64,000 bases of DNA from Candidatus Bipolaricaulis sibiricus (GTDB lineage: Bacteria > Bipolaricaulota > Bipolaricaulia > Bipolaricaulales > Bipolaricaulaceae), in assembly GCA_004102645.1 (NCBI GenBank), contig CP034928.1, positions 558,001 to 622,000 on the forward strand, read 5' to 3'. Below the pieces are notes generated by a model that was given only the letters and a program-made list of their open reading frames with translations, ran no database searches and was not told the origin of the DNA. The translations under genes were made by a program, and so were the position numbers. Within the stretch, counting starts at the first letter, position 1. Each line of letters begins with the position of its first letter. Of the stretch, positions 1-64,000 are shown piece after piece.

Positions 1-541
1 GGAATTGGCGGTTCCCCATGGTGGCGATCATCGAATCCTCAGCTGAACCGGGTGCCAGACCCAGGTGCTGCAGGAGCCCGAACAGCGCGCTTCCCGCGCC
101 TGCCAGGAGCAGCGCGCCGAGGATGCGGGTCATCGTGAGGTCGTCCAGATTGGCGTTAACGATGAACAGAAAGATGAACCCGAAGTACAGGATGAGGGAT
201 GCCGACTGAAGGACCACGCAGGCTGGCGTCTTTCCCGACAGCGACAGAAGTCCAGCACCGAGCAGGGTGGGTAGAATCGGAAAGAGCCAGGTCAGTTCGA
301 TCTTCACCTCACGCCGGGGGAGAGACTCCGCTGCCCACAAGACGAGGAGCAGCGACACGAACACCAGGGTGTAGATGGTCTTCGCGTATCCGTACTCCGT
401 GTTCCAGGGCGAGAAGAAGAGGGGCATCGAGAAGAGAAAGAACACCAGCGCCCACAACCGGACGCGCGACAGACGGCTGGCCGGCGGCGCCGGCGGGGAA
501 GTGCGTCGGTCCGTTGTCCGTTTCCGTCTGGCTTGGGGCAT
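1..541 (-). CDS. O-antigen ligase/polymerase-like membrane protein, N-terminal part, cut by window edge
   Basis: The reading frame opens at an ATG at 541 and runs off the left edge with no stop for 180 codons, so the C-terminus is missing. After a basic, proline-rich N-terminus it shows several hydrophobic membrane segments, including stretches such as LWALVFFLFSMPLFF and LILYFGFIFLFIV. The end of the visible part (IATMGNRQF) resembles the T-x-GN motif before the long periplasmic part of Wzy/WaaL-type O-antigen ligases. It lies 8 nt upstream of nothing else on this strand, following the flavoprotein gene that ends at 550. Family assignment is tentative because only the first third is visible. 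Confidence 0.55.
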   Translation of the reverse strand, partial: MPQARRKRTTDRRTSPPAPPASRLSRVRLWALVFFLFSMPLFFSPWNTEYGYAKTIYTLVFVSLLLVLWAAESLPRREVKIELTWLFPILPTLLGAGLLSLSGKTPACVVLQSASLILYFGFIFLFIVNANLDDLTMTRILGALLLAGAGSALFGLLQHLGLAPGSAEDSMIATMGNRQF

Positions 542-549
542 GTGGGAGT

Positions 550-1725
550 CTACCCCGGCTCGGCGCGCGCGGGCAAATTGCCCATGACCCGCTTCATCGC
601 TTCCCACCCTCCCAGTTCGCGCACCAGCGGTAGCGCCGCCGTCCATGTCTCGGGATGGGTCACGCACGCGCGAGCGAGCCGCGACGGGACGTCGATGTCC
701 CCCTCTGCCGCCACCAGCCGCCGAATCGACGGCCGGTCAAGACAGGCGACGACCCGGTCGAGCTGGTCGTCGGTCAGGCCAAGGAACGCGCGTCGGGCAC
801 GAAGTCCGAACCCGATCTCATCACCGATGTCCTTTCGCCAGCGGGTCTCGTAGGATGAAGGGTTGTGAGCGTTGTGGGCGGCGACCTCGCCCGCGATCCG
901 AGCAGCGAGCGCGCCGAACAGGAGCCCGCCTCCGGAGAGGGGCTTCACCTGCCCCGCCGCGTCCCCCACGAGGAGCGTTCCCGCCCTCACGGTGCGCGGT
1001 GCGGGCCCGATGGGGACCAGCCCCGACTCGCAGCCCCGCTCCTCGCTGTCCGGGAAGCGGCTGGCGAGAAAACCCGATAGCAGAGTCTTCGCCTCGCGCC
1101 GCGCCGAGGTGAGCAGTCCCACCCGCGCCTCTCCATCCCCCGTCGGCACGACCCACGCGAACCCCCCCGGCGCAATCGCCTGCCCGAGGAACAGTTCCAC
1201 GGTTCCGCAGTCCAGGCTGGGGGCCGAACAGGTGGCCTGTACCCCAACCAGAATCTCCGCAGGTGGGGGAAGTCCCTCCCATCTCCGCACCGCGCTCATC
1301 GCGCCGTCAGCCCCGATCAGAACCTCGAATCCCACTGGCCCCCGGGTCGTGTGGAGGCGGCGGCCAGTGAGCCCCACCGCGGTGGCCGGGCTCCACACCT
1401 CCGCCCCCGCCTCGGCTGCCCGTTCGAGCAGCCAGCGATCGAGTCCCCGCCGATCGAGCACGTAGCCTCGGGGCTGAGGGGCGGAGAACTCGACCGTGCG
1501 TCCACCCGGGGCATGAACCCGCACGGTCTGGATCCCGCACAGGACAACCGTCGGGGGGACCGAGAGCAGCTCCAGGAGCCGCGGCCCGACGAGGGCCGTG
1601 CACCGCGGCGGACGGCGGGGAGAGCGCTCGACCACGAGGACCCGCGCCCCAGCCCGCGCGGCCACCCGCGCCGCGACCGCGCCCGCCGGCCCGCCTCCCA
1701 CCACGACCACTCCATACCGTCCCAC
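550..1725 (-). CDS. FAD-dependent oxidoreductase, geranylgeranyl-reductase family
   Basis: This 391-residue protein begins with a Rossmann dinucleotide-binding motif (VVVVGGGPAGAVAA, residues 6-19), followed by an acidic-basic turn (LVVERSPRR). A second FAD motif, LLVGDAAGQVKPLSGGG, lies in the C-terminal half. This layout is typical of geranylgeranyl reductases and related flavoproteins that saturate isoprenoid chains or hydroxylate aromatics. The GTG at 1725 was chosen because it lies just before the Rossmann strand; upstream in-frame sequence overlaps lhr and does not resemble the family. It follows lhr by 65 nt. The substrate (lipid, quinone side chain or other) cannot be told from sequence. 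Confidence 0.8.
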   Translation of the reverse strand: MGRYGVVVVGGGPAGAVAARVAARAGARVLVVERSPRRPPRCTALVGPRLLELLSVPPTVVLCGIQTVRVHAPGGRTVEFSAPQPRGYVLDRRGLDRWLLERAAEAGAEVWSPATAVGLTGRRLHTTRGPVGFEVLIGADGAMSAVRRWEGLPPPAEILVGVQATCSAPSLDCGTVELFLGQAIAPGGFAWVVPTGDGEARVGLLTSARREAKTLLSGFLASRFPDSEERGCESGLVPIGPAPRTVRAGTLLVGDAAGQVKPLSGGGLLFGALAARIAGEVAAHNAHNPSSYETRWRKDIGDEIGFGLRARRAFLGLTDDQLDRVVACLDRPSIRRLVAAEGDIDVPSRLARACVTHPETWTAALPLVRELGGWEAMKRVMGNLPARAEPG

Positions 1726-1790
1726 GCCCCGATTCTGCGGCCGGCTTCCCCGCGACGCACCCGAGGAGGCCCGCACGGGGCGACGTGCGA

Positions 1791-4700
1791 TCAGATCCGC
1801 TCGGATCCGTACCGGCGGTACAGGACCAACGCGCTCGGGCTCCGCTGAAACCCAAGGTCGTTGAGGATCCGTTCGATCGGGGATCCCAGCACCGATGCCC
1901 CGTTCCAGGTGCGCACCCTCAGCCGCCGCAGCGGTCCGGCGACGAGCGCGGGGAGGAGGGCGAGGGCGTGGCGGAGCGCGTCTGGCGCCAGCTCCCCCAG
2001 CGGGGTCAGCCGTTCCCCCGCTCCCTCGACAGCGAGAATCGGTGCACCCCCGCGGAGGACGAGGTATGCCCCTGGCCCGCGGCGGAGGCGCCACTCCGGG
2101 TGGGAGGGGCTCACGACGGGGAAGGGAGCCCCCGCCCCATACAGCACCGCGGGGTCGGACGCGGGTACGAGCGCGTAGCCCTCCCCGCCGCGCTCCAGCT
2201 GGGGCAGCACCTCCGCCCAGGCGAACTGAGCTCCGGCGAGACCGTCCACGAAGGCCCCCCGCGCGAGCTCCCCCCTCCACTCAAGGCGGCTGAGGAGGGG
2301 GTAGACCTCGCTCCACGGGGCGGCGGCCCCGTCGAGGGCGAGGATCCCCCGGGAGAGGATCCCATAGCGGGAGAGGAGCAGCCGCACGAGGCTCCCCCGC
2401 TCTCCGTCCGTGAGGGGCCCGCTCGGCAAAGGGACGAGGGACCACCTCCCGCTGCCCCCTTGCCGGACCCGCGCCTTCCCGGGCCTCGCCGGAGGGGGTC
2501 CCGCCTGGAGGGGGGCCAGCCCGTCGTGGGTCACCCGCCCCACGCGAGCCAGTTCCCACAACAGGGACGCGCACCGAGCCGCGGGGATCCCCACGTCCCC
2601 CGCGACCTCGACGAGGAAGCTCGCTCCCCGCTTGGCCAGGGCCCCTCGGAGCCGCTCCGCCGCCGGGGGAAGGGCGGCTTCCGCCGGAGGGGGATAGGCC
2701 TTCCCCAGCCAGGGCAGGTCCTCCCGCCGCAGGAACGCGACCGCGATGTCCTTCCCCGGCCCGGGCCGGCCCAGCCACAGGTACTCCCCGGTCGCGAGGA
2801 GGTCTTGGACCCAACCTTCCCGGTACCCCTCCACCCGCGCCGGCAGCGTCTCCTCGTTCCACTGTGCCCATGGGAGCGCGATCCCCCGGAGCTCGCGCAG
2901 GACCTGGGCCACACCCTCGGGCCCGCGGAGGCGGGCCGCGGGGGTCCGGTGCTGGTGGCCAAGGAGGAACGCTTGGAGGTCGGCGGGTCGGCGGGGGGGG
3001 ATCCGGGCCCGACGCAGGGCCAGGGTGAGGCGGCGCAGCCGGTCGAGGGCAGCCCGCTGGGTCCACGCCCTCTCCCCCCGCCAGGTCACGGCCACGAACG
3101 GGGCCCCGCTCACCGCGTCCTCGATCGTCTCCGCTGGGAACGGGTACCGATCGCGGAGTTGGGAGAGGGTGACGAGCGCCCGGGTCCCGGCCCAGCGGCG
3201 CACGATGGCGACCTGAGCCTCCCCGTCCCCGGCGAGGGCCGCGCGGTAGAGGGGGAGGTCGTCCCCAGCCACGATCCGCTCCGGAGGGACGGATCCAGGG
3301 ACCGCCACCCGCGCCAGGGACCCGGTGGCCAGGAGCTCCGCCGCCGCGGCCCGCGCCGCGGGGGAGACGATCCGGGACAGCTCCTCGTCCCCGAGGTCCC
3401 CCACGCGCTGTACATGGGCGAGGACCTCGGCGCCGGTGCGGGCCTCCTGCTCCGCCCCACCCAGGTCCCGCTGCAGCCGCTCCAGCGCCCCGGGATCCAG
3501 CCACTCCGCGAGGTCCCGGCCGGGCAGGACGAGGAGGTCGTCCTCGGCCAGGCCGGTGGGGACGGGCCCCGGCTTGGGCTCGTCCCACTGGTAGAGGTAG
3601 GCGGCCTGGAACTCCCAAAGCAGCGAAGAGCAGAACGGCGATGGGGCCAGGGCCTGGCGGAGGGCAAGCTCGATCTGGCCGGTCGTCAGCCCGCGCAGCC
3701 AGTCCCGTGCCTCCGCCAGCGGGAGGACGTCGTGGAGGATCTCCCGGTACGTCTCAGTGACGATGGGGAACCCAGGCCGGGCGCGGGCCGCGTCGAGGAG
3801 GTCGCGGGCGGAAAGCCTCCTCAGCCAGAGCGGCGTGCGTCTTCCCGGCCGGTCCCGGGGGAGGAGGAGGGCCCGCCCCGCGTTCTCCCGGAACCGGAGC
3901 CCAAATAGCGGCGAGTTCGCGAGCTCGCCCAGGACCAGCCTCTCCACCTCGTGGGGCTCCACGCTCCGGATGAGGGCAACGGCGCGGGAAAACGGGACCT
4001 GGGTCAGCCGGAACAGGATCCCGGAGTCCCCGTGGAGGGAGTCGGGCTGGATCCCTTCCTGTTCCCGGAACCGAGCGAGGATCGCCAGCCGCAGCGCGAG
4101 GTGGAATCGCCTCCCGTACGGGGTGAGGACAGCCAGGCGCATCCCTCCTGCCTCGTCGGGGAACCCCTCGATCACGGCCCGCCGGTCGGTGGGCACCGCC
4201 CCCCTCTCCCACTGGCCCGCGACGTACTGGACGAGGTTCATCGCCGCCGGGGGATCGAGGGAGCACTCCTCCTCGAGCCAGGCGGCGAGGTCCGGGTCGG
4301 CGAGCCGGGCCTCGATCTCGCGCGCGAGCTCTCCCACCCGGGCCCCGAGGTGGACGTCGCGGCCGTAGGCCTCCCCCTTCCAGAACGGGACCTTGGCCGG
4401 GCCCTCCCCAGGGGCGACGACGACGCGGTCATGGGTGATGTCGAGGATCCGCCACCGGTTCGTCCCCAGCACGACGACCTCCCCGGTCCGCGCCTCGTAC
4501 ACGAACTCCTCGTCGAGCTCCCCGATCCTGTCCCCTCCTTCCGTGTACACCCCGTACTGCCCCGTGTCCGGGATTGCCCCACCGCCCGTGAGGGCGAGGC
4601 TTCGCGTCCCGGGAAGGGGCTGGACCACGCCGTGCACCCGGTCCCAGGCGAGGCGCGGTCGAACCGCCCACGGCCCGGCCCCGCGCTCCGCGAGCATCCG

Positions 4701-6092
4701 CAGCACGGAAAGGAACGTGCTCCGATCGAGATCGTGGAACGGATAGGCCCGGCGGAGGATGCGGACAAGCTCGTCGAGGGCGATCGGGCCTCCCGCGACG
4801 ACGGCCACGATCTGCTGGGCGAGGATGTCGAGGCACCCCTTCGGGATGCGGGCCGGCTCGATCTCCGCCCGCCGCATCGCCCGCGCCACCGCCGCCATCT
4901 CGAGGAGGTCCCCCCGCGTCTTGGGCAGAAGCCTCCCCCGGGACGGGGCCCGGTAGAGGTGTCCGGCCCGCCCCACCCGCTGCAGCCCCCGCGCCACCCC
5001 GTGCGGGGACTCCACCTGGACGACGAGGTCCACGAGCCCCATGTCGACTCCCAGCTCGAGGCTCGCCGTGGCCACGAGCGCGGGAAGCTCTCCCCGTTTC
5101 AGCCTCTCCTCGAGCTCGCGGCGCCGCTCCCAGGACACGGACCCATGGTGGACCTGCACGAGCTCATGGCCGGCGAGCTCGTTGACCTCGGCGGCGACCC
5201 GCTCCGCGGTGCGGCGGTTGTTGACGAACACGATCGTCGAGCGGTGAGCGAGGATCAGCTCGTGGATCCGGGCGTAGATCGAGGGCCAGATCGAATCCTC
5301 GGGGAGGGAGGCCATGTCCGGCGTTGGGGCCACGACCCGCAGGTCGAGCTCCTTCCTCAGGCCGGCGTCCACGACCCTCACCTCCCGCTCGCGGAACGCC
5401 CCCTCGTCGTCGCCGAACCCTCCGAGAAACCGGGCCATCGCGTCCAGCGGGCGCATCGTGGCCGAAAGGCCGATCCGCTGAACCGGACGCGCGCCCAGCG
5501 CCTCCAGCCGCTCGAGGAGCACGGACAGAAACGCGCCCCGTTTGTTGTCCACCACGGCGTGGACCTCGTCCACGATCACCGTCCGGACGCCCCGGAGCGT
5601 CTCCCGAGCCCGGGGGGAGGTGAGGATGAGGTGAAGCGACTCCGGGGTCGTGATGAGGATGTGGGGGGGCCGGCGCACGAGTCGCTGCCGTTCCGCCGGA
5701 GGCGTGTCCCCGGTGCGAACCCCGACCCGGACCTCGGGAAGGGCGATCCCGCGAGCGTGGGCCGTGGCCCGGATGCCCGCCAGGGGCACGTGGAGGTTCC
5801 GCTCGATGTCGTACCCGAGGGCCTTCAGGGGAGACACGTACAGCGTGTGAACCGACGGAGTCACGGCTTCCGCCGGTTGGGTGAGCAGCCGATCGAGGGT
5901 CCACAGGAACGCGGCGAGGGTCTTCCCCGATCCGGTGGGAGCGAGGACGAGCGTGTGGGCTCCGTCCGCGATCACCGGCCAGGCGAGGGCTTGAGCTGGG
6001 GTCGGCTCCCCCAACGCCTCCCGAAACCAGCGCGCAACGGCAGGGCTAAACCGCGCGAGCGGATCGGGCATCTCAGACGTGGGTTCCCTCAT
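1791..6092 (-). CDS. lhr: Large Lhr-type ATP-dependent helicase
   Basis: A 1433-residue superfamily 2 helicase, close to the length of full Lhr (about 1500 residues). Visible motifs are Walker A APTGSGKT (residues 51-58), DEVH (175-178), motif III-like SATMRP, and motif VI-like QRVGRAGH. Lhr proteins are 3'-5' DNA translocases linked to DNA repair; they carry winged-helix and beta-barrel modules after the helicase core, and the long C-terminal extension here matches the full-length bacterial class. The ATG at 6092 is preferred over an upstream start because a TACAAT box lies 10 nt before it; an ATG at 6071 is also possible. Confidence 0.93.
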   Translation of the reverse strand: MREPTSEMPDPLARFSPAVARWFREALGEPTPAQALAWPVIADGAHTLVLAPTGSGKTLAAFLWTLDRLLTQPAEAVTPSVHTLYVSPLKALGYDIERNLHVPLAGIRATAHARGIALPEVRVGVRTGDTPPAERQRLVRRPPHILITTPESLHLILTSPRARETLRGVRTVIVDEVHAVVDNKRGAFLSVLLERLEALGARPVQRIGLSATMRPLDAMARFLGGFGDDEGAFREREVRVVDAGLRKELDLRVVAPTPDMASLPEDSIWPSIYARIHELILAHRSTIVFVNNRRTAERVAAEVNELAGHELVQVHHGSVSWERRRELEERLKRGELPALVATASLELGVDMGLVDLVVQVESPHGVARGLQRVGRAGHLYRAPSRGRLLPKTRGDLLEMAAVARAMRRAEIEPARIPKGCLDILAQQIVAVVAGGPIALDELVRILRRAYPFHDLDRSTFLSVLRMLAERGAGPWAVRPRLAWDRVHGVVQPLPGTRSLALTGGGAIPDTGQYGVYTEGGDRIGELDEEFVYEARTGEVVVLGTNRWRILDITHDRVVVAPGEGPAKVPFWKGEAYGRDVHLGARVGELAREIEARLADPDLAAWLEEECSLDPPAAMNLVQYVAGQWERGAVPTDRRAVIEGFPDEAGGMRLAVLTPYGRRFHLALRLAILARFREQEGIQPDSLHGDSGILFRLTQVPFSRAVALIRSVEPHEVERLVLGELANSPLFGLRFRENAGRALLLPRDRPGRRTPLWLRRLSARDLLDAARARPGFPIVTETYREILHDVLPLAEARDWLRGLTTGQIELALRQALAPSPFCSSLLWEFQAAYLYQWDEPKPGPVPTGLAEDDLLVLPGRDLAEWLDPGALERLQRDLGGAEQEARTGAEVLAHVQRVGDLGDEELSRIVSPAARAAAAELLATGSLARVAVPGSVPPERIVAGDDLPLYRAALAGDGEAQVAIVRRWAGTRALVTLSQLRDRYPFPAETIEDAVSGAPFVAVTWRGERAWTQRAALDRLRRLTLALRRARIPPRRPADLQAFLLGHQHRTPAARLRGPEGVAQVLRELRGIALPWAQWNEETLPARVEGYREGWVQDLLATGEYLWLGRPGPGKDIAVAFLRREDLPWLGKAYPPPAEAALPPAAERLRGALAKRGASFLVEVAGDVGIPAARCASLLWELARVGRVTHDGLAPLQAGPPPARPGKARVRQGGSGRWSLVPLPSGPLTDGERGSLVRLLLSRYGILSRGILALDGAAAPWSEVYPLLSRLEWRGELARGAFVDGLAGAQFAWAEVLPQLERGGEGYALVPASDPAVLYGAGAPFPVVSPSHPEWRLRRGPGAYLVLRGGAPILAVEGAGERLTPLGELAPDALRHALALLPALVAGPLRRLRVRTWNGASVLGSPIERILNDLGFQRSPSALVLYRRYGSERI

Positions 6093-6101
6093 CACGTCGC
6101 G

Positions 6102-6107
6102 ATTGTA
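6102..6107 (-). promoter_or_regulatory. Putative -10 box of lhr (leaderless arrangement)
   Basis: TACAAT on the minus strand, with 9 nt between it and the lhr ATG at 6092. With a usual 6-8 nt distance to the transcription start, the mRNA would begin at or next to the start codon. No convincing -35 was seen. Confidence 0.45.
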
Positions 6108-6261
6108 GCGGCCGGCGTCACCGCCCCGTTCCGTGGTGTTCCAACCCCCTGCAGCGCCCCTCGCACAAGGGGAAGGTCGCTCCCAATTGCAGACCACGGG
6201 CTACAGAGCCGCAGAAAGCGGCTGCTACCGCCCGGCTTTGCGCGGTTCGACCGCGGGACCT

Positions 6262-6606
6262 GCCCCGAGGCCACGAGTTCCTTTCCCCGTTCGGCGAGCT
6301 TGTACTTCTGGACCTTATCCGATGCCGTCATCGGGAACTCCTTCCCCACGACCACGTACCGCGGAACCTTGAACGCGGCGATCTGGCGGGCGCAGAAGTC
6401 CACGCTTTCTTGGGGATCCACGGCGTGGGCGTCGCGGGGGATGATGAACGCCATCCCCACCTCCGGGTCATCGTGATCACCGGCGAGGCCTCGGTGAGGC
6501 CGTAGCAGATGCACACGTTGCAGCCGAGGTCGTCCATCGTCCCCCGCATCACCTCCACCGGGCACGGCCCGCCAGCCATGATCCCCGTGCGGAGGCTGGA
6601 CTGTTC
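6262..6606 (-). pseudogene. Remnant of a fatty-acyl-CoA synthetase (AMP-binding), deleted and frameshifted
   Basis: Two frames together spell pieces of an acyl-CoA ligase. The first reads SLRTGIMAGGPCPVEVMRG and CICYGLTEASPVITMTR (around 6470-6606). The second, after a frame change near 6460, reads GMAFIIPRD, then FCARQIAAFKVPRYVVV and FPMTASDKVQKYKLAER. About 110 family residues normally separate these two parts, so an internal deletion accompanies the frameshift. The N-terminal two thirds are absent and the region abuts a decayed insertion sequence. The gene cannot make a working enzyme. Confidence 0.8.
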
Positions 6607-6619
6607 GGTTTCAGAGTAG

Positions 6620-7524
6620 TGTTGACAGGTGGAGGTGCGAGGGGGTAGCAGGAGCGAGGGTCACCGCGGCAGGCTCACCAGGGATCCGAAAGAAACCTGG
6701 GAGGTAGCCCGATGACCCCCGAGGACAAGGTACACGGTTTTCGGCTCCATGCACTCCGCCGAGCGGAGGAACTGGGCAACGTGAGCGCGGCGTGTCGAGA
6801 ACTCGGCATCTCGCGCACGGTGTTCTACCGGTGGAAGAAGCGCCTCCGGGCGTACGGGGCGGATGCTCTTCATCCCCGACGAACGTCCGCTCGTCCTGGA
6901 CGACCACCGCTGCTGGGGCCCGTGGAGGAACGGGCGATCGTAGCGACGGCGCTGGCGTGGCCGACGTGGGGACCGAACCGGGTGTCGTTGCAGCTTGCAC
7001 GACAAGGGGTCCACGTCTCCCCAAGCAGGGTGTGGCGGGCGTTGCGGCGGATGGGGCTGGGACGTCGTGAGGCGCGGCTCCTGGCCGTGGAGGGGCATGC
7101 AGCGAAGACCGCGGGGCTCCTCACCGAGCGCACGCGACGGACCCTCCGGGGGACCCGGCACGTAGCTGTCGACGAACCCGGAGAGCTCGTGTGCCTGGAC
7201 ACGTTCTTCATCGGTGGAGGCAGCACGGTTCCTGGCCGAGGTGCTCGTTCCCGAGTTCGCCTAGGCGGGGGGGAAGCTCCAGCGCGTGCTCACGGATCGG
7301 GGAGGCGAGTTCAAGGGCGAGTTCGACCAAGCCTGCCGGGACCTGGGGATCACCCACTCGCGGACGGAGCCTCGGCACGCGTGAACGAACGGGTTCGGGG
7401 TTTCTGCAGTTCTACAACGAGGAGCGACCGCACCAAGGGTACCGGACGCAGGGACGCACTCCGGCCGAGGTGTTCTGGGGAGCGGCGGCTCACGCGTCAG
7501 AGAACGAGGCCTAACGTGTCAACA
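6620..7524 (+). mobile_element. Degenerate IS481-like insertion sequence
   Basis: The element is bounded by inverted copies of TGTTGACA (6620-6627, and its complement 7517-7524), which enclose a broken DDE-type transposase gene. IS481-family elements usually begin with TG and carry one transposase of about 350 residues. The terminal match is only 8 bp, so exact ends are approximate. No target-site duplication was identified. Confidence 0.6.
6712..7514 (+). pseudogene. IS481-like transposase, frameshifted and internally deleted
   Basis: The first ~170 codons are in frame: a helix-turn-helix (ELGNVSAACRELGISRTVFYRW) shown in part, a second HTH region around PTWGPNRVSLQLARQG, and the start of the rve integrase core (GELVCLDTFFIG). 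The frame then breaks near 7207-7260. Another frame reads QRVLTDRGGEFKGEF and the terminal block FYNEERPHQGY and RTPAEVFWG, with stops between. Parts of the catalytic core, including the stretch after the second Asp, are missing. The element is inactive. Confidence 0.82.
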
Positions 7525-7695
7525 GCATTGCGGTACTGGACACACTGGGGACAGCGTGTGCAGCCGTTCTCCTCCTCGTTCTTCCTCGGGCCGAAGTGTA
7601 GAGGAGGTTCCGTCCGCTCGCCACCCCTCACCGCACCACGACGGTGGGGGGCGTCGGGGGTTGTCCCCGGTGGCCGTTTCGTCCCGGGAACGCCC

Positions 7696-7768
7696 GGCGG
7701 ACACGAGGTCCGCCCCCACGGGCAACGGCCGCGGAAGGGCGGCCGTCGCCGGCAAGCGGCGACGCTAC
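7696..7768. repeat. Pair of REP-like hairpins
   Basis: Two hairpins lie in the 260 bp gene-free stretch after the IS remnant. The first has arms GGCGGAC/GTCCGCC around ACGAG (7696-7714). The second has arms GTCGCCG/CGGCGAC around GCAAG (7745-7763) and is followed by GCTAC (7764-7768), which reads GTAGC before the hairpin on the other strand. A tetranucleotide GTAG at the foot of an imperfect hairpin is the hallmark of REP elements handled by RAYT transposases. Related copies occur at 30238, 31449-31595, 32416-32506 and 57340. Confidence 0.7.
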
Positions 7769-7783
7769 GGGTCATCCGGCGCC

Positions 7784-8494
7784 TCAGCGGCCGTCCTGCC
7801 GCTCGGGGAGCGAGGCGAGGGCAGGGAGGAGCTCGCGCAGGGTGGGAACGGTCCGGTCGGGCACGTGGAGGGGAGAGATCGGCTGCTGGCCCGCGTACGG
7901 CCCGACGAGCACGCGAACCGTCTTCATCCCGAGGAGCTTCGCAGGGTAAACGTCGAAGTCGAGGCGATCGCCCACCATCACCGCCTCCTCGGCCCGTACG
8001 CCGAGCCCGTCAAGGATCATCTGGAAGAACAGGGGAGCGGGTTTCGCCACGCGCATCCCTTCCGAAACGTCTTTCCAACGGAAGTACTGCAGGAGCCCAG
8101 CCTCTTCCAGACGGCCCAGCACCGACACGGGCTGGTTCGCGGCGATCCCGAGCGTGTACCGGGCGGCGAGCGCGGGGATGACCGCCCGGGCCTCCGGACG
8201 GACGACCACGCCCTGGGGATCGTCCAGAAACGTTCGGCCGTGCCTGCGAAACGCGTCACAGACCCGGCGGAACGCCTCCAGGTCGGGACGGAGAGTGCGC
8301 CACACCGCGGCCAGGTGGGCGTTGGGGTTGCACGCGGCGATCTCCGCCTGCACGGCACCCCGCAGCCCGTCGGCCGTGACCTCCCGGCCTTCCGCGAGGA
8401 GCGCCGCGACGAGGAACGCTTCCCAGCTTGCGTACTCCGCGTCCTCGTTCAGGACGGGCCCGCCCAGGTCGAGGAGGATCGCCCGCAGGGTCAC
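7784..8494 (-). CDS. HAD-superfamily hydrolase
   Basis: A 236-residue haloacid-dehalogenase-like protein. Motif I is LLDLGGPVLNED, with the nucleophile Asp kept but the usual second Asp replaced by Gly. The C-terminal motif VMVGDRLDFDVYPAK supplies the metal-binding acids, and a helical cap region (C1 type) lies between. The FDLGG variant is seen in many HAD proteins, so loss of the second Asp does not prove inactivity. The GTG start at 8494 overlaps the stop of the upstream DUF355 gene by 4 nt (GTGA), which suggests translational coupling. The substrate is unknown; the partner suggests nucleoside or phosphate metabolism. Confidence 0.8.
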   Translation of the reverse strand: MTLRAILLDLGGPVLNEDAEYASWEAFLVAALLAEGREVTADGLRGAVQAEIAACNPNAHLAAVWRTLRPDLEAFRRVCDAFRRHGRTFLDDPQGVVVRPEARAVIPALAARYTLGIAANQPVSVLGRLEEAGLLQYFRWKDVSEGMRVAKPAPLFFQMILDGLGVRAEEAVMVGDRLDFDVYPAKLLGMKTVRVLVGPYAGQQPISPLHVPDRTVPTLRELLPALASLPERQDGR

Positions 8495-8973
8495 AGCTTG
8501 TACCCGATCCGGCGGAGGAACGCCTTGCGCTCCTCCTGGTCCCTCTCCCCCTCCACGCCCTTCGGTTGGACGCCATCCACCACGCCGAGGATCCCCCGCC
8601 CCTCTTCCGTCTCGGCGACGATCACCTCGACGGGGTTCGCCGTGGCGCAGAACACGCGGCACACCTCCGGGACGAGCTTGACCGCGTTGAGGACGTTGAT
8701 CGGGAACATGTCGCGCATGAGGATGAGGAACGCGTGGCCGCAGGCGAGGGCGAGCGCGTTCCGCTTGGCGAGGTCGGTGAGTTCGGGGTCCGTGCCCGAC
8801 CAGCGCACGAGCGCCGGGCCCGACGCCTCGCAGAACGCGAGCCCGAACTTCGCCCCCGGGACCGCGTTCACGAGCGCCTCGTGGAGGTCCTCCACCGTCT
8901 TGATGAAGTGGGCTTGCCCGAGGATCACGTTCACCACATCCGGTTTCTCGATCCGCACCACCTTCAGCTCCAT
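8491..8973 (-). CDS. Adenosine-specific kinase family protein (DUF355, PF04008)
   Basis: The 160-residue product matches the whole DUF355 fold. It contains NVILGQAHFIKTVEDLHEAL, KFGLAFCEASGP, the hydrophobic FLILMRDMFPINVLNAVK block, and ATANPVEVIVAETEEGRGI, and it ends in the conserved RRIGYKL. Members occur in archaea and thermophilic bacteria and were named adenosine-specific kinases from structural work; the physiological reaction is not firmly known. It is the first gene of a pair with a HAD hydrolase that overlaps its stop codon. Two 28 bp tandem repeats lie directly upstream. Confidence 0.85.
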   Translation of the reverse strand: MELKVVRIEKPDVVNVILGQAHFIKTVEDLHEALVNAVPGAKFGLAFCEASGPALVRWSGTDPELTDLAKRNALALACGHAFLILMRDMFPINVLNAVKLVPEVCRVFCATANPVEVIVAETEEGRGILGVVDGVQPKGVEGERDQEERKAFLRRIGYKL

Positions 8974-8978
8974 CTCCC

Positions 8979-9034
8979 CTCCTTGGGGTCAAGCCTTTAC
9001 TTCTCACTCCTTGGGGTCAAGTCTTTACTTCTCA
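8979..9034. repeat. Tandem 28 bp repeat, two copies
   Basis: Two head-to-tail 28 bp units (8979-9006 and 9007-9034) differ at one base. Each contains TTGGGGTCAAG followed by CTTTACTT. They sit between the DUF355 start codon and the RAYT remnant, and may mark the edge of that element. Confidence 0.75.
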
Positions 9035-9060
9035 TGCATCCCGGCGTGCACTGGGGCGCC

Positions 9061-9855
9061 ATGGCCCGACCGCCGCCGGTTCCTGGACCGGCTGACCGAC
9101 CTTGTCCAGCGCCAGGCCTGGCCCTGCCCTGCCACGCCCACTGCCTGATGACGGACCACCACCACCTCCTCGTTGAGACCCCCCACGGCGGGCCTTCCCG
9201 AGGGATGCAGTACCTGAACGGAGTGTACACCGAGCGGTTCAACCGTTGCCACGGGCGGGTGGGGCACCTCTTTCAGGGGCGGTTCACGGCGATCCTTGTG
9301 AAGAAGGAGAGCCACCTCCTGGAGGTGGCGCGGTACGTGGTCCTGAACCCCGTGCGGGCGGGGATGGTGCGCGACCCAGGGGACTGGCGATGGAGCTCCT
9401 ACCGGGCCACCGCCGGGCTGGCGCCGGTGCCGCCGTTCCTCACCGTGGACTGGATCCGGGCAAGGTTTGGGGACGACCCGGCGACAGCGGGCCGGGCCTA
9501 CCGGCGGTTCGTGGACGCCGGCCGCGGGGCGAAGGTGTGGAACGACCTCCGCGGTGGATGGCTTCTCGGGAGCCCGCGGTTTGCCGACGCGGTGCGGCCG
9601 CTTCTGGAGGCGAAGCCGGTGGACCGGGAGCACCCCCGGCTCCAGCGGGCGGCGGTCCGCCCGAGCCTGGAGGACCTCTTCGCCGCCGTGCGCGACAAGG
9701 GGACGCGCGACGAGCGGATCTACGAAGCGGTGCGGCTCCACGGCTACACCCTCCGCGAGGTGGCCGAGCGGGTGGGGCTTGCCTACCCCACGGTGAGCAT
9801 CATCGCCAAGCGCGTGGCGGAGCGGAAGCGGGCGGCGAGCGGACCTGAAAACTAG
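9061..9855 (+). pseudogene. REP-associated tyrosine transposase (RAYT, Y1/IS200-like), 5' damaged
   Basis: From about residue 35 the protein is a good RAYT. It has the HUH-type motif HCLMTDHHHLLVE, the catalytic-tyrosine helix MQYLNGVYTERFNR, then HLFQGRFTAILV and VARYVVLNPVRAGMV. A C-terminal HTH-like extension follows (YTLREVAERVGLAYPTVS). The start (ATGGCCCGACC at 9061) matches the usual MARP beginning, but the segment that should follow is missing. A piece of it (RRRFLDRLTDLVQRQAW) reads only in another frame at about 9071-9125. So roughly 30 codons are deleted and the frame is shifted before the HUH motif. Activity is unlikely. Confidence 0.75.
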
Positions 9856-9879
9856 AGATCTGCCCCGCGGATGGTTGCT

Positions 9880-10266
9880 TCACCACAGCGTCTCTACCCC
9901 GTATGCCGCGATCTGGGGGTCCCCTGTGAGGACCACCAGACCCTCGAGCTCCGCCTGGGCTACGAGCAGACGGTCAAAGGGATCGCGGTGGTGGAGAGGC
10001 AAAGCAGCGACGCGCAGGGCATGAGCGAGAGCCACCGGCAACCCCTCGATCCCGTTGAGGGCCATCTGCTCGGGTATGAACCGCTCGAGCTCGTCATCCA
10101 CGCGCAGCCGCCCCAGTCCCGCCTTGATCGCCATCTCCCACCCGCTGGCCGCACTCAGGTAGAGCGTGTTGCGCCCGTCGGCGATGATCTCCCGCGCCTT
10201 GGGCGAGATCCGCCGATCCCCAGCCACCCACCACAGGAACACGTGCGTGTCCAAGAGGCACTTCAT
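9880..10266 (-). CDS. vapC: VapC-type PIN-domain toxin
   Basis: A 128-residue PIN ribonuclease. The first acidic residue is in LLDTHVFLWW, a conserved Glu lies in SAASGWEMAIK, and the last acids are in HHRDPFDRLLVAQA and VLTGDPQIAAYG. PIN toxins cleave tRNA or other RNA unless bound by antitoxin. The ATG overlaps the stop of the upstream antitoxin gene by 4 nt. The PIN catalytic acids look complete, so the toxin is probably functional. Confidence 0.88.
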   Translation of the reverse strand: MKCLLDTHVFLWWVAGDRRISPKAREIIADGRNTLYLSAASGWEMAIKAGLGRLRVDDELERFIPEQMALNGIEGLPVALAHALRVAALPLHHRDPFDRLLVAQAELEGLVVLTGDPQIAAYGVETLW

Positions 10267-10499
10267 CCCTCGAACTCCCGCAGCACGGATTCCGGAAGCG
10301 GAGCCTCAAAGTCGGGGGCGATCGTCACCTTGCCCCGGGCAGTTCCCGGCACGCGTCGGTCTGGTCGCTCCGAGATCGGGACGAGCCGCGCAATCGGCCT
10401 GCCCGCTCGGGCAATGACCACTTCCTCCCCGCCCTCCACGCGCGCGAGAAGTCGCGAGAGGTGCGTCTTGGCCTCATGCACGTTCACCCGCAGCGTCAT
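10263..10499 (-). CDS. vapB: VapB antitoxin, Phd/YefM-like
   Basis: The 78-residue protein begins MTLRVNVHEAKTHLSRLLA, the Phd/YefM DNA-binding fold, followed by EEVVIARAGRPIARLVP. The acidic-aromatic tail (PLPESVLREFEG) should wrap the toxin. Such antitoxins repress their own promoter together with the toxin. A closely similar antitoxin is encoded at 16275-16511, where the toxin is truncated. Confidence 0.88.
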   Translation of the reverse strand: MTLRVNVHEAKTHLSRLLARVEGGEEVVIARAGRPIARLVPISERPDRRVPGTARGKVTIAPDFEAPLPESVLREFEG

Positions 10500-10527
10500 G
10501 CTGGACCACCTCCTCGCGCACGAGGTT

Positions 10528-10547
10528 AGACTAAGGCCAAGACTAAG
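10528..10547. promoter_or_regulatory. Direct repeats upstream of vapBC, probable operator
   Basis: Two AGACTAAG repeats (10528-10535 and 10540-10547) lie 12 bp apart, about one helical turn. On the minus strand they overlap a TTGACT sequence that could be the vapB -35. The position suits autoregulation by the VapBC complex. Confidence 0.4.
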
Positions 10548-10613
10548 TCAACCTCTCGGGACTGGGTCTCCCTGAGGTGCGGGGCGACTGTGCGGCTCTG
10601 CTGAAGATGGACC

Positions 10614-11000
10614 TCACGTTGGGGTCTTACCTCGGTTTGGGCGAGCCCAGCGGAAGAGGCGGACTGCGAGCAGGGCGATCAGCGTGCCGGTCAGGGCGCC
10701 GGCGAGGTTGATCCCGAGGTCGGCCCAGTTGGCCGTCCGCGCCGGGACGAGGAGCTGCAGGGCCTCGAGGGCCCCACCGTACGCGAACGCGAGCGACGCC
10801 GCGGCGACCAGGCGCCGGGCCCGGCCCCCGAGGGCCCAGCCGAGCGCGGTGGAGAGGACGGCGTAGCCCGCGAAGTGGAGGAGCGTTGTCCCTGTGACCG
10901 CGAGCATCCCCTCCACCGGAGGCGGGTACGCGCGCCCCAGGCTCAGGTACGCGAGGAACCCCATCCACACCAGGACAAGCGTCCAGCGTATCCCCCTCAT
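10614..11000 (-). CDS. VanZ-like membrane protein
   Basis: The 128-residue protein has four hydrophobic segments: WTLVLVWMGFLAYLSL at the start, HFAGYAVLSTALGWAL, LVAAASLAFAYGGALEALQ, and GALTGTLIALLAVRLF. The motif LLHFAGYAVLS and the later LEALQ.LVPAR.ANWADLGINLAG are characteristic of VanZ-like proteins. Their function is mostly unknown; one member modestly raises teicoplanin resistance. It stands alone between the VapBC module and the IS110 element, with no other gene clearly linked. Confidence 0.82.
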   Translation of the reverse strand: MRGIRWTLVLVWMGFLAYLSLGRAYPPPVEGMLAVTGTTLLHFAGYAVLSTALGWALGGRARRLVAAASLAFAYGGALEALQLLVPARTANWADLGINLAGALTGTLIALLAVRLFRWARPNRGKTPT

Positions 11001-11116
11001 CGGCGGCGGGCTCTTTCCCCCCCACGGGGCTTGCGCGCCCCGGCCGCGCCCCGGGGACGCCGGGCCCCTCCGCAGGCAACCTTAAACCTAAAGATCTGAA
11101 CGTCCCGCTGGTTTTC

Positions 11117-12319
11117 TCAACCGGGGCATGAGTCCTCCCGGAGCTCGTAGTCACGACCCTGCGTCAGCATCGCCCACATCACCCGCACCAGGTGCCGGCC
11201 CAGCGCTCGCACCGCCTGGTTGTGCTTCTTCCCCTCTGCTCGCTTCTTCTCGTAGTAGGCGCGTGACTGAGGCACCTTTGCCATGTGCCGGGCCACCGCC
11301 GTCATCATCGTTGCCTTCGCCCGCCGGTTCACCTGCCGCGGCCGCTTGCTCCCTTTGTGCTCCCCCGACTGGTGGTCAAGCGGGCACATCCCCAGGTACA
11401 GGGCCAGGCTCCGCTCCGAGTGGAACCGATCCATCGTCCCGATCTCCCCTGCCAGCTCCCCGCTCGAGATCGCACCGAACCCGGGGATCGAGTCGATCCG
11501 CTGGGCCAGGGGAGAGCTCGCGACGAGGCCCTCGATCGCCTCCTCCAACGTCGCGATCTCCCGGAGCACCTCCAGCAACCTCCGCGCATCCGCGACGATC
11601 ATCGGCCCCACGTACTCTGCCTCCGCTGAGAACCGCGCCTTCTTCTGCCACTGGGCGATGACCCCGGCGTACTTCTTCCCGATCCCCCGGATCGCCAGCA
11701 CCTCGTTCCTGGGCGTCTGACGGAGCTCCCGCAGGTCGTCCCGGCTGGCGACAAACCGCAGGAACCACAGGTTGGTCGCGTCGCCGGTGATCGCCAGTAG
11801 CTCCGGGCACACCGCCAGAAGATCGCTCTGCATCCGGTTCACCACGCGCACCTTCTCGTTCACGAGCTGCCGGCGGCGACGGGTGAGCCGCTTCAGCTTC
11901 TGGTTCTCGGGAGGCGCCTCGGGCACCTCCTGAAGAACGTCCTTGGCCACGGGAAGATGGTCCTGGAGGTGCCACAGCTCCAGGATCTTGCGCACATCCA
12001 AGGCATCGGTCTTCGCCCCTCCCGGGAAGATCTCTCGGAACCGGGCCAGCTTCAGGTTGTTCACGTTGTACAGCCGGTACCCGCGCGCAAGGATCATCTG
12101 ATCCAACGGACGGCTCCACCCGTTGAGACCCTCCATCGCCACCACCACAGGAACGCCCAGCTTCGAGGAGTGCTTCTCCACCCGTGAGAAGAACCGGGCA
12201 AAGCCCTCCTGGGAGTGGGGGATGACGAAGTTCTCCAGGATCCGCCCTTCCCGATCCGCGATCCCCACATGGTGAGACTTCGCGCCTACATCCACGCCTA
12301 CACGAAGATGGGGCCCCAT
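11117..12319 (-). CDS. IS110-family transposase (DEDD recombinase)
   Basis: A 400-residue transposase. The N-terminal RuvC-like domain has the expected acids in VGVDVGAKSHHVGI, VVAMEGLNG and KTDALDVRKI. The C-terminal Transposase_20 domain follows, with IDSIPGFGAISSGELAGEIG holding the Ser nucleophile region, then RAKATMMTAVARHM. The ATG at 12319 follows a strong ribosome-binding site (AAGGAGGTG). The gene looks intact, so this may be the only live element in the window. IS110 elements lack long terminal repeats and use a bridge RNA from a noncoding end; the 249 bp upstream gap (12320-12568) is the likely place. Confidence 0.9.
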   Translation of the reverse strand: MGPHLRVGVDVGAKSHHVGIADREGRILENFVIPHSQEGFARFFSRVEKHSSKLGVPVVVAMEGLNGWSRPLDQMILARGYRLYNVNNLKLARFREIFPGGAKTDALDVRKILELWHLQDHLPVAKDVLQEVPEAPPENQKLKRLTRRRRQLVNEKVRVVNRMQSDLLAVCPELLAITGDATNLWFLRFVASRDDLRELRQTPRNEVLAIRGIGKKYAGVIAQWQKKARFSAEAEYVGPMIVADARRLLEVLREIATLEEAIEGLVASSPLAQRIDSIPGFGAISSGELAGEIGTMDRFHSERSLALYLGMCPLDHQSGEHKGSKRPRQVNRRAKATMMTAVARHMAKVPQSRAYYEKKRAEGKKHNQAVRALGRHLVRVMWAMLTQGRDYELREDSCPG

Positions 12320-12428
12320 CGCTGCACCTCCTTGCAGGATGAACTCACCCAGGCCATCTCGTCTACCGAACAGAGCCACATGCCCCGTGGGCCGGCATCA
12401 TCCCGGTGGACGCCCCTGGATGAACAAA

Positions 12429-12502
12429 GAGGCAAGGGCAGCATTTCAGAGCCGAGCAGGTCCCCGAAAGGCTGCCGACCCCACCAGCCACACCCTTGCC
12501 TC
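12429..12502 (-). ncRNA. Candidate IS110 bridge-RNA hairpin
   Basis: In the gene-free stretch upstream of the IS110 transposase a perfect 10 bp inverted repeat, GAGGCAAGGG (12429-12438) and its complement (12493-12502), encloses 54 nt. Inside it, GGCAGC and GCTGCC (12471-12476) can form a second stem, leaving internal loops. IS110 bridge RNAs are encoded in the noncoding end next to the transposase and present donor- and target-binding loops. Position and shape fit, but guide pairing was not checked. Confidence 0.35.
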
Positions 12503-12568
12503 CACCTCATCCTACCTCGAAACTCCTGCACTCACAGGTCACAGAATCCGATGGTAGACCCCTCCGGC

Positions 12569-13540
12569 CTACCGAAGCAGGTAGAGCCAGATCGCGAGAA
12601 GGCCGAACACCGCCTCAAGGCCCATAAGCAGCAGAACCAACGATGGTTCATGCAGTCCTCCGGTGATCTTCAGCATCGCTTGGGGCAGGCTCACCGGCCC
12701 GTGCACAGGGCAGCGGAGCTTTCCGTCCTCGCCCAGTTCCCCATGCCAGCCCGTCGACGGGAAGCCGTGGGCTGCCTTGAACAGGAAGTCAACCCCGTAG
12801 GGCACAATCAAGATCATCCCCGCCACTTCCAAGCCTCCTGCGATGCAAGCCGCAGCGATGATCGCCCCCATGGTCAAGGTCCCCACATCGCCCACAAAGA
12901 TGCGCGCCCGGTACCAGTTGAAGCGGAGGATGCCCAGGAGGGCCCCGAGGCCACAGAGGAGGAGCACGAGCGAGGTTACCTGTCCAAGTACCCCGGCAAT
13001 GACGGCCAGACTCCCCATGGCCACGAGCCCCATCCCCACCTCGAGCCCGTTGAAGCCCGCCAGCATGTTCACGGCGTTCGCTGCACCCGTCACGCCGAGG
13101 GGAACCAACACCAGGGGATACCAGATCCAGAAGTTCACCTTCCCCACAAAGGGGATCCATACCGCGCTCTGGCCCACCCGGAGCGCCATGAGCGGGAGTG
13201 CCGCCAACAGCGGGAGAAACGCCTTCACTCCTTGATGCATCCCCAGGAGATCGTCGACCACCCCGATCAGCGACAGGAGGAGCACCGTCGAGAGCACGCC
13301 GAGGAGCATCACCATGCTCACCTGCGGGAGGAGCCGTAGGAAGGTGATCATTCCCAGCGTGAACAGAATCCCCGCGCTGAACCCAGCCACAATGGCCAGG
13401 CCGCCCATCTCCGGAACCTCCGGCTGGCCAGTCTTGTTCACGTCACGCCCGACGATCCCGGCGCCGGCACAGAGGCGGATGAGGATCATGGTTGACACCA
13501 AGGTCGCAACCAGAGACACACCGAACGGGACAGCGATCAA
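12569..13540 (-). CDS. UDP-GlcNAc:undecaprenyl/dolichyl-phosphate GlcNAc-1-phosphotransferase-like (MraY/WecA/Alg7 family)
   Basis: A 323-residue polytopic membrane protein of the polyprenyl-phosphate N-acetylhexosamine-1-phosphate transferase family. Diagnostic motifs are PEMGGLAIVAG, the Asp-rich LIGVVDDLLGMHQGVK, the metal-binding NMLAGFNGLEVGMG and FVGDVGTLTMGA. The overall pattern resembles the archaeal/eukaryotic Alg7-like branch as much as WecA. It would put the first sugar phosphate on the lipid carrier in the cytoplasmic membrane, starting the glycan built by this locus. The start is a TTG at 13540, supported by the intact first membrane segment. The IS110 element lies just downstream. 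Confidence 0.85.
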   Translation of the reverse strand: MIAVPFGVSLVATLVSTMILIRLCAGAGIVGRDVNKTGQPEVPEMGGLAIVAGFSAGILFTLGMITFLRLLPQVSMVMLLGVLSTVLLLSLIGVVDDLLGMHQGVKAFLPLLAALPLMALRVGQSAVWIPFVGKVNFWIWYPLVLVPLGVTGAANAVNMLAGFNGLEVGMGLVAMGSLAVIAGVLGQVTSLVLLLCGLGALLGILRFNWYRARIFVGDVGTLTMGAIIAAACIAGGLEVAGMILIVPYGVDFLFKAAHGFPSTGWHGELGEDGKLRCPVHGPVSLPQAMLKITGGLHEPSLVLLLMGLEAVFGLLAIWLYLLR

Positions 13541-13830
13541 GGGGTCCCCCCAACTCTGCTCATTGTCACGATCCTATGTGCCTGGCTCCCCGCGGGCAAA
13601 CCGAGCTGCTCTGAGAGAACATCCCGCCGTCGAAACTCGCGACGGCAGACCGGGCCTTCCGCTCCTCCCGGCTGCTGCCTTGCCCCTCGCCGGCAAGCGC
13701 TGGCTGCCGTGACCGCCCAGACCGAGCCGTCGCCGGCAGTCGCCCCCGCAAGCCCAACGCCCAGATCGGGCACGGATGCTGTCCGCCCCGGCACAAGGAG
13801 CTGCTCGAGCTTGGCAGCCCCCCATGGGCG
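13541..13830. other. Gene-free stretch with one weak hairpin
   Basis: These 290 bp separate the phosphotransferase from the WbuB-like gene. The only structure noticed is a short inverted repeat, GCCGTCG/CGACGGC, at 13626-13646, which resembles the REP hairpins but lacks the GTAG foot. No coding remnant was recognised. Confidence 0.4.
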
Positions 13831-15069
13831 CTACGGACCATGGACCACGTCCACCAGCACGCCCTCCAACCTCTCCGCGAGCTTGCGGATGTCGTGGTGC
13901 TCCTCCACGTAGGCCCGCCCGCGGCGGCCCAGGGCTTCCCGCTCCTCCTTAGGCATCTGATAGAGCTTGATCACGGCTTCAGCCAGGGCTTGGGGCTCCC
14001 GCGGGGGGACGGTCAGGCCGCAGTGGGTCTCCGCTACAGGGTTGCTTGGAGTGTCAACGGCGAAGATTACCGGTCGAGCTGCACTCATGTAGTCAAAGAG
14101 CTTATTAGAGCTGATGCCGTATCTGAAGACCTCGGTCTTCTCCAGGTTGAAAACGAAGGCATCGGCTTCGTGCAGGGCTTTGGGCACCTCGGCCTTCGAC
14201 ACCGGCTCGCGGAATTCTACGTTGCTGAGCCCCAACTCCTGGGCTAAGGTCATGAGCCCGGGCTTCTCCGGCCCATCGCCGACGAGGATGAACCGGATCT
14301 CATGATAGCCCCGATCCTCGACGACCTTGGCCGCCTGAAGGAGCACATCGAGGGCGTTGGCCTGGCCGTGGGCCCCGAGATACATCCCCCGAAAGCCTTC
14401 ATGGCTTGCTTCTGGCATTCCAGCGCTATCGAACCGCGAGAGGTCGACCCCGTTGGGGATCCAAACAACCTTTTCTCGCGGGACCCCGCAGGCCGTGATG
14501 TATTGGTGGGCAAGGGGCAGCAGCGCTAGGACCTTCTCCGCTCGGCGGTAGAGATACCTCTCCAGGGCCTGCAAGGCCATGATGATCGGGTGTCGCCTGC
14601 TCAGCTCCCCCATGTCAATAATCGTCTGGGGCCAGAGGTCGCGGACCTCCATGATGAACCTGGCACGATAGCGCTTGGCCACCCCGTAAGCGGCAAGCGG
14701 GGTGAGGAGGTGAGGAGAAGAACCGATGACCACGTCCGGCCGCCCCACCTCGGGAGCGAGCTTGGGTAGCTTTCGCCCAAGCCGCCAGGCCCGGAGCATG
14801 AAGGCCACCATATTCAAAACCCGGCGCCGGTCGTTGCGCTGATAGGGCGGCGTGCGGATCCATACAAACTTGACACCGTCTACCTCCTCAATCTTCCAGC
14901 TCTCGCCCGGCTGCAAGCGGGTTTCTCGGTGGAGGTAGTGGTGAAAGCTTGTGGCGAAGATGACCACCCGATGCCCTCGCCGCACCAGTTCCCGCCCGAG
15001 GTCGTAGTGCCGCGTCCCCCCGGGCAGGTCCGGCGGGTGGGCGTAGTGGTTGAAGATCCAGATGTTCAT
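13831..15069 (-). CDS. Glycosyltransferase family 4, WbuB-like
   Basis: The 412-residue enzyme begins MNIWIFNHYAHPPDLPGGTR, typical of WbuB-type GT4 glycosyltransferases. It has a GT-B layout: an N-terminal Rossmann half (DVVIGSSPHLLTPLAAY, EVRDLWPQTI), a linker near VWIPNGVDLSRFD, and a C-terminal nucleotide-sugar half (ILVGDGPEKPGL, then YGISSNKLFDYMSAARPVIF). WbuB transfers N-acetyl-L-fucosamine in E. coli; the sugar here is unknown. The ATG at 15069 overlaps the stop codon of a glycosyltransferase fragment just upstream by 4 nt, as if it was once second in a two-gene unit. Confidence 0.88.
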   Translation of the reverse strand: MNIWIFNHYAHPPDLPGGTRHYDLGRELVRRGHRVVIFATSFHHYLHRETRLQPGESWKIEEVDGVKFVWIRTPPYQRNDRRRVLNMVAFMLRAWRLGRKLPKLAPEVGRPDVVIGSSPHLLTPLAAYGVAKRYRARFIMEVRDLWPQTIIDMGELSRRHPIIMALQALERYLYRRAEKVLALLPLAHQYITACGVPREKVVWIPNGVDLSRFDSAGMPEASHEGFRGMYLGAHGQANALDVLLQAAKVVEDRGYHEIRFILVGDGPEKPGLMTLAQELGLSNVEFREPVSKAEVPKALHEADAFVFNLEKTEVFRYGISSNKLFDYMSAARPVIFAVDTPSNPVAETHCGLTVPPREPQALAEAVIKLYQMPKEEREALGRRGRAYVEEHHDIRKLAERLEGVLVDVVHGP

Positions 15070-15287
15070 GGTATCAGTAACCTCGCGTAGAGATTGAGTA
15101 GCTTTTCCCCTTCCTTCTCCCAATTGTACTTCTCTTCCACTGCGCGACGGCCGTGCTCGCCCATGCGCAGGGCCTCCTCGCGGTGGGTGAGAAGGTATTC
15201 TACAGCCTGGGCAATTACCTTAGGGTCGAGCGGGTCGACGCACAGGCCGCAATTGTTCCCCCCCCGACCTCCCTTCCACAGCGGTGA
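15066..15287 (-). pseudogene. 3' fragment of a GT4 glycosyltransferase (copy 3)
   Basis: About 74 codons, from PLWKG to a TGA at 15066-15068, match the C-terminus of the intact glycosyltransferase at 17265-18380. In the 63-residue block starting GGNNCGLCVDPLDPK, about 54 residues agree by hand count. No start codon or N-terminal part exists. Just upstream on this strand lies a MazF/RHH toxin-antitoxin module. The fragment keeps a natural ATGA junction with the WbuB-like gene. Confidence 0.85.
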
Positions 15288-15390
15288 GGACGCAGACGCT
15301 TCTGCTCATCATCGAGCCTTCATTCCAGCTCCTGCCCCTTGCCCCCGTCCGCCGGTAGAGCGCCCAGTCGCCCCGCCGAGAAAGCAAGGA

Positions 15391-15732
15391 TTAGAGCTCC
15401 AAGAGGATCCTCAGACGGTCCTCGACCTCCGCCAGCGTCGTTGGGGTAACCCTTCCCCAGAGCTCCAATAACCGCTCCTTGGCTACCGAGCGCAGATCCT
15501 CGCACTTGATAAAGCTCCGCCGCTCCAGCCCACCCTGGGGCGGCTGGACCTCTACATGGAACGGGATGCCCTTCTCCTTGGTGGTGAGAGGAATGACCAG
15601 GACCAGTCCGGCCGGGCCATGATTGAACTCGTCAACCGAGATCACCAGAGCGGGGCGCCGGCCCGCGGGCTCGTGCCCTCGGACGGGGGAGAGATCCACC
15701 AACCAGATCTCCCCACGGGATGGCTTATCCAA
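15391..15732 (-). CDS. mazF: MazF/PemK-type toxin
   Basis: The 113-residue protein shows the MazF fold signature: PSRGEIWLVDLSPVRGHEPAGRRP shown in part as GEIWLVDLSPVRG, then RPALVISVDEFN, VLVIPLTTKEKG and RSFIKCEDLRSVAKERL. MazF toxins are mRNA interferases. It starts with TTG at 15732, 3 nt after the antitoxin stop, so the two are cotranslated. The module sits between two glycosyltransferase 3' fragments. Confidence 0.88.
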   Translation of the reverse strand: MDKPSRGEIWLVDLSPVRGHEPAGRRPALVISVDEFNHGPAGLVLVIPLTTKEKGIPFHVEVQPPQGGLERRSFIKCEDLRSVAKERLLELWGRVTPTTLAEVEDRLRILLEL

Positions 15733-15735
15733 GGC

Positions 15736-15981
15736 CTATTCCTCCAGACCGTCGGCGAGCGTCCCCTCCCAAGCGGCCCGCTCCTCTTCTTCGTCGGCCC
15801 AGGCCGCCTTTTCCGTTCGCAGGGCCGCAAAGGCCGCGTTGGCCTCCTTCAGGAACAGCTCCCGGCGGTAGCGTTCCACCGCCTCGTCCAGGAGCTCTTG
15901 GAGCTTCCGCCCGGTCCGCTCGGACAACTCCTGTAGGCTCTCTCTGGCCTCTCTGCTGATCCGCACCGTCGTGCTGGTCAT
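15736..15981 (-). CDS. Ribbon-helix-helix antitoxin of the MazF module
   Basis: An 81-residue protein beginning MTSTTVRISREARESLQELS, a ribbon-helix-helix DNA-binding domain, with a charged acidic helix (ANAAFAALRTEKAAWADEEE, residues about 50-70) that should neutralise MazF. The ATG at 15981 is chosen over a GTG 21 nt upstream because GGGGTGAAGTT precedes it as a ribosome-binding site. Autoregulation would be expected for this family. Confidence 0.85.
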   Translation of the reverse strand: MTSTTVRISREARESLQELSERTGRKLQELLDEAVERYRRELFLKEANAAFAALRTEKAAWADEEEERAAWEGTLADGLEE

Positions 15982-16206
15982 AACTTCACCCCTGATCGTC
16001 ACAAATGAGTCTACAGAAAAGCAACACCTCGGTCAAGAGGGAACTCCCGGTTGCCGATCGAGAAACCGCTGTGCGCACCATGACTAGCCCACTGCCCCAG
16101 GGCCAGCCCCGTTCGCCCGGTTGATCCCAAGCAGATCATCCAAGATCCCGCTTCCCTCTTCACCAGCTGGTCTTTACCGGATATCGGGCAATCGGCGGAT
16201 CAGCAG

Positions 16207-16278
16207 TTAGAATGGGGCCAAGCGGGGATCGTCAGTGATCCGCCATAGGAATACATGGGTATCTAATAGAGCCCTCAT
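16207..16278 (-). pseudogene. VapC toxin truncated after 23 codons
   Basis: An ATG overlapping the antitoxin stop (ATGA) opens a frame reading MRALLDTHVFLWRITDDPR, clearly the beginning of a PIN toxin, but it stops at 16207-16209 after 23 residues. The remaining PIN domain is absent from the following 200 bp. The toxin is lost while its antitoxin persists. Confidence 0.82.
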
Positions 16279-16511
16279 CCCTCGAATTCCCTGAGAATGG
16301 CTTCGGGGAGCGGCGCATCAAAATCGGGGGTAATCGTCACTTCGCCTTTAGCGCTTCCGGGAAGACGCCGCGCCGGCCGCTCCACCACGGGGACGAGTCG
16401 GGCAATGGGCCTACCGGCCTCGGCGATGATGGTCTCCTCGCCCTCCTTCACCTGCGCTAAGAGCTTAGAGAGAATGGTCTTCGCGTTGTGAATGTTTACC
16501 TGCTCAGGCAT
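16275..16511 (-). CDS. vapB: Orphaned VapB/Phd-type antitoxin
   Basis: A 78-residue Phd/YefM antitoxin, MPEQVNIHNAKTILSKLLA then ETIIAEAGRPIARLVP and a tail PLPEAILREFEG. It is nearly the same as the antitoxin at 10263-10499 along its length. Its cognate toxin is cut after 23 codons, so it now stands alone and might cross-neutralise the intact VapC at 9880-10266. Confidence 0.85.
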   Translation of the reverse strand: MPEQVNIHNAKTILSKLLAQVKEGEETIIAEAGRPIARLVPVVERPARRLPGSAKGEVTITPDFDAPLPEAILREFEG

Positions 16512-16567
16512 CTGAAATCACCCTACCGTGGCAGTATAGATTCAGTCAAGAATCGGACCCGCATGTG

Positions 16568-16699
16568 TCAGGGATCATTACCAGACGGAACCCTTAGTGG
16601 AAGGTCGAGCAACCTCCCGTAAAGCCTGAGCAACTTCGCGCTCTCCCGCTCCCAATTGAACTTCTCCTCCACCGCCCGGCGGCCGTTCTCGCCCATCTC
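16568..16699 (-). pseudogene. 3' fragment of a GT4 glycosyltransferase (copy 2)
   Basis: A frame ending in TGA at 16568-16570 reads MGENGRRAVEEKFNWERES and then AKLLRLYGRLL. It aligns with the last 30 residues of the intact glycosyltransferase at 17265-18380 (about 21 of 30 agree by hand). Only the end of the gene is present. It lies between a VapB module and a HicAB module. Confidence 0.78.
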
Positions 16700-16747
16700 T
16701 TGCTGCTCACGATCATCTAGTTGCCTTTTTGAGTAGCTCTGCTCTGG

Positions 16748-16972
16748 TCACTTGAGCCGCTCAAATTCCTCGACAGGGAGATTGACCTGCCGTAATATGC
16801 TCTTCAAAGTCCTTCTTTTCAACTCTTTATGATCTGGAACAGATAGGGTCATCTTAGGTGGCACCTCTCTCCGCAAGATCATATGGCTTCCTTTTCGGCG
16901 CACGAATACGAAGCCAACCTTCTCCAGCCTCCGAACCACCTCCCGTCCGGAGACGACGGGCAGCTTATCCAT
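16748..16972 (-). CDS. hicA: HicA mRNA interferase toxin
   Basis: The 74-residue protein has the HicA dsRBD-like fold: LPVVSGREVVRRLEKVGFVF, then RRKGSHMILRRE with the catalytic His in the conserved GSH motif, and LKRRTLKSILRQVNLPVEEF. HicA cleaves mRNA on translating ribosomes. It begins 1 nt after the stop of hicB. All motif residues are present, so it should be active. Confidence 0.9.
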   Translation of the reverse strand: MDKLPVVSGREVVRRLEKVGFVFVRRKGSHMILRREVPPKMTLSVPDHKELKRRTLKSILRQVNLPVEEFERLK

Positions 16973-16973
16973 T

Positions 16974-17201
16974 TCACACCGAGATCTGGACCGTATCGAT
17001 GATCACGTCGCTGGGGGGTATCTCATCTCCGAACTCTTTGGAGACCTCAATCCAGCCCGCGATCGCTTCTCTGATGTTCTGGAGGGCCTCCTGATAGGTA
17101 TCCCCTTCGCTTATGCAGCCGGGAAGGGATGGGACATAGACGGTGTAGCCACCCTCCTCCGCTGGTTCGAGGACGACCTTGTAGGAAAAGACTTTAGCCA
17201 T
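16974..17201 (-). CDS. hicB: HicB antitoxin
   Basis: The 75-residue protein shows the HicB partial RNase H-like fold: YKVVLEPAEEGGYTVYVPS, LPGCISEGDTYQEALQNIREAI, then GWIEVSKEFGDEIPPSD. It lacks a separate C-terminal DNA-binding domain. It precedes hicA, the less common antitoxin-first order, and lies 63 bp downstream of the intact glycosyltransferase stop. Confidence 0.9.
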   Translation of the reverse strand: MAKVFSYKVVLEPAEEGGYTVYVPSLPGCISEGDTYQEALQNIREAIAGWIEVSKEFGDEIPPSDVIIDTVQISV

Positions 17202-17264
17202 CTCGTTTCACCCCTCCTGAAAGGGCTCGCCTTGGGACATTATAGCTGAATCTCAGGGCCAATT

Positions 17265-18380
17265 TCAGCTCAAAAGCTCCGCATATAGTGCCAGCAGCTT
17301 CTCGCTCTCCTTCTCCCAATTATACTTCTCTCGCACCGCTTGCCGCCCGTGCTCGCCCATGCGGCGTGCTTCTTCTGGATGGGTAAGTAGATATTCAATA
17401 GCCTGAGCGATAGCCTTTGGGTCGAGCGGATCGACGCACAGGCCGCAGTTGTTCCCCCCCACGATCTCCTTCCACAGCGGGAAGTTTGAGGCCACCACGG
17501 GCAGCCCGGCGGCCATGTATTCGAAGAGCTTGACGGGCCAAGCTACAACGTAGCGGGGCTCAGGGTGCAGGCATACAAGGCCAATGTCAGCCTCTTTGAG
17601 GTGCCCATACACCTCCGGCGGCTGGAGCCAGCCGAGAAAGCGGACGCGCCGGTAGCCCGGCAGGGCCTGGAGTTCCCGCTCCAGCTCCGGCGGCTCGAAC
17701 CGGCCGATCAGGTCGAGTCGCAGGCCGTCAACGTGATCCAGATACTCCAGTGCCCGGACCATCTCCAAGGCCCCGCGGAGCTTGCTGATCCCGCCGACAT
17801 AGACCAGGGTCTTCTCCTTCCCCTCCTTCGGGACAGGGGAAAGATCCGGCAGCATCCGCAGGTCCGGATAATTGTGGATCACGACCGGATTGAGCCCCCG
17901 AAACTTCTCAGCAATCCCTTCCGTGGCCACGACCACGGCATCGAGCGCCCGGGACAGGAACTTTTCGAAAGCATTGAAAACGACGGCCAGCGGGTGCCTC
18001 AACAGGGCCGGGAGCCAGTGCTTGGTGAGGATCTGCTCCGGGACATCCTCGTGGACATCGTAGATCACCTTTGCCCGTGTCAGCATCTTGAGCAAGCCCC
18101 CGGCAAGAAGGAGTTCCGGATCGTGGAAGTGGTAGATATCCGCCCGCTGGCGCAGCGCCAGCCGGAACGCTCGCCAGGCGAGGCCGAAGATGCGGGTGAA
18201 GCGGTTCTTGGGCTTAGGCAGAGCGATGATCTGGACTCCGTCCACGACCTCGTTCTTATCGTGCTGGGCGATCAGGGTGACATCATGGCCTGCCCGGACC
18301 AGCGTCTTGGCCTCCTTGTGGAAGATCCGGGTGTCGAACGGTGGATGGACGGTGGTGAGGATGCAAACATTTTTGCCCAT
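17265..18380 (-). CDS. Glycosyltransferase family 4, intact copy
   Basis: A 371-residue GT-B glycosyltransferase. The N-terminal half begins NVCILTTVHPPFDTRIFHKE with a glycine-free entry typical of this GT4 branch; DIYHFHDPELLLAG and KVIYDVHEDVPEQIL follow. The C-terminal half has TLVYVGGISKLRGALEM, and the donor-binding PVKLFEYMAAGLPVVAS near residue 290. It probably adds one sugar of the repeat unit on the lipid carrier. Partial copies of its 3' end lie at 16568-16699 and 15066-15287 and of its 5' end at 18942-19019, all next to toxin-antitoxin genes. Confidence 0.9.
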   Translation of the reverse strand: MGKNVCILTTVHPPFDTRIFHKEAKTLVRAGHDVTLIAQHDKNEVVDGVQIIALPKPKNRFTRIFGLAWRAFRLALRQRADIYHFHDPELLLAGGLLKMLTRAKVIYDVHEDVPEQILTKHWLPALLRHPLAVVFNAFEKFLSRALDAVVVATEGIAEKFRGLNPVVIHNYPDLRMLPDLSPVPKEGKEKTLVYVGGISKLRGALEMVRALEYLDHVDGLRLDLIGRFEPPELERELQALPGYRRVRFLGWLQPPEVYGHLKEADIGLVCLHPEPRYVVAWPVKLFEYMAAGLPVVASNFPLWKEIVGGNNCGLCVDPLDPKAIAQAIEYLLTHPEEARRMGEHGRQAVREKYNWEKESEKLLALYAELLS

Positions 18381-18393
18381 CAGCTAACTCCCA

Positions 18394-18625
18394 TTACAAC
18401 CTCTGCCACTCACTCAAGAGGATTCTCCTATCCAGAATCTTCTCCACCTGCTTGAGCAAGGTCTTAAGCTAGGGGAACAGAGGATTCGAGATTATTGGGA
18501 ATGGTCATAGTATGTTCTCCATAGCGCATATAGAAATGGTGTCCTCCCGGCTCCGGCTGGCTGAATCCCAACGCACGCAGCTTTTGGATAAACTATCTGC
18601 GCTTGCATGGCGCCCATCTAGCCAT
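18394..18625 (-). pseudogene. HicA toxin inactivated by in-frame stop and frameshift
   Basis: Starting at the ATG at 18625, 1 nt after the hicB-like stop, the frame reads MARWAPCKRR, then TAG at 18593-18595, then FIQKLRALGFSQPEPGGHHF and YMRYGEHTMTIPNN. A second lesion near 18464 shifts the frame, after which KTLLKQVEKILDRRILLSEW completes a normal HicA end at 18394. Homologues continue straight through the stop position with an acidic residue, so GAG or GAC to TAG is likely. The toxin is dead while the antitoxin frame is open. Confidence 0.8.
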
Positions 18626-18626
18626 G

Positions 18627-18881
18627 TTAGACGATCTTTACAACCTCAAGCATCGCCTTGTTGAGATCGATCCCCTCGATGACGGGAAGATCATCCCCAT
18701 GGCGGATCTTCACCAGGAGCCAGCCCTTCAGCACAGACTGTAACTCTACTTGACAGTCATGGAGCGTCTGCCCGAAGGCGATGGTGCCTCGACACTCAGG
18801 GATCTCGCCGGAGTAAGTCCCATCTTTCAGCTTCTCATATACGGCCTTGCTCATCGCTCTATGAAGATACTCAGTTAACAC
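18627..18881 (-). CDS. hicB: HicB-family antitoxin, partner of a dead HicA
   Basis: An 84-residue HicB-like protein: LTEYLHRAMSKAVYEKLKDG, then YSGEIPECRGTIAFGQTLHD and LKGWLLVKIRHGDDLPVIEG. The GTG at 18881 follows GGAGGAATTGAG, a good ribosome-binding site, and is preferred over a longer version to 18932. Only the antitoxin of this pair remains intact. Confidence 0.85.
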   Translation of the reverse strand: MLTEYLHRAMSKAVYEKLKDGTYSGEIPECRGTIAFGQTLHDCQVELQSVLKGWLLVKIRHGDDLPVIEGIDLNKAMLEVVKIV

Positions 18882-18941
18882 CTCAATTCCTCCTTTGCCC
18901 GCTGATGAGCACCTCCCCACAATTATTCCCAAAACTTCAGA

Positions 18942-19019
18942 CTAGAGCAACTGTCTGAGATTTCTCTCAGCCTTTACCTGGTTGTGGAAGACCCGGGTGT
19001 CGAAGGTCAGATGAACCAT
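18942..19019 (-). pseudogene. 5' fragment of a GT4 glycosyltransferase
   Basis: A 26-codon frame (ATG at 19019, TAG at 18942-18944) reads MVHLTFDTRVFHNQVKAE, matching VHPPFDTRIFHKEAKTL near the start of the intact glycosyltransferase at 17265-18380. The similarity ends where the HicB/HicA cassette begins. It is too short to be functional. Confidence 0.65.
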
Positions 19020-19085
19020 GCTGAGCTAAACTATCCTGCCCGTATGAATCACCGTCAACTCACCTCAAGCCCTGCAAGCCTTTTA

Positions 19086-20486
19086 TCAGCTCCGTTGTGG
19101 GTAGCTGCTGGCTGCCCCCGTGTGCTGTTGAGGCCAAACCTCGACACGCTTCACCTTCCTCGCTATTGATCGTTTCTCCTCTACAACTCTGAGTAACCAG
19201 AGCAAGACCACCGCTGGGATCCAGCCGTGCGTCAGCAGCGATGTGAATAACGCAGAGTTAGTGAGAGCCATAGCAGGCATTACCACCACTGCGGCCACAA
19301 GATTCCCGGGTAGTCGTGCTCCTACACTATCCACAATGCGGAGGAATAACCCAAAGAGCATCGAGAAGAGAAACATCCCCATGAAGCCGAATTGGGCGAA
19401 AGCATCACCCAGATATCCCACATTAGGGCTAAAATCCCTGCCCCAGTATTCCCAAGCGATCATCCTTACCATAGGCATGTCATAAGGATAGCGAACGAAC
19501 CCCTCAAGAATAGAGTTAGAAAGCATCACAAAGGGATGATCGGGCTGCGAAAAGAAGTCGTAGTAGATCAGGTGATTCGCGGCCGGAACGAAGAATAGGC
19601 GGCGGACCAGAAGTGATAGAGCAAGATCATTGCCGCTGACCAGGAACAAGACATAGGAAGCGATAACCAGAACGGCCATCCCGCCAATGACATAGAAAAG
19701 AGCCTGCCTTCTATGCCAGAGAAAATAGACCCCACCGGCGAGTGCTGGAGCGAAAAGGTACGCTTTAACACCTACCATGCCGAAGAGAAACAACGAGGCG
19801 GCAACAGCAGCAGCTACTAACCACCATTTTCTCCCGGCCAAGCCCCAACAGAAGAGCGTGATATTCAAGACATACGCTTGCCAGGGGACAAAGTAGCCCA
19901 TCATGGGGGCCCTGGTCTGCACGAATTCAGCCCGAACCTCGTATACAGCGAGCAGGTCGAAGTTAAGTCTCTCAAGCCCTCCACGAAGCAAGAGCGTGCC
20001 ATAGACATAGACGCTCATCCCCACAAGCAGTAGCGTTCCCATAGCTAAGAGGTTATGGTCAGGCCGCGGGACCTTCACTCTGGGCAACAACCCAGTCACT
20101 ATCAGGAGGACAGCGAAGCTCCCTGCCGCGGCATAGATGAAGGCCGGGGGCGCACCTGCCAGCCCATACAGCGAGGTCAAAGGCAGCATGACTATGGCGA
20201 AGTATAGGACCAAGGCGATCCCGCTTGGTCGCCATCGGCGATACAGGGAGGACGATAACCACATGGCAAGCAAGAACACAAGCACATATGACTCAAGCAC
20301 GCGCCATGGATTAATTTCATCCATAGGGAAGGCCCCGGCAGTAAGTGACCCACCAAAATATCTGTGCACATAGTTGACATAGACAAAGTCGAGAACGCTG
20401 CGCAGGAAAAGCGCAGCAATCGTCGCCAGGGCTACCCGCGCAACTTGGCTGTCTCTCCCCTTACTTGCCGAGAGGTATGTAGCCAT
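19086..20486 (-). CDS. Wzy-like polysaccharide polymerase
   Basis: A 466-residue protein with about a dozen hydrophobic segments, for example ALVLYFAIVMLPLTSLYGL, LFLFGMVGVKAYLFAPALAG and MGMFLFSMLFGLFLRIVDS. A large central loop holds DFFSQPDHPFVMLSNS and EYWGRDFSPNVGYLGDAFAQ, the latter resembling the GD-containing loop of O-antigen polymerases (oligosaccharide repeat unit polymerase). It should join lipid-linked repeat units at the outer face of the inner membrane. The ATG at 20486 is chosen; a longer frame could start with TTG at 20633. Family identity rests mainly on topology and on the flippase and Wzz neighbours. Confidence 0.65.
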   Translation of the reverse strand: MATYLSASKGRDSQVARVALATIAALFLRSVLDFVYVNYVHRYFGGSLTAGAFPMDEINPWRVLESYVLVFLLAMWLSSSLYRRWRPSGIALVLYFAIVMLPLTSLYGLAGAPPAFIYAAAGSFAVLLIVTGLLPRVKVPRPDHNLLAMGTLLLVGMSVYVYGTLLLRGGLERLNFDLLAVYEVRAEFVQTRAPMMGYFVPWQAYVLNITLFCWGLAGRKWWLVAAAVAASLFLFGMVGVKAYLFAPALAGGVYFLWHRRQALFYVIGGMAVLVIASYVLFLVSGNDLALSLLVRRLFFVPAANHLIYYDFFSQPDHPFVMLSNSILEGFVRYPYDMPMVRMIAWEYWGRDFSPNVGYLGDAFAQFGFMGMFLFSMLFGLFLRIVDSVGARLPGNLVAAVVVMPAMALTNSALFTSLLTHGWIPAVVLLWLLRVVEEKRSIARKVKRVEVWPQQHTGAASSYPQRS

Positions 20487-20721
20487 CCTCACCCAGCTAC
20501 CCCCTTTGAGTCCCACGATTGAGACCTGCTTCGCCACCCCTTTCAGTATTCCCTCGCCGATCGATGATGAACTTGCGCTTATTTCCTTCCTCAGACACGA
20601 TCGAGGGAACAGACTCGAACGCTGAGCATTCAACAGTGTTCTTCACATTCATAAGCTGAGACACTACCGTCGTTCAATCCATAGATATCGAAGACCTAAG
20701 TGTCACGATCTGCGATCAAGT

Positions 20722-22053
20722 TCAGGCCTCCTGTCCACCTCCTCTGGACTTGACCTTTAGCGCATGCCAAGCAAGGCCCCACAGAATGATATAGGCGATC
20801 AGCATCGCTAGGCTATAGGTGCCAACCGCGGCTATATGCGAGAATCCCACCACCTTCCCCATTAACAAAGACCCCACAACCAGTGCTGCGCGTGTACCAT
20901 CCCAGAACAGATACAGATCTTGCCTCTCCAGGATGTTCAGGGTATGAGCAAGCGGAACTATCGCAAACCGGACTGCGAACATCAGCCCCAGGATCTGCAC
21001 ATACCGGCCCGCCGTCTCCCATTCCGGGCCGAAGAAGATGGTGAAGAGCCAGGGTGCCAGGGCACAGATTACCGCTACAGGAAGTCCCCCAGTCAGCGCG
21101 AGCCGCCCAGTCAGTTTGAGGAAGAGCCGTCTCATGGCCTTGGTATCATCTCTGGGCAATCGGGCTGCCTCGCCGAAGTAGACCTGAGCCACCGAATCGC
21201 CGACCAAGTTGAGTGGAGCAGCGATCACCCTCTGACCTAAGGCAAACCAGCCCGCCACTTCGGCACCATAGAAGGCGGCAAAAAGAACTTGAGGAACATG
21301 GAGCCCTAAGGCGTCAAGGAGCCCTCCCCAACTGGAGAGAAGAGGGAAACGCCTGTATCTTGCTCCAGCCCTACGCATGCCCGCTAGGTTAATGGCCTTA
21401 AGAGATGAACGATCTTTGACCCAGGCGGCCCATCCCAAGGATGCGCTGCCAGCGGTCTCGCCCGCCAATTGCCCCAAGAGAAGCCCAAGCGGACCAGCAC
21501 TTGCAAAGCCTACACCGACTTGAATGGCCGCCCGCCCTACACCCCTGCTGACCCTCGTCCGGGCAATCCTCCGGAAATCGCGCTTCCTCACCGCCCAGTA
21601 GTTCAAGACTTGGTATGTGCCGGCCCCGAGTATCCCTAGGGGAACCAGCCATAGATAGCGCCTGAGCCCCGGGACATTCGCCCAGGAGGTAATTCGGCTT
21701 CCCAAGCCCTGGATAACAAACCACGATAGTGTAGTCATTCCAAGCAACAGCACGAAACAAAGGGCTAGGATATTGGCGGCGGTCTCGTCGTCTTCGGGGA
21801 GGGGAATAGCGTACTCATAGCGCAGGGAGGCTATTACAGTGATGATCCCTAGCATGGAGGCATAGACCCCAAAGATGCCAAAGTCCTCCGGAGAATAGAG
21901 GCGAGTGAGAATAGGCGAGACGAGTACTGTAATGGCCTGCCCCAGCGCAGCTCCCCCCGCGAGCACGGTGACGCTCCGGGCGAACCGGCCTCGGGGGAGG
22001 GCCCGGAGCACTGTGTTCCTGACCCAAGCGCAGGCTGTCGCTCTCAGCCCCAT
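20722..22053 (-). CDS. wzx: Wzx-type lipid-linked oligosaccharide flippase
   Basis: A 443-residue polytopic protein of the MATE/MVF polysaccharide-transporter superfamily. The N-terminus has SVTVLAGGAALGQAITVLVS and PILTRLYSPEDFGIFGVYAS, the classic Wzx entry where a Pro-rich turn precedes LYSPEDFG. About twelve membrane helices follow. It would move finished repeat units across the membrane for the Wzy polymerase. The ATG at 22053 begins 5 nt after the upstream epimerase gene; longer in-frame sequence overlaps that gene. Confidence 0.88.
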   Translation of the reverse strand: MGLRATACAWVRNTVLRALPRGRFARSVTVLAGGAALGQAITVLVSPILTRLYSPEDFGIFGVYASMLGIITVIASLRYEYAIPLPEDDETAANILALCFVLLLGMTTLSWFVIQGLGSRITSWANVPGLRRYLWLVPLGILGAGTYQVLNYWAVRKRDFRRIARTRVSRGVGRAAIQVGVGFASAGPLGLLLGQLAGETAGSASLGWAAWVKDRSSLKAINLAGMRRAGARYRRFPLLSSWGGLLDALGLHVPQVLFAAFYGAEVAGWFALGQRVIAAPLNLVGDSVAQVYFGEAARLPRDDTKAMRRLFLKLTGRLALTGGLPVAVICALAPWLFTIFFGPEWETAGRYVQILGLMFAVRFAIVPLAHTLNILERQDLYLFWDGTRAALVVGSLLMGKVVGFSHIAAVGTYSLAMLIAYIILWGLAWHALKVKSRGGGQEA

Positions 22054-22058
22054 TGTCT

Positions 22059-23273
22059 CTAATCCCTCACATGAAACAGTATCCCGTTCATGATTCTCTC
22101 CGCTGCCTGGCCGTCGCCGTAGGGCCAGGCGCACTCCTTGCCCGGCTGGGCCTCTAAAGCGGCGTGGACGATCCGCTCCGGGTCGCAGCCCACGAGCACA
22201 TTCCACCCCGCCTCCACCGTCTCCACCCACTCCGTTTCTTCCCGCAGGGTCACGCACGGGACCCGAAAGAAGAACGCCTCCTTTTGGACCCCGCCCGAGT
22301 CGGTCAGAATAACCCGGGCATTCTTCTCAAGCATAAGCATATCCAGGTAAGAGATCGGCTCGATGACAAGCAGATTGCGCGGTAAGTAGTTAGGGGTAAA
22401 GGAGAGGGAAGAGAGGGCGTTACGGGTGCGAGGGTGCAAGGGAACCACCACCGTGAGTCCCTCCTGGGCAAGCGTCGCCAGCCCTTGGAAGATCCCCCTG
22501 AGGCGCACCGGATCGTCGGTGTTCTCCGCGCGGTGGACGGTGGCCAGGGCATAGCATCTGGGCTCAAGCGCTAAGCGCTCGAGGATTCCTGACTTCGCTT
22601 CGGCAAGCTCGGCGTACTGGAGCACCGCATCGTACATCACGTCGCCGACGTTGAGAACTAACGGCACGTGGCGTGCAGTGCGTGGCTTGTCGCCTGGAGT
22701 CCGCCGTGCGTAGTCATGCGGGAGGAGACGGCCGTCGTTGACAATGTTGGTGAAACCCTCCCGTTTCAGGTTCTGTACCGCAGTCTCGGTGGGGCAGAAG
22801 AGGAGATCGGCCACATGGTCGGTGAGCACCCGGTTGATCTCCTCGGGCATCTTCCGGTTGAAGCTGCGCAGCCCGGCCTCCACGTGAGCCACGGGGATAT
22901 GGAGCTTGGCCGCGGTCAAGGCGCCCGCCAGGGTGCTGTTGGTGTCCCCGTAGACCACCACCAGATCCGGCTTCTCCTTGAGAAACACCTCTTCGATCCG
23001 CTTGAGCATCTCCCCGGTCTGGTATCCGTGGGTTCCGGAGCCCACGCCCAGATGGTAGTCCGGGGCCTTCAAACCGAGTTCGTCAAAGAAGACTTGGGAC
23101 ATCTCGTAATCATAGTGCTGGCCGGTGTGGGCCAGGATCTCCTCAATCCCGCGCTCGGGGTGCTTCCGATTGTGGAGCTCGATGGCCTTCAGGACCGGAG
23201 CGAGCTTGATGAACTGGGGCCGGGCGCCAACCACGTCAACTATGCGCATGGGGAACTGCAGCTCAGAGTCCAT
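22059..23273 (-). CDS. wbpI: UDP-GlcNAc(3NAc)A / UDP-GlcNAc 2-epimerase (WbpI/WecB family)
   Basis: A 404-residue GT-B-fold epimerase with DVVGARPQFIKLAPVLKAIE, ILAHTGQHYDYEMSQVFFDE, VYGDTNSTLAGALTA, HVEAGLRSFNRKMPEEINR and LTDSGGVQKEAFFFRVP. These are the WecB/WbpI motifs. Because wbpA, wbpB, wbpD and wbpE homologues follow in the same locus, conversion of UDP-GlcNAc(3NAc)A to the manno form is likelier than plain UDP-GlcNAc epimerisation. Oddly, about 29 residues between GFTNIV and NVGDVMYD coincide with a heptanucleotide repeat tract. The start ATG also lies at a repeat edge; an ATG at 23249 is an alternative. Confidence 0.8.
   Translation of the reverse strand: MDSELQFPMRIVDVVGARPQFIKLAPVLKAIELHNRKHPERGIEEILAHTGQHYDYEMSQVFFDELGLKAPDYHLGVGSGTHGYQTGEMLKRIEEVFLKEKPDLVVVYGDTNSTLAGALTAAKLHIPVAHVEAGLRSFNRKMPEEINRVLTDHVADLLFCPTETAVQNLKREGFTNIVNDGRLLPHDYARRTPGDKPRTARHVPLVLNVGDVMYDAVLQYAELAEAKSGILERLALEPRCYALATVHRAENTDDPVRLRGIFQGLATLAQEGLTVVVPLHPRTRNALSSLSFTPNYLPRNLLVIEPISYLDMLMLEKNARVILTDSGGVQKEAFFFRVPCVTLREETEWVETVEAGWNVLVGCDPERIVHAALEAQPGKECAWPYGDGQAAERIMNGILFHVRD
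22664..22719. repeat. Degenerate heptanucleotide tract inside the epimerase gene
   Basis: Eight consecutive 7-mers (GCACGTG, GCGTGCA, GTGCGTG, GCTTGTC, GCCTGGA, GTCCGCC, GTGCGTA, GTCATGC) fill 56 bp within the coding sequence. GCTTGTC-GCCTGGA recurs exactly in the intergenic region near 25406. The tract corresponds to the extra residues of the epimerase. Confidence 0.55.
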
Positions 23274-23292
23274 GGTGCGCCGTGCGCTGTCA

Positions 23293-23334
23293 GCTTGTGG
23301 CGAGTGGCTCGTAGCTTGTGGCCGGTGGCTTGTG
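23293..23334. repeat. Heptanucleotide repeat, six units
   Basis: GCTTGTG, GCGAGTG, GCTCGTA, GCTTGTG, GCCGGTG and GCTTGTG follow each other without interruption, just upstream of the epimerase start codon. The unit family is the same as at 22664, about 25406 and about 25860. Confidence 0.7.
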
Positions 23335-23355
23335 GAGGGCCAGTGTCTGGGTGCA

Positions 23356-23760
23356 TCAAGGGGCTCTCACAACGGTCTTGGCCCATCGCAGGACCTCCTC
23401 CGCAAGCTCAACGGCTTCCTTGTACTCGTCTTGGGTAACAGGTTCAAAGGCGCCGGGATAGCGAGCCTCCACGGCGTAATCCGTCAGACCTGCGGCGAGC
23501 TTTATCCTATCAGGAACTTTGAGGCCGGCCTCCTCCAGTCGAGCAATGAGCACAGCAAGATCGTGCACATAAGGAAACGGTTTGTTCAAGTAGATCAGCA
23601 ACGCCTTAAGTGCCTTCTCGGCAGCTTGCTGAGCGTCGTAGCACAGGTCTTCCAGGCATATCCCAGGTATGTCAGAACCTTTCTGTGCCTTGAGAAGGCT
23701 GCTCTTGGCTCTTCGTAGCCACTCTCGAGGATCATCTGGGGGCCTACGGCTTGCGCTCAT
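23356..23760 (-). CDS. HEPN-domain protein, partner of a minimal nucleotidyltransferase
   Basis: A 134-residue HEPN protein: PREWLRRAKSSLLKAQKG, then DLCYDAQQAAEKALKALLIY and FPYVHDLAVLIARLEEAG, and YAVEARYPGAFEPV near the end. This is the typical HEPN helical bundle that pairs with MNT nucleotidyltransferases. The ATG at 23760 overlaps the end of the upstream nucleotidyltransferase gene by 17 nt. In related modules HEPN is an RNase toxin and MNT modifies it; here the catalytic RX4-6H motif is not obvious. Confidence 0.85.
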   Translation of the reverse strand: MSASRRPPDDPREWLRRAKSSLLKAQKGSDIPGICLEDLCYDAQQAAEKALKALLIYLNKPFPYVHDLAVLIARLEEAGLKVPDRIKLAAGLTDYAVEARYPGAFEPVTQDEYKEAVELAEEVLRWAKTVVRAP

Positions 23761-24079
23761 AGATGGTCTCCCCCTCATGCAGGGCCGATCGGTAGACGAG
23801 CCCCACGGAGTCACCATAGCGATCAAGATCGTCACGAGTGGCTACCACGACATCCACCGCTTGCCCTACACCGATGAGGTCTCTGTAGATCCGCTGGGCC
23901 AATTGTCTACGGTGTACGCCGGACTTGACGACCAGTAGGTCCAAGTCGCTGCTCGGGCGCATCTCCCCTCGCACTGCCGAGCCAAAGAGGATGATCTTCT
24001 CTGGATCAGCCACCGCCACGATCCGCCGGACGATTTCACCCAGCGCATCGGCAGACACGGTTCGTGAAGCCAAGACCAA
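23744..24079 (-). CDS. Minimal nucleotidyltransferase (MNT) of a HEPN/MNT module
   Basis: A 111-residue nucleotidyltransferase-fold protein with IILFGSAVRGEMRPSSDLDL, the GSX10DXD active-site motif, followed by LLVVKSG. The later VDVVVATRDDLDRYG has a third Asp. MNT partners can AMPylate the HEPN toxin. It is the first gene of the pair. A heptanucleotide array lies just upstream (24141-24224). Confidence 0.88.
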   Translation of the reverse strand: MVLASRTVSADALGEIVRRIVAVADPEKIILFGSAVRGEMRPSSDLDLLVVKSGVHRRQLAQRIYRDLIGVGQAVDVVVATRDDLDRYGDSVGLVYRSALHEGETIYERKP

Positions 24080-24140
24080 TCACCCCCTCCGGGCAGTTGC
24101 CCCGATTCTACATGCTGTAGGTGGCTTGTGGGAAGGCCAG

Positions 24141-24224
24141 TCCATGGTCCGTGGTCCATGGTCCGTAGTCCGTGGTCCATGGTCCATGGTCCATAGTCCA
24201 TGGTCCATGGTCCGTAGTCCGTGG
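24141..24224. repeat. Heptanucleotide tandem array TCCRTRG, twelve units
   Basis: Twelve uninterrupted 7-mers, all TCCATGG, TCCGTGG, TCCATAG or TCCGTAG, fill 84 bp between the nucleotidyltransferase and aminotransferase genes. Seven is not a multiple of three, so an intact reading frame through it cycles every 21 bp. There is no spacer structure, so it is not a CRISPR. Confidence 0.9.
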
Positions 24225-24245
24225 TGCGGGTCGGGAGTCCACTCG

Positions 24246-25388
24246 TCAAGGTTGGCGGCTTGAGCTCAAGAAGGAGCGGATGGCGTTGGTGACGAAAGCC
24301 TGCTCCTCGTCGGTGAGTTCGGGAAACATGGGGAGGGACAACGCCTCGCGGCTTGCCTTCTCGCTCTCGGGGAGGTCCCCTTCTTGGTACCCGAGATGGG
24401 CAAAGCACTGCTGCAGGTGCAACGGCAGCGGGTAGTAGATCTCGGTCCCGATCCCCTGGGCCTTGAGGTGCTCGCGCAGCGCGTCGCGCTTCCCGTCCGC
24501 CACCCGAATCGTGTACTGGTGAAAGATGTGGGTCCGCCCCGCCGCCCGATGGGGGAGCACGATCCCCGACACTCTGGCCAGGAGCTCGTCGTACCGGGCG
24601 GCGAGTCTCCGCCGCGCCGCGGTCCACTCGTCCAGATGGGGAAGCTTCGCTCGCAGGACCGCGGCCTGGAGGGCATCGAGCCGGGAGTTGTACCCCACGA
24701 TGTGGTGGTAGTACTTGGGCTTGGACCCGTGCACGCGCAGCATCCGCACCCGCTCGGCAAGCTCGTCGTCGTCCGTCACGACCATCCCGCCATCGCCGTA
24801 CGCCCCGAGGTTCTTGGTGGGGAAGAAGCTGAAACAGCCGAGGTGGCCGATGGTGCCGGCCTTGCGGCCCTTGTACTCCGCGCCAATGGCCTGGGCCGCG
24901 TCTTCGATCACGTAGAGGCCGAACTCGTGAGCGAGCTCCATGATCTCGTCCATGTCCGCCATCTGGCCGTAGAGGTGGACGGGAATGACCGCCTTGGGCT
25001 GCGTCCGTGCTCCGTGGTCGGAAGTCAGGATGCGGCGGAGGCCGGTGGGGGAAAGGTTGAAGGTCTGGGGGTCGATGTCGCAGAAGATGGGGGCCGCCCC
25101 AACGTTGTGCACCACCCCGGCGGTCGCGAAGAACGTGAAGCTGGGAACGATCACTCCGTCTCCAGGTCCAACCCCCACTGCCCGCAGGGAGAGGAGCAGG
25201 GCGTCGGTCCCGCTCGCCACCCCGATCGCGTGCGTGGCCCGGCAGTAGGCGGCGATCGCCTTCTCCAACGCCTCGACCTCGGGGCCAAGGATGAACCGCC
25301 CCGACTCGACCACCCGCTGGACGGCGGCGTCGATCTCGGGCTTGATGGCCGCGTACTGGCGCGTCAGGTCAAGGATGGGAATCGTCAT
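24246..25388 (-). CDS. wbpE: DegT/DnrJ/EryC1 aminotransferase, WbpE-like
   Basis: A 380-residue PLP enzyme: PILDLTRQYAAIKPEID, GVASGTDALLLSLRAVGVGP, VIVPSFTFFATAG, VIEDAAQAIGA with the conserved Asp, and CFSFFPTKNLGAYGDGGM with the Schiff-base Lys. It should transaminate the 3-keto sugar made by the neighbouring WbpB homologue. The ATG at 25388 follows AAGGAGAACCG. The segment LTSDHGARTQPKAVIPVH carries extra residues where relatives are shorter, and the DNA there (about 25000-25028) resembles the heptanucleotide repeats. Confidence 0.9.
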   Translation of the reverse strand: MTIPILDLTRQYAAIKPEIDAAVQRVVESGRFILGPEVEALEKAIAAYCRATHAIGVASGTDALLLSLRAVGVGPGDGVIVPSFTFFATAGVVHNVGAAPIFCDIDPQTFNLSPTGLRRILTSDHGARTQPKAVIPVHLYGQMADMDEIMELAHEFGLYVIEDAAQAIGAEYKGRKAGTIGHLGCFSFFPTKNLGAYGDGGMVVTDDDELAERVRMLRVHGSKPKYYHHIVGYNSRLDALQAAVLRAKLPHLDEWTAARRRLAARYDELLARVSGIVLPHRAAGRTHIFHQYTIRVADGKRDALREHLKAQGIGTEIYYPLPLHLQQCFAHLGYQEGDLPESEKASREALSLPMFPELTDEEQAFVTNAIRSFLSSSRQP

Positions 25389-25833
25389 CGGTTCTCCTTC
25401 CGGTTCGTGGCTTGTCGCCTGGAGCTTGGGGGAGGCGGCCCGACCCATTGTGGCTGCAACCCGTGGCACGATCCGAGCGGCTTGGCTGATACCCGGTGCA
25501 GGCGGGCAGTGGCCGGGTCAGGGCCTCGATCTCCCGACGCAACCCCGCTGCTGGGTCCTCGGTCAGATACCCGAGTCCCTCGGCAGCGACCCACAACGTG
25601 CTCAGCTCGGACAGTGACCCGAGCGGGACGGGGGCGGATCGCACGGCCCCACATCGCCTTCCTCTGCCAACGCCCTCCGCAATGGGGGTTGGCACGGAGA
25701 CAGCTGCACGGCGGAGCTGGGTGGTCAAGCCATGTCGCGCTTCAGACGGCCAGTCACGGGTGACCTCGTCTGCGGCCGTCACGCCCCTCACCCCACGCTG
25801 CCAGATCTCGAGGTTTTCGACCCTCTCCGGCAT
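25369..25833 (-). CDS. Four-helix-bundle protein (23S rRNA IVP/S23-like), C-terminus doubtful
   Basis: The first 115 residues match four-helix-bundle proteins: VENLEIWQRGVRGVTAADEV, LTTQLRRAAVSVPTPIAEGV, GRG, then PLGSLSELSTLWVAAEGLGY. Relatives end soon after this block, but here a low-complexity tail of about 40 residues continues over repeat sequence and over the ribosome-binding site of the aminotransferase gene, overlapping its first codons by 20 nt. It may be decaying. Function of this family is unknown; it is often found beside surface-glycan genes and inside rRNA insertions. Confidence 0.6.
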   Translation of the reverse strand: MPERVENLEIWQRGVRGVTAADEVTRDWPSEARHGLTTQLRRAAVSVPTPIAEGVGRGRRCGAVRSAPVPLGSLSELSTLWVAAEGLGYLTEDPAAGLRREIEALTRPLPACTGYQPSRSDRATGCSHNGSGRLPQAPGDKPRTGRRTDDDSHP

Positions 25834-25872
25834 GCACGCTCCTTGTCTCGTCCACTGGCCACAAGCCACGTG

Positions 25873-26460
25873 CTACGAGCTCTCTCCCACCAGCTCCATG
25901 ATCTCCCCTGTCAGCCGGTACACTCGGCCACAACCGCCGCACCTCTTCTCCGGGGTCGCGTCGCGGAGCGGGAGTCCGCACTTGCACGCCCAGCCGATGA
26001 TCTTGGCCGGAACGCCAGCCACGAGGGCGTAGGGCGGCACGTCCTTCGTCACCACCGCGCCGGCGGCGATAAACGCCCACTCCCCGACCGTCACCCCGCA
26101 CACGATCGTGGCGTTGGCGCCGATCGATGCCCCGTGCTTGACCACCGTCGGCACGTAGTCCTCGGGGCGGTTCCGGGGGAACGCGGACCGGGGTGTGCGC
26201 ACGTTGGTGAACACGCAGCTTGGGCCGCAGAACACGTAGTCCTCCAGCACCACGCCCTCGTACACGGACACGTTGTTCTGGATCTTAACGTGGTCCCCAA
26301 TCCGGACCCCGTTGGCCACGAACACGTTTTGACCCAGGCTGCAGTCTGCCCCGATCTCGGCCCCCCCCATCACGTGGCTGAAGTGCCAGATCTTCGTCCC
26401 CGAGCCAACCTTGGCCCCCGGGTCAACGTACGCCGACTCGTGCACGAAGTAGTCGCTCAT
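25873..26460 (-). CDS. wbpD: N-acetyltransferase WbpD-like (left-handed beta-helix)
   Basis: A 195-residue hexapeptide-repeat acyltransferase. Repeats such as [33 protein letters not shown] and [18 protein letters not shown] form the left-handed helix; [20 protein letters not shown] and [11 protein letters not shown] end it. A small Cys cluster (CKCGLPL, then CGGCG) forms a zinc-ribbon-like tail. WbpD acetylates the 3-amino group to give UDP-2,3-diacetamido-2,3-dideoxy-glucuronate. It overlaps the wbpB homologue by 4 nt. Confidence 0.9.
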
Positions 26461-27398
26461 CCTTCCCCCAATTGGCGGCTTGCCTCCTCGATCACACCCA
26501 CCACCTCCACCGCCCTCCGCCCGTCGGTGCGCGGCCGCCGGGCCTCCCGCACCGCGGCCAGGAACTCCTCCATCTCGAGCCGCAGGGGCTCTCCCGTGCC
26601 CTGGAACACAACCTCGCTCCCCCGATCGACGGGCTTGAGGTCAGGCCCAATGGCCCTCCTGTGGAGGGTCACCTGCTGGAGGAGCTCGTCGTAGACGAGC
26701 ATCGCCTTGGATCCCACGACGGTGAGCCGGCGTCGCTTCTCCGGCCACAACCACGAGGCGTGGATGTGGGCGTGGATCCCACCGGGAAACGCGAGGTGAA
26801 GGTGGATGTCGTCCTCTACCCCAGGGTGGAGGGCGGCCTGGCCCACCGCCCGTACCGCGGTTGGCCGCTCCCCCACGAGGTGGAGGAGCACGGCCACATC
26901 ATGGACGCCCAGGCTCCACAGCGCGTTCTCCACCGTCCGGACCGTCCCCAGGTTGAGCCGTTCTTGATGCAGGCTCCACACGCTGCCCACGCCCTCGGAG
27001 CGGAGGAACTCCTCGATCCAGCGCACGGCGGGCTGGTAGAGGAGGAGGTGGCCCACCATGAGGATCCGCCTCGCGTGGTCGGCGAGGTCGGCCAGTTCCT
27101 CCGCCTCCTCCCGCCGCAGGGCGAGGGGCTTCTCCACAAACACGTGCTTCCCCGCGTCCAGGGCCTCGCGAGCGACGGCATAGTGGGTCGCAGCCGGGGT
27201 AGCGATGACCACAGCGGGCACGTCCGCCGCGAGGAGGGCCCGGTGGTCGGGGTGTACCGCCACCCCAGGATAGCGCTGCCGAACCTCTTCCCGGGCCTCG
27301 GGACGGACGTCGGCGATCCCCCCCAGGGCGCCGAGCTCGACCAGGACCCGGGCGATGTTCCTCCCCCACCCTCCGGCACCGATCAGGCCGACCTTCAT
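26457..27398 (-). CDS. wbpB: Gfo/Idh/MocA oxidoreductase, WbpB-like
   Basis: A 313-residue NAD-dependent oxidoreductase with [20 protein letters not shown] at the N-terminus and the family marker [19 protein letters not shown] with catalytic EKP near residue 97. WbpB oxidises C3 of UDP-N-acetylglucosaminuronate for later transamination. It lies between wbpA and wbpD homologues with 4 nt overlaps on both sides, so the three are translationally coupled. Confidence 0.9.
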
Positions 27399-28708
27399 AG
27401 CAGGGTGATCCTGTCCCGGCCCTTAGCCACGCCTCGGGTGGCGTTGCGCGTGTCGAGCACGTGGCGGGCGTGGGAAACCACGAACCCGTAGTCGACCGAG
27501 GAGTGGTCGGTGGCGACCACCACGAGATCGCTCTTCTGGAGCTCATCCACGGTCAGGGGGACGCTGTCGAGGTCGAGGCCTGCGCCGCGCAGGCGGGGGA
27601 TGTATGGATCGTGGTAGGCAACCGCGGCCCCGTACTCCTGGAGGAGCCGGATCACGGCCAGGGCCGGGGACTCCCGGTAATCGGCCAAATCCCGCTTGTA
27701 GGCCACCCCGAGGACGAGGATCCGCGCCTGCCGCGGGGCGACGCCGAGCTGGCTCAGGACCCGCAAGGCCTTGTCGCGCACGAACTCCGGCATCCGGCGG
27801 TTGATCTCCCCGGCGAGGGCGATGAAGTGGGTGTTGAAGTTGAACTCCTTCGCCTTCCACTCGAGGTAGTGGGGGTCGAGGGGGATGCAGTGCCCCCCCA
27901 CCCCGGGCCCTGGCCAAAACGGCATGATCCCGAACGGTTTCGTGAACGCCGCGTCCAGGACCTCCCACACGTTGAGGCCCATCCGGTCGCACAGGAGGGC
28001 GAGCTCGTTCACGAGCGCGATGTTCACCGCTCGGAACGTGTTCTCGAACACCTTGACCAGCTCCGCGGCCTTGGCGCTGGACACCGGGACGACCCGCTCG
28101 ATCGTTTGCCCGTAGAAGGCGAGGGCGACGTCGAGGGACTCCGGCCCAACTGCCCCGACGACCTTCGTCGTGTTCTTCGTGGTGTACCGCTTGTTCCCTG
28201 GGTCCACCCGCTCGGGGGAGTGGGCGAGGAAGAAGTCCACCTCGGCCTGCAGGCCCGACGAGGCGAGGATGGGGAGCATGACCTCCTCGGTCGTCCCGGG
28301 GTAGGTGGTCGACTCCAGGCTGACGAGCTGCCCGCGTCGGAGGCTGCGGGCCACCTCCCGCGTCACGCCCTCCACGTACGAGAGGTCCGGGGTCAGGTTC
28401 TTCGTGAGCGGGGTCGGCACACAGATCACGACCACGTCCATCTCCGGGACGCGGGCGAAGTCCGTGTCGGCGCGGATGAGCCCCCGGGCGACGAGGTCGC
28501 GGAGTTCTTCGTCCCGAACGTCGCTGATGTAGTTCTCGCCCTGGTTGACCTTGTCCGCACGCGCGGGGTTCTGCTCGACCCCGAGGACGCGGAACCCCAC
28601 CTTCGCCTTCTCCACGGCGAACGGGAGGCCGACGTAGCCCAGGCCGACCACGCCCACCACGGCCGTGCGGTTGCGGATCTTCTCCAGAAGCTGTTCCTTG
28701 GGGTTCAT
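27395..28708 (-). CDS. wbpA: UDP-N-acetyl-D-glucosamine 6-dehydrogenase, WbpA-like
   Basis: A 437-residue nucleotide-sugar dehydrogenase. VGVVGLGYVGLPFAVEKAKVG binds NAD (shown to 20 residues: VVGLGYVGLPFAVEKA), then VVICVPTPLTKNLTPDLSYV, LVSLESTTYPGTTEE, KVFENTFRAVNIALVNELA, and GPGVGGHCIPLDPHYLEWKA with the catalytic Cys. The C-terminal domain includes GVAYKRDLADYRESPAL. It makes UDP-GlcNAcA, the first step of the ManNAc(3NAc)A branch. Its ATG overlaps the stop of the glmM remnant by 4 nt. Confidence 0.93.
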   Translation of the reverse strand: MNPKEQLLEKIRNRTAVVGVVGLGYVGLPFAVEKAKVGFRVLGVEQNPARADKVNQGENYISDVRDEELRDLVARGLIRADTDFARVPEMDVVVICVPTPLTKNLTPDLSYVEGVTREVARSLRRGQLVSLESTTYPGTTEEVMLPILASSGLQAEVDFFLAHSPERVDPGNKRYTTKNTTKVVGAVGPESLDVALAFYGQTIERVVPVSSAKAAELVKVFENTFRAVNIALVNELALLCDRMGLNVWEVLDAAFTKPFGIMPFWPGPGVGGHCIPLDPHYLEWKAKEFNFNTHFIALAGEINRRMPEFVRDKALRVLSQLGVAPRQARILVLGVAYKRDLADYRESPALAVIRLLQEYGAAVAYHDPYIPRLRGAGLDLDSVPLTVDELQKSDLVVVATDHSSVDYGFVVSHARHVLDTRNATRGVAKGRDRITLL

Positions 28709-29040
28709 CTCCCCTCCTGGGCGATCTCGCCCGCGACCCGAGAGACGAGGGCGTGAAGGGCCGCCACGTCGGGGCCCTCGGCCATGATCCGGATCAACGG
28801 TTGGGTGCCCGAGGGGCGGACGACGAGGCGCCCGGTACCATCGAGCTGGGCCTCCGCCAGCCCCGCGGCGCAGGCGCTGGCGAGCGCCGGGCCGGAGAGG
28901 CGAGTGTCCTGGGCAAGGAGCACACGCTGGGGCCGAAACGCGCGTCCCGCCGCCCGGGCGAGGCGAAACGCGAGCTCGCAGGTGAGGTCAACCCCCGCCA
29001 CCCCCCGAACGCCGTCCGTCCCGAAGTAGTTCACCCCCAC
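28705..29040 (-). pseudogene. Internally deleted phosphoglucosamine mutase (glmM remnant)
   Basis: The 111-codon frame joins the N-terminus of GlmM (NYFGTDGVRGVAGVDLTCEL and LLAQDTRLSGPALASACAAG) directly to its C-terminal domain (LVVRPSGTQPLIRIMAEGP). About 330 residues in between are missing, including the phosphoserine active site and metal loop. The deletion is in frame, and the start (GTG at 29040) and overlap with wbpA remain. It cannot be a mutase; it may be a relic kept for coupled translation. Confidence 0.88.
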
Positions 29041-29046
29041 CGTCCC

Positions 29047-30054
29047 CTAGCCTGGTGTCGGGCCGGGTCGCTCGTCCATCGGGAGGTCCCGCCGCCCGTT
29101 CTCCGGAGCCTGCAGCGCGTGGATGAAGAAGACGAGCAGTACCCCCACGAACAGCCCGAGGACTCCGGCCACCGCCAGGTTCATCTTCAGGCTCGGCCGC
29201 AACGGGTCGGAGAGGGCGGGACCCCGGACCACGGACAGGGGGCCCGGAGGCTCTTCCAGAATGCGACGCAGGACGGCCTCCTCCTGGTCCAGGGCCGCGA
29301 GCTGTTCGGCCGTGTTCTTCCACGCCGCCCCCGCCACGTACGCCTCCCCTTGCCGTTCCATCCCGTCCAGGGCGAGCTCAACCTGCTGGAGACGGGCGTA
29401 GAGGAGATCGAGTTCCTTCTGGACGAGGTACCCCCGAACCGTGGCCTCGGTCCCCACGCTGAGGGAGAGCAGTTCCGGGTCATTGCTCACCCGAGCGATC
29501 TCCCCCCGTAGCCGGTCCCGGCTGGCCTCAGCGGCCGCGCGCATCTCGTCGAGTTCCTCCTCCCACGCTGTGAGGCGCGCCCGGAGGGCGTCCCGCGCCG
29601 CGTCCACCTCCCCCAGGCGGCGGTCCGCTGCCTCGGCCACCCCTGCCGCGAGGTCCGCGCGCAGGGCGTCCAACACCCCAGCGAGGATTGCCCCGACCTC
29701 CGCCGCCGGGCGCGTGCCCTGCAGGGCAACCTGGACAAACGCTCCCTGGACCCGCGCCTCGAGGGCCGCAGTGATCCACGCTGGGGAGACCCCGGCGGGC
29801 AGCACAACCCGGGAGAGTAGGTTGGGATCCTTCACCCGTTCCGCTACCCGTGCCGCCGTGGGGAGCGAGTACCCGCGCGGCATCCCCGCCGGCGTCTCCA
29901 CGGCGAGCAGCACCTCGGCGCGGTGCTCGACCGGCGCCCGGGCCGTGACGACCCCGGCGACGACCAGGGCCACCGCCAACACCCCCGCCACGATCCACTT
30001 CCCCTTCCACAGGATCCGTACGTACTCCCTCAAATCGACCTCGTACTCGTCCAT
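29047..30054 (-). CDS. wzz: Wzz-type chain-length determinant protein
   Basis: A 335-residue protein with DLREYVRILWKGKWIVAGVL at the start, then a first membrane helix (VLAVALVVAGVVT). A long periplasmic coiled-coil region follows (residues ~130-260). The second membrane helix is VAGVLGLFVGVLLVFFIHAL, preceded by PLRPSLKMN, the conserved Pro-rich entry of Wzz. No tyrosine-kinase domain is fused. It would regulate polymer length with the Wzy-like polymerase. It starts the glycan gene block; TAAGAT about 28 nt upstream could be its -10. Confidence 0.88.
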   Translation of the reverse strand: MDEYEVDLREYVRILWKGKWIVAGVLAVALVVAGVVTARAPVEHRAEVLLAVETPAGMPRGYSLPTAARVAERVKDPNLLSRVVLPAGVSPAWITAALEARVQGAFVQVALQGTRPAAEVGAILAGVLDALRADLAAGVAEAADRRLGEVDAARDALRARLTAWEEELDEMRAAAEASRDRLRGEIARVSNDPELLSLSVGTEATVRGYLVQKELDLLYARLQQVELALDGMERQGEAYVAGAAWKNTAEQLAALDQEEAVLRRILEEPPGPLSVVRGPALSDPLRPSLKMNLAVAGVLGLFVGVLLVFFIHALQAPENGRRDLPMDERPGPTPG

Positions 30055-30386
30055 CGATCTCCCCCCTGAGGACGAACGCGATCTTACCGCTCCACGCCCC
30101 TCAGGCTACTCGGACCGGGCGCTCGAGGGCAAATGCTCTGCCTGCGAGGCGCGGGGCGTGGGTGGGGGAAGGAACGGGATGGGGGTTCGGCAGCGCGGGC
30201 CTAGTTCCCGACGGCATTTGCGTTCCCGGAACGACCCGCGGACACAAGGTCCGCCGCCACGGGCCACGGGAAACGGCCTTTGCACATGAGCTGCGACGCT
30301 ACGACCCCCCACCCACTGAACTGGCGCCGGCGGCTATCCCCGTGGCGGTTGGGCTCCGGGGGGAGGGTCGCGTGACAGCAAAAGGG
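30055..30386. repeat. Gene-free stretch with a REP-like hairpin
   Basis: Between wzz and hepT lies 330 bp without a gene. A hairpin GCGGAC-ACAAG-GTCCGC is at 30238-30254, and GACGCTAC follows at about 30295, matching the REP foot. The rest holds G-rich filler with no coding signal seen. Confidence 0.55.
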
Positions 30387-30818
30387 TCATGCAGCGCGGC
30401 TGCTCAGCCAACGCTCGATCTCTCCGATGAACCGAGGGAAGGTACGAAGCGCCTTTCGGTAGTGCTCGTACACGAGCTCCGGATCGAGCTTTGCGTACGC
30501 GTGGACAAGGACATTCCGGAACCCGCCCAACCCCCGCAGCTCGGCGTGAAGCCCGGCGCTGATGACGTCCTTCTCCCGCAGTCGCTCGATGATCTGTTCG
30601 TACTCGTCCACGGAGATCTGAAACGCCCCGGCCAAGATATGGTTGCCGATGTCGAGGACGATCGAGGAGCCGATCTCAAGCCCTCGCTCGATGATCCACT
30701 GGGCGTCGGTGTCGGCCCGATACGCGTCACGGGTCATGTCGGCCCGCTGCGCAAGCTTGGCCACGACCCCGTCGAGCTTCGTGAGCCGCTCGATCACCGT
30801 TCGTTCTCGGAACACCAT
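30387..30818 (-). CDS. hepT: HepT-type HEPN RNase toxin
   Basis: A 143-residue DUF86/HEPN protein containing the catalytic RX4HXY motif as RNVLVHAY (residues ~100-107). Other conserved parts are QWIIERGLEIGSSIVLDIGN and GFRNVLVHAYAKLDPELVYE. HepT is an RNase whose activity is blocked when the paired MntA AMPylates the tyrosine. It overlaps mntA by 25 nt. All motif residues are intact. Confidence 0.92.
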   Translation of the reverse strand: MVFRERTVIERLTKLDGVVAKLAQRADMTRDAYRADTDAQWIIERGLEIGSSIVLDIGNHILAGAFQISVDEYEQIIERLREKDVISAGLHAELRGLGGFRNVLVHAYAKLDPELVYEHYRKALRTFPRFIGEIERWLSSRAA

Positions 30819-31276
30819 GCCCGTGCCCTCTGTCGGAGGTACTCGCCCTGCACAGCCCTCAGGTGGGCCGTGTCCAGGTACCGGCGAAACGCGTCGGCCT
30901 CGAAGTCGTTCAGCCTCTCTTCGCTCTCGGCGTAGAGCAGCTTGCCGGTGGTGATCACGTCGAACTTCAGCGTGGGCGGAGCCCTGTTCAGGAGGAGGAG
31001 GTCAAAGCGCTCGGTCCCCAGCGCATCGCGCACACCGACGATCAACCGCCGGAACCGTTCGTACAACTCCTCACCGCTCCCGTCGAGCACCACGGCGATG
31101 TCCACGTCGGAATCGGGCCGCATCGCGCCCTGTGCGCAGGAACCGAACAGGTAGCCCAAGGCCACGCCCTCGCGCTGGAAGAGACGTCGCAGCCTGGCCG
31201 TGACCTCCTCAAGGGGGGGCGTCAGGCCGGGAAGCGCCCCGCCTGAAGGTCCCCGACGGGACTCGCTCACACCCAC
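30794..31276 (-). CDS. mntA: MntA-type nucleotidyltransferase antitoxin
   Basis: A 160-residue MNT-domain protein with GYLFGSCAQGAMRPDSDVDI, the GSX10DXD motif, and RFDLLLLNRAPPTLKFDVI with the third acid. MntA transfers AMP to HepT tyrosine. The GTG at 31276 is preceded by GAGGAGG, a good ribosome-binding site; a longer frame from 31330 is possible. With HepT it forms a standard AMPylation toxin-antitoxin module. Confidence 0.9.
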   Translation of the reverse strand: MGVSESRRGPSGGALPGLTPPLEEVTARLRRLFQREGVALGYLFGSCAQGAMRPDSDVDIAVVLDGSGEELYERFRRLIVGVRDALGTERFDLLLLNRAPPTLKFDVITTGKLLYAESEERLNDFEADAFRRYLDTAHLRAVQGEYLRQRARAWCSENER

Positions 31277-31448
31277 AATCGCCTCCTCGTCCAGCGGTCC
31301 TGCTCGCCATGCCCGCCGATGTGCGATCACCGAGGCGACAGGCCCGGTGGTCCGTCGTATTCTACAGCGGTTGGGTTCGGGAAGGGCTGCGCCGGGGAAA
31401 AGGCCGCCGCAGACAAGCCGCGACGCTACAGAACCCGGCCGTTGTAGC

Positions 31449-31595
31449 GTCGGGGTTCATCCCCGACGGCCGTTCGGGTTCGTGGCGTCGGGGTTCATCC
31501 CCGACGGCCGTTGGGTTCGTAGGGGCCGGGTTCACCCCCGACGGCAGAACGGCCGTTCGTCGGTTGGGGAACCCGCACGCGGACACGGGGTCCGC
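31449..31595. repeat. Cluster of REP-like hairpins
   Basis: Four hairpins within 150 bp. Two are GTCGGGG-TTCAT-CCCCGAC (31449-31467 and 31487-31505), the first preceded by GTAGC. A third, less perfect, is near 31524-31541. The fourth is GCGGAC-ACGGG-GTCCGC at 31579-31595. The last part lies inside the coding sequence of the neighbouring nucleotidyltransferase gene and supplies its C-terminal residues and stop. Confidence 0.75.
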
Positions 31596-31987
31596 CCCCA
31601 CGGAACCTCCCGGCCTTCGCAGGGACCATCCCGCACGTACACCCACACCGTCTCCTCGCCCAGCGTCTTCCCGAACTGGCCCCGACCGACGACCTCCCCC
31701 CACTCGTCGGCTGTGTACACCAGAAGTTCGGCGGGGACGGGCAACGGGGTCAGGTCCCAGGCGACCGCCCGTCGGTGAAACGGGAGGTCGCTCCCGGCGA
31801 CGATGGCCACGAGATCGAGGTCGCTTCCCACCCCCCAGTCGCTCCGGGCGTAGGACCCGAAGTAGCCGATCCGCAGCACCTCCGGCCGGCTTCGCCCCAC
31901 GGCCTCGGCCCACCGGCGCACGGCGCGGTCCACATCCGCCCGGTCAGGCCATCTGAGCACGGACGAACGCAACGATCGCACGGGCAT
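31532..31987 (-). CDS. Nucleotidyltransferase-domain protein, second MNT, tail formed by REP sequence
   Basis: A 151-residue MNT-fold protein with IGYFGSYARSDWGVGSDLDL, the GSX10DXD motif, and AIVAG.DLPFHRRAVAWDLT shown in parts. ELLVYTADEWGEVVGRGQFG is typical of its family. The last 25 or so residues (from about PWGRTPCPRAG) are translated from REP hairpins, so the natural end was probably replaced. It overlaps the upstream HEPN gene by 44 nt; a GTG at 31960 would reduce this to 17 nt. Confidence 0.82.
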   Translation of the reverse strand: MPVRSLRSSVLRWPDRADVDRAVRRWAEAVGRSRPEVLRIGYFGSYARSDWGVGSDLDLVAIVAGSDLPFHRRAVAWDLTPLPVPAELLVYTADEWGEVVGRGQFGKTLGEETVWVYVRDGPCEGREVPWGRTPCPRAGSPTDERPFCRRG

Positions 31988-32333
31988 GGCGCAGCGCCTC
32001 CTCGCTCTGCAGGGGGCCGTAGTGCTCGAAGGGTGCCCCCGCGGGATGGGCGTTGGGGTGCCGCGATGGGATGTAGAAGTTGTCGAGAACGCGCCCCCCC
32101 TCGATCAGGTCCGGGCACGGCCTCGCGGACGGCGGGAGCTCGGCCAGGAGCTTCGCCACCACGTGCCCCCACGCCTCCTGACCCAGGTGCAGGTGCAACC
32201 CCTTCACCGCCTTCTCCGCCGCCTGGTGGCAGGCAAAGCAGGCCCACTCGTGGCGTCCCCCTCGGCGCGACTCCTCGGCGTGCAGGAGGTCGCGCTCGGC
32301 CTGCGCAAGCCAGTCCTGAGCACGGTTGGCCAT
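31944..32333 (-). CDS. HEPN-domain protein, partner of the second MNT
   Basis: A 129-residue HEPN protein: RAQDWLAQAERDLLHAEESR, then EWACFACHQAAEKAVKGLHL, and DNFYIPSRHPNAHPAGAPFE. Order is HEPN first, MNT second. The QAAEKA.K block is diagnostic. The RNase RX4-6H motif is not obvious, so it may be a structural or nucleotide-sensing HEPN rather than an active RNase. Confidence 0.85.
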   Translation of the reverse strand: MANRAQDWLAQAERDLLHAEESRRGGRHEWACFACHQAAEKAVKGLHLHLGQEAWGHVVAKLLAELPPSARPCPDLIEGGRVLDNFYIPSRHPNAHPAGAPFEHYGPLQSEEALRHARAIVAFVRAQMA

Positions 32334-32415
32334 GGTTTTCCCCGTGGGTCATTCTACCGCGAACGGCGGGACTCCCCCGTGCGGGGGCACCGCGCGCCCG
32401 GAGGGAAGGAACGAC

Positions 32416-32506
32416 GGGCGGACACGAGGCCCGCCCCTACGGACCACGGATAACGGACCCCGGAAAGGCCGACGCAAGGCACGGCGGGGACGAGCCCCGC
32501 CGCTAC
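32416..32506. repeat. REP-like hairpins abutting the galE stop codon
   Basis: An imperfect hairpin (32416-32436, followed by CTAC) and a perfect one, GGCGGGG-ACGAG-CCCCGCC (32483-32501), followed by GCTAC (32502-32506). The CTA of that foot (32503-32505) is the complement of the galE stop codon TAG. So the repeat ends exactly at the end of galE. Confidence 0.78.
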
Positions 32507-33495
32507 CGAGGTGATCCGGGGTCGGGACGAGAGCGGCGGGTCATCCACTTCCAGGCGGTCTCGACGATGGGGTCGAGGGTCGTGAACCGCGGCTCCCAGC
32601 CGAGGTCGCGCCGGGCCCGGGACGGGTCGGCGACGAGAGCAGCAGGATCCCCGGCCCGGCGGGGGGCGTCCACCGCCGGGATCTCCCGCCCCGTGACCCG
32701 CCGACAGCACTCCACCACCTCGCGCACGGTGTAGCCCCGCCCCGTCCCAAGGTTGTAGGCCGCCGCGGCCCGCCCCTCCTCGACGGCCCGCAGGGCAAGG
32801 ACGTGCGCCCGGGCAAGGTCGGTCACGTGGATGTAGTCTCGGACCGCGGTTCCATCCTTCGTCTCGTAGTCGGTGCCGAAGATCTGCACCTGGGATCGCT
32901 TCCCGGTTGCCGCCTCCAGCACGATCGGGACGAGGTGGGTCTCGGGGTCGTGGATCTCGCCGATCTCGCCCTCGGGGTCGGACCCCGCGGCGTTGAAGTA
33001 CCGCAGCGAGACGTGGCGGAGCCCGTGAGCGACCCCGTAGTCGTGGAGAACTCCCTCGAAGATGAGCTTCGTTCGGCCGTAGGGGTTCTTCGGCTGTTTG
33101 GGGTGGTCCTCGGGGATCGGTACCCGCACCGGGTCGCCGTACACGGCGGCGCTGGAGGAGAACACGATCGTCTTCACCCCTGCCTCGACCATGGCGTCGA
33201 GAAGCGCCAGCCCGCACCCCACGTTGTTGTGGTAGTACTTGGCCGGGTTCGCGACGGACTCGGGAACGGACGTGTGGGCGGCGAAGTGGATCACCGCCTC
33301 GATCGGGTACCGCCGAAACGCGGTGCGGAGCAGGTCCCGGTCGGCGAGGTCCCCGTGGACGAACTCGCGGCACAGGACGAGCTCGCGGTGCCCGGCGGAC
33401 AGGTTGTCGAGCGCCACCACCTCCCGCCCGTCCCGCAGGAGCTCCTTGATCGTGTGGCTTCCGATGTACCCTGCTCCGCCCGTGACGAGGATCAT
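32503..33495 (-). CDS. galE: UDP-glucose 4-epimerase
   Basis: A 330-residue extended SDR. MILVTGGAGYIGSHTIKELL binds NAD, VIHFAAHTSVPESVANPAKY follows, then FSSSAAVYG with the catalytic Ser and NPYGRTKLIFEGVL with YxxxK. RYFNAAGSDPEGEIGEIHDP and LVPIVLEAATG are GalE-specific. It interconverts UDP-Glc and UDP-Gal (or the GlcNAc forms) for glycan synthesis. The start overlaps the upstream nucleotidyltransferase gene by 4 nt. Confidence 0.94.
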   Translation of the reverse strand: MILVTGGAGYIGSHTIKELLRDGREVVALDNLSAGHRELVLCREFVHGDLADRDLLRTAFRRYPIEAVIHFAAHTSVPESVANPAKYYHNNVGCGLALLDAMVEAGVKTIVFSSSAAVYGDPVRVPIPEDHPKQPKNPYGRTKLIFEGVLHDYGVAHGLRHVSLRYFNAAGSDPEGEIGEIHDPETHLVPIVLEAATGKRSQVQIFGTDYETKDGTAVRDYIHVTDLARAHVLALRAVEEGRAAAAYNLGTGRGYTVREVVECCRRVTGREIPAVDAPRRAGDPAALVADPSRARRDLGWEPRFTTLDPIVETAWKWMTRRSRPDPGSPR

Positions 33496-34559
33496 CCTTC
33501 CTCCTTGACCTCGAGGGTCGATTCGTCGCCGAGGAACGCCGAGGATGGCCTTCCCATTGGCAGACGAACACGCGCGCCCCGGCCGAGCACCGCTCCCACG
33601 ATCCTTGCTCCCTGCTCGACCCGGGCGCCGTCCATGAGGATCGTGTCGGCGACCGTGGCCTCGCGGACCACGGCCCGCGGTCCGACCGCGACGTGGGGGC
33701 CGACGGTGGACCGTTCGATGACCGCCTCCTCTCCGACGACCGCGGGCCCGATCACCCGGCTCGCCACGACCCGCGCTCCACGCTCGATCACGACCAGGCC
33801 CTCCAAGCTCGAGTTCCCGTCCACCTCTCCCTCGACCCGAGGTTCGATCCCGGCGAGGAGAAGCCGGTTCGCCGCGAGGAGGTCGGCTGGGCGCCCCACG
33901 TCCTGCCACCACCCGCGGACCTCGAACGGGAGCACGGGGTGACCACGGTCGACGAGCCACTGCAGGCAGTCGGTGAGCTCGAGCTCGCCGCGGAACGAGG
34001 GCTTCACCTCCCGCGCCGCCTGGAACAGGAGCGGGGTGAACGCGTACGCGCCGACGATCGCGAGGTCGCTCGGCGGGTGCTCCGGCTTCTCCACGAGGCG
34101 GACGAGCCGACCGTCCTCGATCACCGCGACCCCGAACCGGCGCGGATCCTCCACCCGCCGCAGGGTGACCACCGCCGCCGGGCTCTGGGAACGGAAGAGG
34201 CTCACCACGCCCGTGATTCCCCCCTGGAGGAGGTTGTCCCCGAGGTAGACGAGGAACGGGCCGTTCCCCAAGTAGGACTGGGCGCAGAGGACGGCGTGGG
34301 CGAGGCCCCGCGCCTCGGGCTGCACAACGTACGTCAGCCGGAGTCCGACTCGGCTTCCGTCGCCCAGTCGCTCCTGGAACTGACCCTCCACGCTCGGGCT
34401 GACCACGATCGCCACGTCGCGGATTCCGGCCTCCCGCACCGCGGCGAGGGCGTGCTCGACGACGGGCTTCCCCGCCACGGGGAGGAGGTGCTTGGCCTGG
34501 GTGTGGGTGAACGGGCGGAGCCGCGTCCCCTCCCCACCGCACAACACGACGGCCTTCAT
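33492..34559 (-). CDS. Glucose-1-phosphate thymidylyltransferase-like (long form with beta-helix)
   Basis: A 355-residue sugar-nucleotidyltransferase. KAVVLCGGEGTRLRPFTHTQ carries the GGxGTRL-RP signature, KHLLPVAGKPVVEHAL the base/sugar loop, and YLGDNLLQGGI a metal Asp. The C-terminal third is a left-handed beta-helix (VIGPAVVGEEAVIERSTVGP). This matches the long RmlA-like archaeal/bacterial type rather than RfbA. The last 30 residues are unusual (PMGRPSSAFLGDESTLEVKE). The start at 34559 has TAGAAT 10 nt upstream. Confidence 0.88.
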   Translation of the reverse strand: MKAVVLCGGEGTRLRPFTHTQAKHLLPVAGKPVVEHALAAVREAGIRDVAIVVSPSVEGQFQERLGDGSRVGLRLTYVVQPEARGLAHAVLCAQSYLGNGPFLVYLGDNLLQGGITGVVSLFRSQSPAAVVTLRRVEDPRRFGVAVIEDGRLVRLVEKPEHPPSDLAIVGAYAFTPLLFQAAREVKPSFRGELELTDCLQWLVDRGHPVLPFEVRGWWQDVGRPADLLAANRLLLAGIEPRVEGEVDGNSSLEGLVVIERGARVVASRVIGPAVVGEEAVIERSTVGPHVAVGPRAVVREATVADTILMDGARVEQGARIVGAVLGRGARVRLPMGRPSSAFLGDESTLEVKEEG

Positions 34560-34569
34560 CGTGGAACCC

Positions 34570-34617
34570 ATTCTAGCCAAATCCCCGATCCCCCGGGGCC
34601 CTGGGGTCAGCTACGCT
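34570..34617. promoter_or_regulatory. Divergent -10 boxes for the nucleotidyltransferase and TatT-like genes
   Basis: On the minus strand TAGAAT (34570-34575) is 10 nt before the ATG at 34559. On the plus strand TACGCT (34612-34617) is 8 nt before the ATG at 34626. Both spacings suggest leaderless or nearly leaderless mRNAs. Confidence 0.4.
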
Positions 34618-34625
34618 TCGCTGCC

Positions 34626-35438
34626 ATGATAGGGAGAGCACTTTCGTTGCTGGTGGCCGCAGCACTGGGTTGGGCAGGGTGGGCGCAATCGGCGACGGAC
34701 CTCCTCGCGGAGGCGGAGGCCCTGTTTCCCGTGCGCCATGAGCCGGCGAACCTCGAGCGGCTGATCGCGGTCCACGAAGCCCTGCTCGCCGACGACCCGG
34801 GGAACCCCGCGACCCTCGCCCGGCTCGCGCAGCTGTGGTACGAGCGGTCGACGCTCGTGCCCGAGAAGGACAAGGAAACCGTGCTCCGCACGGCGGCGGG
34901 CTACGGGTTCCGTTCCCTGGGGCTCGCGGGCCTCGACGAGGGACTCCGCCTGTCGGACGACGGGCTGCGCGCGCTCGTCGCCGAGGCAACCGATCCGGCG
35001 ACGATCCTCTGGACCGCGCACAGCCTGGGGCTCGTCCTCGGGCGGATGAACCCGCTGTCGGCCATCCCGCACCGCAACAAGGTCCGGATCATGTACGACC
35101 GGGTGATCGAGCTCGACCCGGCGTACTGGGGCGGCTCGGCTCCCCAAGCGGTGGGGGCGCTTCTCGCCAACCTGTCGGACTACGGGATTCTGTTCGGGGT
35201 CAAGCTGGCGGACGCCAAGTTCTACTTCGAGTGGGCGATCCTCCTCGACCCCACCTATCTCGAGAACCACCTGGCCTACGCATGGGAGTACGCCCGGCGG
35301 GCGAAGGACCGCGCCCTGTTCGAGGAGCTGCTCCGCCACATCCTAGAGGCCCCGATCGGGAACTGGCCCTTCTGGAACCGGCACGCCAAGGAGAAGGCCG
35401 CCGAGTACCTGGCGGACGTGGATCGGCTGTTCAGGTGA
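34626..35438 (+). CDS. TatT-like TRAP-transporter-associated protein, secreted
   Basis: A 270-residue protein with a signal peptide (RALSLLVAAALGWAGWAQS) and helical repeats after it. VIELDPAYWGGSAPQAVGAL and YFEWAILLDPTYLENHLAYA match the TPR-like TatT family first seen with TRAP transporters in Treponema. TatT trimers are thought to form a ligand channel with a binding protein in the periplasm. No TRAP P, Q or M genes are in the window. It is convergent with the ABC ATPase gene and overlaps it by 8 nt. Confidence 0.75.
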   Translation: MIGRALSLLVAAALGWAGWAQSATDLLAEAEALFPVRHEPANLERLIAVHEALLADDPGNPATLARLAQLWYERSTLVPEKDKETVLRTAAGYGFRSLGLAGLDEGLRLSDDGLRALVAEATDPATILWTAHSLGLVLGRMNPLSAIPHRNKVRIMYDRVIELDPAYWGGSAPQAVGALLANLSDYGILFGVKLADAKFYFEWAILLDPTYLENHLAYAWEYARRAKDRALFEELLRHILEAPIGNWPFWNRHAKEKAAEYLADVDRLFR

Positions 35439-36204
35439 TCGCGGGGAGAACGGCCCGCGGCCCATCCCCCGCTCCCACGACGACGAACGGGATCCCGTAG
35501 GCCTGCTCGAGGGGCTGCGGCGCTACCACGTCGTGGGGATCGCCGAGGGCGAGGACCTGCCCGCGGGCGAACAGGGCCACCCGGTCGGCGTAGAGCAGGG
35601 CGTTGTTCGGGGAGTGGGAGGTGACGACCACGCCCAGTCCCCCCCGCACGAGCTCGCCGGTGGCGCGGAGCACGCGATGCTGGTTCGCTGGGTCGAGGTG
35701 GGCGTCGGGCTCGTCGAGGAGGAGGAACGAGGCTCCCTGGGCCAATCCCCGCGCCACGAGGACCAGCCGGCGCTCGCCACCGCTCAGCGTGTAGTAGGGC
35801 CGGTTCCGAAACTCCTCGAGGCCGAGCTCGGCGAGGGCCGCATCCGCAGCGCTGCGGTCCCTCGCGCCGGGTTGGCTCAGCCAGCGCACGTAGGGGGCGC
35901 GACCCATGAGGACGACCTCCCACGCCGTGAAGTTGAACGGCGGCTCGTGGAACTGGGGAACGTACCCGACCGCCCGCGCCCGCTCCCGGGGGGAGAACGC
36001 GGCCAGCGATCGGCCGTCGAGCGAGACGGTCCCCCCCTGCGGCGCGCGCAGGCCGCCCAGGCAGTCGAGGAACGTCGTCTTTCCGCTTCCGTTGGGGCCA
36101 AGGAGGAACGCGGTCTCCCCGGAGCGGACCTCGAGCGAGATCCCCTGGAGGACGGGGTGCTCCGCGACGTACGCGAAGACGAGGTTCTGGGCGTGCAGCC
36201 TCAC
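35431..36204 (-). CDS. ABC transporter ATP-binding protein, FecE/BtuD type
   Basis: A 257-residue ABC ATPase: Walker A LLGPNGSGKTTFL, Q-loop near YVPQFHEPP, signature YTLSGGERRLVLVARGLAQG, Walker B FLLLDEPDAHLD, H-loop VVTSHSPNNAL. It fits importers for iron chelates or corrinoids. The GTG at 36204 overlaps the permease stop by 4 nt. It is the last gene of the five-gene PadR unit. Confidence 0.92.
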   Translation of the reverse strand: MRLHAQNLVFAYVAEHPVLQGISLEVRSGETAFLLGPNGSGKTTFLDCLGGLRAPQGGTVSLDGRSLAAFSPRERARAVGYVPQFHEPPFNFTAWEVVLMGRAPYVRWLSQPGARDRSAADAALAELGLEEFRNRPYYTLSGGERRLVLVARGLAQGASFLLLDEPDAHLDPANQHRVLRATGELVRGGLGVVVTSHSPNNALLYADRVALFARGQVLALGDPHDVVAPQPLEQAYGIPFVVVGAGDGPRAVLPAIT

Positions 36205-37190
36205 CGCCAACCTCCCCGCTCGCGCAGGAACCTCAGGAACAGGACGAGGAACAGGGGCGCCCCGAGGAGGCCGGTGAGCACCCCGAGCGGAATCTCCGCC
36301 GTGAGGAGGGTCCGGGCGAGCGTGTCGAGGGCGACGACGAGCGCGGCCCCCAGCCCGGCGGCGGCGGGGAGGAGCCGGGCGTAGTCGGGCCCGACCACCG
36401 CCCGCGCGGCGTGAGGCACCAGGAGGCCGACCCAGCCCACCATCCCGCTCACCGAGACCGCGGAGGCGACGAGCAGCGTTCCCATCCCCACCACGAGGAA
36501 CCGCATCGGCCGCACCCGGACGCCGAGGGCCTCGCCCTCGGGGTCGGCGAGGGTGAGGAGGTTCAGCCGCCACCGGGCGAGAAGGAAGAACGCCAGCCCG
36601 ATCCCCGACGCGACCCCGAGGGGCACGAGGTCGTAGACGCGCACCGACCCCAGCCCCCCGAGGAGCCAGTACGTGATCGCGGGGAGCGTCCCCAACGGGT
36701 CGGCGGTGTACTTCACGATCCCCAAGACAGCGGACAGGAACGAGTCCACGAGGACCCCAGCGATGACGAGGACGAGCACGCCCGCCCCGAACGCCCACCC
36801 GAGGAGCGCGGTCAGGGCGACCCCCGCGAGCCCGCCGGCGAACGCGAGGGCCTGGACCATCGCCGGCTGGGGAAAGAGGAGGAGGGCGAGGGCCGCGCCG
36901 AGCCCGGCGCCCGAGCTCACCCCGAGGAGCCGCCCCTCGACGAGGGGGTTTCGGAACACCCCCTGGTACACCGCCCCCGCCACGGCAAGGTTCGCCCCGA
37001 CGAGCGCTGCGGCCCCGATCCGCGGGAGGCGGATGCGGAGGATGAGCTGCCGGACGACCTCCGCCACCTCGCCTCCCGTGAGGGCGGCGAACACCTCCCC
37101 CGGAGAGATGGGGTACCGCCCGACCATGAGGGCGAGGAACGCCACGGGCAGGGGGAGGAGAAGGAACGCCCAGGTGAGGCGGGACCGCAT
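36201..37190 (-). CDS. FecCD/BtuC-family ABC permease
   Basis: A 329-residue permease with about ten hydrophobic helices. RLPRIGAAALVGANLAVAGA and VYQGVFRNPLVEGRLLGVSS are classic FecCD blocks, with GMVGWVGLLVPHAARAVVGP near the C-terminus. A homodimer would form the channel. Both ends overlap neighbours by 4 nt. Confidence 0.93.
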   Translation of the reverse strand: MRSRLTWAFLLLPLPVAFLALMVGRYPISPGEVFAALTGGEVAEVVRQLILRIRLPRIGAAALVGANLAVAGAVYQGVFRNPLVEGRLLGVSSGAGLGAALALLLFPQPAMVQALAFAGGLAGVALTALLGWAFGAGVLVLVIAGVLVDSFLSAVLGIVKYTADPLGTLPAITYWLLGGLGSVRVYDLVPLGVASGIGLAFFLLARWRLNLLTLADPEGEALGVRVRPMRFLVVGMGTLLVASAVSVSGMVGWVGLLVPHAARAVVGPDYARLLPAAAGLGAALVVALDTLARTLLTAEIPLGVLTGLLGAPLFLVLFLRFLRERGGWR

Positions 37191-38191
37191 CAGGTGCCGA
37201 GAAGGGCCGCCACGGCGTCGGGGGAGAGCTCGATCCCGTAGAAGTCCTGGTAGAACCGGATCACCTCGGCTGCGAGGTCGAGGCCGGTCGCGCCGGGGTG
37301 GAGGGTCTCGGCGAGCCACAGGAGCCCCAGGACGACCTCCGGCCCGGGGATGTCCCACGGGGCGAGGAACTCCGGGAACCGGTGGACCCGCCCGGTGCGG
37401 ACCGCGGTCACCGCGCCCCAGATCGGGTCGGCGAAGAAGTCGGCCGGCCGCGCGCGGCTGTAGGCGGGGACGAGAATCACCTCGGGATTCCACACCAGGA
37501 TCTGCTCCCCGTCGACCCGCTGCCAGAACAGGCCCGGCCGCGGGGCGAGTGCCTTGCCGAGCGGAATCCCGCCCGCGAGCTCGATGATCACGTTTTGGAT
37601 TACGTCCCCGGCGTAGACGTTCGGCACCGTGTAGGCGGTGAAGTAGACCCGCGGTCGCGGGGACCGGCCGCCCATCGCGTCGGCCACGGTGGCCACGAGA
37701 CCCCAGAACCGGCGAACGAGCTCGTGGGCCCGCTCGTCCCGCCCCAGTACCTGGCCGGTGAGGAGAAGGGCCTCCGCCACCCCGTCCAGGGTCTCGGGGT
37801 AGTAGAGGACGGTGGGGATCCCGACCTCGGCGAGGAGCGAGGCCAGGCCCTCCCCGTGGACGACCGAGCTCGCGAGGACGACGTCCGGCCGGAGGGTGAC
37901 GAGCGCCTCCACCGTCGGCTTCACGGGAAGCTCCTTCGCCCGGTAGTTCGGGTCGAGCCCGGCGAGGGCACCCTGGGCCACGGGGTCGGTGGGCAGGCTC
38001 GCGAAGTACGCCCCGACGAGGCGATCGGCATCCCCCAGGACGTAGACCATCCAGCTCGCCCCGCTGTGGAGGGACACGACCCGCGACACGACCGGGGGCA
38101 GTTGGACCTCCCGCCCCACCTGGTCCACAACGCTGCGGCCCGCGAGGGGGACTGAAACCATCGCCAGAACGACGAGCGCACGTCGGATCAT
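37190..38191 (-). CDS. Periplasmic binding protein for the FecCD-type transporter (copy 1)
   Basis: A 333-residue class III binding protein with signal peptide (RRALVVLAMVSVPLAG). The first lobe begins RSVVDQVGREVQLPPVVSRV; VEALVTLRPDVVLASS and ILVWNPEVILVPAYSRARPA mark the two lobes. It ends in the helix FYQDFYGIELSPDAVAALL. It is 30-35 percent similar by eye to the second binding protein directly upstream. Its ligand (iron chelate, heme or corrinoid) is not visible. Confidence 0.88.
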   Translation of the reverse strand: MIRRALVVLAMVSVPLAGRSVVDQVGREVQLPPVVSRVVSLHSGASWMVYVLGDADRLVGAYFASLPTDPVAQGALAGLDPNYRAKELPVKPTVEALVTLRPDVVLASSVVHGEGLASLLAEVGIPTVLYYPETLDGVAEALLLTGQVLGRDERAHELVRRFWGLVATVADAMGGRSPRPRVYFTAYTVPNVYAGDVIQNVIIELAGGIPLGKALAPRPGLFWQRVDGEQILVWNPEVILVPAYSRARPADFFADPIWGAVTAVRTGRVHRFPEFLAPWDIPGPEVVLGLLWLAETLHPGATGLDLAAEVIRFYQDFYGIELSPDAVAALLGT

Positions 38192-39180
38192 GGCCCGATG
38201 ATAGCGGCGAGCTCGCCTTCGGTTAGCTCGACCCCGTAGAACTCCCGGTAGAAGCGGGTCGCCACCTCCGCGAGCGACGAGGACCGCGTCCCGGGGTGGA
38301 GAAGCTCGGCCAGCCACACGATCCCCAGCGCCGACTCGGGGATCGGGTTGTCCCACGCGAACAGGAGCTGGGGCATCTTGTGGACCCGGCCCGCCCGCAC
38401 CGCGGCGAGCGCCGCGAACACGGGGTCGTCAAGGAACGTCGCCGGTGTCACCCCCCCGTAGGAGGCGATCACGATCACATCTGGATTCCAGAGGAGGATC
38501 TGCTCTGCGCTCACGTTCTGCCACGCTGCCCCCGCGAGGTCGCCCGCCGCGGGCTGCCCACCGGCAAGGGCGAGGAGCTGGGTCTGGTACATCCCCACCG
38601 CCGCCACACGCAGGGGCTCGGTGCCGACGAACAGAACGCGGGGCAGGGCGTCCGTGGGCCCTCCCTGGCCTGCTCCCGCTACGACCTCGTCGAAGAACGC
38701 GACGAGCCGGCGGCTCGTCTCCTCGCGGCCGAGGACCTCGCCCGTGAGCTGGGTCGCCTCGCGGACCCCGGCGAACGTCTCTGCGGCGTAGATCACCGTG
38801 GGGATACCCACATCGGAGAGGAGGTCGGCGAGCTTCCCGTGGCGGGTTCCCCCCACGACGAGGTCGGCACGGAGCGCGACGAGCGTCTCTGCCGTCACGT
38901 CGCCGGGGAACACCTTGGCCTCCCACCCCGGGTCGAGGCGCGCCAGGACCCCACGGGCGAGGGGCGACTCGGGGACGCCCAGATACCGCGCGCCGACGAC
39001 GCGGTCCCCGGCCCCCAGCGCGTACAGGTACGCCGTGGCCACGCCGAACGCGCTCGCCACCCGCTCTGGATGCTCGGGAACGACCACGGTCCGTCCGGCC
39101 TGGTCGATCACGGTGCGGCCTCCGGCCCACCCCCCAACCACGAACGCGAAAACGATCAGCCCGACAACGATCCCCTTCAT
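38188..39180 (-). CDS. Periplasmic binding protein for the FecCD-type transporter (copy 2)
   Basis: A 330-residue class III binding protein with signal peptide (GIVVGLIVFAFVVGGWAGG) and RTVIDQAGRTVVVPEHPERV. TAETLVALRADLVVGGTRHG and ILLWNPDVIVIASYGGVTPA mark the lobes; FYREFYGVELTEGELAAIIG ends it. It shares layout with copy 1 but differs in the pocket-region sequence, so the two may bind different ligands for one permease. Confidence 0.88.
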   Translation of the reverse strand: MKGIVVGLIVFAFVVGGWAGGRTVIDQAGRTVVVPEHPERVASAFGVATAYLYALGAGDRVVGARYLGVPESPLARGVLARLDPGWEAKVFPGDVTAETLVALRADLVVGGTRHGKLADLLSDVGIPTVIYAAETFAGVREATQLTGEVLGREETSRRLVAFFDEVVAGAGQGGPTDALPRVLFVGTEPLRVAAVGMYQTQLLALAGGQPAAGDLAGAAWQNVSAEQILLWNPDVIVIASYGGVTPATFLDDPVFAALAAVRAGRVHKMPQLLFAWDNPIPESALGIVWLAELLHPGTRSSSLAEVATRFYREFYGVELTEGELAAIIGP

Positions 39181-39692
39181 GCTCCCTCCTTCCGCAGACC
39201 GAACAGCCCTGCAAGCTCGTCCAGCCAGCCCAACCCTGCCTCCACCTGGGACAGCCGATGCCTTCGCACCGCCTCCAGGAACGGATCCCCGCCGGTGCGC
39301 TGGGCGAGGAGCCGCGCCCGGCGGCGACAGAGCGCTTCCCGCTCCTGGGCGATGTAGAGGGCGAGGTGGTCCGGGGCGAACCGGCTCAGGAAGTACAGCC
39401 GCACGAGGAACGCCCCCCGCGCGCGCTGCTGTCCCTCCTGGCCCGACCGGAGCCAGGCGGCAAACCGATTCTCACCCGCTGCGGTCAGGGTGTACACCCG
39501 GCGCGGGGGGGCGTCGGGCACCTTCTCGAGTGCCGCCACGACCTCGCCCCTCTCCTCGAGGCGGCGCAGGGAGGCGTAGAGCTGGCTCGAGGCCACGCGC
39601 CACGCGGAGCCGAGCTCAGCGCGGACCCGCTTCCGCAGGTCGTAGCCGTGGGCCGGACCCAACCGCAGCATCCCGAGAACGAGCTCGTCCAT
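39177..39692 (-). CDS. PadR-family transcriptional regulator
   Basis: A 171-residue protein with an N-terminal winged helix: VLGMLRLGPAHGYDLRKRVR, then SSQLYASLRRLEERGEVVAA and PRRVYTLTAAGENRFAAWL. A C-terminal helical dimerisation domain follows, as in PadR-s1/Vir-like members. It is the first gene of the transporter unit and has a perfect palindrome just before its start codon, so it likely controls itself and the importer. Confidence 0.9.
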   Translation of the reverse strand: MDELVLGMLRLGPAHGYDLRKRVRAELGSAWRVASSQLYASLRRLEERGEVVAALEKVPDAPPRRVYTLTAAGENRFAAWLRSGQEGQQRARGAFLVRLYFLSRFAPDHLALYIAQEREALCRRRARLLAQRTGGDPFLEAVRRHRLSQVEAGLGWLDELAGLFGLRKEGA

Positions 39693-39696
39693 GGTG

Positions 39697-39719
39697 CCCT
39701 ATTCCATGGTGGAATAGGG
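39697..39719. promoter_or_regulatory. Palindromic operator upstream of padR
   Basis: CCCTATTCCA and TGGAATAGGG form a perfect 10 bp inverted repeat with a 3 bp centre, ending 5 nt before the padR start. PadR regulators bind such palindromes. It is also between padR and the divergent cyclodeaminase gene. Confidence 0.7.
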
Positions 39720-39780
39720 AGACGAGGCTACCCGGTCGGGAGCCCGCCGTCCACTACAATGGGACTCCCAGGAGGTGGCG

Positions 39781-40446
39781 ATGGCGGAGGAACCGCTGAG
39801 AGAGAGCACGGTCGAGGGGGTTCTGGAGGCGGTGGCGTCGAGTGAGCCGGTCCCCGGCGGGGGGGCGGTGGCGGCCCTCGCCGGGGCCGCCGCGGCGTCG
39901 CTCCTTGCGATGGTGACCTCCCTCGCCCTGCGCCGGGCCAAGGACACGGCGACGCCCATCGTTCTGAACGCGCTTCTCGAGCGCGCGCACGCTCTGCGGG
40001 AGAGGTTCCTGGAGCTGGCGGACGCTGACGTGGCCGCGTACCGCTCCGTGGCCGACGCCCTGGCGCTGACCCGCGCGACGGACGAGGAGCGGGCGCGGCG
40101 GGCGGAAAGCCTCCAGCGCGCCCTCACCCACGCCGCCGAGGTCCCGCTCGAGACGGCGCGGTGCGCTGTGGACGCCCTCCGGCTGGGGGGGGAGCTGGCC
40201 CCGCTCTGCCCGCGGGTGGCCCACAGCGACCTCGTGACCGCGACCCACCTCGCCCACGCCGCGTGCATGGCCGCGCTCGCCAACGTGGACGCGAACGCGC
40301 TCTCCCTGGATCCGTCCCCCCGCCGGGCTGCCCTCGCCGGCGCGTGCGCCGACCTCGCGGCCGCAGCGCACGCTGGAGTTGACCAGATTCTCGCACCCCT
40401 CGAACCGGCCCTCGGTCGGTGGCGGGCGGGGCCGACTTCGACTTGA
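39781..40446 (+). CDS. ftcD: Formimidoyltetrahydrofolate cyclodeaminase
   Basis: A 221-residue protein of the FTCD_C family, starting with STVEGVLEAVASSEPVPGGG and AVAALAGAAAASLLAMVTSL, then a helical bundle with DADVAAYRSV. It deaminates 5-formimino-THF to 5,10-methenyl-THF after histidine (or purine) degradation. The ATG at 39781 follows AGGAGG. The hut genes are 10 kb away in this window, which supports a histidine-catabolic role. The formiminotransferase domain is not fused here. Confidence 0.88.
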   Translation: MAEEPLRESTVEGVLEAVASSEPVPGGGAVAALAGAAAASLLAMVTSLALRRAKDTATPIVLNALLERAHALRERFLELADADVAAYRSVADALALTRATDEERARRAESLQRALTHAAEVPLETARCAVDALRLGGELAPLCPRVAHSDLVTATHLAHAACMAALANVDANALSLDPSPRRAALAGACADLAAAAHAGVDQILAPLEPALGRWRAGPTST

Positions 40447-40471
40447 CCGGACTCATCGGGAACGCTATAAG
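40443..40471 (+). promoter_or_regulatory. Sigma-70-type promoter for the WD40 gene
   Basis: TTGACC (40443-40448) and TATAAG (40466-40471) with a 17 bp spacer, 47 nt before the ATG at 40518. An AAGGAGG ribosome-binding site precedes that start. This is one of the best classical promoters in the window. Confidence 0.7.
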
Positions 40472-40517
40472 ACGGGCGCGTGCTCGAGCGGAGGCGTGAT
40501 CCTCAAGGAGGCTGTGC

Positions 40518-42647
40518 ATGAGCCGAACGGTGCATGGGGTGGCCCTGCTGGTTGTGGTGGCGGCCGGGGTGGCGCTGGGAGCGACGTGGGTCGTGTGTCC
40601 AGTGGACTGCACGTATGCCACCGTTGAGGAGGCAGTTGCCGCGGCTGCGGCCGGGGACACGATCCTCGTCCGTTCAGGAACCTATGTAGGTGACCTCTGG
40701 CTTCGGAAAGGGCTCGACCTCCGCAGCGAAGGCGACGAACCCAGCGTCATCGAGGGCCGGGTGTACATCCTCGGGGCGGGGCAGGTCACCCTGCACGGGC
40801 TCACGATCCGGGGGGGAGGGCTGCACCTCGAGGACAGTTCCAGCGTGCTCGTCTCCGACTGCATCGTGGAGGGGCCGGGCGGGATCATCGTACGCAGCTC
40901 GTCGGCCCACCTGCGCAGCACGATCGTCCGCGGCGCGGACGGCCATGGCGTGCTGGTGACCCTTGGATCGCGGGTTCTTCTCACCGGGTGCACCGTTGTC
41001 GGTTCTCGCCAGGATGGGATTCACGTCGCGGCCTCGATGGCTGACCTCCGGGACAACGAGGTGCACGACAGTGGGGGATACGGGATCTGGGCCGATGGGA
41101 GTGCCACCGTTGCTGGTCAGGCAACGCTCGCCGCACTCAGCGGCAACGCCATAGGAACGCTGGGTGGGGCGGCGCGCGCGCTGGACCGGGATCCCCCGGG
41201 TGCTCCGGTCGAGGTTGCGGTCTCCCCGGCTGGCTGGACGGCGGGACCGATCGCCGTCTCTTGGACGGCTCCCGCCGATCTGAGTGGGATCGCCGCTGCG
41301 TGGTACACGATCGGGTCTGTGCCCACGGGACCCGACGACGGAGTTCGGACGACGGGCAACCCGTTCGTCGTCACGTCTCCTCCGGAGGGCCACCAGACGC
41401 TGCACGTGTGGCTGGAGGACCGAGCCGGCAACCGGGACGAGCGGGCTCTGGCCGAGATCACGTTCCGGGCTGACCGTACCCCGCCCACCGGTGAGGTCTC
41501 GATCAACGGGGGTGCGCGGCACGTGTTCTCCACGGAGGTCTCCGTCCGCATCGAGGCCGAGGATCGGGCGGGGGACGGCCCGGGGAGCGGGGTGGCCGCG
41601 GTGCGCCTGTCGAACGACGGGAAGACGTGGAGCCCCTGGCAGGCGTTTGCGGCCACGCAGAGCTGGGACCTGGCCCAGACAGGGGGATCGTCGGCCCCCG
41701 GGACGAAGACGGTGTTCGTCGAGATCAGGGACGAGGCGGGGAACGTGGGCCGGATCTCGACCCAGGTCGTTCTCGTTCAGAGCGTGGCGTCGTCCGAGGC
41801 CGTACTCTGTCTGGCGTTCACCGCGTCCGGGAACCGACTCGCTCAGGGATTCCCTGGTGGTGCGATTCGCCTTGTTGACCCCCTGACTGGGCAAGAGGTT
41901 CGGGTGCTGGAGGGGCACACCGGCGGGGTGCACGCCGTCGCGTTCTCTCCGGACGGAAGGGTTCTCGCCTCGGGTTCGAACGACAACACGATCCGGCTGT
42001 GGGATCTTGCCGGAACGCGGGACCCCCGCGTCCTGCGGGGCCACACCGGCGGGGTGTGGTCTGTCGCGTTTGCGCCCGACGGGAAGACCGTCGCGTCTGG
42101 CGCTTCGGATGGCTCGGTGCGGCTGTGGGATGTGGCGATGGGGAGAGCGCTGCGGACTCTCACCGGGCATGCGGGCTCTGTTCGGTCGGTGGCGTTCTCG
42201 CCCGACGGGAAGCTGGTCGCCTCCGGCGGGGACGACCGCTCGGTGAACGTGTGGGACGTGAGCACAGGGCGAGCGAAGTACACGCTGACCGAGCACGGAG
42301 GGGCGGTGCGGTCCGTGGCGTTCTCGCCGGATGGGAAGCTGATCGCATCGGTGGGGCTTGATGGGAAGGTCCTGCTGTGGGATGTCGCGAGTGGGAAGCT
42401 CGCCCGAACGCTCGCCACCCGGACCGTCGGCCTGCGGGCGGTTGCCTTCGCCCCCGATGGCAGATCGGTCGCTGCCGGGACGGCAACGGGGGTCGTGGTC
42501 GTGTGGGACCTGGCGACGGCCCAGGAGCAGGAGGTCTTCGAAGGGCACACTGCCCAGATCAACGCCCTCGTCTACGCGCCCGATGGGCGTACGCTGGCTT
42601 CTGGGGGGGCGGACAAGGTCGTCCGGCTATGGGACGTCGGTCCGTAG
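40518..42647 (+). CDS. Secreted beta-helix plus seven-bladed WD40 protein
   Basis: A 709-residue protein with a signal peptide (GVALLVVVAAGVALGATW). Residues ~30-200 form a right-handed parallel beta-helix (PbH1-type turns such as LHGLTIRGGGLHLEDSSSVL and GSRQDGIHVAASMADLRDNE). Two Ig/FN3-like segments (ISWTAP-type at ~240 and TPPTGEVSINGG at ~320) follow. From ~430 come WD40 repeats, each with a SPDGK and LWD pair, for example AFSPDGRVLASGSNDNTIRL and SVRLWDVAMGRALRTLTGH; about seven units, enough for one propeller. No enzymatic motif was seen. A surface or periplasmic binding scaffold is the likely role. Confidence 0.85.
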   Translation: MSRTVHGVALLVVVAAGVALGATWVVCPVDCTYATVEEAVAAAAAGDTILVRSGTYVGDLWLRKGLDLRSEGDEPSVIEGRVYILGAGQVTLHGLTIRGGGLHLEDSSSVLVSDCIVEGPGGIIVRSSSAHLRSTIVRGADGHGVLVTLGSRVLLTGCTVVGSRQDGIHVAASMADLRDNEVHDSGGYGIWADGSATVAGQATLAALSGNAIGTLGGAARALDRDPPGAPVEVAVSPAGWTAGPIAVSWTAPADLSGIAAAWYTIGSVPTGPDDGVRTTGNPFVVTSPPEGHQTLHVWLEDRAGNRDERALAEITFRADRTPPTGEVSINGGARHVFSTEVSVRIEAEDRAGDGPGSGVAAVRLSNDGKTWSPWQAFAATQSWDLAQTGGSSAPGTKTVFVEIRDEAGNVGRISTQVVLVQSVASSEAVLCLAFTASGNRLAQGFPGGAIRLVDPLTGQEVRVLEGHTGGVHAVAFSPDGRVLASGSNDNTIRLWDLAGTRDPRVLRGHTGGVWSVAFAPDGKTVASGASDGSVRLWDVAMGRALRTLTGHAGSVRSVAFSPDGKLVASGGDDRSVNVWDVSTGRAKYTLTEHGGAVRSVAFSPDGKLIASVGLDGKVLLWDVASGKLARTLATRTVGLRAVAFAPDGRSVAAGTATGVVVVWDLATAQEQEVFEGHTAQINALVYAPDGRTLASGGADKVVRLWDVGP

Positions 42648-42652
42648 CAGGC

Positions 42653-42726
42653 TGGCTGGGAGAGAGGGATTCGAACCCCCACTAACGGGTCCAGAGCCCG
42701 TCGGCCTGCCATTAGCCGATCTCCCA
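42653..42726 (-). tRNA. tRNA-Gln (anticodon CTG)
   Basis: The minus strand folds into a complete tRNA with acceptor stem TGGGAGA/TCTCCCA, anticodon stem ACGGG/CCCGT around loop CTCTGGA (anticodon CTG, reading CAG), and a T-loop GGTTCGAATCC. CCA is encoded. Glutaminyl-tRNA synthetase is encoded at 53365-55068, so direct charging is expected. Confidence 0.93.
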
Positions 42727-42804
42727 GGACGCCGGGATTCTAGCCCTCCCCCGTGCGAGGGGCAAGCGTTGTGTTCCGGACTCGATCCTCGGTACAATGA
42801 GGCG

Positions 42805-43647
42805 ATGGGACGGCGCTGGCCCTGTGCTGCAGGAACGTTCTACCCGGCGGACCCCCGCCGCCTGCGCGACGAGATCGAGACTGCCCTGGGCGGGTCTCGG
42901 CTCCCCGTTCCCGACACGCCGCTCGCCGGTCCCGTTGGGGCCGTCCTTCCCCACGCGGGCTACCGATACTCGGGAGCCGTCGCCGGCAGGGGGTATCGGG
43001 CCCTGGCGGCGCTCGGTCGGCCGGAAGCAGTGATCATCCTCGGCACGAACCACACCGGCCTCGGCGGGCCGATTACCGTCGCCGAGCCGGGGGTGTGGGA
43101 GACGCCACTGGGGGAGCTCCCCGTCCCTGGCGAATGGGCGCGCGGCGTGGCGGAGGCGCTTCACGCGGAGCAGAGCGACCTCCCGTTCTCGGATGAACAC
43201 TCGGTTGAAGTGCAGCTGCCGTTCTTGCGTCACGTGTTTGGAGGCGTGCCGATCGTGCCGGTTGTGGTACAGCACGTTGGCGTGGAGAGAGCCAGGCGGG
43301 CAGGGGCGGCGCTGGGCCGGCTGACCGTGGACCGGTCGGTGGCTCTCGTCGCGTCGAGCGACTTTACCCACTATGCTCCCGACCCCGTGGCCCGCGAGAA
43401 GGATCGGCGTGCCATCGCCGCGATTCTGAACCTCGATTTGGGTGGGTTCTACGAGGCCGTGGTCCGCCATCAGATCTCGATCTGCGGTGTTGGCGCGATT
43501 GCCATTGTCCTCGCTGCGGCGCGGGATGCGGGGCTGTTGGGGGCGGAGCTGCTCGACTACCGGACCTCAGGGGAGGTGGCGGGCCACCTCGACCAGGTGG
43601 TCGGGTACGCGGCGATCCTCTTCCGGAAGGTGGACGACGTTGCATAG
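42805..43647 (+). CDS. Memo-family protein
   Basis: A 280-residue MEMO1-like protein. CAAGTFYPADPRRLRDEIET and GAVLPHAGYRYSGAVAGRGY are near the N-terminus, PEAVIILGTNHTGLGGPITV follows, then FSDEHSVEVQLPFLRHVFGG and VALVASSDFTHYAPDPVARE. The conserved His residues (PHAGY, GTNHTG, DEHSVE, SDFTHY) bind a metal in this nonheme-dioxygenase-like fold. Its bacterial function is unknown. TACAAT at 42793-42798 lies 6 nt before the ATG, another leaderless arrangement. It heads a unit with yicC, gmk and acpS. Confidence 0.9.
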   Translation: MGRRWPCAAGTFYPADPRRLRDEIETALGGSRLPVPDTPLAGPVGAVLPHAGYRYSGAVAGRGYRALAALGRPEAVIILGTNHTGLGGPITVAEPGVWETPLGELPVPGEWARGVAEALHAEQSDLPFSDEHSVEVQLPFLRHVFGGVPIVPVVVQHVGVERARRAGAALGRLTVDRSVALVASSDFTHYAPDPVAREKDRRAIAAILNLDLGGFYEAVVRHQISICGVGAIAIVLAAARDAGLLGAELLDYRTSGEVAGHLDQVVGYAAILFRKVDDVA

Positions 43648-44491
43648 CATGACGGGGTTCGGCCGAGCCCGGGCTACCCACGGGGATCGCTCAGTACAGG
43701 TGGACCTGCGTAGCGTCAACCATCGGTTCCTCGAAGTGCGGGTGCGGGGTCTTGCTGACCTCCCGCTGCTCGCCCAGCGCTGCGAGGAGCGCCTGCGCGA
43801 GGCGTTTGTGCGCGGCTCGCTTGACCTGTTCGTGCGGTGGGAGACGGGAAGCAGGTCGAAGCGTCTGGGACTGGACGCTGCGCGCCAGTACCTGGACGAC
43901 CTGACTCAGCTCCAGACGCAACTGGGACTCTCCGATGCCCCCCGTCTGGACCACCTGGTCGCGCTGGGCGTGTTCGCGGAGGCGGCCCCCGAGGAGGAGG
44001 AGCTGTGGCCCGTGCTGGCGGAGGGATTGGAGGGCGCGATCGGGGCGGTCACGACGGCGCGGAGCGCCGAGGGGAGTGCCCTGCGCACTGTGCTGGCCCG
44101 CGAGGTGGAGCTCCTCCGAAAGGCGATTGGCGATGCCGAGCGCCTGGCGCCGCGGGCGCTGGATGACGCGCGGGCGCGGATCTCCTCCCGCATCGAGGAA
44201 CTGAAGGTCGACGTCGATCCGGCACGGATCGCGACGGAGCTTGTTCTGTGGGCGGAGCGGAGCGATGTCCAAGAGGAGCTGGATCGGCTGCACAGCCACG
44301 TGGTGAGGTTCGCCCAGCTGCTCGACGCGACGGAGCCCGTGGGAAGAGAGATGGAGTTCCTTGCCCAGGAGATGGGACGCGAGGCGGGGACGCTGTCGGC
44401 AAAGGCCCGCTCGGCGAGCTTGGCCCAGGCTGCCGGAGTGATCCGGCTCGCGGTGGATCGGATCCGCGAGCAGGCTCGGAACGTGGAATGA
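43640..44491 (+). CDS. yicC: YicC-family endoribonuclease
   Basis: A 283-residue YicC-like protein starting LHSMTGFGRARATHGDRSVQ, then LRSVNHRFLEVRVRGLADL and, near the end, FLAQEMGREAGTLSAKARSA. YicC clips and degrades specific small RNAs; this is the standard neighbour of gmk. The TTG at 43640 overlaps the Memo stop by 8 nt and has AAGGTGG before it; ATG at 43649 is the alternative. Confidence 0.9.
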   Translation: MHSMTGFGRARATHGDRSVQVDLRSVNHRFLEVRVRGLADLPLLAQRCEERLREAFVRGSLDLFVRWETGSRSKRLGLDAARQYLDDLTQLQTQLGLSDAPRLDHLVALGVFAEAAPEEEELWPVLAEGLEGAIGAVTTARSAEGSALRTVLAREVELLRKAIGDAERLAPRALDDARARISSRIEELKVDVDPARIATELVLWAERSDVQEELDRLHSHVVRFAQLLDATEPVGREMEFLAQEMGREAGTLSAKARSASLAQAAGVIRLAVDRIREQARNVE

Positions 44492-44567
44492 CGGTTCGAC
44501 GGCGCGCGTGCCGCCCAGTGGACGAACGAGGGTGGGCGGGCGTGGCAACCGATCAGGAGGTGCAACG

Positions 44568-45197
44568 GTGGGACTAGACGAGTTCCTTCCCCCGGGCTGG
44601 ACGGTGCAGAACGGGCGAGGGTTGGCCCTCGTCATCGCTGGGCCATCGGGGGCGGGTAAGTCGTCGGTGATCAGCGAGCTCCTGCGGCGGGATCCACGGC
44701 TGTGCTTCTCGGTGTCCGCCACCACCCGGCCCCGTCGTCCGGAGGAGGTGGACGGCCGCGACTACTCCTTCGTGGACGACTCGGAGTTCGAGCGGATGAT
44801 CGGTGCTGGGGAACTGCTGGAGTGGACGATCTACCAAGGGCATCGCTACGGAACGCCTCGCGCCGAAGTCGCGGCGCGTCTTGCGGGTGGACGGGATGTG
44901 GTGATCAACGTCGAGGTCCAAGGGGCGCTCGCGTTGCGCCGGTGCGGTCTCTCCCACCCGGTGGTCCTTGTGTTCTTGGTCCCGCCCAGCCGCGAGGAGC
45001 TCGTGCGCCGGATCCGCGGCCGGGGGACGGAGTCAAGCGAGGCGCTGGCCACGCGGTTGGCGATCGCCGATCAGGAAGTGCGCCACATCCCCGAGTTCGA
45101 TTACCTGGTCGTGAACGACTCGCTGGACGCGGCCGTGGAGCGGGTGGAAGCGATTCTTGTTGCAGAGAGGTCAAGGATCCGACGATGCTCGCCCTAG
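44568..45197 (+). CDS. gmk: Guanylate kinase
   Basis: A 209-residue kinase. P-loop AGPSGAGKSSV, GMP-binding TTRPRRPEEVDGRDYSFV, and RRIRGRGTE with Arg residues of the lid. It phosphorylates GMP to GDP. The GTG at 44568 follows AGGAGGTG. It overlaps acpS by 13 nt. Confidence 0.94.
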   Translation: MGLDEFLPPGWTVQNGRGLALVIAGPSGAGKSSVISELLRRDPRLCFSVSATTRPRRPEEVDGRDYSFVDDSEFERMIGAGELLEWTIYQGHRYGTPRAEVAARLAGGRDVVINVEVQGALALRRCGLSHPVVLVFLVPPSREELVRRIRGRGTESSEALATRLAIADQEVRHIPEFDYLVVNDSLDAAVERVEAILVAERSRIRRCSP

Positions 45198-45532
45198 GCG
45201 TGGACCTGGTGGAGGTACCCCGCGTCGCATCCCTTGTGGAGCGATGGGGGTCGGATCGCCTGGGGCGGTTGTTCACGGTGGCCGAGCTTGCCTACGCGTT
45301 CTCCTCGCCCCGTCTTGCTGCGCAGCGGCTCGCGGCGCGGTTCGCGGCCAAAGAGGCGTTCCGCAAAGCTGTGGGCCAGCCTGTGCCGTTCGGGGATCTC
45401 GAGGTCGTGCTGGAGAACAAGCGGCCCTGCCTCGTGTGGCAGGGCCGTCGTTACCCGCTGTCCCTCACGCACACCGACCACTACGCGGCGGCGGTGGTGG
45501 CTGTGGAACCTACTCGCCTTTCTCCTCGGTAA
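45185..45532 (+). CDS. acpS: Holo-[acyl-carrier-protein] synthase
   Basis: A 115-residue phosphopantetheinyl transferase of AcpS type with ALGVDLVEVPRVASLVERWG and RLAARFAAKEAFRKAVG (metal-binding Asp and Glu), then LTHTDHYAAAVV. It activates acyl carrier protein. Its 3' end overlaps rpsA tail to tail by 23 nt. Confidence 0.93.
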   Translation: MLALGVDLVEVPRVASLVERWGSDRLGRLFTVAELAYAFSSPRLAAQRLAARFAAKEAFRKAVGQPVPFGDLEVVLENKRPCLVWQGRRYPLSLTHTDHYAAAVVAVEPTRLSPR

Positions 45533-47186
45533 GGCCCTTCAACCTCTCCCGCAGGGTGAACGTCTCGCGCCCAGCCTGGGGGGTGAGGAACCTGTCCTTC
45601 TCTGCGTCCTCCACTTCCTCGGCGATCTTCTTGATCGACAGGCGCACTTGGCGCTTGGATTCGTTGATCCCGATGATCTTCGCCGACACCTCTTGCCCTA
45701 GTCGGAGGGTCTCGGACGGGCTGGCGATGCGGTCGGGTGAGATCTCGGACACGTGGATCAGGCCTTCCACCGCCGGGGTAAGTCGGACGAACGCCCCGAA
45801 GTCCTTGATCTGGGTGATCGGGCCGGACACGATGGACCCCACCGAGTACTGCTCGAGGAACTCCTCCCACGGGTCCTGCTGTAGGGCCCGCAGGGACAGG
45901 CTGATGCGCCGCTCCTCTTCGTCGACCTTGAGGACGATCGCGCGCACACTCTGCCCTGGCTCGAGCACTTCCTTGGGATGGCTCACCCGCTGCCACGAGA
46001 TCTCCGAGATGTGGATCAGGCCCTCGACGCCTTGCTCGAGCTCCACGAACGCCCCGAAATCGGTGATGTTCGTGACCTTGCCCTCGACCAGTGCCCCACG
46101 CGGGTAACGGTGGCCCACGTCGTCCCACGGATCGGGCAACGCCCGACGCAGGGACAGGCTGATTCGCTTTCGGTCCGGGTCGACCGAGAGGATGACCACT
46201 TCGACCTCGTCCCCTTCGTTGACGACGTCCTTGGGATGCTTGGGGGTCGTCCAGGAGAGCTCCGAGATGTGCACCAGACCCTCGACGTCCTCCTCCAGTT
46301 CGACGAACGCGCCGAAGTCGGTCACGGACACGACCTTCCCCTTCACGCGGGCCTTGGGTGGGTAGCGCTCGGCGATGCCCTGCCACGGATCGGGGCGCAA
46401 CCGCTTCATGGAAAGGGAGATCCTCCCCTCCTCGCGGTCGGCCTCGAGCACCATCACCTTCACCTTCTGCCCGGGCTCGAACTTGTCGGGAGGTGGTACG
46501 GGAACGTCCTTCCAGCAGATCTCGGTGCGGTGGACGAGGCCGTCGTGCCCGCCCACGTCCACGAACACCCCGAAGTCCACCACGCTCTTCACCGTTCCCT
46601 CAACCACTGCACCGGGAGTCAGCGTTGCGAACAGGGCATCCCGCTCTTTCTCCTCGAGTTCCTTCAAGAACTCGCGACGGGAGACGACGATATTCCGGTT
46701 GCGACGGGAGAACTCGATGATCCGGAACTCGAGATCCTTGCCCTTCAAACGCTCGATTTTGGTGGAGATGCCTTTCCCAAGATGGGACGCGGGGAGGAAC
46801 GCGCGGATGCCGCCCAGGCTGACGTTGTACCCCGCCTCTCCGACTTCGTCGAGGATCACCCCGGGGACGGACGTGCCCATCTTGTAGGCCCGTTCGAGCT
46901 CGGCGTACCGCTTGGCGAGGTAGGCTTGGCGCTCGGAGATGTAGACGGTTCCGTTCTCTTCGTCGATGTAGGTGATGATGACATCGATCTCTTCGCCCGG
47001 CTGGGCCACCTCGTGGTGCGGCGCCAGCTCGCGCTTGGGGAGGACGGCTTCGGACTTGTACCCGATGTCCACGAGGACGTCCTGACCGGCCTCCTGCACC
47101 ACACGGCCTCGTACCGTGTCGCCGCGGCTGAACAGCCGCACGTCGCTCTCGTCGAGCGCCTCCTCCATCTGGATCCACTCCACCAT
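45510..47186 (-). CDS. rpsA: 30S ribosomal protein S1
   Basis: A 558-residue protein with repeated S1 RNA-binding domains. Repeats have markers such as VVEGTVKSVVDFGVFVDVGG, ARVKGKVVSVTDFGAFVELE and ALVEGKVTNITDFGAFVELE, each followed by GLVHISE or GLIHISE. About six units cover residues 20-540. It brings mRNA to the ribosome. The ATG at 47186 follows GAGGTGG. Confidence 0.93.
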   Translation of the reverse strand: MVEWIQMEEALDESDVRLFSRGDTVRGRVVQEAGQDVLVDIGYKSEAVLPKRELAPHHEVAQPGEEIDVIITYIDEENGTVYISERQAYLAKRYAELERAYKMGTSVPGVILDEVGEAGYNVSLGGIRAFLPASHLGKGISTKIERLKGKDLEFRIIEFSRRNRNIVVSRREFLKELEEKERDALFATLTPGAVVEGTVKSVVDFGVFVDVGGHDGLVHRTEICWKDVPVPPPDKFEPGQKVKVMVLEADREEGRISLSMKRLRPDPWQGIAERYPPKARVKGKVVSVTDFGAFVELEEDVEGLVHISELSWTTPKHPKDVVNEGDEVEVVILSVDPDRKRISLSLRRALPDPWDDVGHRYPRGALVEGKVTNITDFGAFVELEQGVEGLIHISEISWQRVSHPKEVLEPGQSVRAIVLKVDEEERRISLSLRALQQDPWEEFLEQYSVGSIVSGPITQIKDFGAFVRLTPAVEGLIHVSEISPDRIASPSETLRLGQEVSAKIIGINESKRQVRLSIKKIAEEVEDAEKDRFLTPQAGRETFTLRERLKGLTEEKGE

Positions 47187-47270
47187 CCAAGACCACCTCG
47201 TTGGTTTCCCCGTTTTCGGGCCCGCAGCCATGCAGAACACACGGCGAACCCCGCGTGGGCAAACAGGGCA

Positions 47271-47299
47271 ATCATATCCCCCCGGCCGAGGGGGCTCAA
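47271..47299 (-). promoter_or_regulatory. Sigma-70-type promoter for rpsA
   Basis: On the minus strand TTGAGC (47294-47299) and TATGAT (47271-47276) with a 17 bp spacer, 85 nt before the ATG. The spacer contains a GC-rich inverted repeat. It lies just after the plsC stop, separating rpsA from the cmk-plsC pair. Confidence 0.6.
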
Positions 47300-47300
47300 A

Positions 47301-47939
47301 TCAAGTGGCCTGAATGAGGTCCATCAACCTCTGTGTGAGAAGGCGGTGGCGTTCAGAACGAGGCAGGTCAGGGGGCAGGTCGCGGGCGAGCTCGACCACT
47401 GCGACGGGTGCTCCGATGCGGACCTCGACTCGCGGAAAGCGAATCGGAAGGCGCAGGAACCGACTTGGCGGGTACGGCCCGCGGGCGACGATGTTCACGG
47501 GGATCAGCGGACGGTCGAGTCGTTCGGCGAACCGGATCGCACCCGGCTTGGGGGTGGCCCCGGGGCGCGTCGTTCCCTCAGGGAAGATCCCGAGGAGGTG
47601 AGCTCGTTCTGCTGCTGCCAGCGACCGGCGGTAGTCCGAGACGCCGAACGACTCACGGTCGATGGGCACAGCGAACAGCCGCACGAGCGGCCCGAGGAGG
47701 GGATTCCTGAGGAGCCCGTGGCGGGCCAGGAACGTCACGCGTCGGAATGGGCCGCACGCTACACCCAGAAGCACCGTGTCCCAGTACGAACGGTGGGGGG
47801 CGGCCAACACACCGCCGCCACGCAGGTGGGCCCGTCCCCGGACCGACAGGCGGAACAGAAGCGCTACGGCCGGCCACAACACCGCGACGAGGGCTGCGTA
47901 GGCTACGTCACGAACCCGATCAGCGAGCCAAGCGCGCAC
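47301..47939 (-). CDS. plsC: 1-acyl-sn-glycerol-3-phosphate acyltransferase
   Basis: A 212-residue membrane acyltransferase with the HX4D motif in LAAPHRSYWDTVLLG and the substrate motif GIFPEGTTRPGATPKPGAIR. It makes phosphatidic acid. The GTG at 47939 overlaps cmk by 20 nt; the operon order cmk-plsC-rpsA is common in bacteria. Confidence 0.9.
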   Translation of the reverse strand: MRAWLADRVRDVAYAALVAVLWPAVALLFRLSVRGRAHLRGGGVLAAPHRSYWDTVLLGVACGPFRRVTFLARHGLLRNPLLGPLVRLFAVPIDRESFGVSDYRRSLAAAERAHLLGIFPEGTTRPGATPKPGAIRFAERLDRPLIPVNIVARGPYPPSRFLRLPIRFPRVEVRIGAPVAVVELARDLPPDLPRSERHRLLTQRLMDLIQAT

Positions 47940-48537
47940 GGCGCCCCTCCACCAGCCGGACCACTGCCGCCAGGACCTCGGCCGGGCTCTTCCCCGTCGT
48001 ATCCACGACCACCGCATCGGCTGCCTCGCGCAGGGGGGAGTCAGGTCGGGTCGAGTCACGTTCGTCCCGTCGGCGAATCGCGGCGAGGATCTCCTGGTAG
48101 TCGCCACCCTGCTCGGCGTGGCGTCGACGGGCGCGCTCCTCTTCCGTCGCCCAGAGGAAGATCTTCAACTCTGCGTTGGGTAGCACGACCGTCCCGATGT
48201 CCCGCCCTTCCATGACCACGTTCCCCTCGGCGGCGATGTGCCGTTGGATCTCCACCAGGCGACGGCGAACCCGACTGTCCACAGCCACCTGCGACGAGAG
48301 CTCGTCGAGGTCTGGGCTCGACAGGACGTCCGTTACATCCTGCCCGCACAGCACAACCCTTCCTCCTGGCCTGACGGAGATCTCCATCGCTTCAAGCGGA
48401 ATGCCCCGCCCGCGGGCGAGGGCAGCGGCGCGGTACATCGCGCCGGTGGGAACGAACAGGAATCCGAGAGCCTCAGCGAGGGACCGGGCAAGGGTTGTCT
48501 TCCCCGCCGCCGCGGGCCCGTCGATGGCAATCCTCAT
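47920..48537 (-). CDS. cmk: Cytidylate kinase
   Basis: A 205-residue kinase with P-loop AIDGPAAAGKTTLARSLAEA and CMP-binding VPTGAMYRAAALARGRGIPL. VVMEGRDIGTVVLPNAELKI is diagnostic. It makes CDP and dCDP. It begins 2 nt after ispE ends. Confidence 0.94.
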   Translation of the reverse strand: MRIAIDGPAAAGKTTLARSLAEALGFLFVPTGAMYRAAALARGRGIPLEAMEISVRPGGRVVLCGQDVTDVLSSPDLDELSSQVAVDSRVRRRLVEIQRHIAAEGNVVMEGRDIGTVVLPNAELKIFLWATEEERARRRHAEQGGDYQEILAAIRRRDERDSTRPDSPLREAADAVVVDTTGKSPAEVLAAVVRLVEGRRARLAR

Positions 48538-48539
48538 CG

Positions 48540-49370
48540 CTAGATACGGTACCCCGAGCGGATCGGGGACGCAACGAACACTTCGCCTCCGATGCGCGGA
48601 GTGATCCTATCCCGGGCGGCCACGGCTGCGGCGCGCGATGGAAACGATGCAAACAGCGCTGAGCCGGAGCCTGTCATCCCCACGCCGCCCGGAGCCGCGG
48701 ACGCCAGCACGTCCCGCACAGCTCCCAGCTCCGGCCACAGCCGCAGCGCCGCCGGCCAGAGGTCGTTGGGAAACGGGGGAACCGACGCCACCGGGCCCGG
48801 GGCGCTTGACGGGAGGCCGAGTTCGTCGTACTGGCGGTATACCGCCGCTGTCGGGCACCGGAACGGGGGAACGAGGATCAGGAACGCTGCAGGAAGCGCG
48901 AGGTCCACAGGGGTGATCCGGTCACCGATTCCCTCAACCCACGCTGGACTCGGGCCCAAGAAGAATGGGACGTCGGCACCAAGGTCTGCCGCAATCGCCC
49001 GAAGCTCGTCCAAGGGTAGGCCGAGCGAGAAGAGCTCGTTCAGACCAGCGAGGACCGCCGCGGCGTCCGCGCTCCCGCCACCGAGCCCTGCTCCAGCAGG
49101 GATCCCCTTTGCCAGCTCGATCCGCACTCCCGGTTGCCCCGCGGGGAGGAGGGCGCGGGCGGCGCGGACGGCGAGGTTCGCCTCCGGCGGCCCGAGCTCG
49201 GCCGGGGCGACGAGCTCGATTCCCCGTTCCCGCGGGGCGAGGGTGATCCGGTCTGCTAGGTCCACTGCGCAGAACAAGCTTTGCAGGAGGTGGTAGCCAT
49301 CCTCGCGGCGTCCCACGACGCGCAGGGTCAGGTTGAGCTTGGCGAAGGCGAGGACCGTCAGTTCTCGCAT
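48540..49370 (-). CDS. ispE: 4-diphosphocytidyl-2-C-methyl-D-erythritol kinase
   Basis: A 276-residue GHMP kinase: AFAKLNLTLRVVGRREDGYH, then the ATP loop IPAGAGLGGGSADAAAVLAG, with VGMTGSGSALFASF near the end. It is step four of the MEP isoprenoid pathway. It overlaps hutI by 13 nt. Confidence 0.94.
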   Translation of the reverse strand: MRELTVLAFAKLNLTLRVVGRREDGYHLLQSLFCAVDLADRITLAPRERGIELVAPAELGPPEANLAVRAARALLPAGQPGVRIELAKGIPAGAGLGGGSADAAAVLAGLNELFSLGLPLDELRAIAADLGADVPFFLGPSPAWVEGIGDRITPVDLALPAAFLILVPPFRCPTAAVYRQYDELGLPSSAPGPVASVPPFPNDLWPAALRLWPELGAVRDVLASAAPGGVGMTGSGSALFASFPSRAAAVAARDRITPRIGGEVFVASPIRSGYRI

Positions 49371-50614
49371 CGATCCGCGCCTCCGCCGCGCAGGCGTGGG
49401 TCGGGGGAAGGGGAAGCGACGACCCGCCCCCCCGCCACGACCGCCCAAGCGAGATTCTGTCCGATCCAGTACGGGATCTCCTCGTGAGAAGCGGCGTCCC
49501 AGAGGACGAGGTCGGCCCGCTTCCCCCCCTCGACCGAACCGATCTCCGTGGCCAGTCCCAGTGCTGCGGCGGCGTGGAGCGTCGCGGCGGTGAGCACCTC
49601 GGCCGGGGCGAGCTTGAGCTTGGTCACTGCCAAGCTCAGCACGAGGGGGAGTGAGGCGAGCGGGCACGACCCAGGGTTGAAGTCCGTACCCAGGGCGACA
49701 GGGACCCCGGCTGCGATCAGGTCGCGTGCTGGCGGGTACGGCTCGTCGAGGAGGAACGCCGTGCCGGGGAGGAGCACGGCCACGGTCCCAGCCTGAGCGA
49801 GGGCCTGGATTCCTGCCTCCGAGATGTGGAGGAGGTGCTCGGCGGATACCGCCCGCAGCGCACCGGCGAGCTCGGCTGCCCCGACCGAGGCGAGCTCGTC
49901 TGCGTGGACCTTCAGGCCCATCCCGTGCTCTCGGGCCGCAACCAGGATCCGCCGCGCTTCGTCCACGGAGTAGAACCCGCGGTCGCAGAACACGTCACAG
50001 AACCGGGCCAGCCCATCCCGGGCTACAGTGGGGATCATCTCGTCCACGAGGAGCCGGACGTACTCCTCCCGGGGGACCTCGGGGGGGAATGCGTGAGCTC
50101 CCATGAACGTGGGGACGAGGGTCAGGGGAAGTTCTTCCCCCAGCTGACGAACGACGCGGAGGATCTTCAGCTCGTGGGTGAGGGCCAGGCCGTACCCCGA
50201 CTTTACCTCCACCGTGGTGACCCCTTGGGCGAGCATGCGCAGGAGCCGAGGACGCGCGAGCTCCACGAGCCCGTTCCCGCTCGCCGCGCGCGTGGCCTGG
50301 ACGGTGGTGAGGATTCCGCCGCCGGTGTACTTCTCCCCCCGCGTCCGAGCAAGGAACTCCTCGACCCGCGAGCCCGCGAACACGGCGTGGGTATGGGGGT
50401 CCACAAGCCCTGGCGTCGCACACCGACCCTCGGCATCCAGCGTGGGACCGGCAAGGCGGGGGCCGCGCCCCTGCCCCACCTCGGCGATGCGCCCGTTCCG
50501 AACGAGCACGTACGCGTTCCGGACCACGGAGATCCGGCCCTGGGCGACGCCGCCCCGCGCCTTCCCCCCCACCGGCGTCGCGAGCTCGCCGATCCCGCAG
50601 ACGAGGAGGTCCAT
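49358..50614 (-). CDS. hutI: Imidazolonepropionase
   Basis: A 418-residue amidohydrolase with metal ligands in GLVDPHTHAVFAGSRVEEF, GAHAF, LKVHADELASVGAAELAG, AVSAEHLLHISEAGIQA and ALGTDFNPGSCP. YTGGGILTTVQATRAAS is HutI-specific. It opens the ring to formiminoglutamate in histidine breakdown. TATACT lies 6 nt before its ATG. Confidence 0.95.
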   Translation of the reverse strand: MDLLVCGIGELATPVGGKARGGVAQGRISVVRNAYVLVRNGRIAEVGQGRGPRLAGPTLDAEGRCATPGLVDPHTHAVFAGSRVEEFLARTRGEKYTGGGILTTVQATRAASGNGLVELARPRLLRMLAQGVTTVEVKSGYGLALTHELKILRVVRQLGEELPLTLVPTFMGAHAFPPEVPREEYVRLLVDEMIPTVARDGLARFCDVFCDRGFYSVDEARRILVAAREHGMGLKVHADELASVGAAELAGALRAVSAEHLLHISEAGIQALAQAGTVAVLLPGTAFLLDEPYPPARDLIAAGVPVALGTDFNPGSCPLASLPLVLSLAVTKLKLAPAEVLTAATLHAAAALGLATEIGSVEGGKRADLVLWDAASHEEIPYWIGQNLAWAVVAGGRVVASPSPDPRLRGGGADRCEN

Positions 50615-50620
50615 GCGCGG

Positions 50621-50669
50621 AGTATACCCACCGTTCTCGCTACCCAGCGCGAAACCTCGCGGCTATACT
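50621..50669. promoter_or_regulatory. Divergent hutI/hutH promoters, two TATACT boxes
   Basis: On the minus strand TATACT (50621-50626) is 6 nt before the hutI ATG. On the plus strand TATACT (50664-50669) is 8 nt before the hutH GTG. Both would give leaderless mRNAs. No operator palindrome was seen in the 37 bp between the boxes. Confidence 0.6.
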
Positions 50670-50677
50670 GGCCTCTC

Positions 50678-52177
50678 GTGATCGAACTCGATGGGCATCT
50701 GACACCAACAGACGCGGAGGCGGTCGTCCTGGGGGGAGAGGCGGTGGGCATTGCCCCGTCTGCTCGGGCCAAGGTCGAGGCCTCGCACCGGGCGCTCCTC
50801 GCCTTGCTTGACCGCGAGGAGCCGGTGTACGGCGTGAACACCGGGTTTGGGGCCCTGTCCACAGTCCGGATCCCCGCGGCGGACCTGACCAGCCTTCAGA
50901 GGAACATCGTTCTGTCCCATGCTACAGGGGTTGGCACTCCTCTCCCGGAGGCGATCGTCAGGGGGATGCTGCTCTTTCGGCTGAACTCGTTCCTCCAGGG
51001 GGCGTCGGGGGTACGGCCGATCCTGGTGGATCTCCTCGCGGGGATGCTCAATGCTCAGGCCCACCCTGTTGTCCCGGAGCAGGGTTCGGTTGGGTCATCC
51101 GGTGATCTCGTTCCGCTCGCCCACCTTGCGCTCCCTCTCCTCGGCGAGGGGCGGGTTAGGCTGGGGGGAGAGGAGATCCCTGGTGCAGAAGCCCTGCGCC
51201 GGGCCGGACTCGCCCCGCTCGAGGAGCTCGCACCGAAGGAGGGCCTCGCCCTTCTCAACGGGACAGCCTACATGCTGTCAAGCCTCTTTCTCGCATGGAC
51301 GCTTGGGTGGAGGGCGTTCCAGGCCGGGCTCGCGTTCGCCTCGCTGTCCTTCCAGGCGCTGCGGGGGAAGTCAGAGGCGCTGGACAGCCGGGTTCACGCC
51401 GCGCGACCCCATCCCGGTCAAGCCCAGGTGGCGTCGTGGATGCGGGAGCTCCTGGCGGGCAGCGCCCTCATCGACTCCCACTCGGGGGACGTCCAGGACC
51501 CCTACTCCTTGCGCTGCCTCCCCCAACTCCTCGGGCCGGTGGTGGAGACCCTGTGGGCGGTGGAGGGGCGGCTGCGGGTGGAGATGAACGCGGCCACGGA
51601 CAACCCGCTCATCCTTCCCGAGGGCCGAGGAACAGCGCTCGCAGGCGGCAACTTTCACGGCGAGGTCCTTGCCTTCGCTGCAGAGTGGCTGGGGATTGCG
51701 CTTGCAGAACTGGGGGCTTCGTGCGAACGTAGGCTGGCGGCGCTCCTCAGCGGTGAGCCCCGGGGGCTCCCCCCGTTCCTCTCTCCCGAGCCCGGGACGA
51801 GCTCGGGGCTGATGCTCCTCCAGTACACCGCCGCGGCGCTCGCCGCGGAGAACAAGGTCCTCGCCCACCCGGCAGCGGTCGACTCGATCCCTACCTCAGG
51901 GGGAAAGGAGGACCACAACGCGATGGGCGGGACATCGGTCTTGAAGGTCCTCCGCATCGCGGAGAACGTGTTGTCCCAGGTCGCACTGGAGGGTGTGGCC
52001 GCCCGATGGGCGGTGGCTCTGGCGGGAGAAGAGGACCTCTCGCCGTTGAGCCGGCCCGTGTACGCGGCCCTGGCCGAGTGCGTCCCCCCACCCGGCGAGG
52101 ATCGGTATCTCGGTGATGCGATCGCCGGGGTCCGGGACGCTGTTCGACAAGGGAGGATCGGTCAGCATGGCGTATAG
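50678..52177 (+). CDS. hutH: Histidine ammonia-lyase
   Basis: A 499-residue lyase. YGVNTGFGALS holds the catalytic Tyr 51; EQGSVGSSGDLVPLAHLALP holds the MIO tripeptide, here Ser140-Ser141-Gly142 in place of the usual Ala-Ser-Gly. QDPYSLRCLPQLLGPVVETL and NAATDNPLI are also conserved. It forms urocanate from histidine. The GTG at 50678 has no ribosome-binding site but a near -10 box. hutU is not in the window. It overlaps era by 11 nt. Confidence 0.93.
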   Translation: MIELDGHLTPTDAEAVVLGGEAVGIAPSARAKVEASHRALLALLDREEPVYGVNTGFGALSTVRIPAADLTSLQRNIVLSHATGVGTPLPEAIVRGMLLFRLNSFLQGASGVRPILVDLLAGMLNAQAHPVVPEQGSVGSSGDLVPLAHLALPLLGEGRVRLGGEEIPGAEALRRAGLAPLEELAPKEGLALLNGTAYMLSSLFLAWTLGWRAFQAGLAFASLSFQALRGKSEALDSRVHAARPHPGQAQVASWMRELLAGSALIDSHSGDVQDPYSLRCLPQLLGPVVETLWAVEGRLRVEMNAATDNPLILPEGRGTALAGGNFHGEVLAFAAEWLGIALAELGASCERRLAALLSGEPRGLPPFLSPEPGTSSGLMLLQYTAAALAAENKVLAHPAAVDSIPTSGGKEDHNAMGGTSVLKVLRIAENVLSQVALEGVAARWAVALAGEEDLSPLSRPVYAALAECVPPPGEDRYLGDAIAGVRDAVRQGRIGQHGV

Positions 52178-53054
52178 GACAGGTACGGTCGCCGTGATCG
52201 GACGCACGAACGTGGGCAAGTCCACGTTCATCAACGCGGTCGTCGGTCGGAAGGTGGTCATCGTCTCCGACAAACCGCAGACCACGCGAAACCGGATCCG
52301 GTGCATTCTCACCACGCCCGAAGCGCAGGTGGTGTTCGTCGACACCCCGGGGCTTCACCAGCCGGTGAACAAGCTGTCGGCGCACCTTCAACGGGAGGCA
52401 CTGCGCTCGCTGGCGGGGCTGGACGTACTGGTGTACGTGACCGAGCCCACCGGGCGGGTGGATCCGTACGATGCCCTGATGCTCCCCCGCATCCAGACCC
52501 TCCCCTGCCCGAAGGTCCTCCTCGTGAACAAGAGCGATCTGGCGAGGGGCAACAACCTCCCTGAGACCCTGCTTGCCTACGATCGGCTGAACCTGTTCTC
52601 GGACATCGTGCCGGTGTCCTCGACGAAGGGCACGAACCTCGATCGGGCTCTTGCGGTGATCATCGGCCACCTCCCGGAGGGGACGCCCTCGTTCGACGCC
52701 GGGACAATCACCGATCGTCCCCTCGCGTTCGTCGCCGCGGAGCTCGTCCGCGAGAAGCTGTACGCGGAGACCTACCAGGAGCTTCCGTACGCCACGGCGG
52801 TCGACGTGGAGGAGATCGAGGAGCGGGCCGATCCCGCCCTCACCTCGGTCTATGCGACGATCATCGTGGCCAAGGAGTCGCAGAAGGCGATCGTGATCGG
52901 GAGTCGGGGATCCAAATTGAAGGAGATCGGGACACAGGCCCGCTTGGATCTCGAGAACCTCCTCGGGCACAAAGTGTTTCTCTCCCTCCACGTCAAGGTC
53001 AAGCCGAAGTGGACGGAGGACGAGGCGGAGGTTGCCCGTCTCACCGGCGACTGA
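52167..53054 (+). CDS. era: GTPase Era
   Basis: A 295-residue GTPase: G1 VIGRTNVGKSTFINAVVGRK, switch I KPQTTRNRIRCI, G3 VFVDTPGLHQP, G4 LLVNKSDL, G5 PVSSTKG. A C-terminal KH domain contains KAIVIGSRGSKLKEIGTQAR. It matures 16S rRNA in the 30S subunit. Confidence 0.94.
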   Translation: MAYRTGTVAVIGRTNVGKSTFINAVVGRKVVIVSDKPQTTRNRIRCILTTPEAQVVFVDTPGLHQPVNKLSAHLQREALRSLAGLDVLVYVTEPTGRVDPYDALMLPRIQTLPCPKVLLVNKSDLARGNNLPETLLAYDRLNLFSDIVPVSSTKGTNLDRALAVIIGHLPEGTPSFDAGTITDRPLAFVAAELVREKLYAETYQELPYATAVDVEEIEERADPALTSVYATIIVAKESQKAIVIGSRGSKLKEIGTQARLDLENLLGHKVFLSLHVKVKPKWTEDEAEVARLTGD

Positions 53055-53364
53055 CCGAGCCCGGGACGCCGCTCACTGCCGAGCGTGCTCAAGGCGCAGA
53101 GAAGAACGACAGGATCTACCACAACGGACACCAAGGGCACGGACGAGAGAAGAGAACAGGGCTCGGGTGTCAGACACCACGATCCTTTGGTGTGTTCGTG
53201 TCCGTTGTGTCCTTGTGGTGTCAGGGTATCCGGGTTGCTCCGCGTTCTCGACGCGCTGTGCGGTGAACCTGCTTCCAGCCGCGGGGAACCGTTGACCTCC
53301 CGCATAGCTGAAGGCTCATCGGGCTACATCCCACGGCTGGCTGAGCCCGGGTAAGATCGGTCCC
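53055..53364. repeat. Intergenic stretch with long imperfect inverted repeat
   Basis: Between era and glnS there is no gene. ACAACGGACAC (53121-53131) and its exact complement (53198-53208) are the core of two longer, imperfectly matching arms of about 40 bp. The arms are rich in GGACAC and CCACAA words. It could be a decayed mobile hairpin. TAAGAT (53352-53357) at the right end is 7 nt before the glnS start. Confidence 0.5.
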
Positions 53365-55068
53365 ATGCCGAGCGAAGTGACCGAGCCGGTGGACTTCATC
53401 CGCGAGATCGTCCGCGACGACCTGCGCACGGGCCGGTTTGCCTACGTCCATACGCGGTTCCCGCCCGAACCGAACGCCTACCTCCACATCGGCCACGCTC
53501 AGGCGATCCTCCTCAGCTACGGGATCGCCCAGGAGTTCGGGGGGAAGTTCAACCTTCGTTTCGACGATACGAACCCGGAAAAGGAGAGCGTGGAGTACGT
53601 CGAGGCAATCAAACGCGACGTCCGTTGGCTGGGCGCGGACTGGGAGGACCGCGAGTTCTACGCCTCTGACTACTTCGAGCAGCTCTACCGGTGGGCCGAG
53701 GAGCTCATCCGCAAGGGCAAGGCCTACGTCTGCGACCTATCTCCGGAGGAGCTGAGCCGCCAGCGGGGGCAGCCGATCCGCGATGGCGACCGGGTGATCA
53801 CCCCCCCGGGGATCGAGAGCCCGTACCGCAACCGATCCGTGGAGGAGAACCTCGATCTCTTCCGCAGGATGCGGGCGGGGGAGTTCCCCGAGGGGTCGCG
53901 AACCCTGCGCGCCAAGATCGACATGACCCACCCCAACCTCAACATGCGTGACCCAGTTCTGTACAGGATTCTCCGTGCGCGCCACCACCGCACCGGCGAC
54001 GCGTGGTGCATCTACCCCAGCTACGACTGGGCCCACGGGCAGTCAGACTCGATCGAGGGAATCACCCACTCCATTTGCACCCTGGAGTTCGAGAACCACC
54101 GCCCGCTCTACGAATGGTTCCTCGACCAGCTCGGCGTGCATCACCCCCGTCAGATCGAGTTCGCGCGACTGAACCTGACCTACACCGTGCTCAGCAAGCG
54201 ATTCCTCCTGCGGCTGGTGCAGGAGGGGCGGGTGCGGGGGTGGGACGACCCGCGGATGCCGACGATCGCCGGGATCCGCCGCCGCGGTTACACCCCAGAG
54301 GCGATCGCAGACTTCGTCCGCCGGATCGGGGTCTCCAAGTCGGAGAGCGTGCGCGAGTTCGAACTCCTCGAGCACTGCGTGCGCGATGACCTCAACAAGC
54401 GTGCCCCGCGGCGAATGGCAGTCCTGGAACCGCTGAAGCTCGTGATCACGAACTACCCGGAGGGGCAGGTGGAGGAGTTCGAGGCGATCAACAACCCCGA
54501 GGATCCCGCGGCCGGGACGCGCCGGGTTCCGTTCTCGCGTGAGCTGTGGATCGAGCGGGAGGACTTCATGGAGAACCCGCCGTCCGGGTTCTTCCGCCTT
54601 GCCCCGGGCCGCGAGGTGCGGCTCCGGTACGCGTACCTCGTGAAGTGCGTGGACGTCGTGAAGGATGGGTCGGGGAGGGTGGTCGAGGTCCGCTGCACCT
54701 ACGACCCGGCGACGCGGGGGGGCGACGCCCCGGACGGCCGCAAGGTGAAGGCGACCCTTCACTGGGTGTCCGCCGCCCACGCCGTGGAGGGCGAGGTCCG
54801 GCTCTACGACCGGCTGTTCACCGTCTCCGATCCCCTCGACGTCCCCGAGGGGGAGGACTGGATCGCCAACGTGAACCCGAGCTCCCTCGTCGTGCTCACG
54901 GGCTGCAAGCTCGAACCGAGCCTGGCCGAGGTCGAGCCGGGGGAGCGGTTCCAGTTCGAGCGCAAAGGGTACTTCTGCGTGGACCCCGACAGCCGGCCCG
55001 GGGTGCCCGTGTTCAACCGCACCGCCACCCTCCGCGACACCTGGGCCAAGTTGCAGCGGCGTCAGTAG
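53365..55068 (+). CDS. glnS: Glutaminyl-tRNA synthetase
   Basis: A 567-residue class I synthetase: [20 protein letters not shown] (HIGH), [57 protein letters not shown], and [10 protein letters not shown] (KMSKS-like). Two beta-barrel anticodon domains follow. It charges tRNA-Gln directly, so an amidotransferase route is not needed for Gln. Confidence 0.95.
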
Positions 55069-55385
55069 AAGTGCCCAGGCCACGTGGATTACGTTGACCT
55101 ACCAACAGATATCGCGAAAGAGCACACCACGGCCTGTGCCCCACTCCCCATCTGGCGGCCATGGACGATTCCCATCTGTTCCCAGTCTACATAATGAAGT
55201 GCCAGCCGGCACACAACCCCCGTTTGACCAATTGAGGCCACATCCATAGGATGTCTTGCCGGGGGCAGACTAGCGGGAGGGGCAGTCCGTGAGTGCCAGA
55301 GCAGGGGAGAGCGGAGCCATGAGCGCCCAAAGCCAGACCGCGACCTATCATGACGATGCTACTGCCGGCTTGATAAGGGGGGAAT
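55069..55385. other. Gene-free, lower-GC stretch
   Basis: 317 bp between glnS and the DUF4268 gene, lower in GC than the surroundings. No coding or RNA signal was recognised. It marks the left edge of a small accessory island. Confidence 0.4.
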
Positions 55386-56327
55386 GTGAGACTGGGCAAG
55401 CTAGACCGGGTTGACCTGCGCAAGTACTGGAAGCACGAAGCTCTCGACTTCACCCGCTGGTTGTCGGAACCGGGGAGTATAGACCTCCTGTCGGACGAGA
55501 TCGGCATTGGCATCCAAGTCAGAGAGACCGAAGCGAGTGTTGGCCGCTTCAGTGTCGACATCCTTGCCGAGGAGGAGAACACGGGGCGGAAGATCATCAT
55601 CGAGAATCAACTTGAGTTGACCGATCACGGGCACCTCGGCCAACTCATCACCTATGCTGCTGGACTCGAAGCTGAGTTCATTGTGTGGATCGTCCGCGAC
55701 GTGAGAGAGGAACATCGGCAGGCTGTTGACTGGCTCAACGAGCACACGGATGAGCGGATCAACTTCTTCTTGGTAGCTATCGAGTTGTGGCAGATTGAGA
55801 ACTCCCCCCCAGCTCCGAAGTTCAATGTGATCTCAAGGCCAAACGAATGGAAGCGAGCGGTGCGTACAAGTGCCCAAGATGGCTTGACGGACACAAAGAC
55901 CAAGCAGCTTGAGTTCTGGCAGCAACTCAAGCAGTTCGCAACGACGCGATGCCCAGAACTCAAGCTCCGCACCCCCAGACCGCAACACTGGTTCGATGTC
56001 GCGATCGGTCGGTCCGACTGCCGTGTCGCGCTCGTCGTCGATTCGCGTGAGGACAAGGTACGATGTGAGCTCTACATCCCCGATTCGAAGGAGCTCTACC
56101 GGACCTTCCTCTCGCGTAAGGCGGAGATCGAGAAGGAGTTGGATATTGCGGAAGAACTCGAATGGCAGGAACTTCCCGGGAAGAAGGCAAGTCGCATCTG
56201 CGCTCTGCACAGCTTTCGGTTCGCCGATACGACGACATGGGAAGGGGCATTCGGATGGCTGATCGAGACCGCAAGACGATTCAAGCGCGTCTTTGCGAAG
56301 GACTGGGAACGACCGACTAGCGAGTAA
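55386..56327 (+). CDS. DUF4268-domain protein with nuclease-like N-terminus
   Basis: A 313-residue protein. The N-terminal half has FSVDILAEEENTGRKIIIEN and QLELTDHGHLGQLITYAAGL, resembling the PD-(D/E)XK core with D, E, and ENQ. The C-terminal half (from about 170) is DUF4268: WQQLKQFA, LKLRTPRPQHWFDVAIGRS and LDIAEELEWQELPGKKASRI. Such proteins occur in defence islands, but no methylase is adjacent. Lower GC suggests recent transfer. Start is GTG. Confidence 0.75.
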   Translation: MRLGKLDRVDLRKYWKHEALDFTRWLSEPGSIDLLSDEIGIGIQVRETEASVGRFSVDILAEEENTGRKIIIENQLELTDHGHLGQLITYAAGLEAEFIVWIVRDVREEHRQAVDWLNEHTDERINFFLVAIELWQIENSPPAPKFNVISRPNEWKRAVRTSAQDGLTDTKTKQLEFWQQLKQFATTRCPELKLRTPRPQHWFDVAIGRSDCRVALVVDSREDKVRCELYIPDSKELYRTFLSRKAEIEKELDIAEELEWQELPGKKASRICALHSFRFADTTTWEGAFGWLIETARRFKRVFAKDWERPTSE

Positions 56328-56563
56328 CAACCGAAGGCAAGAGCCCACCGGTCACTCATCAACCGCAGCTTTGGACGCTGTTCTGGCCGGTAGAGGGTCC
56401 AGCCGGGATCGCGGAGAGTGCAGCGTTCAGTAGCGTGCGCCGGTTCGAGATCCCAGATCCAACAATGACTGCCCTCCCAGCCACCTGAATGGTGGGCGTC
56501 ATGGTCGAGTCTGCGACCCTAATCGACCAGGCTAAAGGCTGTACGTGCTATACTTCCCCCCGC

Positions 56564-56668
56564 ATGGAACTGCGCGATGATCTGGTGATCGAGCCGGTCC
56601 GGGAAGGCGCGAGCTACCAGACCTACGAGTGGCCCTGTTCAAGGCGAACGGAAGTCACAGCAGCTTGA
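56564..56668 (+). pseudogene. 5' fragment of the GNAT acyltransferase gene
   Basis: A 34-residue frame starts MELRDDLVIEPVREGASY and diverges afterwards, ending in TGA at 56668. Bases 56547-56601, including the TATACT box and the start codon, are identical to 57451-57505 at the start of the intact acyltransferase gene. The fragment is followed by the HicA/HicB cassette. Confidence 0.88.
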
Positions 56669-56846
56669 GCCGTTTCAGATCCGCCTCGGTCCAGCTGAGG
56701 TCGTCCAGGATTGCCTGCAGGGTTCGGAGAGGGAACGTATCGCCAGGACGCCGGTACACGATCACCGCGCGTCGTCCATCTCGCGGGTTAGGGTAGACCC
56801 GATGGCTCCCTCGTTGCCGGTCGAGCAAGAACCCATCCCGCTCCAA
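56655..56846 (-). CDS. hicA: HicA-like toxin, possibly damaged at the start
   Basis: The frame encodes 63 residues, ERDGFLLDRQRGSHRVYPNP with the GSH motif, then VIVYRRPGDTFPLRTLQAIL. It begins with TTG at 56846, but homology extends upstream (TVRELCAAL) to a stop 9 codons earlier with no start codon. So either an unusual start is used or a 1 nt frameshift has broken the 5' end. Confidence 0.7.
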   Translation of the reverse strand: MERDGFLLDRQRGSHRVYPNPRDGRRAVIVYRRPGDTFPLRTLQAILDDLSWTEADLKRLKLL

Positions 56847-56896
56847 CGCAGCACAGAGTTCTCGGACGGTGATCGTTCACAGTTCGGGAGGGACCC

Positions 56897-57142
56897 TCAT
56901 ACCGTGACGGTGAGGGCCTCCTCTTGGGTCGAGGGAAGGTGCTCAGGGCCCTCCACGGGAATCGGGTCGCCGTGCGCGGGCATGGACTCGATATAAGCGG
57001 CAGCGGCTTCTCGGATGTTGACGAGCGCCTCATCCCGGGTGGCTCCCCAGGAATGGCAGCCACGAAGCGCGGGGCAGGAGGCGTGGAACCCGCCTTCATC
57101 CGGTTCCAGAACGACACGAACGCGAAACGTCACCTGTACCAT
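56897..57142 (-). CDS. hicB: HicB-like antitoxin
   Basis: An 81-residue HicB protein: VTFRVRVVLEPDEGGFHASC, PALRGCHSWGATRDEALVNI and REAAAAYIESMPAHGDPIPV. The ATG at 57142 follows GGAGGGG; upstream in-frame sequence is not family-like. It precedes hicA by about 50 nt. Confidence 0.85.
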   Translation of the reverse strand: MVQVTFRVRVVLEPDEGGFHASCPALRGCHSWGATRDEALVNIREAAAAYIESMPAHGDPIPVEGPEHLPSTQEEALTVTV

Positions 57143-57339
57143 CCCCTCCAGACGGAGCATAGCAGGCCGCCGCTCGCAGGGGTGGTAAGGCAAGCCCCGG
57201 GTCCGCGGACCTTGCTGGCCCGCGGATCTCCGCTGCAGGCAACGCAACCCTGATGAGCGGAGCTGCTCACCGCCGGGGGACGCCGAGAGACCCGCTGTCC
57301 GTGCTCCGTCGCCCGTAACCCGTTCGCCCCTCAAAGGCC

Positions 57340-57363
57340 GTCGGGGACAAGCCCCGACGCTAC
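57340..57363. repeat. REP-like hairpin with GTAG foot
   Basis: GTCGGGG-ACAAG-CCCCGAC (57340-57358) followed by GCTAC (57359-57363). It lies in the 325 bp gene-free stretch between hicB and the acyltransferase gene, in the same form as the 32483 copy. Confidence 0.75.
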
Positions 57364-57452
57364 AGCCCCCCGCAAGGCTTGCGTGGCCGCAGGATCCGCG
57401 GGCCTCGATAGTCAGGTGCGAGAGCGGCGAGCGAAGCCGGGGAAGGGGCGGC

Positions 57453-57458
57453 TATACT
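57453..57458 (+). promoter_or_regulatory. -10 box of the acyltransferase gene, duplicated at 56549
   Basis: TATACT with 9 nt to the ATG at 57468. The same box and spacing occur at 56549-56554 before the gene fragment, within a 55 bp exact repeat. Confidence 0.5.
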
Positions 57459-57467
57459 TCCCCCCGC

Positions 57468-58334
57468 ATGGAACTGCGCGATGATCTGGTGATCGAGCCG
57501 GTCCGCGACGGCGCGGGGTACCGCGCCTGCGAACGGCTCCAGCAACAGGTGTGGGGGTTCGCGGACCTCGCGGTGATCCCCGACCACCTCATCCACATGG
57601 TGGTCAACGCGGGGGGCCTCCTCCTCGGGGCGTTCGACGGGATCGGCCCGGGACGGGAGATGATCGGGTTCACCCTGTCCGTGGTCGGTCTGCTCGACGG
57701 CGGCGTGCTCCGCCACTACTCGCTCATGGCCGCGGTGCGGCCGGGGTTCCAGGACCGCGGGGTCGGTTATGCGCTCAAGCTCGCCCAACGGGAGCACGTG
57801 CTGGCCCAGGGGATCGGGATCATCACCTGGACGTTCGACCCCCTGGAGTCGCGGAACGCCTACTTCAACCTGAACAAGCTCGGGGGGGTCGTTGCCCAGT
57901 ACCTCCCCAACTACTTCGGGGAGCTCCGCGATGCGCGGAACCGGGGAATCGACACGGACCGCCTCCTCTGCCAGTGGCACCTGCGGTCGCCGCGCGTGGA
58001 GAGCTACCTCAAGGGCGGGAAGCCCCCCGCGCTCCCCCTCGGGGAGATCGAGACGATCAACCGCACCCAGCGCATGGCGTCGGGGCTGCGCGCCCCGGCT
58101 GGGTTCCGACCCGACCTGCGGGCCCCGAACCTTCTGTTCGAGATCCCGTCGGACCTCCAGACGCTGCGGAAGGAGGATCTCGACCTCGCCCGGACGTGGC
58201 GGCTCGAAGCGCGGCGGGCCTTGGGGACCTACCTCGACGAGGGGTACCTCGTGACCTCCCTCTTCCGCCAGGGCGACCGGAGCTTCCTCGTTCTGGAGAG
58301 GTCCTCTCTTCCCAAGGTTCTGGAACGGCCGTGA
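57468..58334 (+). CDS. GNAT-family acyltransferase (COG3375-like), probable N-succinyltransferase
   Basis: A 288-residue GNAT protein: ERLQQQVWGFADLAVIPDHL, GGLLLGAFDGIGPGREMIGF, HYSLMAAVRPGFQDRGVGYA with the acyl-CoA pyrophosphate loop, and WTFDPLESRNAYFNLNKLGG. Homologues next to racemases of the enolase superfamily succinylate D-amino acids in Geobacillus. The racemase-like gene overlaps its stop codon by 1 nt, supporting the same role here. A fragment of its 5' end lies 900 bp upstream. Confidence 0.75.
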   Translation: MELRDDLVIEPVRDGAGYRACERLQQQVWGFADLAVIPDHLIHMVVNAGGLLLGAFDGIGPGREMIGFTLSVVGLLDGGVLRHYSLMAAVRPGFQDRGVGYALKLAQREHVLAQGIGIITWTFDPLESRNAYFNLNKLGGVVAQYLPNYFGELRDARNRGIDTDRLLCQWHLRSPRVESYLKGGKPPALPLGEIETINRTQRMASGLRAPAGFRPDLRAPNLLFEIPSDLQTLRKEDLDLARTWRLEARRALGTYLDEGYLVTSLFRQGDRSFLVLERSSLPKVLERP

Positions 58335-59440
58335 TGCGGATCGAGCGCGCGACCCTCTATCTCGTGGAGATGCCCCTCGTCGCCCCGTTCGTGACGAGCT
58401 TCGGGGAGCAGCGGGTCCGGCAGGCGCTCCTCGTCGCCCTGGAGTCCGGCGGGCGCACGGGGTGGGGGGAGTGCGTGGCGGGTACGGGACCGTGGTACTC
58501 CCCGGAGACGACCGAGACGGCGCGTCACGTCATCCTCGACTGCCTCCTCCCCCTTCTGCACGGGCGGGAGATCGGCCACCCCCGGGAGTTCCCGGCCCTT
58601 GTCGCGTCGATCCGCGGGCACGGGATGGCGAAGGCGGCGGTGGAGGCCGCGCTGTGGGACCTCCACGCCCAGAGGGAGGGGGTGCCCCTCGCCGCGCTCC
58701 TCGGCGGAACCCGGGACCGGGTCCCGGCCGGGGTGAGCGTGGGGATCCAGCCCGACGTGGAGACGCTCGTCGCGCGCGTCGCGGGGTACGTGGCCGAGGG
58801 GTACCGGCGGGTGAAGCTGAAGGTCAAGCCGGGGTGGGACCTCGGACCGCTGGCCGCGGTGCGGGAGCGGTTCCCCGACCTTCCCCTCTCGGTGGACGCG
58901 AACGCCGCGTACGCGCTCGCCGACGGGGCGCACCTGCGGGAGTTCGATCGGTTCGGGCTCCTCATGGTCGAGCAGCCGCTCGCCCACGACGACCTCGTCG
59001 GCCACGCCCGGCTGGCGGAGACCCTGAGGACGCCGCTCTGCCTCGACGAGTCGGTCACCTCGCCCCACCGGGCGTGGGAGGCGCTCGAGCTCGGCGCCTG
59101 CCGGATCCTCAACGTGAAGCAGGGCCGACTGGGCGGCCCGTCCGCGGTGCTCGAGGTGCACGCGCTGGCCCAGGAGCGGGGGGTGCCCCTGTGGTGCGGG
59201 GGGATGCTCGAGACCGGGATCGGCCGGGCCCTCAACGCTGCCGTGGCCTCCCTCCCCGGGTTCACGCTTCCCCACGACATCTCGGCCACGGACCGCTACT
59301 ACCGGGAGGATATCGCCACACCTCCCTTTCGTCTGGAGGACGGGCACATCCGCGTCCCTACGCAGCCCGGCCTGGGTGTGGAGGTGGACCTCGCGCGGCT
59401 GCACCGGTTCGCGGTGCGGCTGTGGGCGTGGCGCTCGTGA
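58334..59440 (+). CDS. o-Succinylbenzoate synthase / N-succinylamino-acid racemase family
   Basis: A 368-residue muconate-lactonising-subgroup enolase. The acid-base Lys are in VKLKVKP and LNVKQGRLGG, metal ligands in SVDANAAYALAD, LMVEQPLAHDDLVGHA and CLDESVTS. These are OSBS/NSAR motifs. No other menaquinone gene is nearby, and the paired acyltransferase favours racemisation of N-succinylamino acids, but the family is bifunctional. Confidence 0.82.
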   Translation: MRIERATLYLVEMPLVAPFVTSFGEQRVRQALLVALESGGRTGWGECVAGTGPWYSPETTETARHVILDCLLPLLHGREIGHPREFPALVASIRGHGMAKAAVEAALWDLHAQREGVPLAALLGGTRDRVPAGVSVGIQPDVETLVARVAGYVAEGYRRVKLKVKPGWDLGPLAAVRERFPDLPLSVDANAAYALADGAHLREFDRFGLLMVEQPLAHDDLVGHARLAETLRTPLCLDESVTSPHRAWEALELGACRILNVKQGRLGGPSAVLEVHALAQERGVPLWCGGMLETGIGRALNAAVASLPGFTLPHDISATDRYYREDIATPPFRLEDGHIRVPTQPGLGVEVDLARLHRFAVRLWAWRS

Positions 59441-59450
59441 GGAGGGACCG

Positions 59451-60113
59451 ATGACGAAGGCGGAACTGGCGAAGATGATCGATCACACCGTGCTCGGGCC
59501 GGAGACGGGCCGGGCCGCGGTGGAGAAGGTGTGCGCTCAGGCGATCGAGCACGGGTTCATCGCCGTGTGCATCCCGCCGGGCCACGTGGCGTGGGCGAAG
59601 CCTCTTCTGCGCGCAACTGGTGTTCGTCTGTGCACGGTGGTCGGGTTTCCCCACGGCCAGCACAAGCCGGAGGTGAAGGCGTTCGAGGCGGCGCGGGCCG
59701 TGGCCGACGGCGCGGTCGAGGTGGACATGGTGGTGGACATCGCTGCGCTCAAGGAGGGGGACCGGGCCCGTGTTTTGGCCGACGTCCGCGCGGTGCGGGA
59801 GGCGGCCCCCAAGCCGGTCGTCCTCAAGGTGATCCTCGAGTGCTGCCTCCTTTCCGACGCCCAGAAGGTCCTCGGGGCCGAGCTCTGCCAGGAGGCCGGC
59901 GCGGACTTCGTAAAGACGTCGACCGGGTTCAGCTCCGGGGGGGCGACGGCCGAGGATGTGGCTCTTCTCCGCCGGACGGTGGGCCGGGCGATGGGGGTCA
60001 AGGCGTCCGGTGGGATTCGTGATTACGCGACGGCGGTTCGCCTGATCGAGGCCGGCGCAAGTCGCATCGGTGCTTCGAAGAGCCTCGAGATCCTCGCGGG
60101 AGCCCCCGGTTGA
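59451..60113 (+). CDS. deoC: Deoxyribose-phosphate aldolase
   Basis: A 220-residue class I aldolase: MIDHTVLGPETGRAAVEKVC, VGFPHGQHKPEVKAFEA, VEVDMVVDIAALKEGD, LKVILECCLL, and the Schiff-base Lys in GADFVKTSTGFSSGGAT. It splits 2-deoxyribose-5-phosphate for salvage. It follows the racemase gene by 10 nt. Confidence 0.93.
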   Translation: MTKAELAKMIDHTVLGPETGRAAVEKVCAQAIEHGFIAVCIPPGHVAWAKPLLRATGVRLCTVVGFPHGQHKPEVKAFEAARAVADGAVEVDMVVDIAALKEGDRARVLADVRAVREAAPKPVVLKVILECCLLSDAQKVLGAELCQEAGADFVKTSTGFSSGGATAEDVALLRRTVGRAMGVKASGGIRDYATAVRLIEAGASRIGASKSLEILAGAPG

Positions 60114-60315
60114 CCCGAGCGCACCCACGTTGGCGCTCTGTCAACCCTGCGCTCTGGTTCCGCCGCCGCGCACGCCGAGACTGCTGAGGGCAGACCGGTG
60201 ACCCGGGAACGACGTCTGTCCGGACTTCAGGGCACGGACCACGAACTCCGGGCCACGGGTTCTCGCCGCGCGTTCCGCGTCTCGTCGGTGGCCGTGCCGA
60301 TGGGGCCGGCGGCAG

Positions 60316-61014
60316 GTGAGCAGGGTGGCTGAGCTTACTCGGGACCGTGGGATCGTCGTCCGGACTCAGGACCACGCTGAGACAGACCGGATTGCGGTTC
60401 TGCTTACCCCACGCGGTCGGCTAGATGTGCTCGCCAAGGGGGCCCGACGGCTGGAGCACGCGGCCGGGGCGGTCCTCGATCCCCTCCACGTGGTGGACGT
60501 GATCCACTACCGGCGCCGCGGCCTTCACCTCCTCAAGGAAGTGGGGTTTGTGCGCACGTTCCCTGCAGTGCGGGGCGACCTCGACCGGGCTACGGCGGCG
60601 CTGAAGGCCCTCCGCTGGGTGACGGACTTCGTCCCTCCCGACGCTCCCGACGACCGACCGTACACCCTGACCCTCGAACTGCTCGACGCCCTCGATGGCG
60701 GCCTAGCGACACCCGTGTTCACCGCGGCCTACCAGCTGCGGCTCCTCGCCGCGGTCGGGCTTGGACCCCATCTGGGCGGCTGCGTCGGCTGCGGGAGAGC
60801 GGAGGGGCTGACCTGGAGCCCGGAGCGGGGCGGACTTCTCTGCACGCAGTGCGGGGGGAGAGGAGTCCCCGTGCCGACCCGCTTGTGGCGGTCGCTCGAC
60901 GCTCTGGCTCGGCTTCCCCTTCCCGCCCTCGCCCGGCTGCGCCTCGCCGACGAGGATTTGGCAGCGGGAGTCGCTCTTCTTCAGGAGTTCCGCGTGGCCC
61001 AGCTCGGTCGCTAG
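60316..61014 (+). CDS. recO: DNA repair protein RecO
   Basis: A 232-residue protein: an OB-fold start GIVVRTQDHAETDRIAVLLT, LDVLAKGARRLEH, and a helical domain with a zinc-binding CVGCGRAE and LLCTQCGG. It loads RecA in RecFOR repair. A GTG at 60325 is an alternative start. 200 bp between deoC and recO has no gene. Confidence 0.88.
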   Translation: MSRVAELTRDRGIVVRTQDHAETDRIAVLLTPRGRLDVLAKGARRLEHAAGAVLDPLHVVDVIHYRRRGLHLLKEVGFVRTFPAVRGDLDRATAALKALRWVTDFVPPDAPDDRPYTLTLELLDALDGGLATPVFTAAYQLRLLAAVGLGPHLGGCVGCGRAEGLTWSPERGGLLCTQCGGRGVPVPTRLWRSLDALARLPLPALARLRLADEDLAAGVALLQEFRVAQLGR

Positions 61015-61046
61015 AAGCGGGGCCGGGTCACGGCTATAGTGTGACT

Positions 61047-61319
61047 GTGGAGTGCCAGATCGTCGCGTGCGACCGGGTCGTGTTCTCGGGATCAGCGGCT
61101 GGCGTCTACGCCCGAAGTCGCGACGGGTGGTTCGGGGTCCTACCGGGTCACGCCCGGGCGGTGTTCGCGCTGGCCGATGCGCCTCTTCGTGTGCTGACCT
61201 CTGACGGGACGGTGGCGTTCCACATCCAGGGGGGCACGCTGTACGTAGAGCCGCAGCGCGTCACCGTCTTCAGCGAGCGTGCCTCGCCGATGCCCGCCCA
61301 TCCCTCGACCGCGGGGTAG
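61047..61319 (+). CDS. Orphan ATP-synthase epsilon-subunit-like protein, beta-domain only
   Basis: A 90-residue protein matching the epsilon N-terminal beta-sandwich: VVFSGSAAGVYARSRDGWFG, VLPGHARAVFALADAPLRVL, GGTLYVEPQRVTVFSE. The C-terminal helical hairpin is absent. No other ATP synthase genes are in the window. TATAGT at 61035-61040 lies 6 nt before the GTG at 61047; GTG at 61041 is an alternative. Confidence 0.75.
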   Translation: MECQIVACDRVVFSGSAAGVYARSRDGWFGVLPGHARAVFALADAPLRVLTSDGTVAFHIQGGTLYVEPQRVTVFSERASPMPAHPSTAG

Positions 61320-61379
61320 GCCCGAGGTCCGATGGCCTAGAGCGGGAGGACCGCTCTCAGTTCCTCGGACAAAGAGAGA

Positions 61380-61401
61380 GGGCCTTGGTTCTCCAAGGCC
61401 C
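61380..61401 (-). terminator. Probable cspA terminator hairpin
   Basis: GGGCCTTGG and CCAAGGCCC form a 9 bp stem with a 4 nt loop, 21 nt after the cspA stop. The following minus-strand bases are CTCTCTCTTTG, only a weak U-rich tract. Confidence 0.55.
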
Positions 61402-61422
61402 CCTTGACGGTCAGACGTGGTG

Positions 61423-61623
61423 CTACCGCGGCGTGACGTTCTTCGCCTGCGGGCCCTTCGGGCCCTGCTCAACGTCGAACTCCACGACCTGCCCTTCGCG
61501 CAGGCTCTTGAAGCCGGGCATCGTGATCGCGGAGAAATGCACGAACACGTCCGGTCCTCCATCCTGCTCGATGAAGCCGTACCCCTTCGAGTCGTCGAAC
61601 CACTTCACTTTCCCTGTGGCCAT
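61423..61623 (-). CDS. cspA: Cold-shock protein
   Basis: A 66-residue CSD protein: [20 protein letters not shown] with RNP1 (KGYGFI), VFVHFSAI (RNP2), and [16 protein letters not shown]. It is a single-strand nucleic-acid chaperone. GGGGGGAACAACCGA-like sequence precedes its ATG. The 5' region up to 61760 is free of genes and could hold a long leader. Confidence 0.95.
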
Positions 61624-61773
61624 TCGGTTGTTCCCCCCCTTTTCCGTGTGTTTCGACCGTCTACATGAGCCCCCTATGCTGCGTGGGGAAACCCCGAGCA
61701 GCCACCGTGGTGCTGCACTTCGTACGGTCCTGCAGAGGCAAGTATAGCCACGGCGGGGGGAAAGGCAAGTCCC

Positions 61774-61802
61774 TTGGATCGCCGTCTGGGTGCCGGTACA
61801 CT
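61774..61802 (+). promoter_or_regulatory. Sigma-70-type promoter for the sigma-factor gene
   Basis: TTGGAT (61774-61779) and TACACT (61797-61802) with a 17 bp spacer, 19 nt before the ATG at 61822. GGACGGAG precedes the start as ribosome-binding site. Confidence 0.55.
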
Positions 61803-61821
61803 CCCGTCAGAGGACGGAGCG

Positions 61822-62712
61822 ATGGACCCTCAAGATCAGGAGATCGCGTTTCTCGAGGAGCAAGGGCAGGCGGACGAGGCGGATGCCCTCACCCTGTACC
61901 TGGCAGAGGTGGCGCGTATCCCCCTCCTGAGCGAGGACGAGGAGCGCGATCTGGCGCTGCGGATGACCAACGGCGACCGGGGGGCCCGCGAGCACTTGAT
62001 CGTGTCCCACCTCCGCCTCGTGGTGTCGATGGCGCGCGAGTACGGCGACGTGGGGCTGGACCTTGTCGACCTCATCCAGGAAGGCAACCTTGGTCTCATC
62101 GAGGCTGTCGACCGGTTCGATGTCGAGCGCGGCGTGCGCTTGTCGGCCTATGCCCGGTGGTGGATCCGCCAGGCGATGGGCACCGCTATCGAGCGCCATG
62201 CCCAGCTGATCCGGATCCCCGCTCACCTGTTCCGGGCGATCGTGCGCTTCCACCGCCTGCGGGCGAGCTTCGGGGCCGAGGAAGTCCAGGAGTGGGGCGA
62301 CCTGGTGGTGGCTCCGGGGATGAGCCTCGACCGCGTGCGGCAGGTGGAGAGATCTGTGGGTGATGTGATCTCGCTCGACAGCCCGATTGCGGACGATGAG
62401 GGGACGGAGACGCTCGACGAGATCATCGCCGACGAGATGCTGCCGGGCCCGGAGAAGGCTGCGCTGGAGGCCCTATTCCGCGAGGAACTCACTGCGGTTG
62501 TGAACCGCCTGCCGTCGCGTGATGCGCAGATCCTGCGCTGGAGGTACGGTCTGGAGGAAGCCACCCCCCGCACCTTGGCTGAGGTGGGCCAGGCCCTGGG
62601 GGTGTCCCGCGAGCGAGCCCGGCAGCTCGAGGAGCGGGCCCTGAAGCGCCTCAAAGAGGCGTGGGGGGAGAAGGCGCTCCAGTTCTACCGCCGCCTCATC
62701 GCCGACCTCTGA
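61822..62712 (+). CDS. RNA polymerase sigma-70 family factor, group 1/2-like
   Basis: A 296-residue sigma factor. LTLYLAEVARIPLLSEDEER is region 1.2; HLRLVVSMAREYGDVGLDLV and DLIQEGNLGLIEAVDRFDVE are region 2.1-2.2; LSAYARWWIRQAMGTAIERH is 2.3-2.4. Region 4.2 is TLAEVGQALGVSRERARQLE. Lack of a long 1.1 region and short size suggest an alternative RpoS/SigB-like group 2 factor, but it could be primary in a small genome. Confidence 0.88.
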   Translation: MDPQDQEIAFLEEQGQADEADALTLYLAEVARIPLLSEDEERDLALRMTNGDRGAREHLIVSHLRLVVSMAREYGDVGLDLVDLIQEGNLGLIEAVDRFDVERGVRLSAYARWWIRQAMGTAIERHAQLIRIPAHLFRAIVRFHRLRASFGAEEVQEWGDLVVAPGMSLDRVRQVERSVGDVISLDSPIADDEGTETLDEIIADEMLPGPEKAALEALFREELTAVVNRLPSRDAQILRWRYGLEEATPRTLAEVGQALGVSRERARQLEERALKRLKEAWGEKALQFYRRLIADL

Positions 62713-63047
62713 CGCCCCGCGGGCCCACGGCCCCGAGCTCGCCCCTCTTTCCCCCTCATCCCTCCCGGCACAGCTCCTCACCGCCGCGAGCGCCGAGGAC
62801 GCCGAGGTCACCCCCACTGCTACCACCACACACCCCAGGACACAGAGGGCTCGATGGGGACGAGGACAGGAAGGACCTCGGCTTGATACCCAGGGTCCCT
62901 CTGGTGTTCTTCGCGGCGTGGGTGGTGAAGGGGGTCGAGGGTCCCTCCGCGAACTTCGCGTGTGCAGTGGTCGAGTCCTTGCTTCCCGTGGGGACCCGGC
63001 CCTCTCCGCGGGGCGGAAGGTTCCGCGGTGCGGTCTCACGCCGGCTG
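62713..63047. other. Gene-free stretch with GGACAC-rich repeat-like sequence
   Basis: 335 bp between the sigma factor and ligA. It is rich in words like GGACAC and ACCAC similar to the 53121-53208 element, but no perfect long inverted repeat was found. No coding signal was seen. Confidence 0.4.

Positions 63048-64000
<953 letters not shown>

Follow-up and report, generated by a model that had tools for sequence, protein, structure and literature searches.

Homology-facilitated illegitimate recombination has been described in transformable bacteria and in Escherichia coli conjugation (PMC3240628), and the same process has been proposed for the T6SS effector-immunity arrays of Vibrio cholerae, in which displaced remnants are stacked in order (PMC5361080). 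A second described route is ordinary two-sided exchange at flanking core genes (PMC5635113). Insertion of RM units with long target duplication has also been reported (Nobusato 2000 and Furuta 2010, according to their citation in PMC3031569 and PMC3874152).

The locus described here lies in the genome of Candidatus Bipolaricaulis sibiricus, an uncultured member of the Bipolaricaulota with a single contig of 1.70 Mb; the whole stretch of 64,000 nucleotides that was analysed is referred to below as the window. It was compared with 11 congeners (G001–G011) and with a wider family sample of 40 genomes, most of the relatives compared being MAGs. Like the systems of PMC3240628 and the V. cholerae arrays, the locus would combine a conserved gene as homologous anchor, cargo beside it and displaced resident DNA that is partly kept, and repeated events would stack remnants in order as in V. 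cholerae. It differs in that the cargo consists of toxin–antitoxin (TA) and defence genes, the anchor is a core enzyme gene, the remnant is 60–200 bp of coding sequence and the mechanism is inferred from sequence only. Rapid turnover between conserved genes with no mobility genes seen, locally raised flank identity and DNA-uptake genes in the genome are shared with the exchange described in PMC5635113; that model, however, leaves no duplicated gene ends, and the remnants here would need an extra one-sided event. The likeness to RM-unit insertion lies in toxin-like selfish genes, direct repeats of tens to hundreds of bp and a single-copy empty site in a relative, but the repeats here are not of one age or origin, one of the copies travels together with the cassette and a duplication occurs in G002 without the cassette. 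We regard the process as one of a known kind and re-read the feature as a probable gene-start remnant in a hotspot with a probably dead HicAB pair. The interval and its flanks contain the following features.

53365..55068, plus strand: glnS, glutaminyl-tRNA synthetase, left flank (NCBIfam TIGR00440, 708 bits against a cut-off of 425.8)
55386..56327, plus strand: cargo B, DUF4268 protein of 313 aa (PF14088, E 3.8e-30; PADLOC PDC-S11, E 5e-122)
56547..56633, plus strand: left copy L, with -10 box, ATG and first 23 codons, truncated; orthologous L in G007 and G010
56655..56900, minus strand: hicA toxin frame (PF07927, E 8.6e-9, on the part after the stop)
56897..57142, minus strand: hicB antitoxin, 81 aa from an ATG after GGAGGGG (PF15919, E 4.8e-8)
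57182..57450, no strand given: resident spacer upstream of the acyltransferase gene, carrying a REP-like hairpin at 57336–57359
57451..57537, plus strand: right copy R, promoter and 5' end of the intact acyltransferase-like gene
57468..58334, plus strand: acyltransferase-like gene, right flank, intact and conserved, 288 aa

The two flanking genes bound the interval in 10 of the 12 genomes. In the congeners glnS adjoins the locus in 9 of 11 and lies elsewhere in G005 and G008, which have other left neighbours. For the 288-aa acyltransferase-like protein, neither Pfam nor NCBIfam gave a match at 1e-3. What lies between the two flanking genes varies among relatives, with different contents in G001, G002, G003, G004, G006 and G009, and outside the empty site of G011 the congeners have intervals of 0.5–5.2 kb. 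Cargo A, a cluster of an ArsR-type HTH protein, an ABC exporter and a radical SAM/SPASM protein whose families were named from the G007 copy, is common to G001, G007 and G010; an AIPR/AbiU-like protein is found in the G009 interval and a DpnII-MboI nuclease domain in that of G006. In the window, the DNA to the left of the repeat (55069–56546) is a second inserted cargo that the first-pass annotation had missed. Its gene, cargo B, is a lone PDC-S11 candidate defence gene present only in the window genome among the 40 family genomes. The empty site whose search in close relatives had been advised at first pass was found in G011, which carries one copy of the gene start and no cassette: the glnS stop is followed by 22 nt and then GCTATACT, and a gap of 34 nt lies between the last glnS-homologous base and the GCTATACT of the lone gene start. 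The glnS–acyltransferase interval is a turnover hotspot for defence and TA genes between two core genes.

The first-pass annotation had placed two identical 55-bp copies of the acyltransferase promoter and first codons around HicA, HicB and a REP hairpin, the left copy leading into a truncated 34-residue frame and the right into the full gene, and all of these elements were recovered. Recomputed by direct sequence comparison, bases 56547–56601 and 57451–57505 match exactly; the copies are 904 bp apart, and an exact match of 55 bp at such spacing is far beyond chance. Only one other family of local direct repeats of 40 bp or more occurs in the 64-kb window. Each copy runs from GCTATACT through the ATG to the first 23 codons of the acyltransferase-like gene, the homology extending to 56633 and 57537, respectively (87 bp, 89 % identity). 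The left copy opens a dead frame of 34 aa, MELRDDLVIEPVREGASYQTYEWPCSRRTEVTAA, which ends at 56668, and the right copy opens the gene of 288 aa. All 10 mismatches between the two fall in nucleotides 56–87, the last 32 nt (Fisher P 1.6e-5 for clustering). The first 79 nt of the right copy are the same in the window, G007, G010 and G009. By codon position, the differences between left and right copy numbered 4, 3 and 5, which is no third-position bias in a short copy, and a duplicate that arose within the lineage and then drifted could, given this lack of bias, account for the left copy. The 55-bp identity was also considered as proof of a recent crossover and dropped, the left copies of G007 and the window differing at only 3 of 79 sites. 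This divergence is about that of the cassette itself, so any resetting of the sequence must be ancestral, or else later drift explains the three sites; of that argument, the clustering of the mismatches alone was retained.

Between the copies, the PF07927 and PF15919 matches are above the gathering score, and the hicA frame starts at 56900, overlapping the hicB stop. HicA-domain and HicB-like proteins encoded by overlapping genes are shared with HicAB type II toxin–antitoxin systems; the differences here are that hicB precedes hicA and that the window hicA has an early stop. This stop, also missed at first pass, is a TGA at codon 8 (56877–56879, minus strand), where a type II system would have an intact toxin gene, and the frame reads MRVPPEL-stop-TITVRELCAALERDGF. 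In the alignment this frame runs on without a stop in G007 and G010, the two relatives that carry the cassette. The sole listed restart is a TTG, which by our reading falls inside the first HicA helix. The HicA toxin is probably dead in the window genome, a reading that rests on one base in one assembly, and would be a family remnant with no active toxin here. A probably dead HicA argues against retention as an addictive element.

HicAB of the window type occurs at the glnS–acyltransferase site only in the window, G007 and G010. A search of plasmids gave no match to the HicAB-repeat segment; the ends of the cassette carry no terminal inverted repeats, and neither a sigma-70 promoter nor a terminator pattern was found in the region. 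A HicAB relative of 72 % identity lies elsewhere in G003. In the same genome, a HicAB relative adjoins a probable diversity-generating retroelement with reverse transcriptase (L086, G003:C32, 4982–6976), which has a 126-bp repeat pair at 87 %; an FGE-sulfatase-domain gene bears one of these two copies at its 3' end. To the right of the cassette, the resident spacer from about 57238 onwards is common to the window and the HicAB-less G004 and G009, and is different in G010. The REP-like hairpin at 57336–57359 has 12 matches in the genome at no more than 2 mismatches; related REP-like repeats of about 30 nt each form dense hairpin clusters in several blocks of 300–500 bp in another part of the genome (L104, G000:C1:1495001–1515000).

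The left edge of the repeat coincides with a conserved promoter element. In all 12 genomes, and in more distant family members, the start codon of the intact gene is preceded at about 10 nt by TATACT, and the bases upstream of this box differ among relatives with or without cargo. On the strength of this family-wide conservation, the gene is probably leaderless. A leaderless gene would explain why the repeat begins at GCTATACT, since the DNA upstream of the -10 box would be free to change. Because conservation of the gene sets in at the -10 box in every relative, the edge need not be an attachment or recombination site. Long ORFs searched for leaderless -10 boxes in general showed no such signal, which may be owing to poorly called starts in a GC-rich genome.

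The congeners indicate which of the two copies moves. In G001, the 4.2-kb cargo A lies directly before a single intact gene. In G007 and G010, the same cargo A and junction lead into the left copy, HicAB and then the intact gene. The block of cargo A, left copy and HicAB is 97.0 % identical over 4.9 kb between G007 and G010, against about 88 % for their glnS and acyltransferase genes, and the left copy and HicAB of the window are 97–98 % identical to those of these two relatives. Beyond HicAB on the right, the spacer in the window and G007 is that of G004 and G009, and the one in G010 is that of G002. Since the left copy lies inside the shared block and the spacers differ, the left copy travels and the right copy belongs to the resident gene. 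The left copy and HicAB have moved between species. In the window, cargo A has been replaced by cargo B right up to the left copy. In the one pair tested formally, the window and G010, identity is higher at both inner flank ends, at 97.5 % for the final 200 nt of glnS (P 3.5e-7) and 100 % for the first 100 nt of the acyltransferase gene (P 4.7e-6), as would be expected of exchange tracts ending there.

A separate pair of gene-start copies was found in G002, where a second truncated start lies 1.8 kb upstream of the intact gene in a genome with no HicAB match. The 1.7 kb between these copies (L018, 6396–8111) holds no recognised gene and is possibly a decayed cargo. The left copies of G002 and of the HicAB carriers are truncated at about 80 and 87 nt, so that their ends lie no more than 8 nt apart. 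The -10 box has decayed in the truncated start of G002 and one of its bases is changed in the left copy of G010, so left copies are not kept as promoters. A donor form, with HicAB beside the gene but no left copy, was not found among the relatives examined.

A second locus in the window, at a glycosyltransferase gene, had been described at first pass as having the same arrangement. It comprises the following features.

15084..15284, minus strand: remnant c1, native 3' end of the glycosyltransferase, beside the ancestral neighbour gene (arrangement in G009 and G002)
15391..16002, minus strand: MazF/PemK toxin and ribbon-helix-helix antitoxin (PF02452, PF12651)
16605..16710, minus strand: c2, second 3'-end remnant
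16748..17201, minus strand: second HicAB pair, both frames open (PF07927, E 1.5e-19; PF15919, E 2e-14)
17265..18380, minus strand: c3, full glycosyltransferase gene (PF00534 and related)

The likeness holds in so far as a gene end is duplicated and the locus has an empty site of its own, but here it is the 3' end that is involved and there are three diverged pieces. The order across 15084–18380 is the neighbour gene with the 200-bp c1, MazF with its ribbon-helix-helix antitoxin, a Phd-like protein, c2, HicAB and c3, so that the remnants are ordered outwards from the glycosyltransferase gene, as successive anchored events would leave them. In G009 and G002, a single glycosyltransferase 3' end is joined to the neighbour gene, which constitutes the second empty site, and c1 retains this native junction. 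Between c1 and c3, 4, 5 and 25 differences fall on the first, second and third codon positions, respectively. When polarised with G009 and G002 over the core, the changes numbered 1, 3 and 8 on the c1 branch and 1, 1 and 6 on the c3 branch; for the c1 branch taken by itself, 8 of 12 changes at third positions is a modest bias. Such a bias, not expected of a dead duplicate, suggests that c1 and c3 diverged as working genes in different genomes, and argues against a transposon-like target duplication at that locus.

The reading that we favour, and hold to be moderately probable, is that the left copy is a gene-start remnant of inter-species recombination at the hotspot. Incoming chromosomal DNA from a related species would recombine by homology in the flanking genes. 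In some events one end would be homologous, in the target gene, and the other would join illegitimately inside the resident copy; the resident gene end would then remain as a truncated remnant, with the complete gene beside the new cargo. The left copy would have formed once in the ancestor of the HicAB carriers and later moved between species with HicAB, and in the window the cargo to its left would have been swapped from A to B. The first 55 bp probably match the intact start through recombination or conversion between gene starts, and ordinary two-sided exchange at the flanking core genes would account for turnover and later spread. One-sided illegitimate joining, DNA uptake as the route and the conversion step are steps that we infer from the sequences. 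DprA and ComEC genes are present in the genome. Homologous recombination on one side with illegitimate joining on the other would be the simplest single account. An origin of remnant and intact gene as alleles of different genomes has support at the glycosyltransferase locus; the acyltransferase copies, whose differences over a short stretch show no codon bias, could be of either origin. What weighs against the remnant model is that no donor form was found and that the truncation points are close, which random one-sided joining does not predict.

The first-pass annotation had instead suggested a common integration mode of the TA cassette that generates the repeat and keeps the target gene. The target gene is indeed preserved, the acyltransferase gene being intact with its own -10 box. 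The integration mode was not borne out: the block common to different species includes the left copy and HicAB but is followed by varying DNA before the right copy, G002 has a duplicated start of the same gene with unrelated DNA in between, and the glycosyltransferase copies carry the signature of two diverged functional alleles. The same three observations bear on insertion of the HicAB unit at a staggered break in the gene start, which would duplicate about 87 bp of host sequence as a long target duplication. Direct repeats of the reported size class flank the unit, G011 provides a single-copy empty site, and RM cases with target duplications of about 100 bp have been published (PMC3874152, PMC3031569). 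At the acyltransferase locus, the differences between left and right copy resemble neutral drift, and this locus taken alone would fit such an insertion about equally well. We nevertheless consider it unlikely, because a duplication without HicAB in G002 is not tied to the inserted unit, the glycosyltransferase copies diverged as functional coding sequence, and mismatches confined to the last 32 nt do not describe a uniformly aged duplicate.

Duplication of a gene end with restoration of the target gene is typical of integrase-driven elements, and the copies could on these grounds be read as attL and attR, left by site-specific integration of a TA-bearing element at the 5' end with the gene start restored. 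The truncations of G002 and of the HicAB carriers within 8 nt would also suit a fixed target. This explanation is very improbable, since the 0.9-kb insert holds only hicA and hicB, no integrase lies in it or near the locus, and the only tyrosine-recombinase match in the genome is at 888 kb, about 270 kb away, which tells equally against the first-pass integration mode. In addition, terminal inverted repeats are lacking, the copies differ across their last third, and the conserved edge of the supposed target stretch, GCTATACT...GAGCCGGTCC, is the promoter -10 box present in all relatives with or without cargo. If the gene had been duplicated in tandem, with one copy then mostly deleted and HicAB arriving later between what was left, this would explain why the left copy resembles a decayed within-clade copy, and whole-gene tandem copies do occur elsewhere in the genome (L089). 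Such a history would require repeated duplication plus deletion for the second locus and G002, and no relative with two full tandem copies was found, which makes it quite improbable.

To return to the remnant reading, 400 kb taken at even spacing across the genome yielded no other gene-end duplication of the kind. Set against the two loci of the window, the lack of any recognised in this sample suggests that such remnants are uncommon in the genome. Other repeats noted were the tandem paralogues of L089 (18569–19875), which have a common N terminus and a cupin-like C terminus, and diverged repeats resembling paralogues at L090 and L097.

The comparison shows that two signs, codon-position bias and the identity of the copy that accompanies the cargo, can separate gene-end remnants from target-site duplications, and it cautions that a direct repeat around a TA pair is not always the footprint of a mobile element. 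With empty sites at two loci, the remnant model is testable. More broadly, it is a doubtful but conceivable extension that TA and defence genes in the Bipolaricaulota spread as modules anchored on a core gene as homology arm, with an ordered stack of gene-end remnants recording successive invasions without a mobility enzyme. The two loci and their empty sites provide worked examples of how a genome of an uncultured phylum can acquire TA and defence genes although no mobility enzyme is visible.
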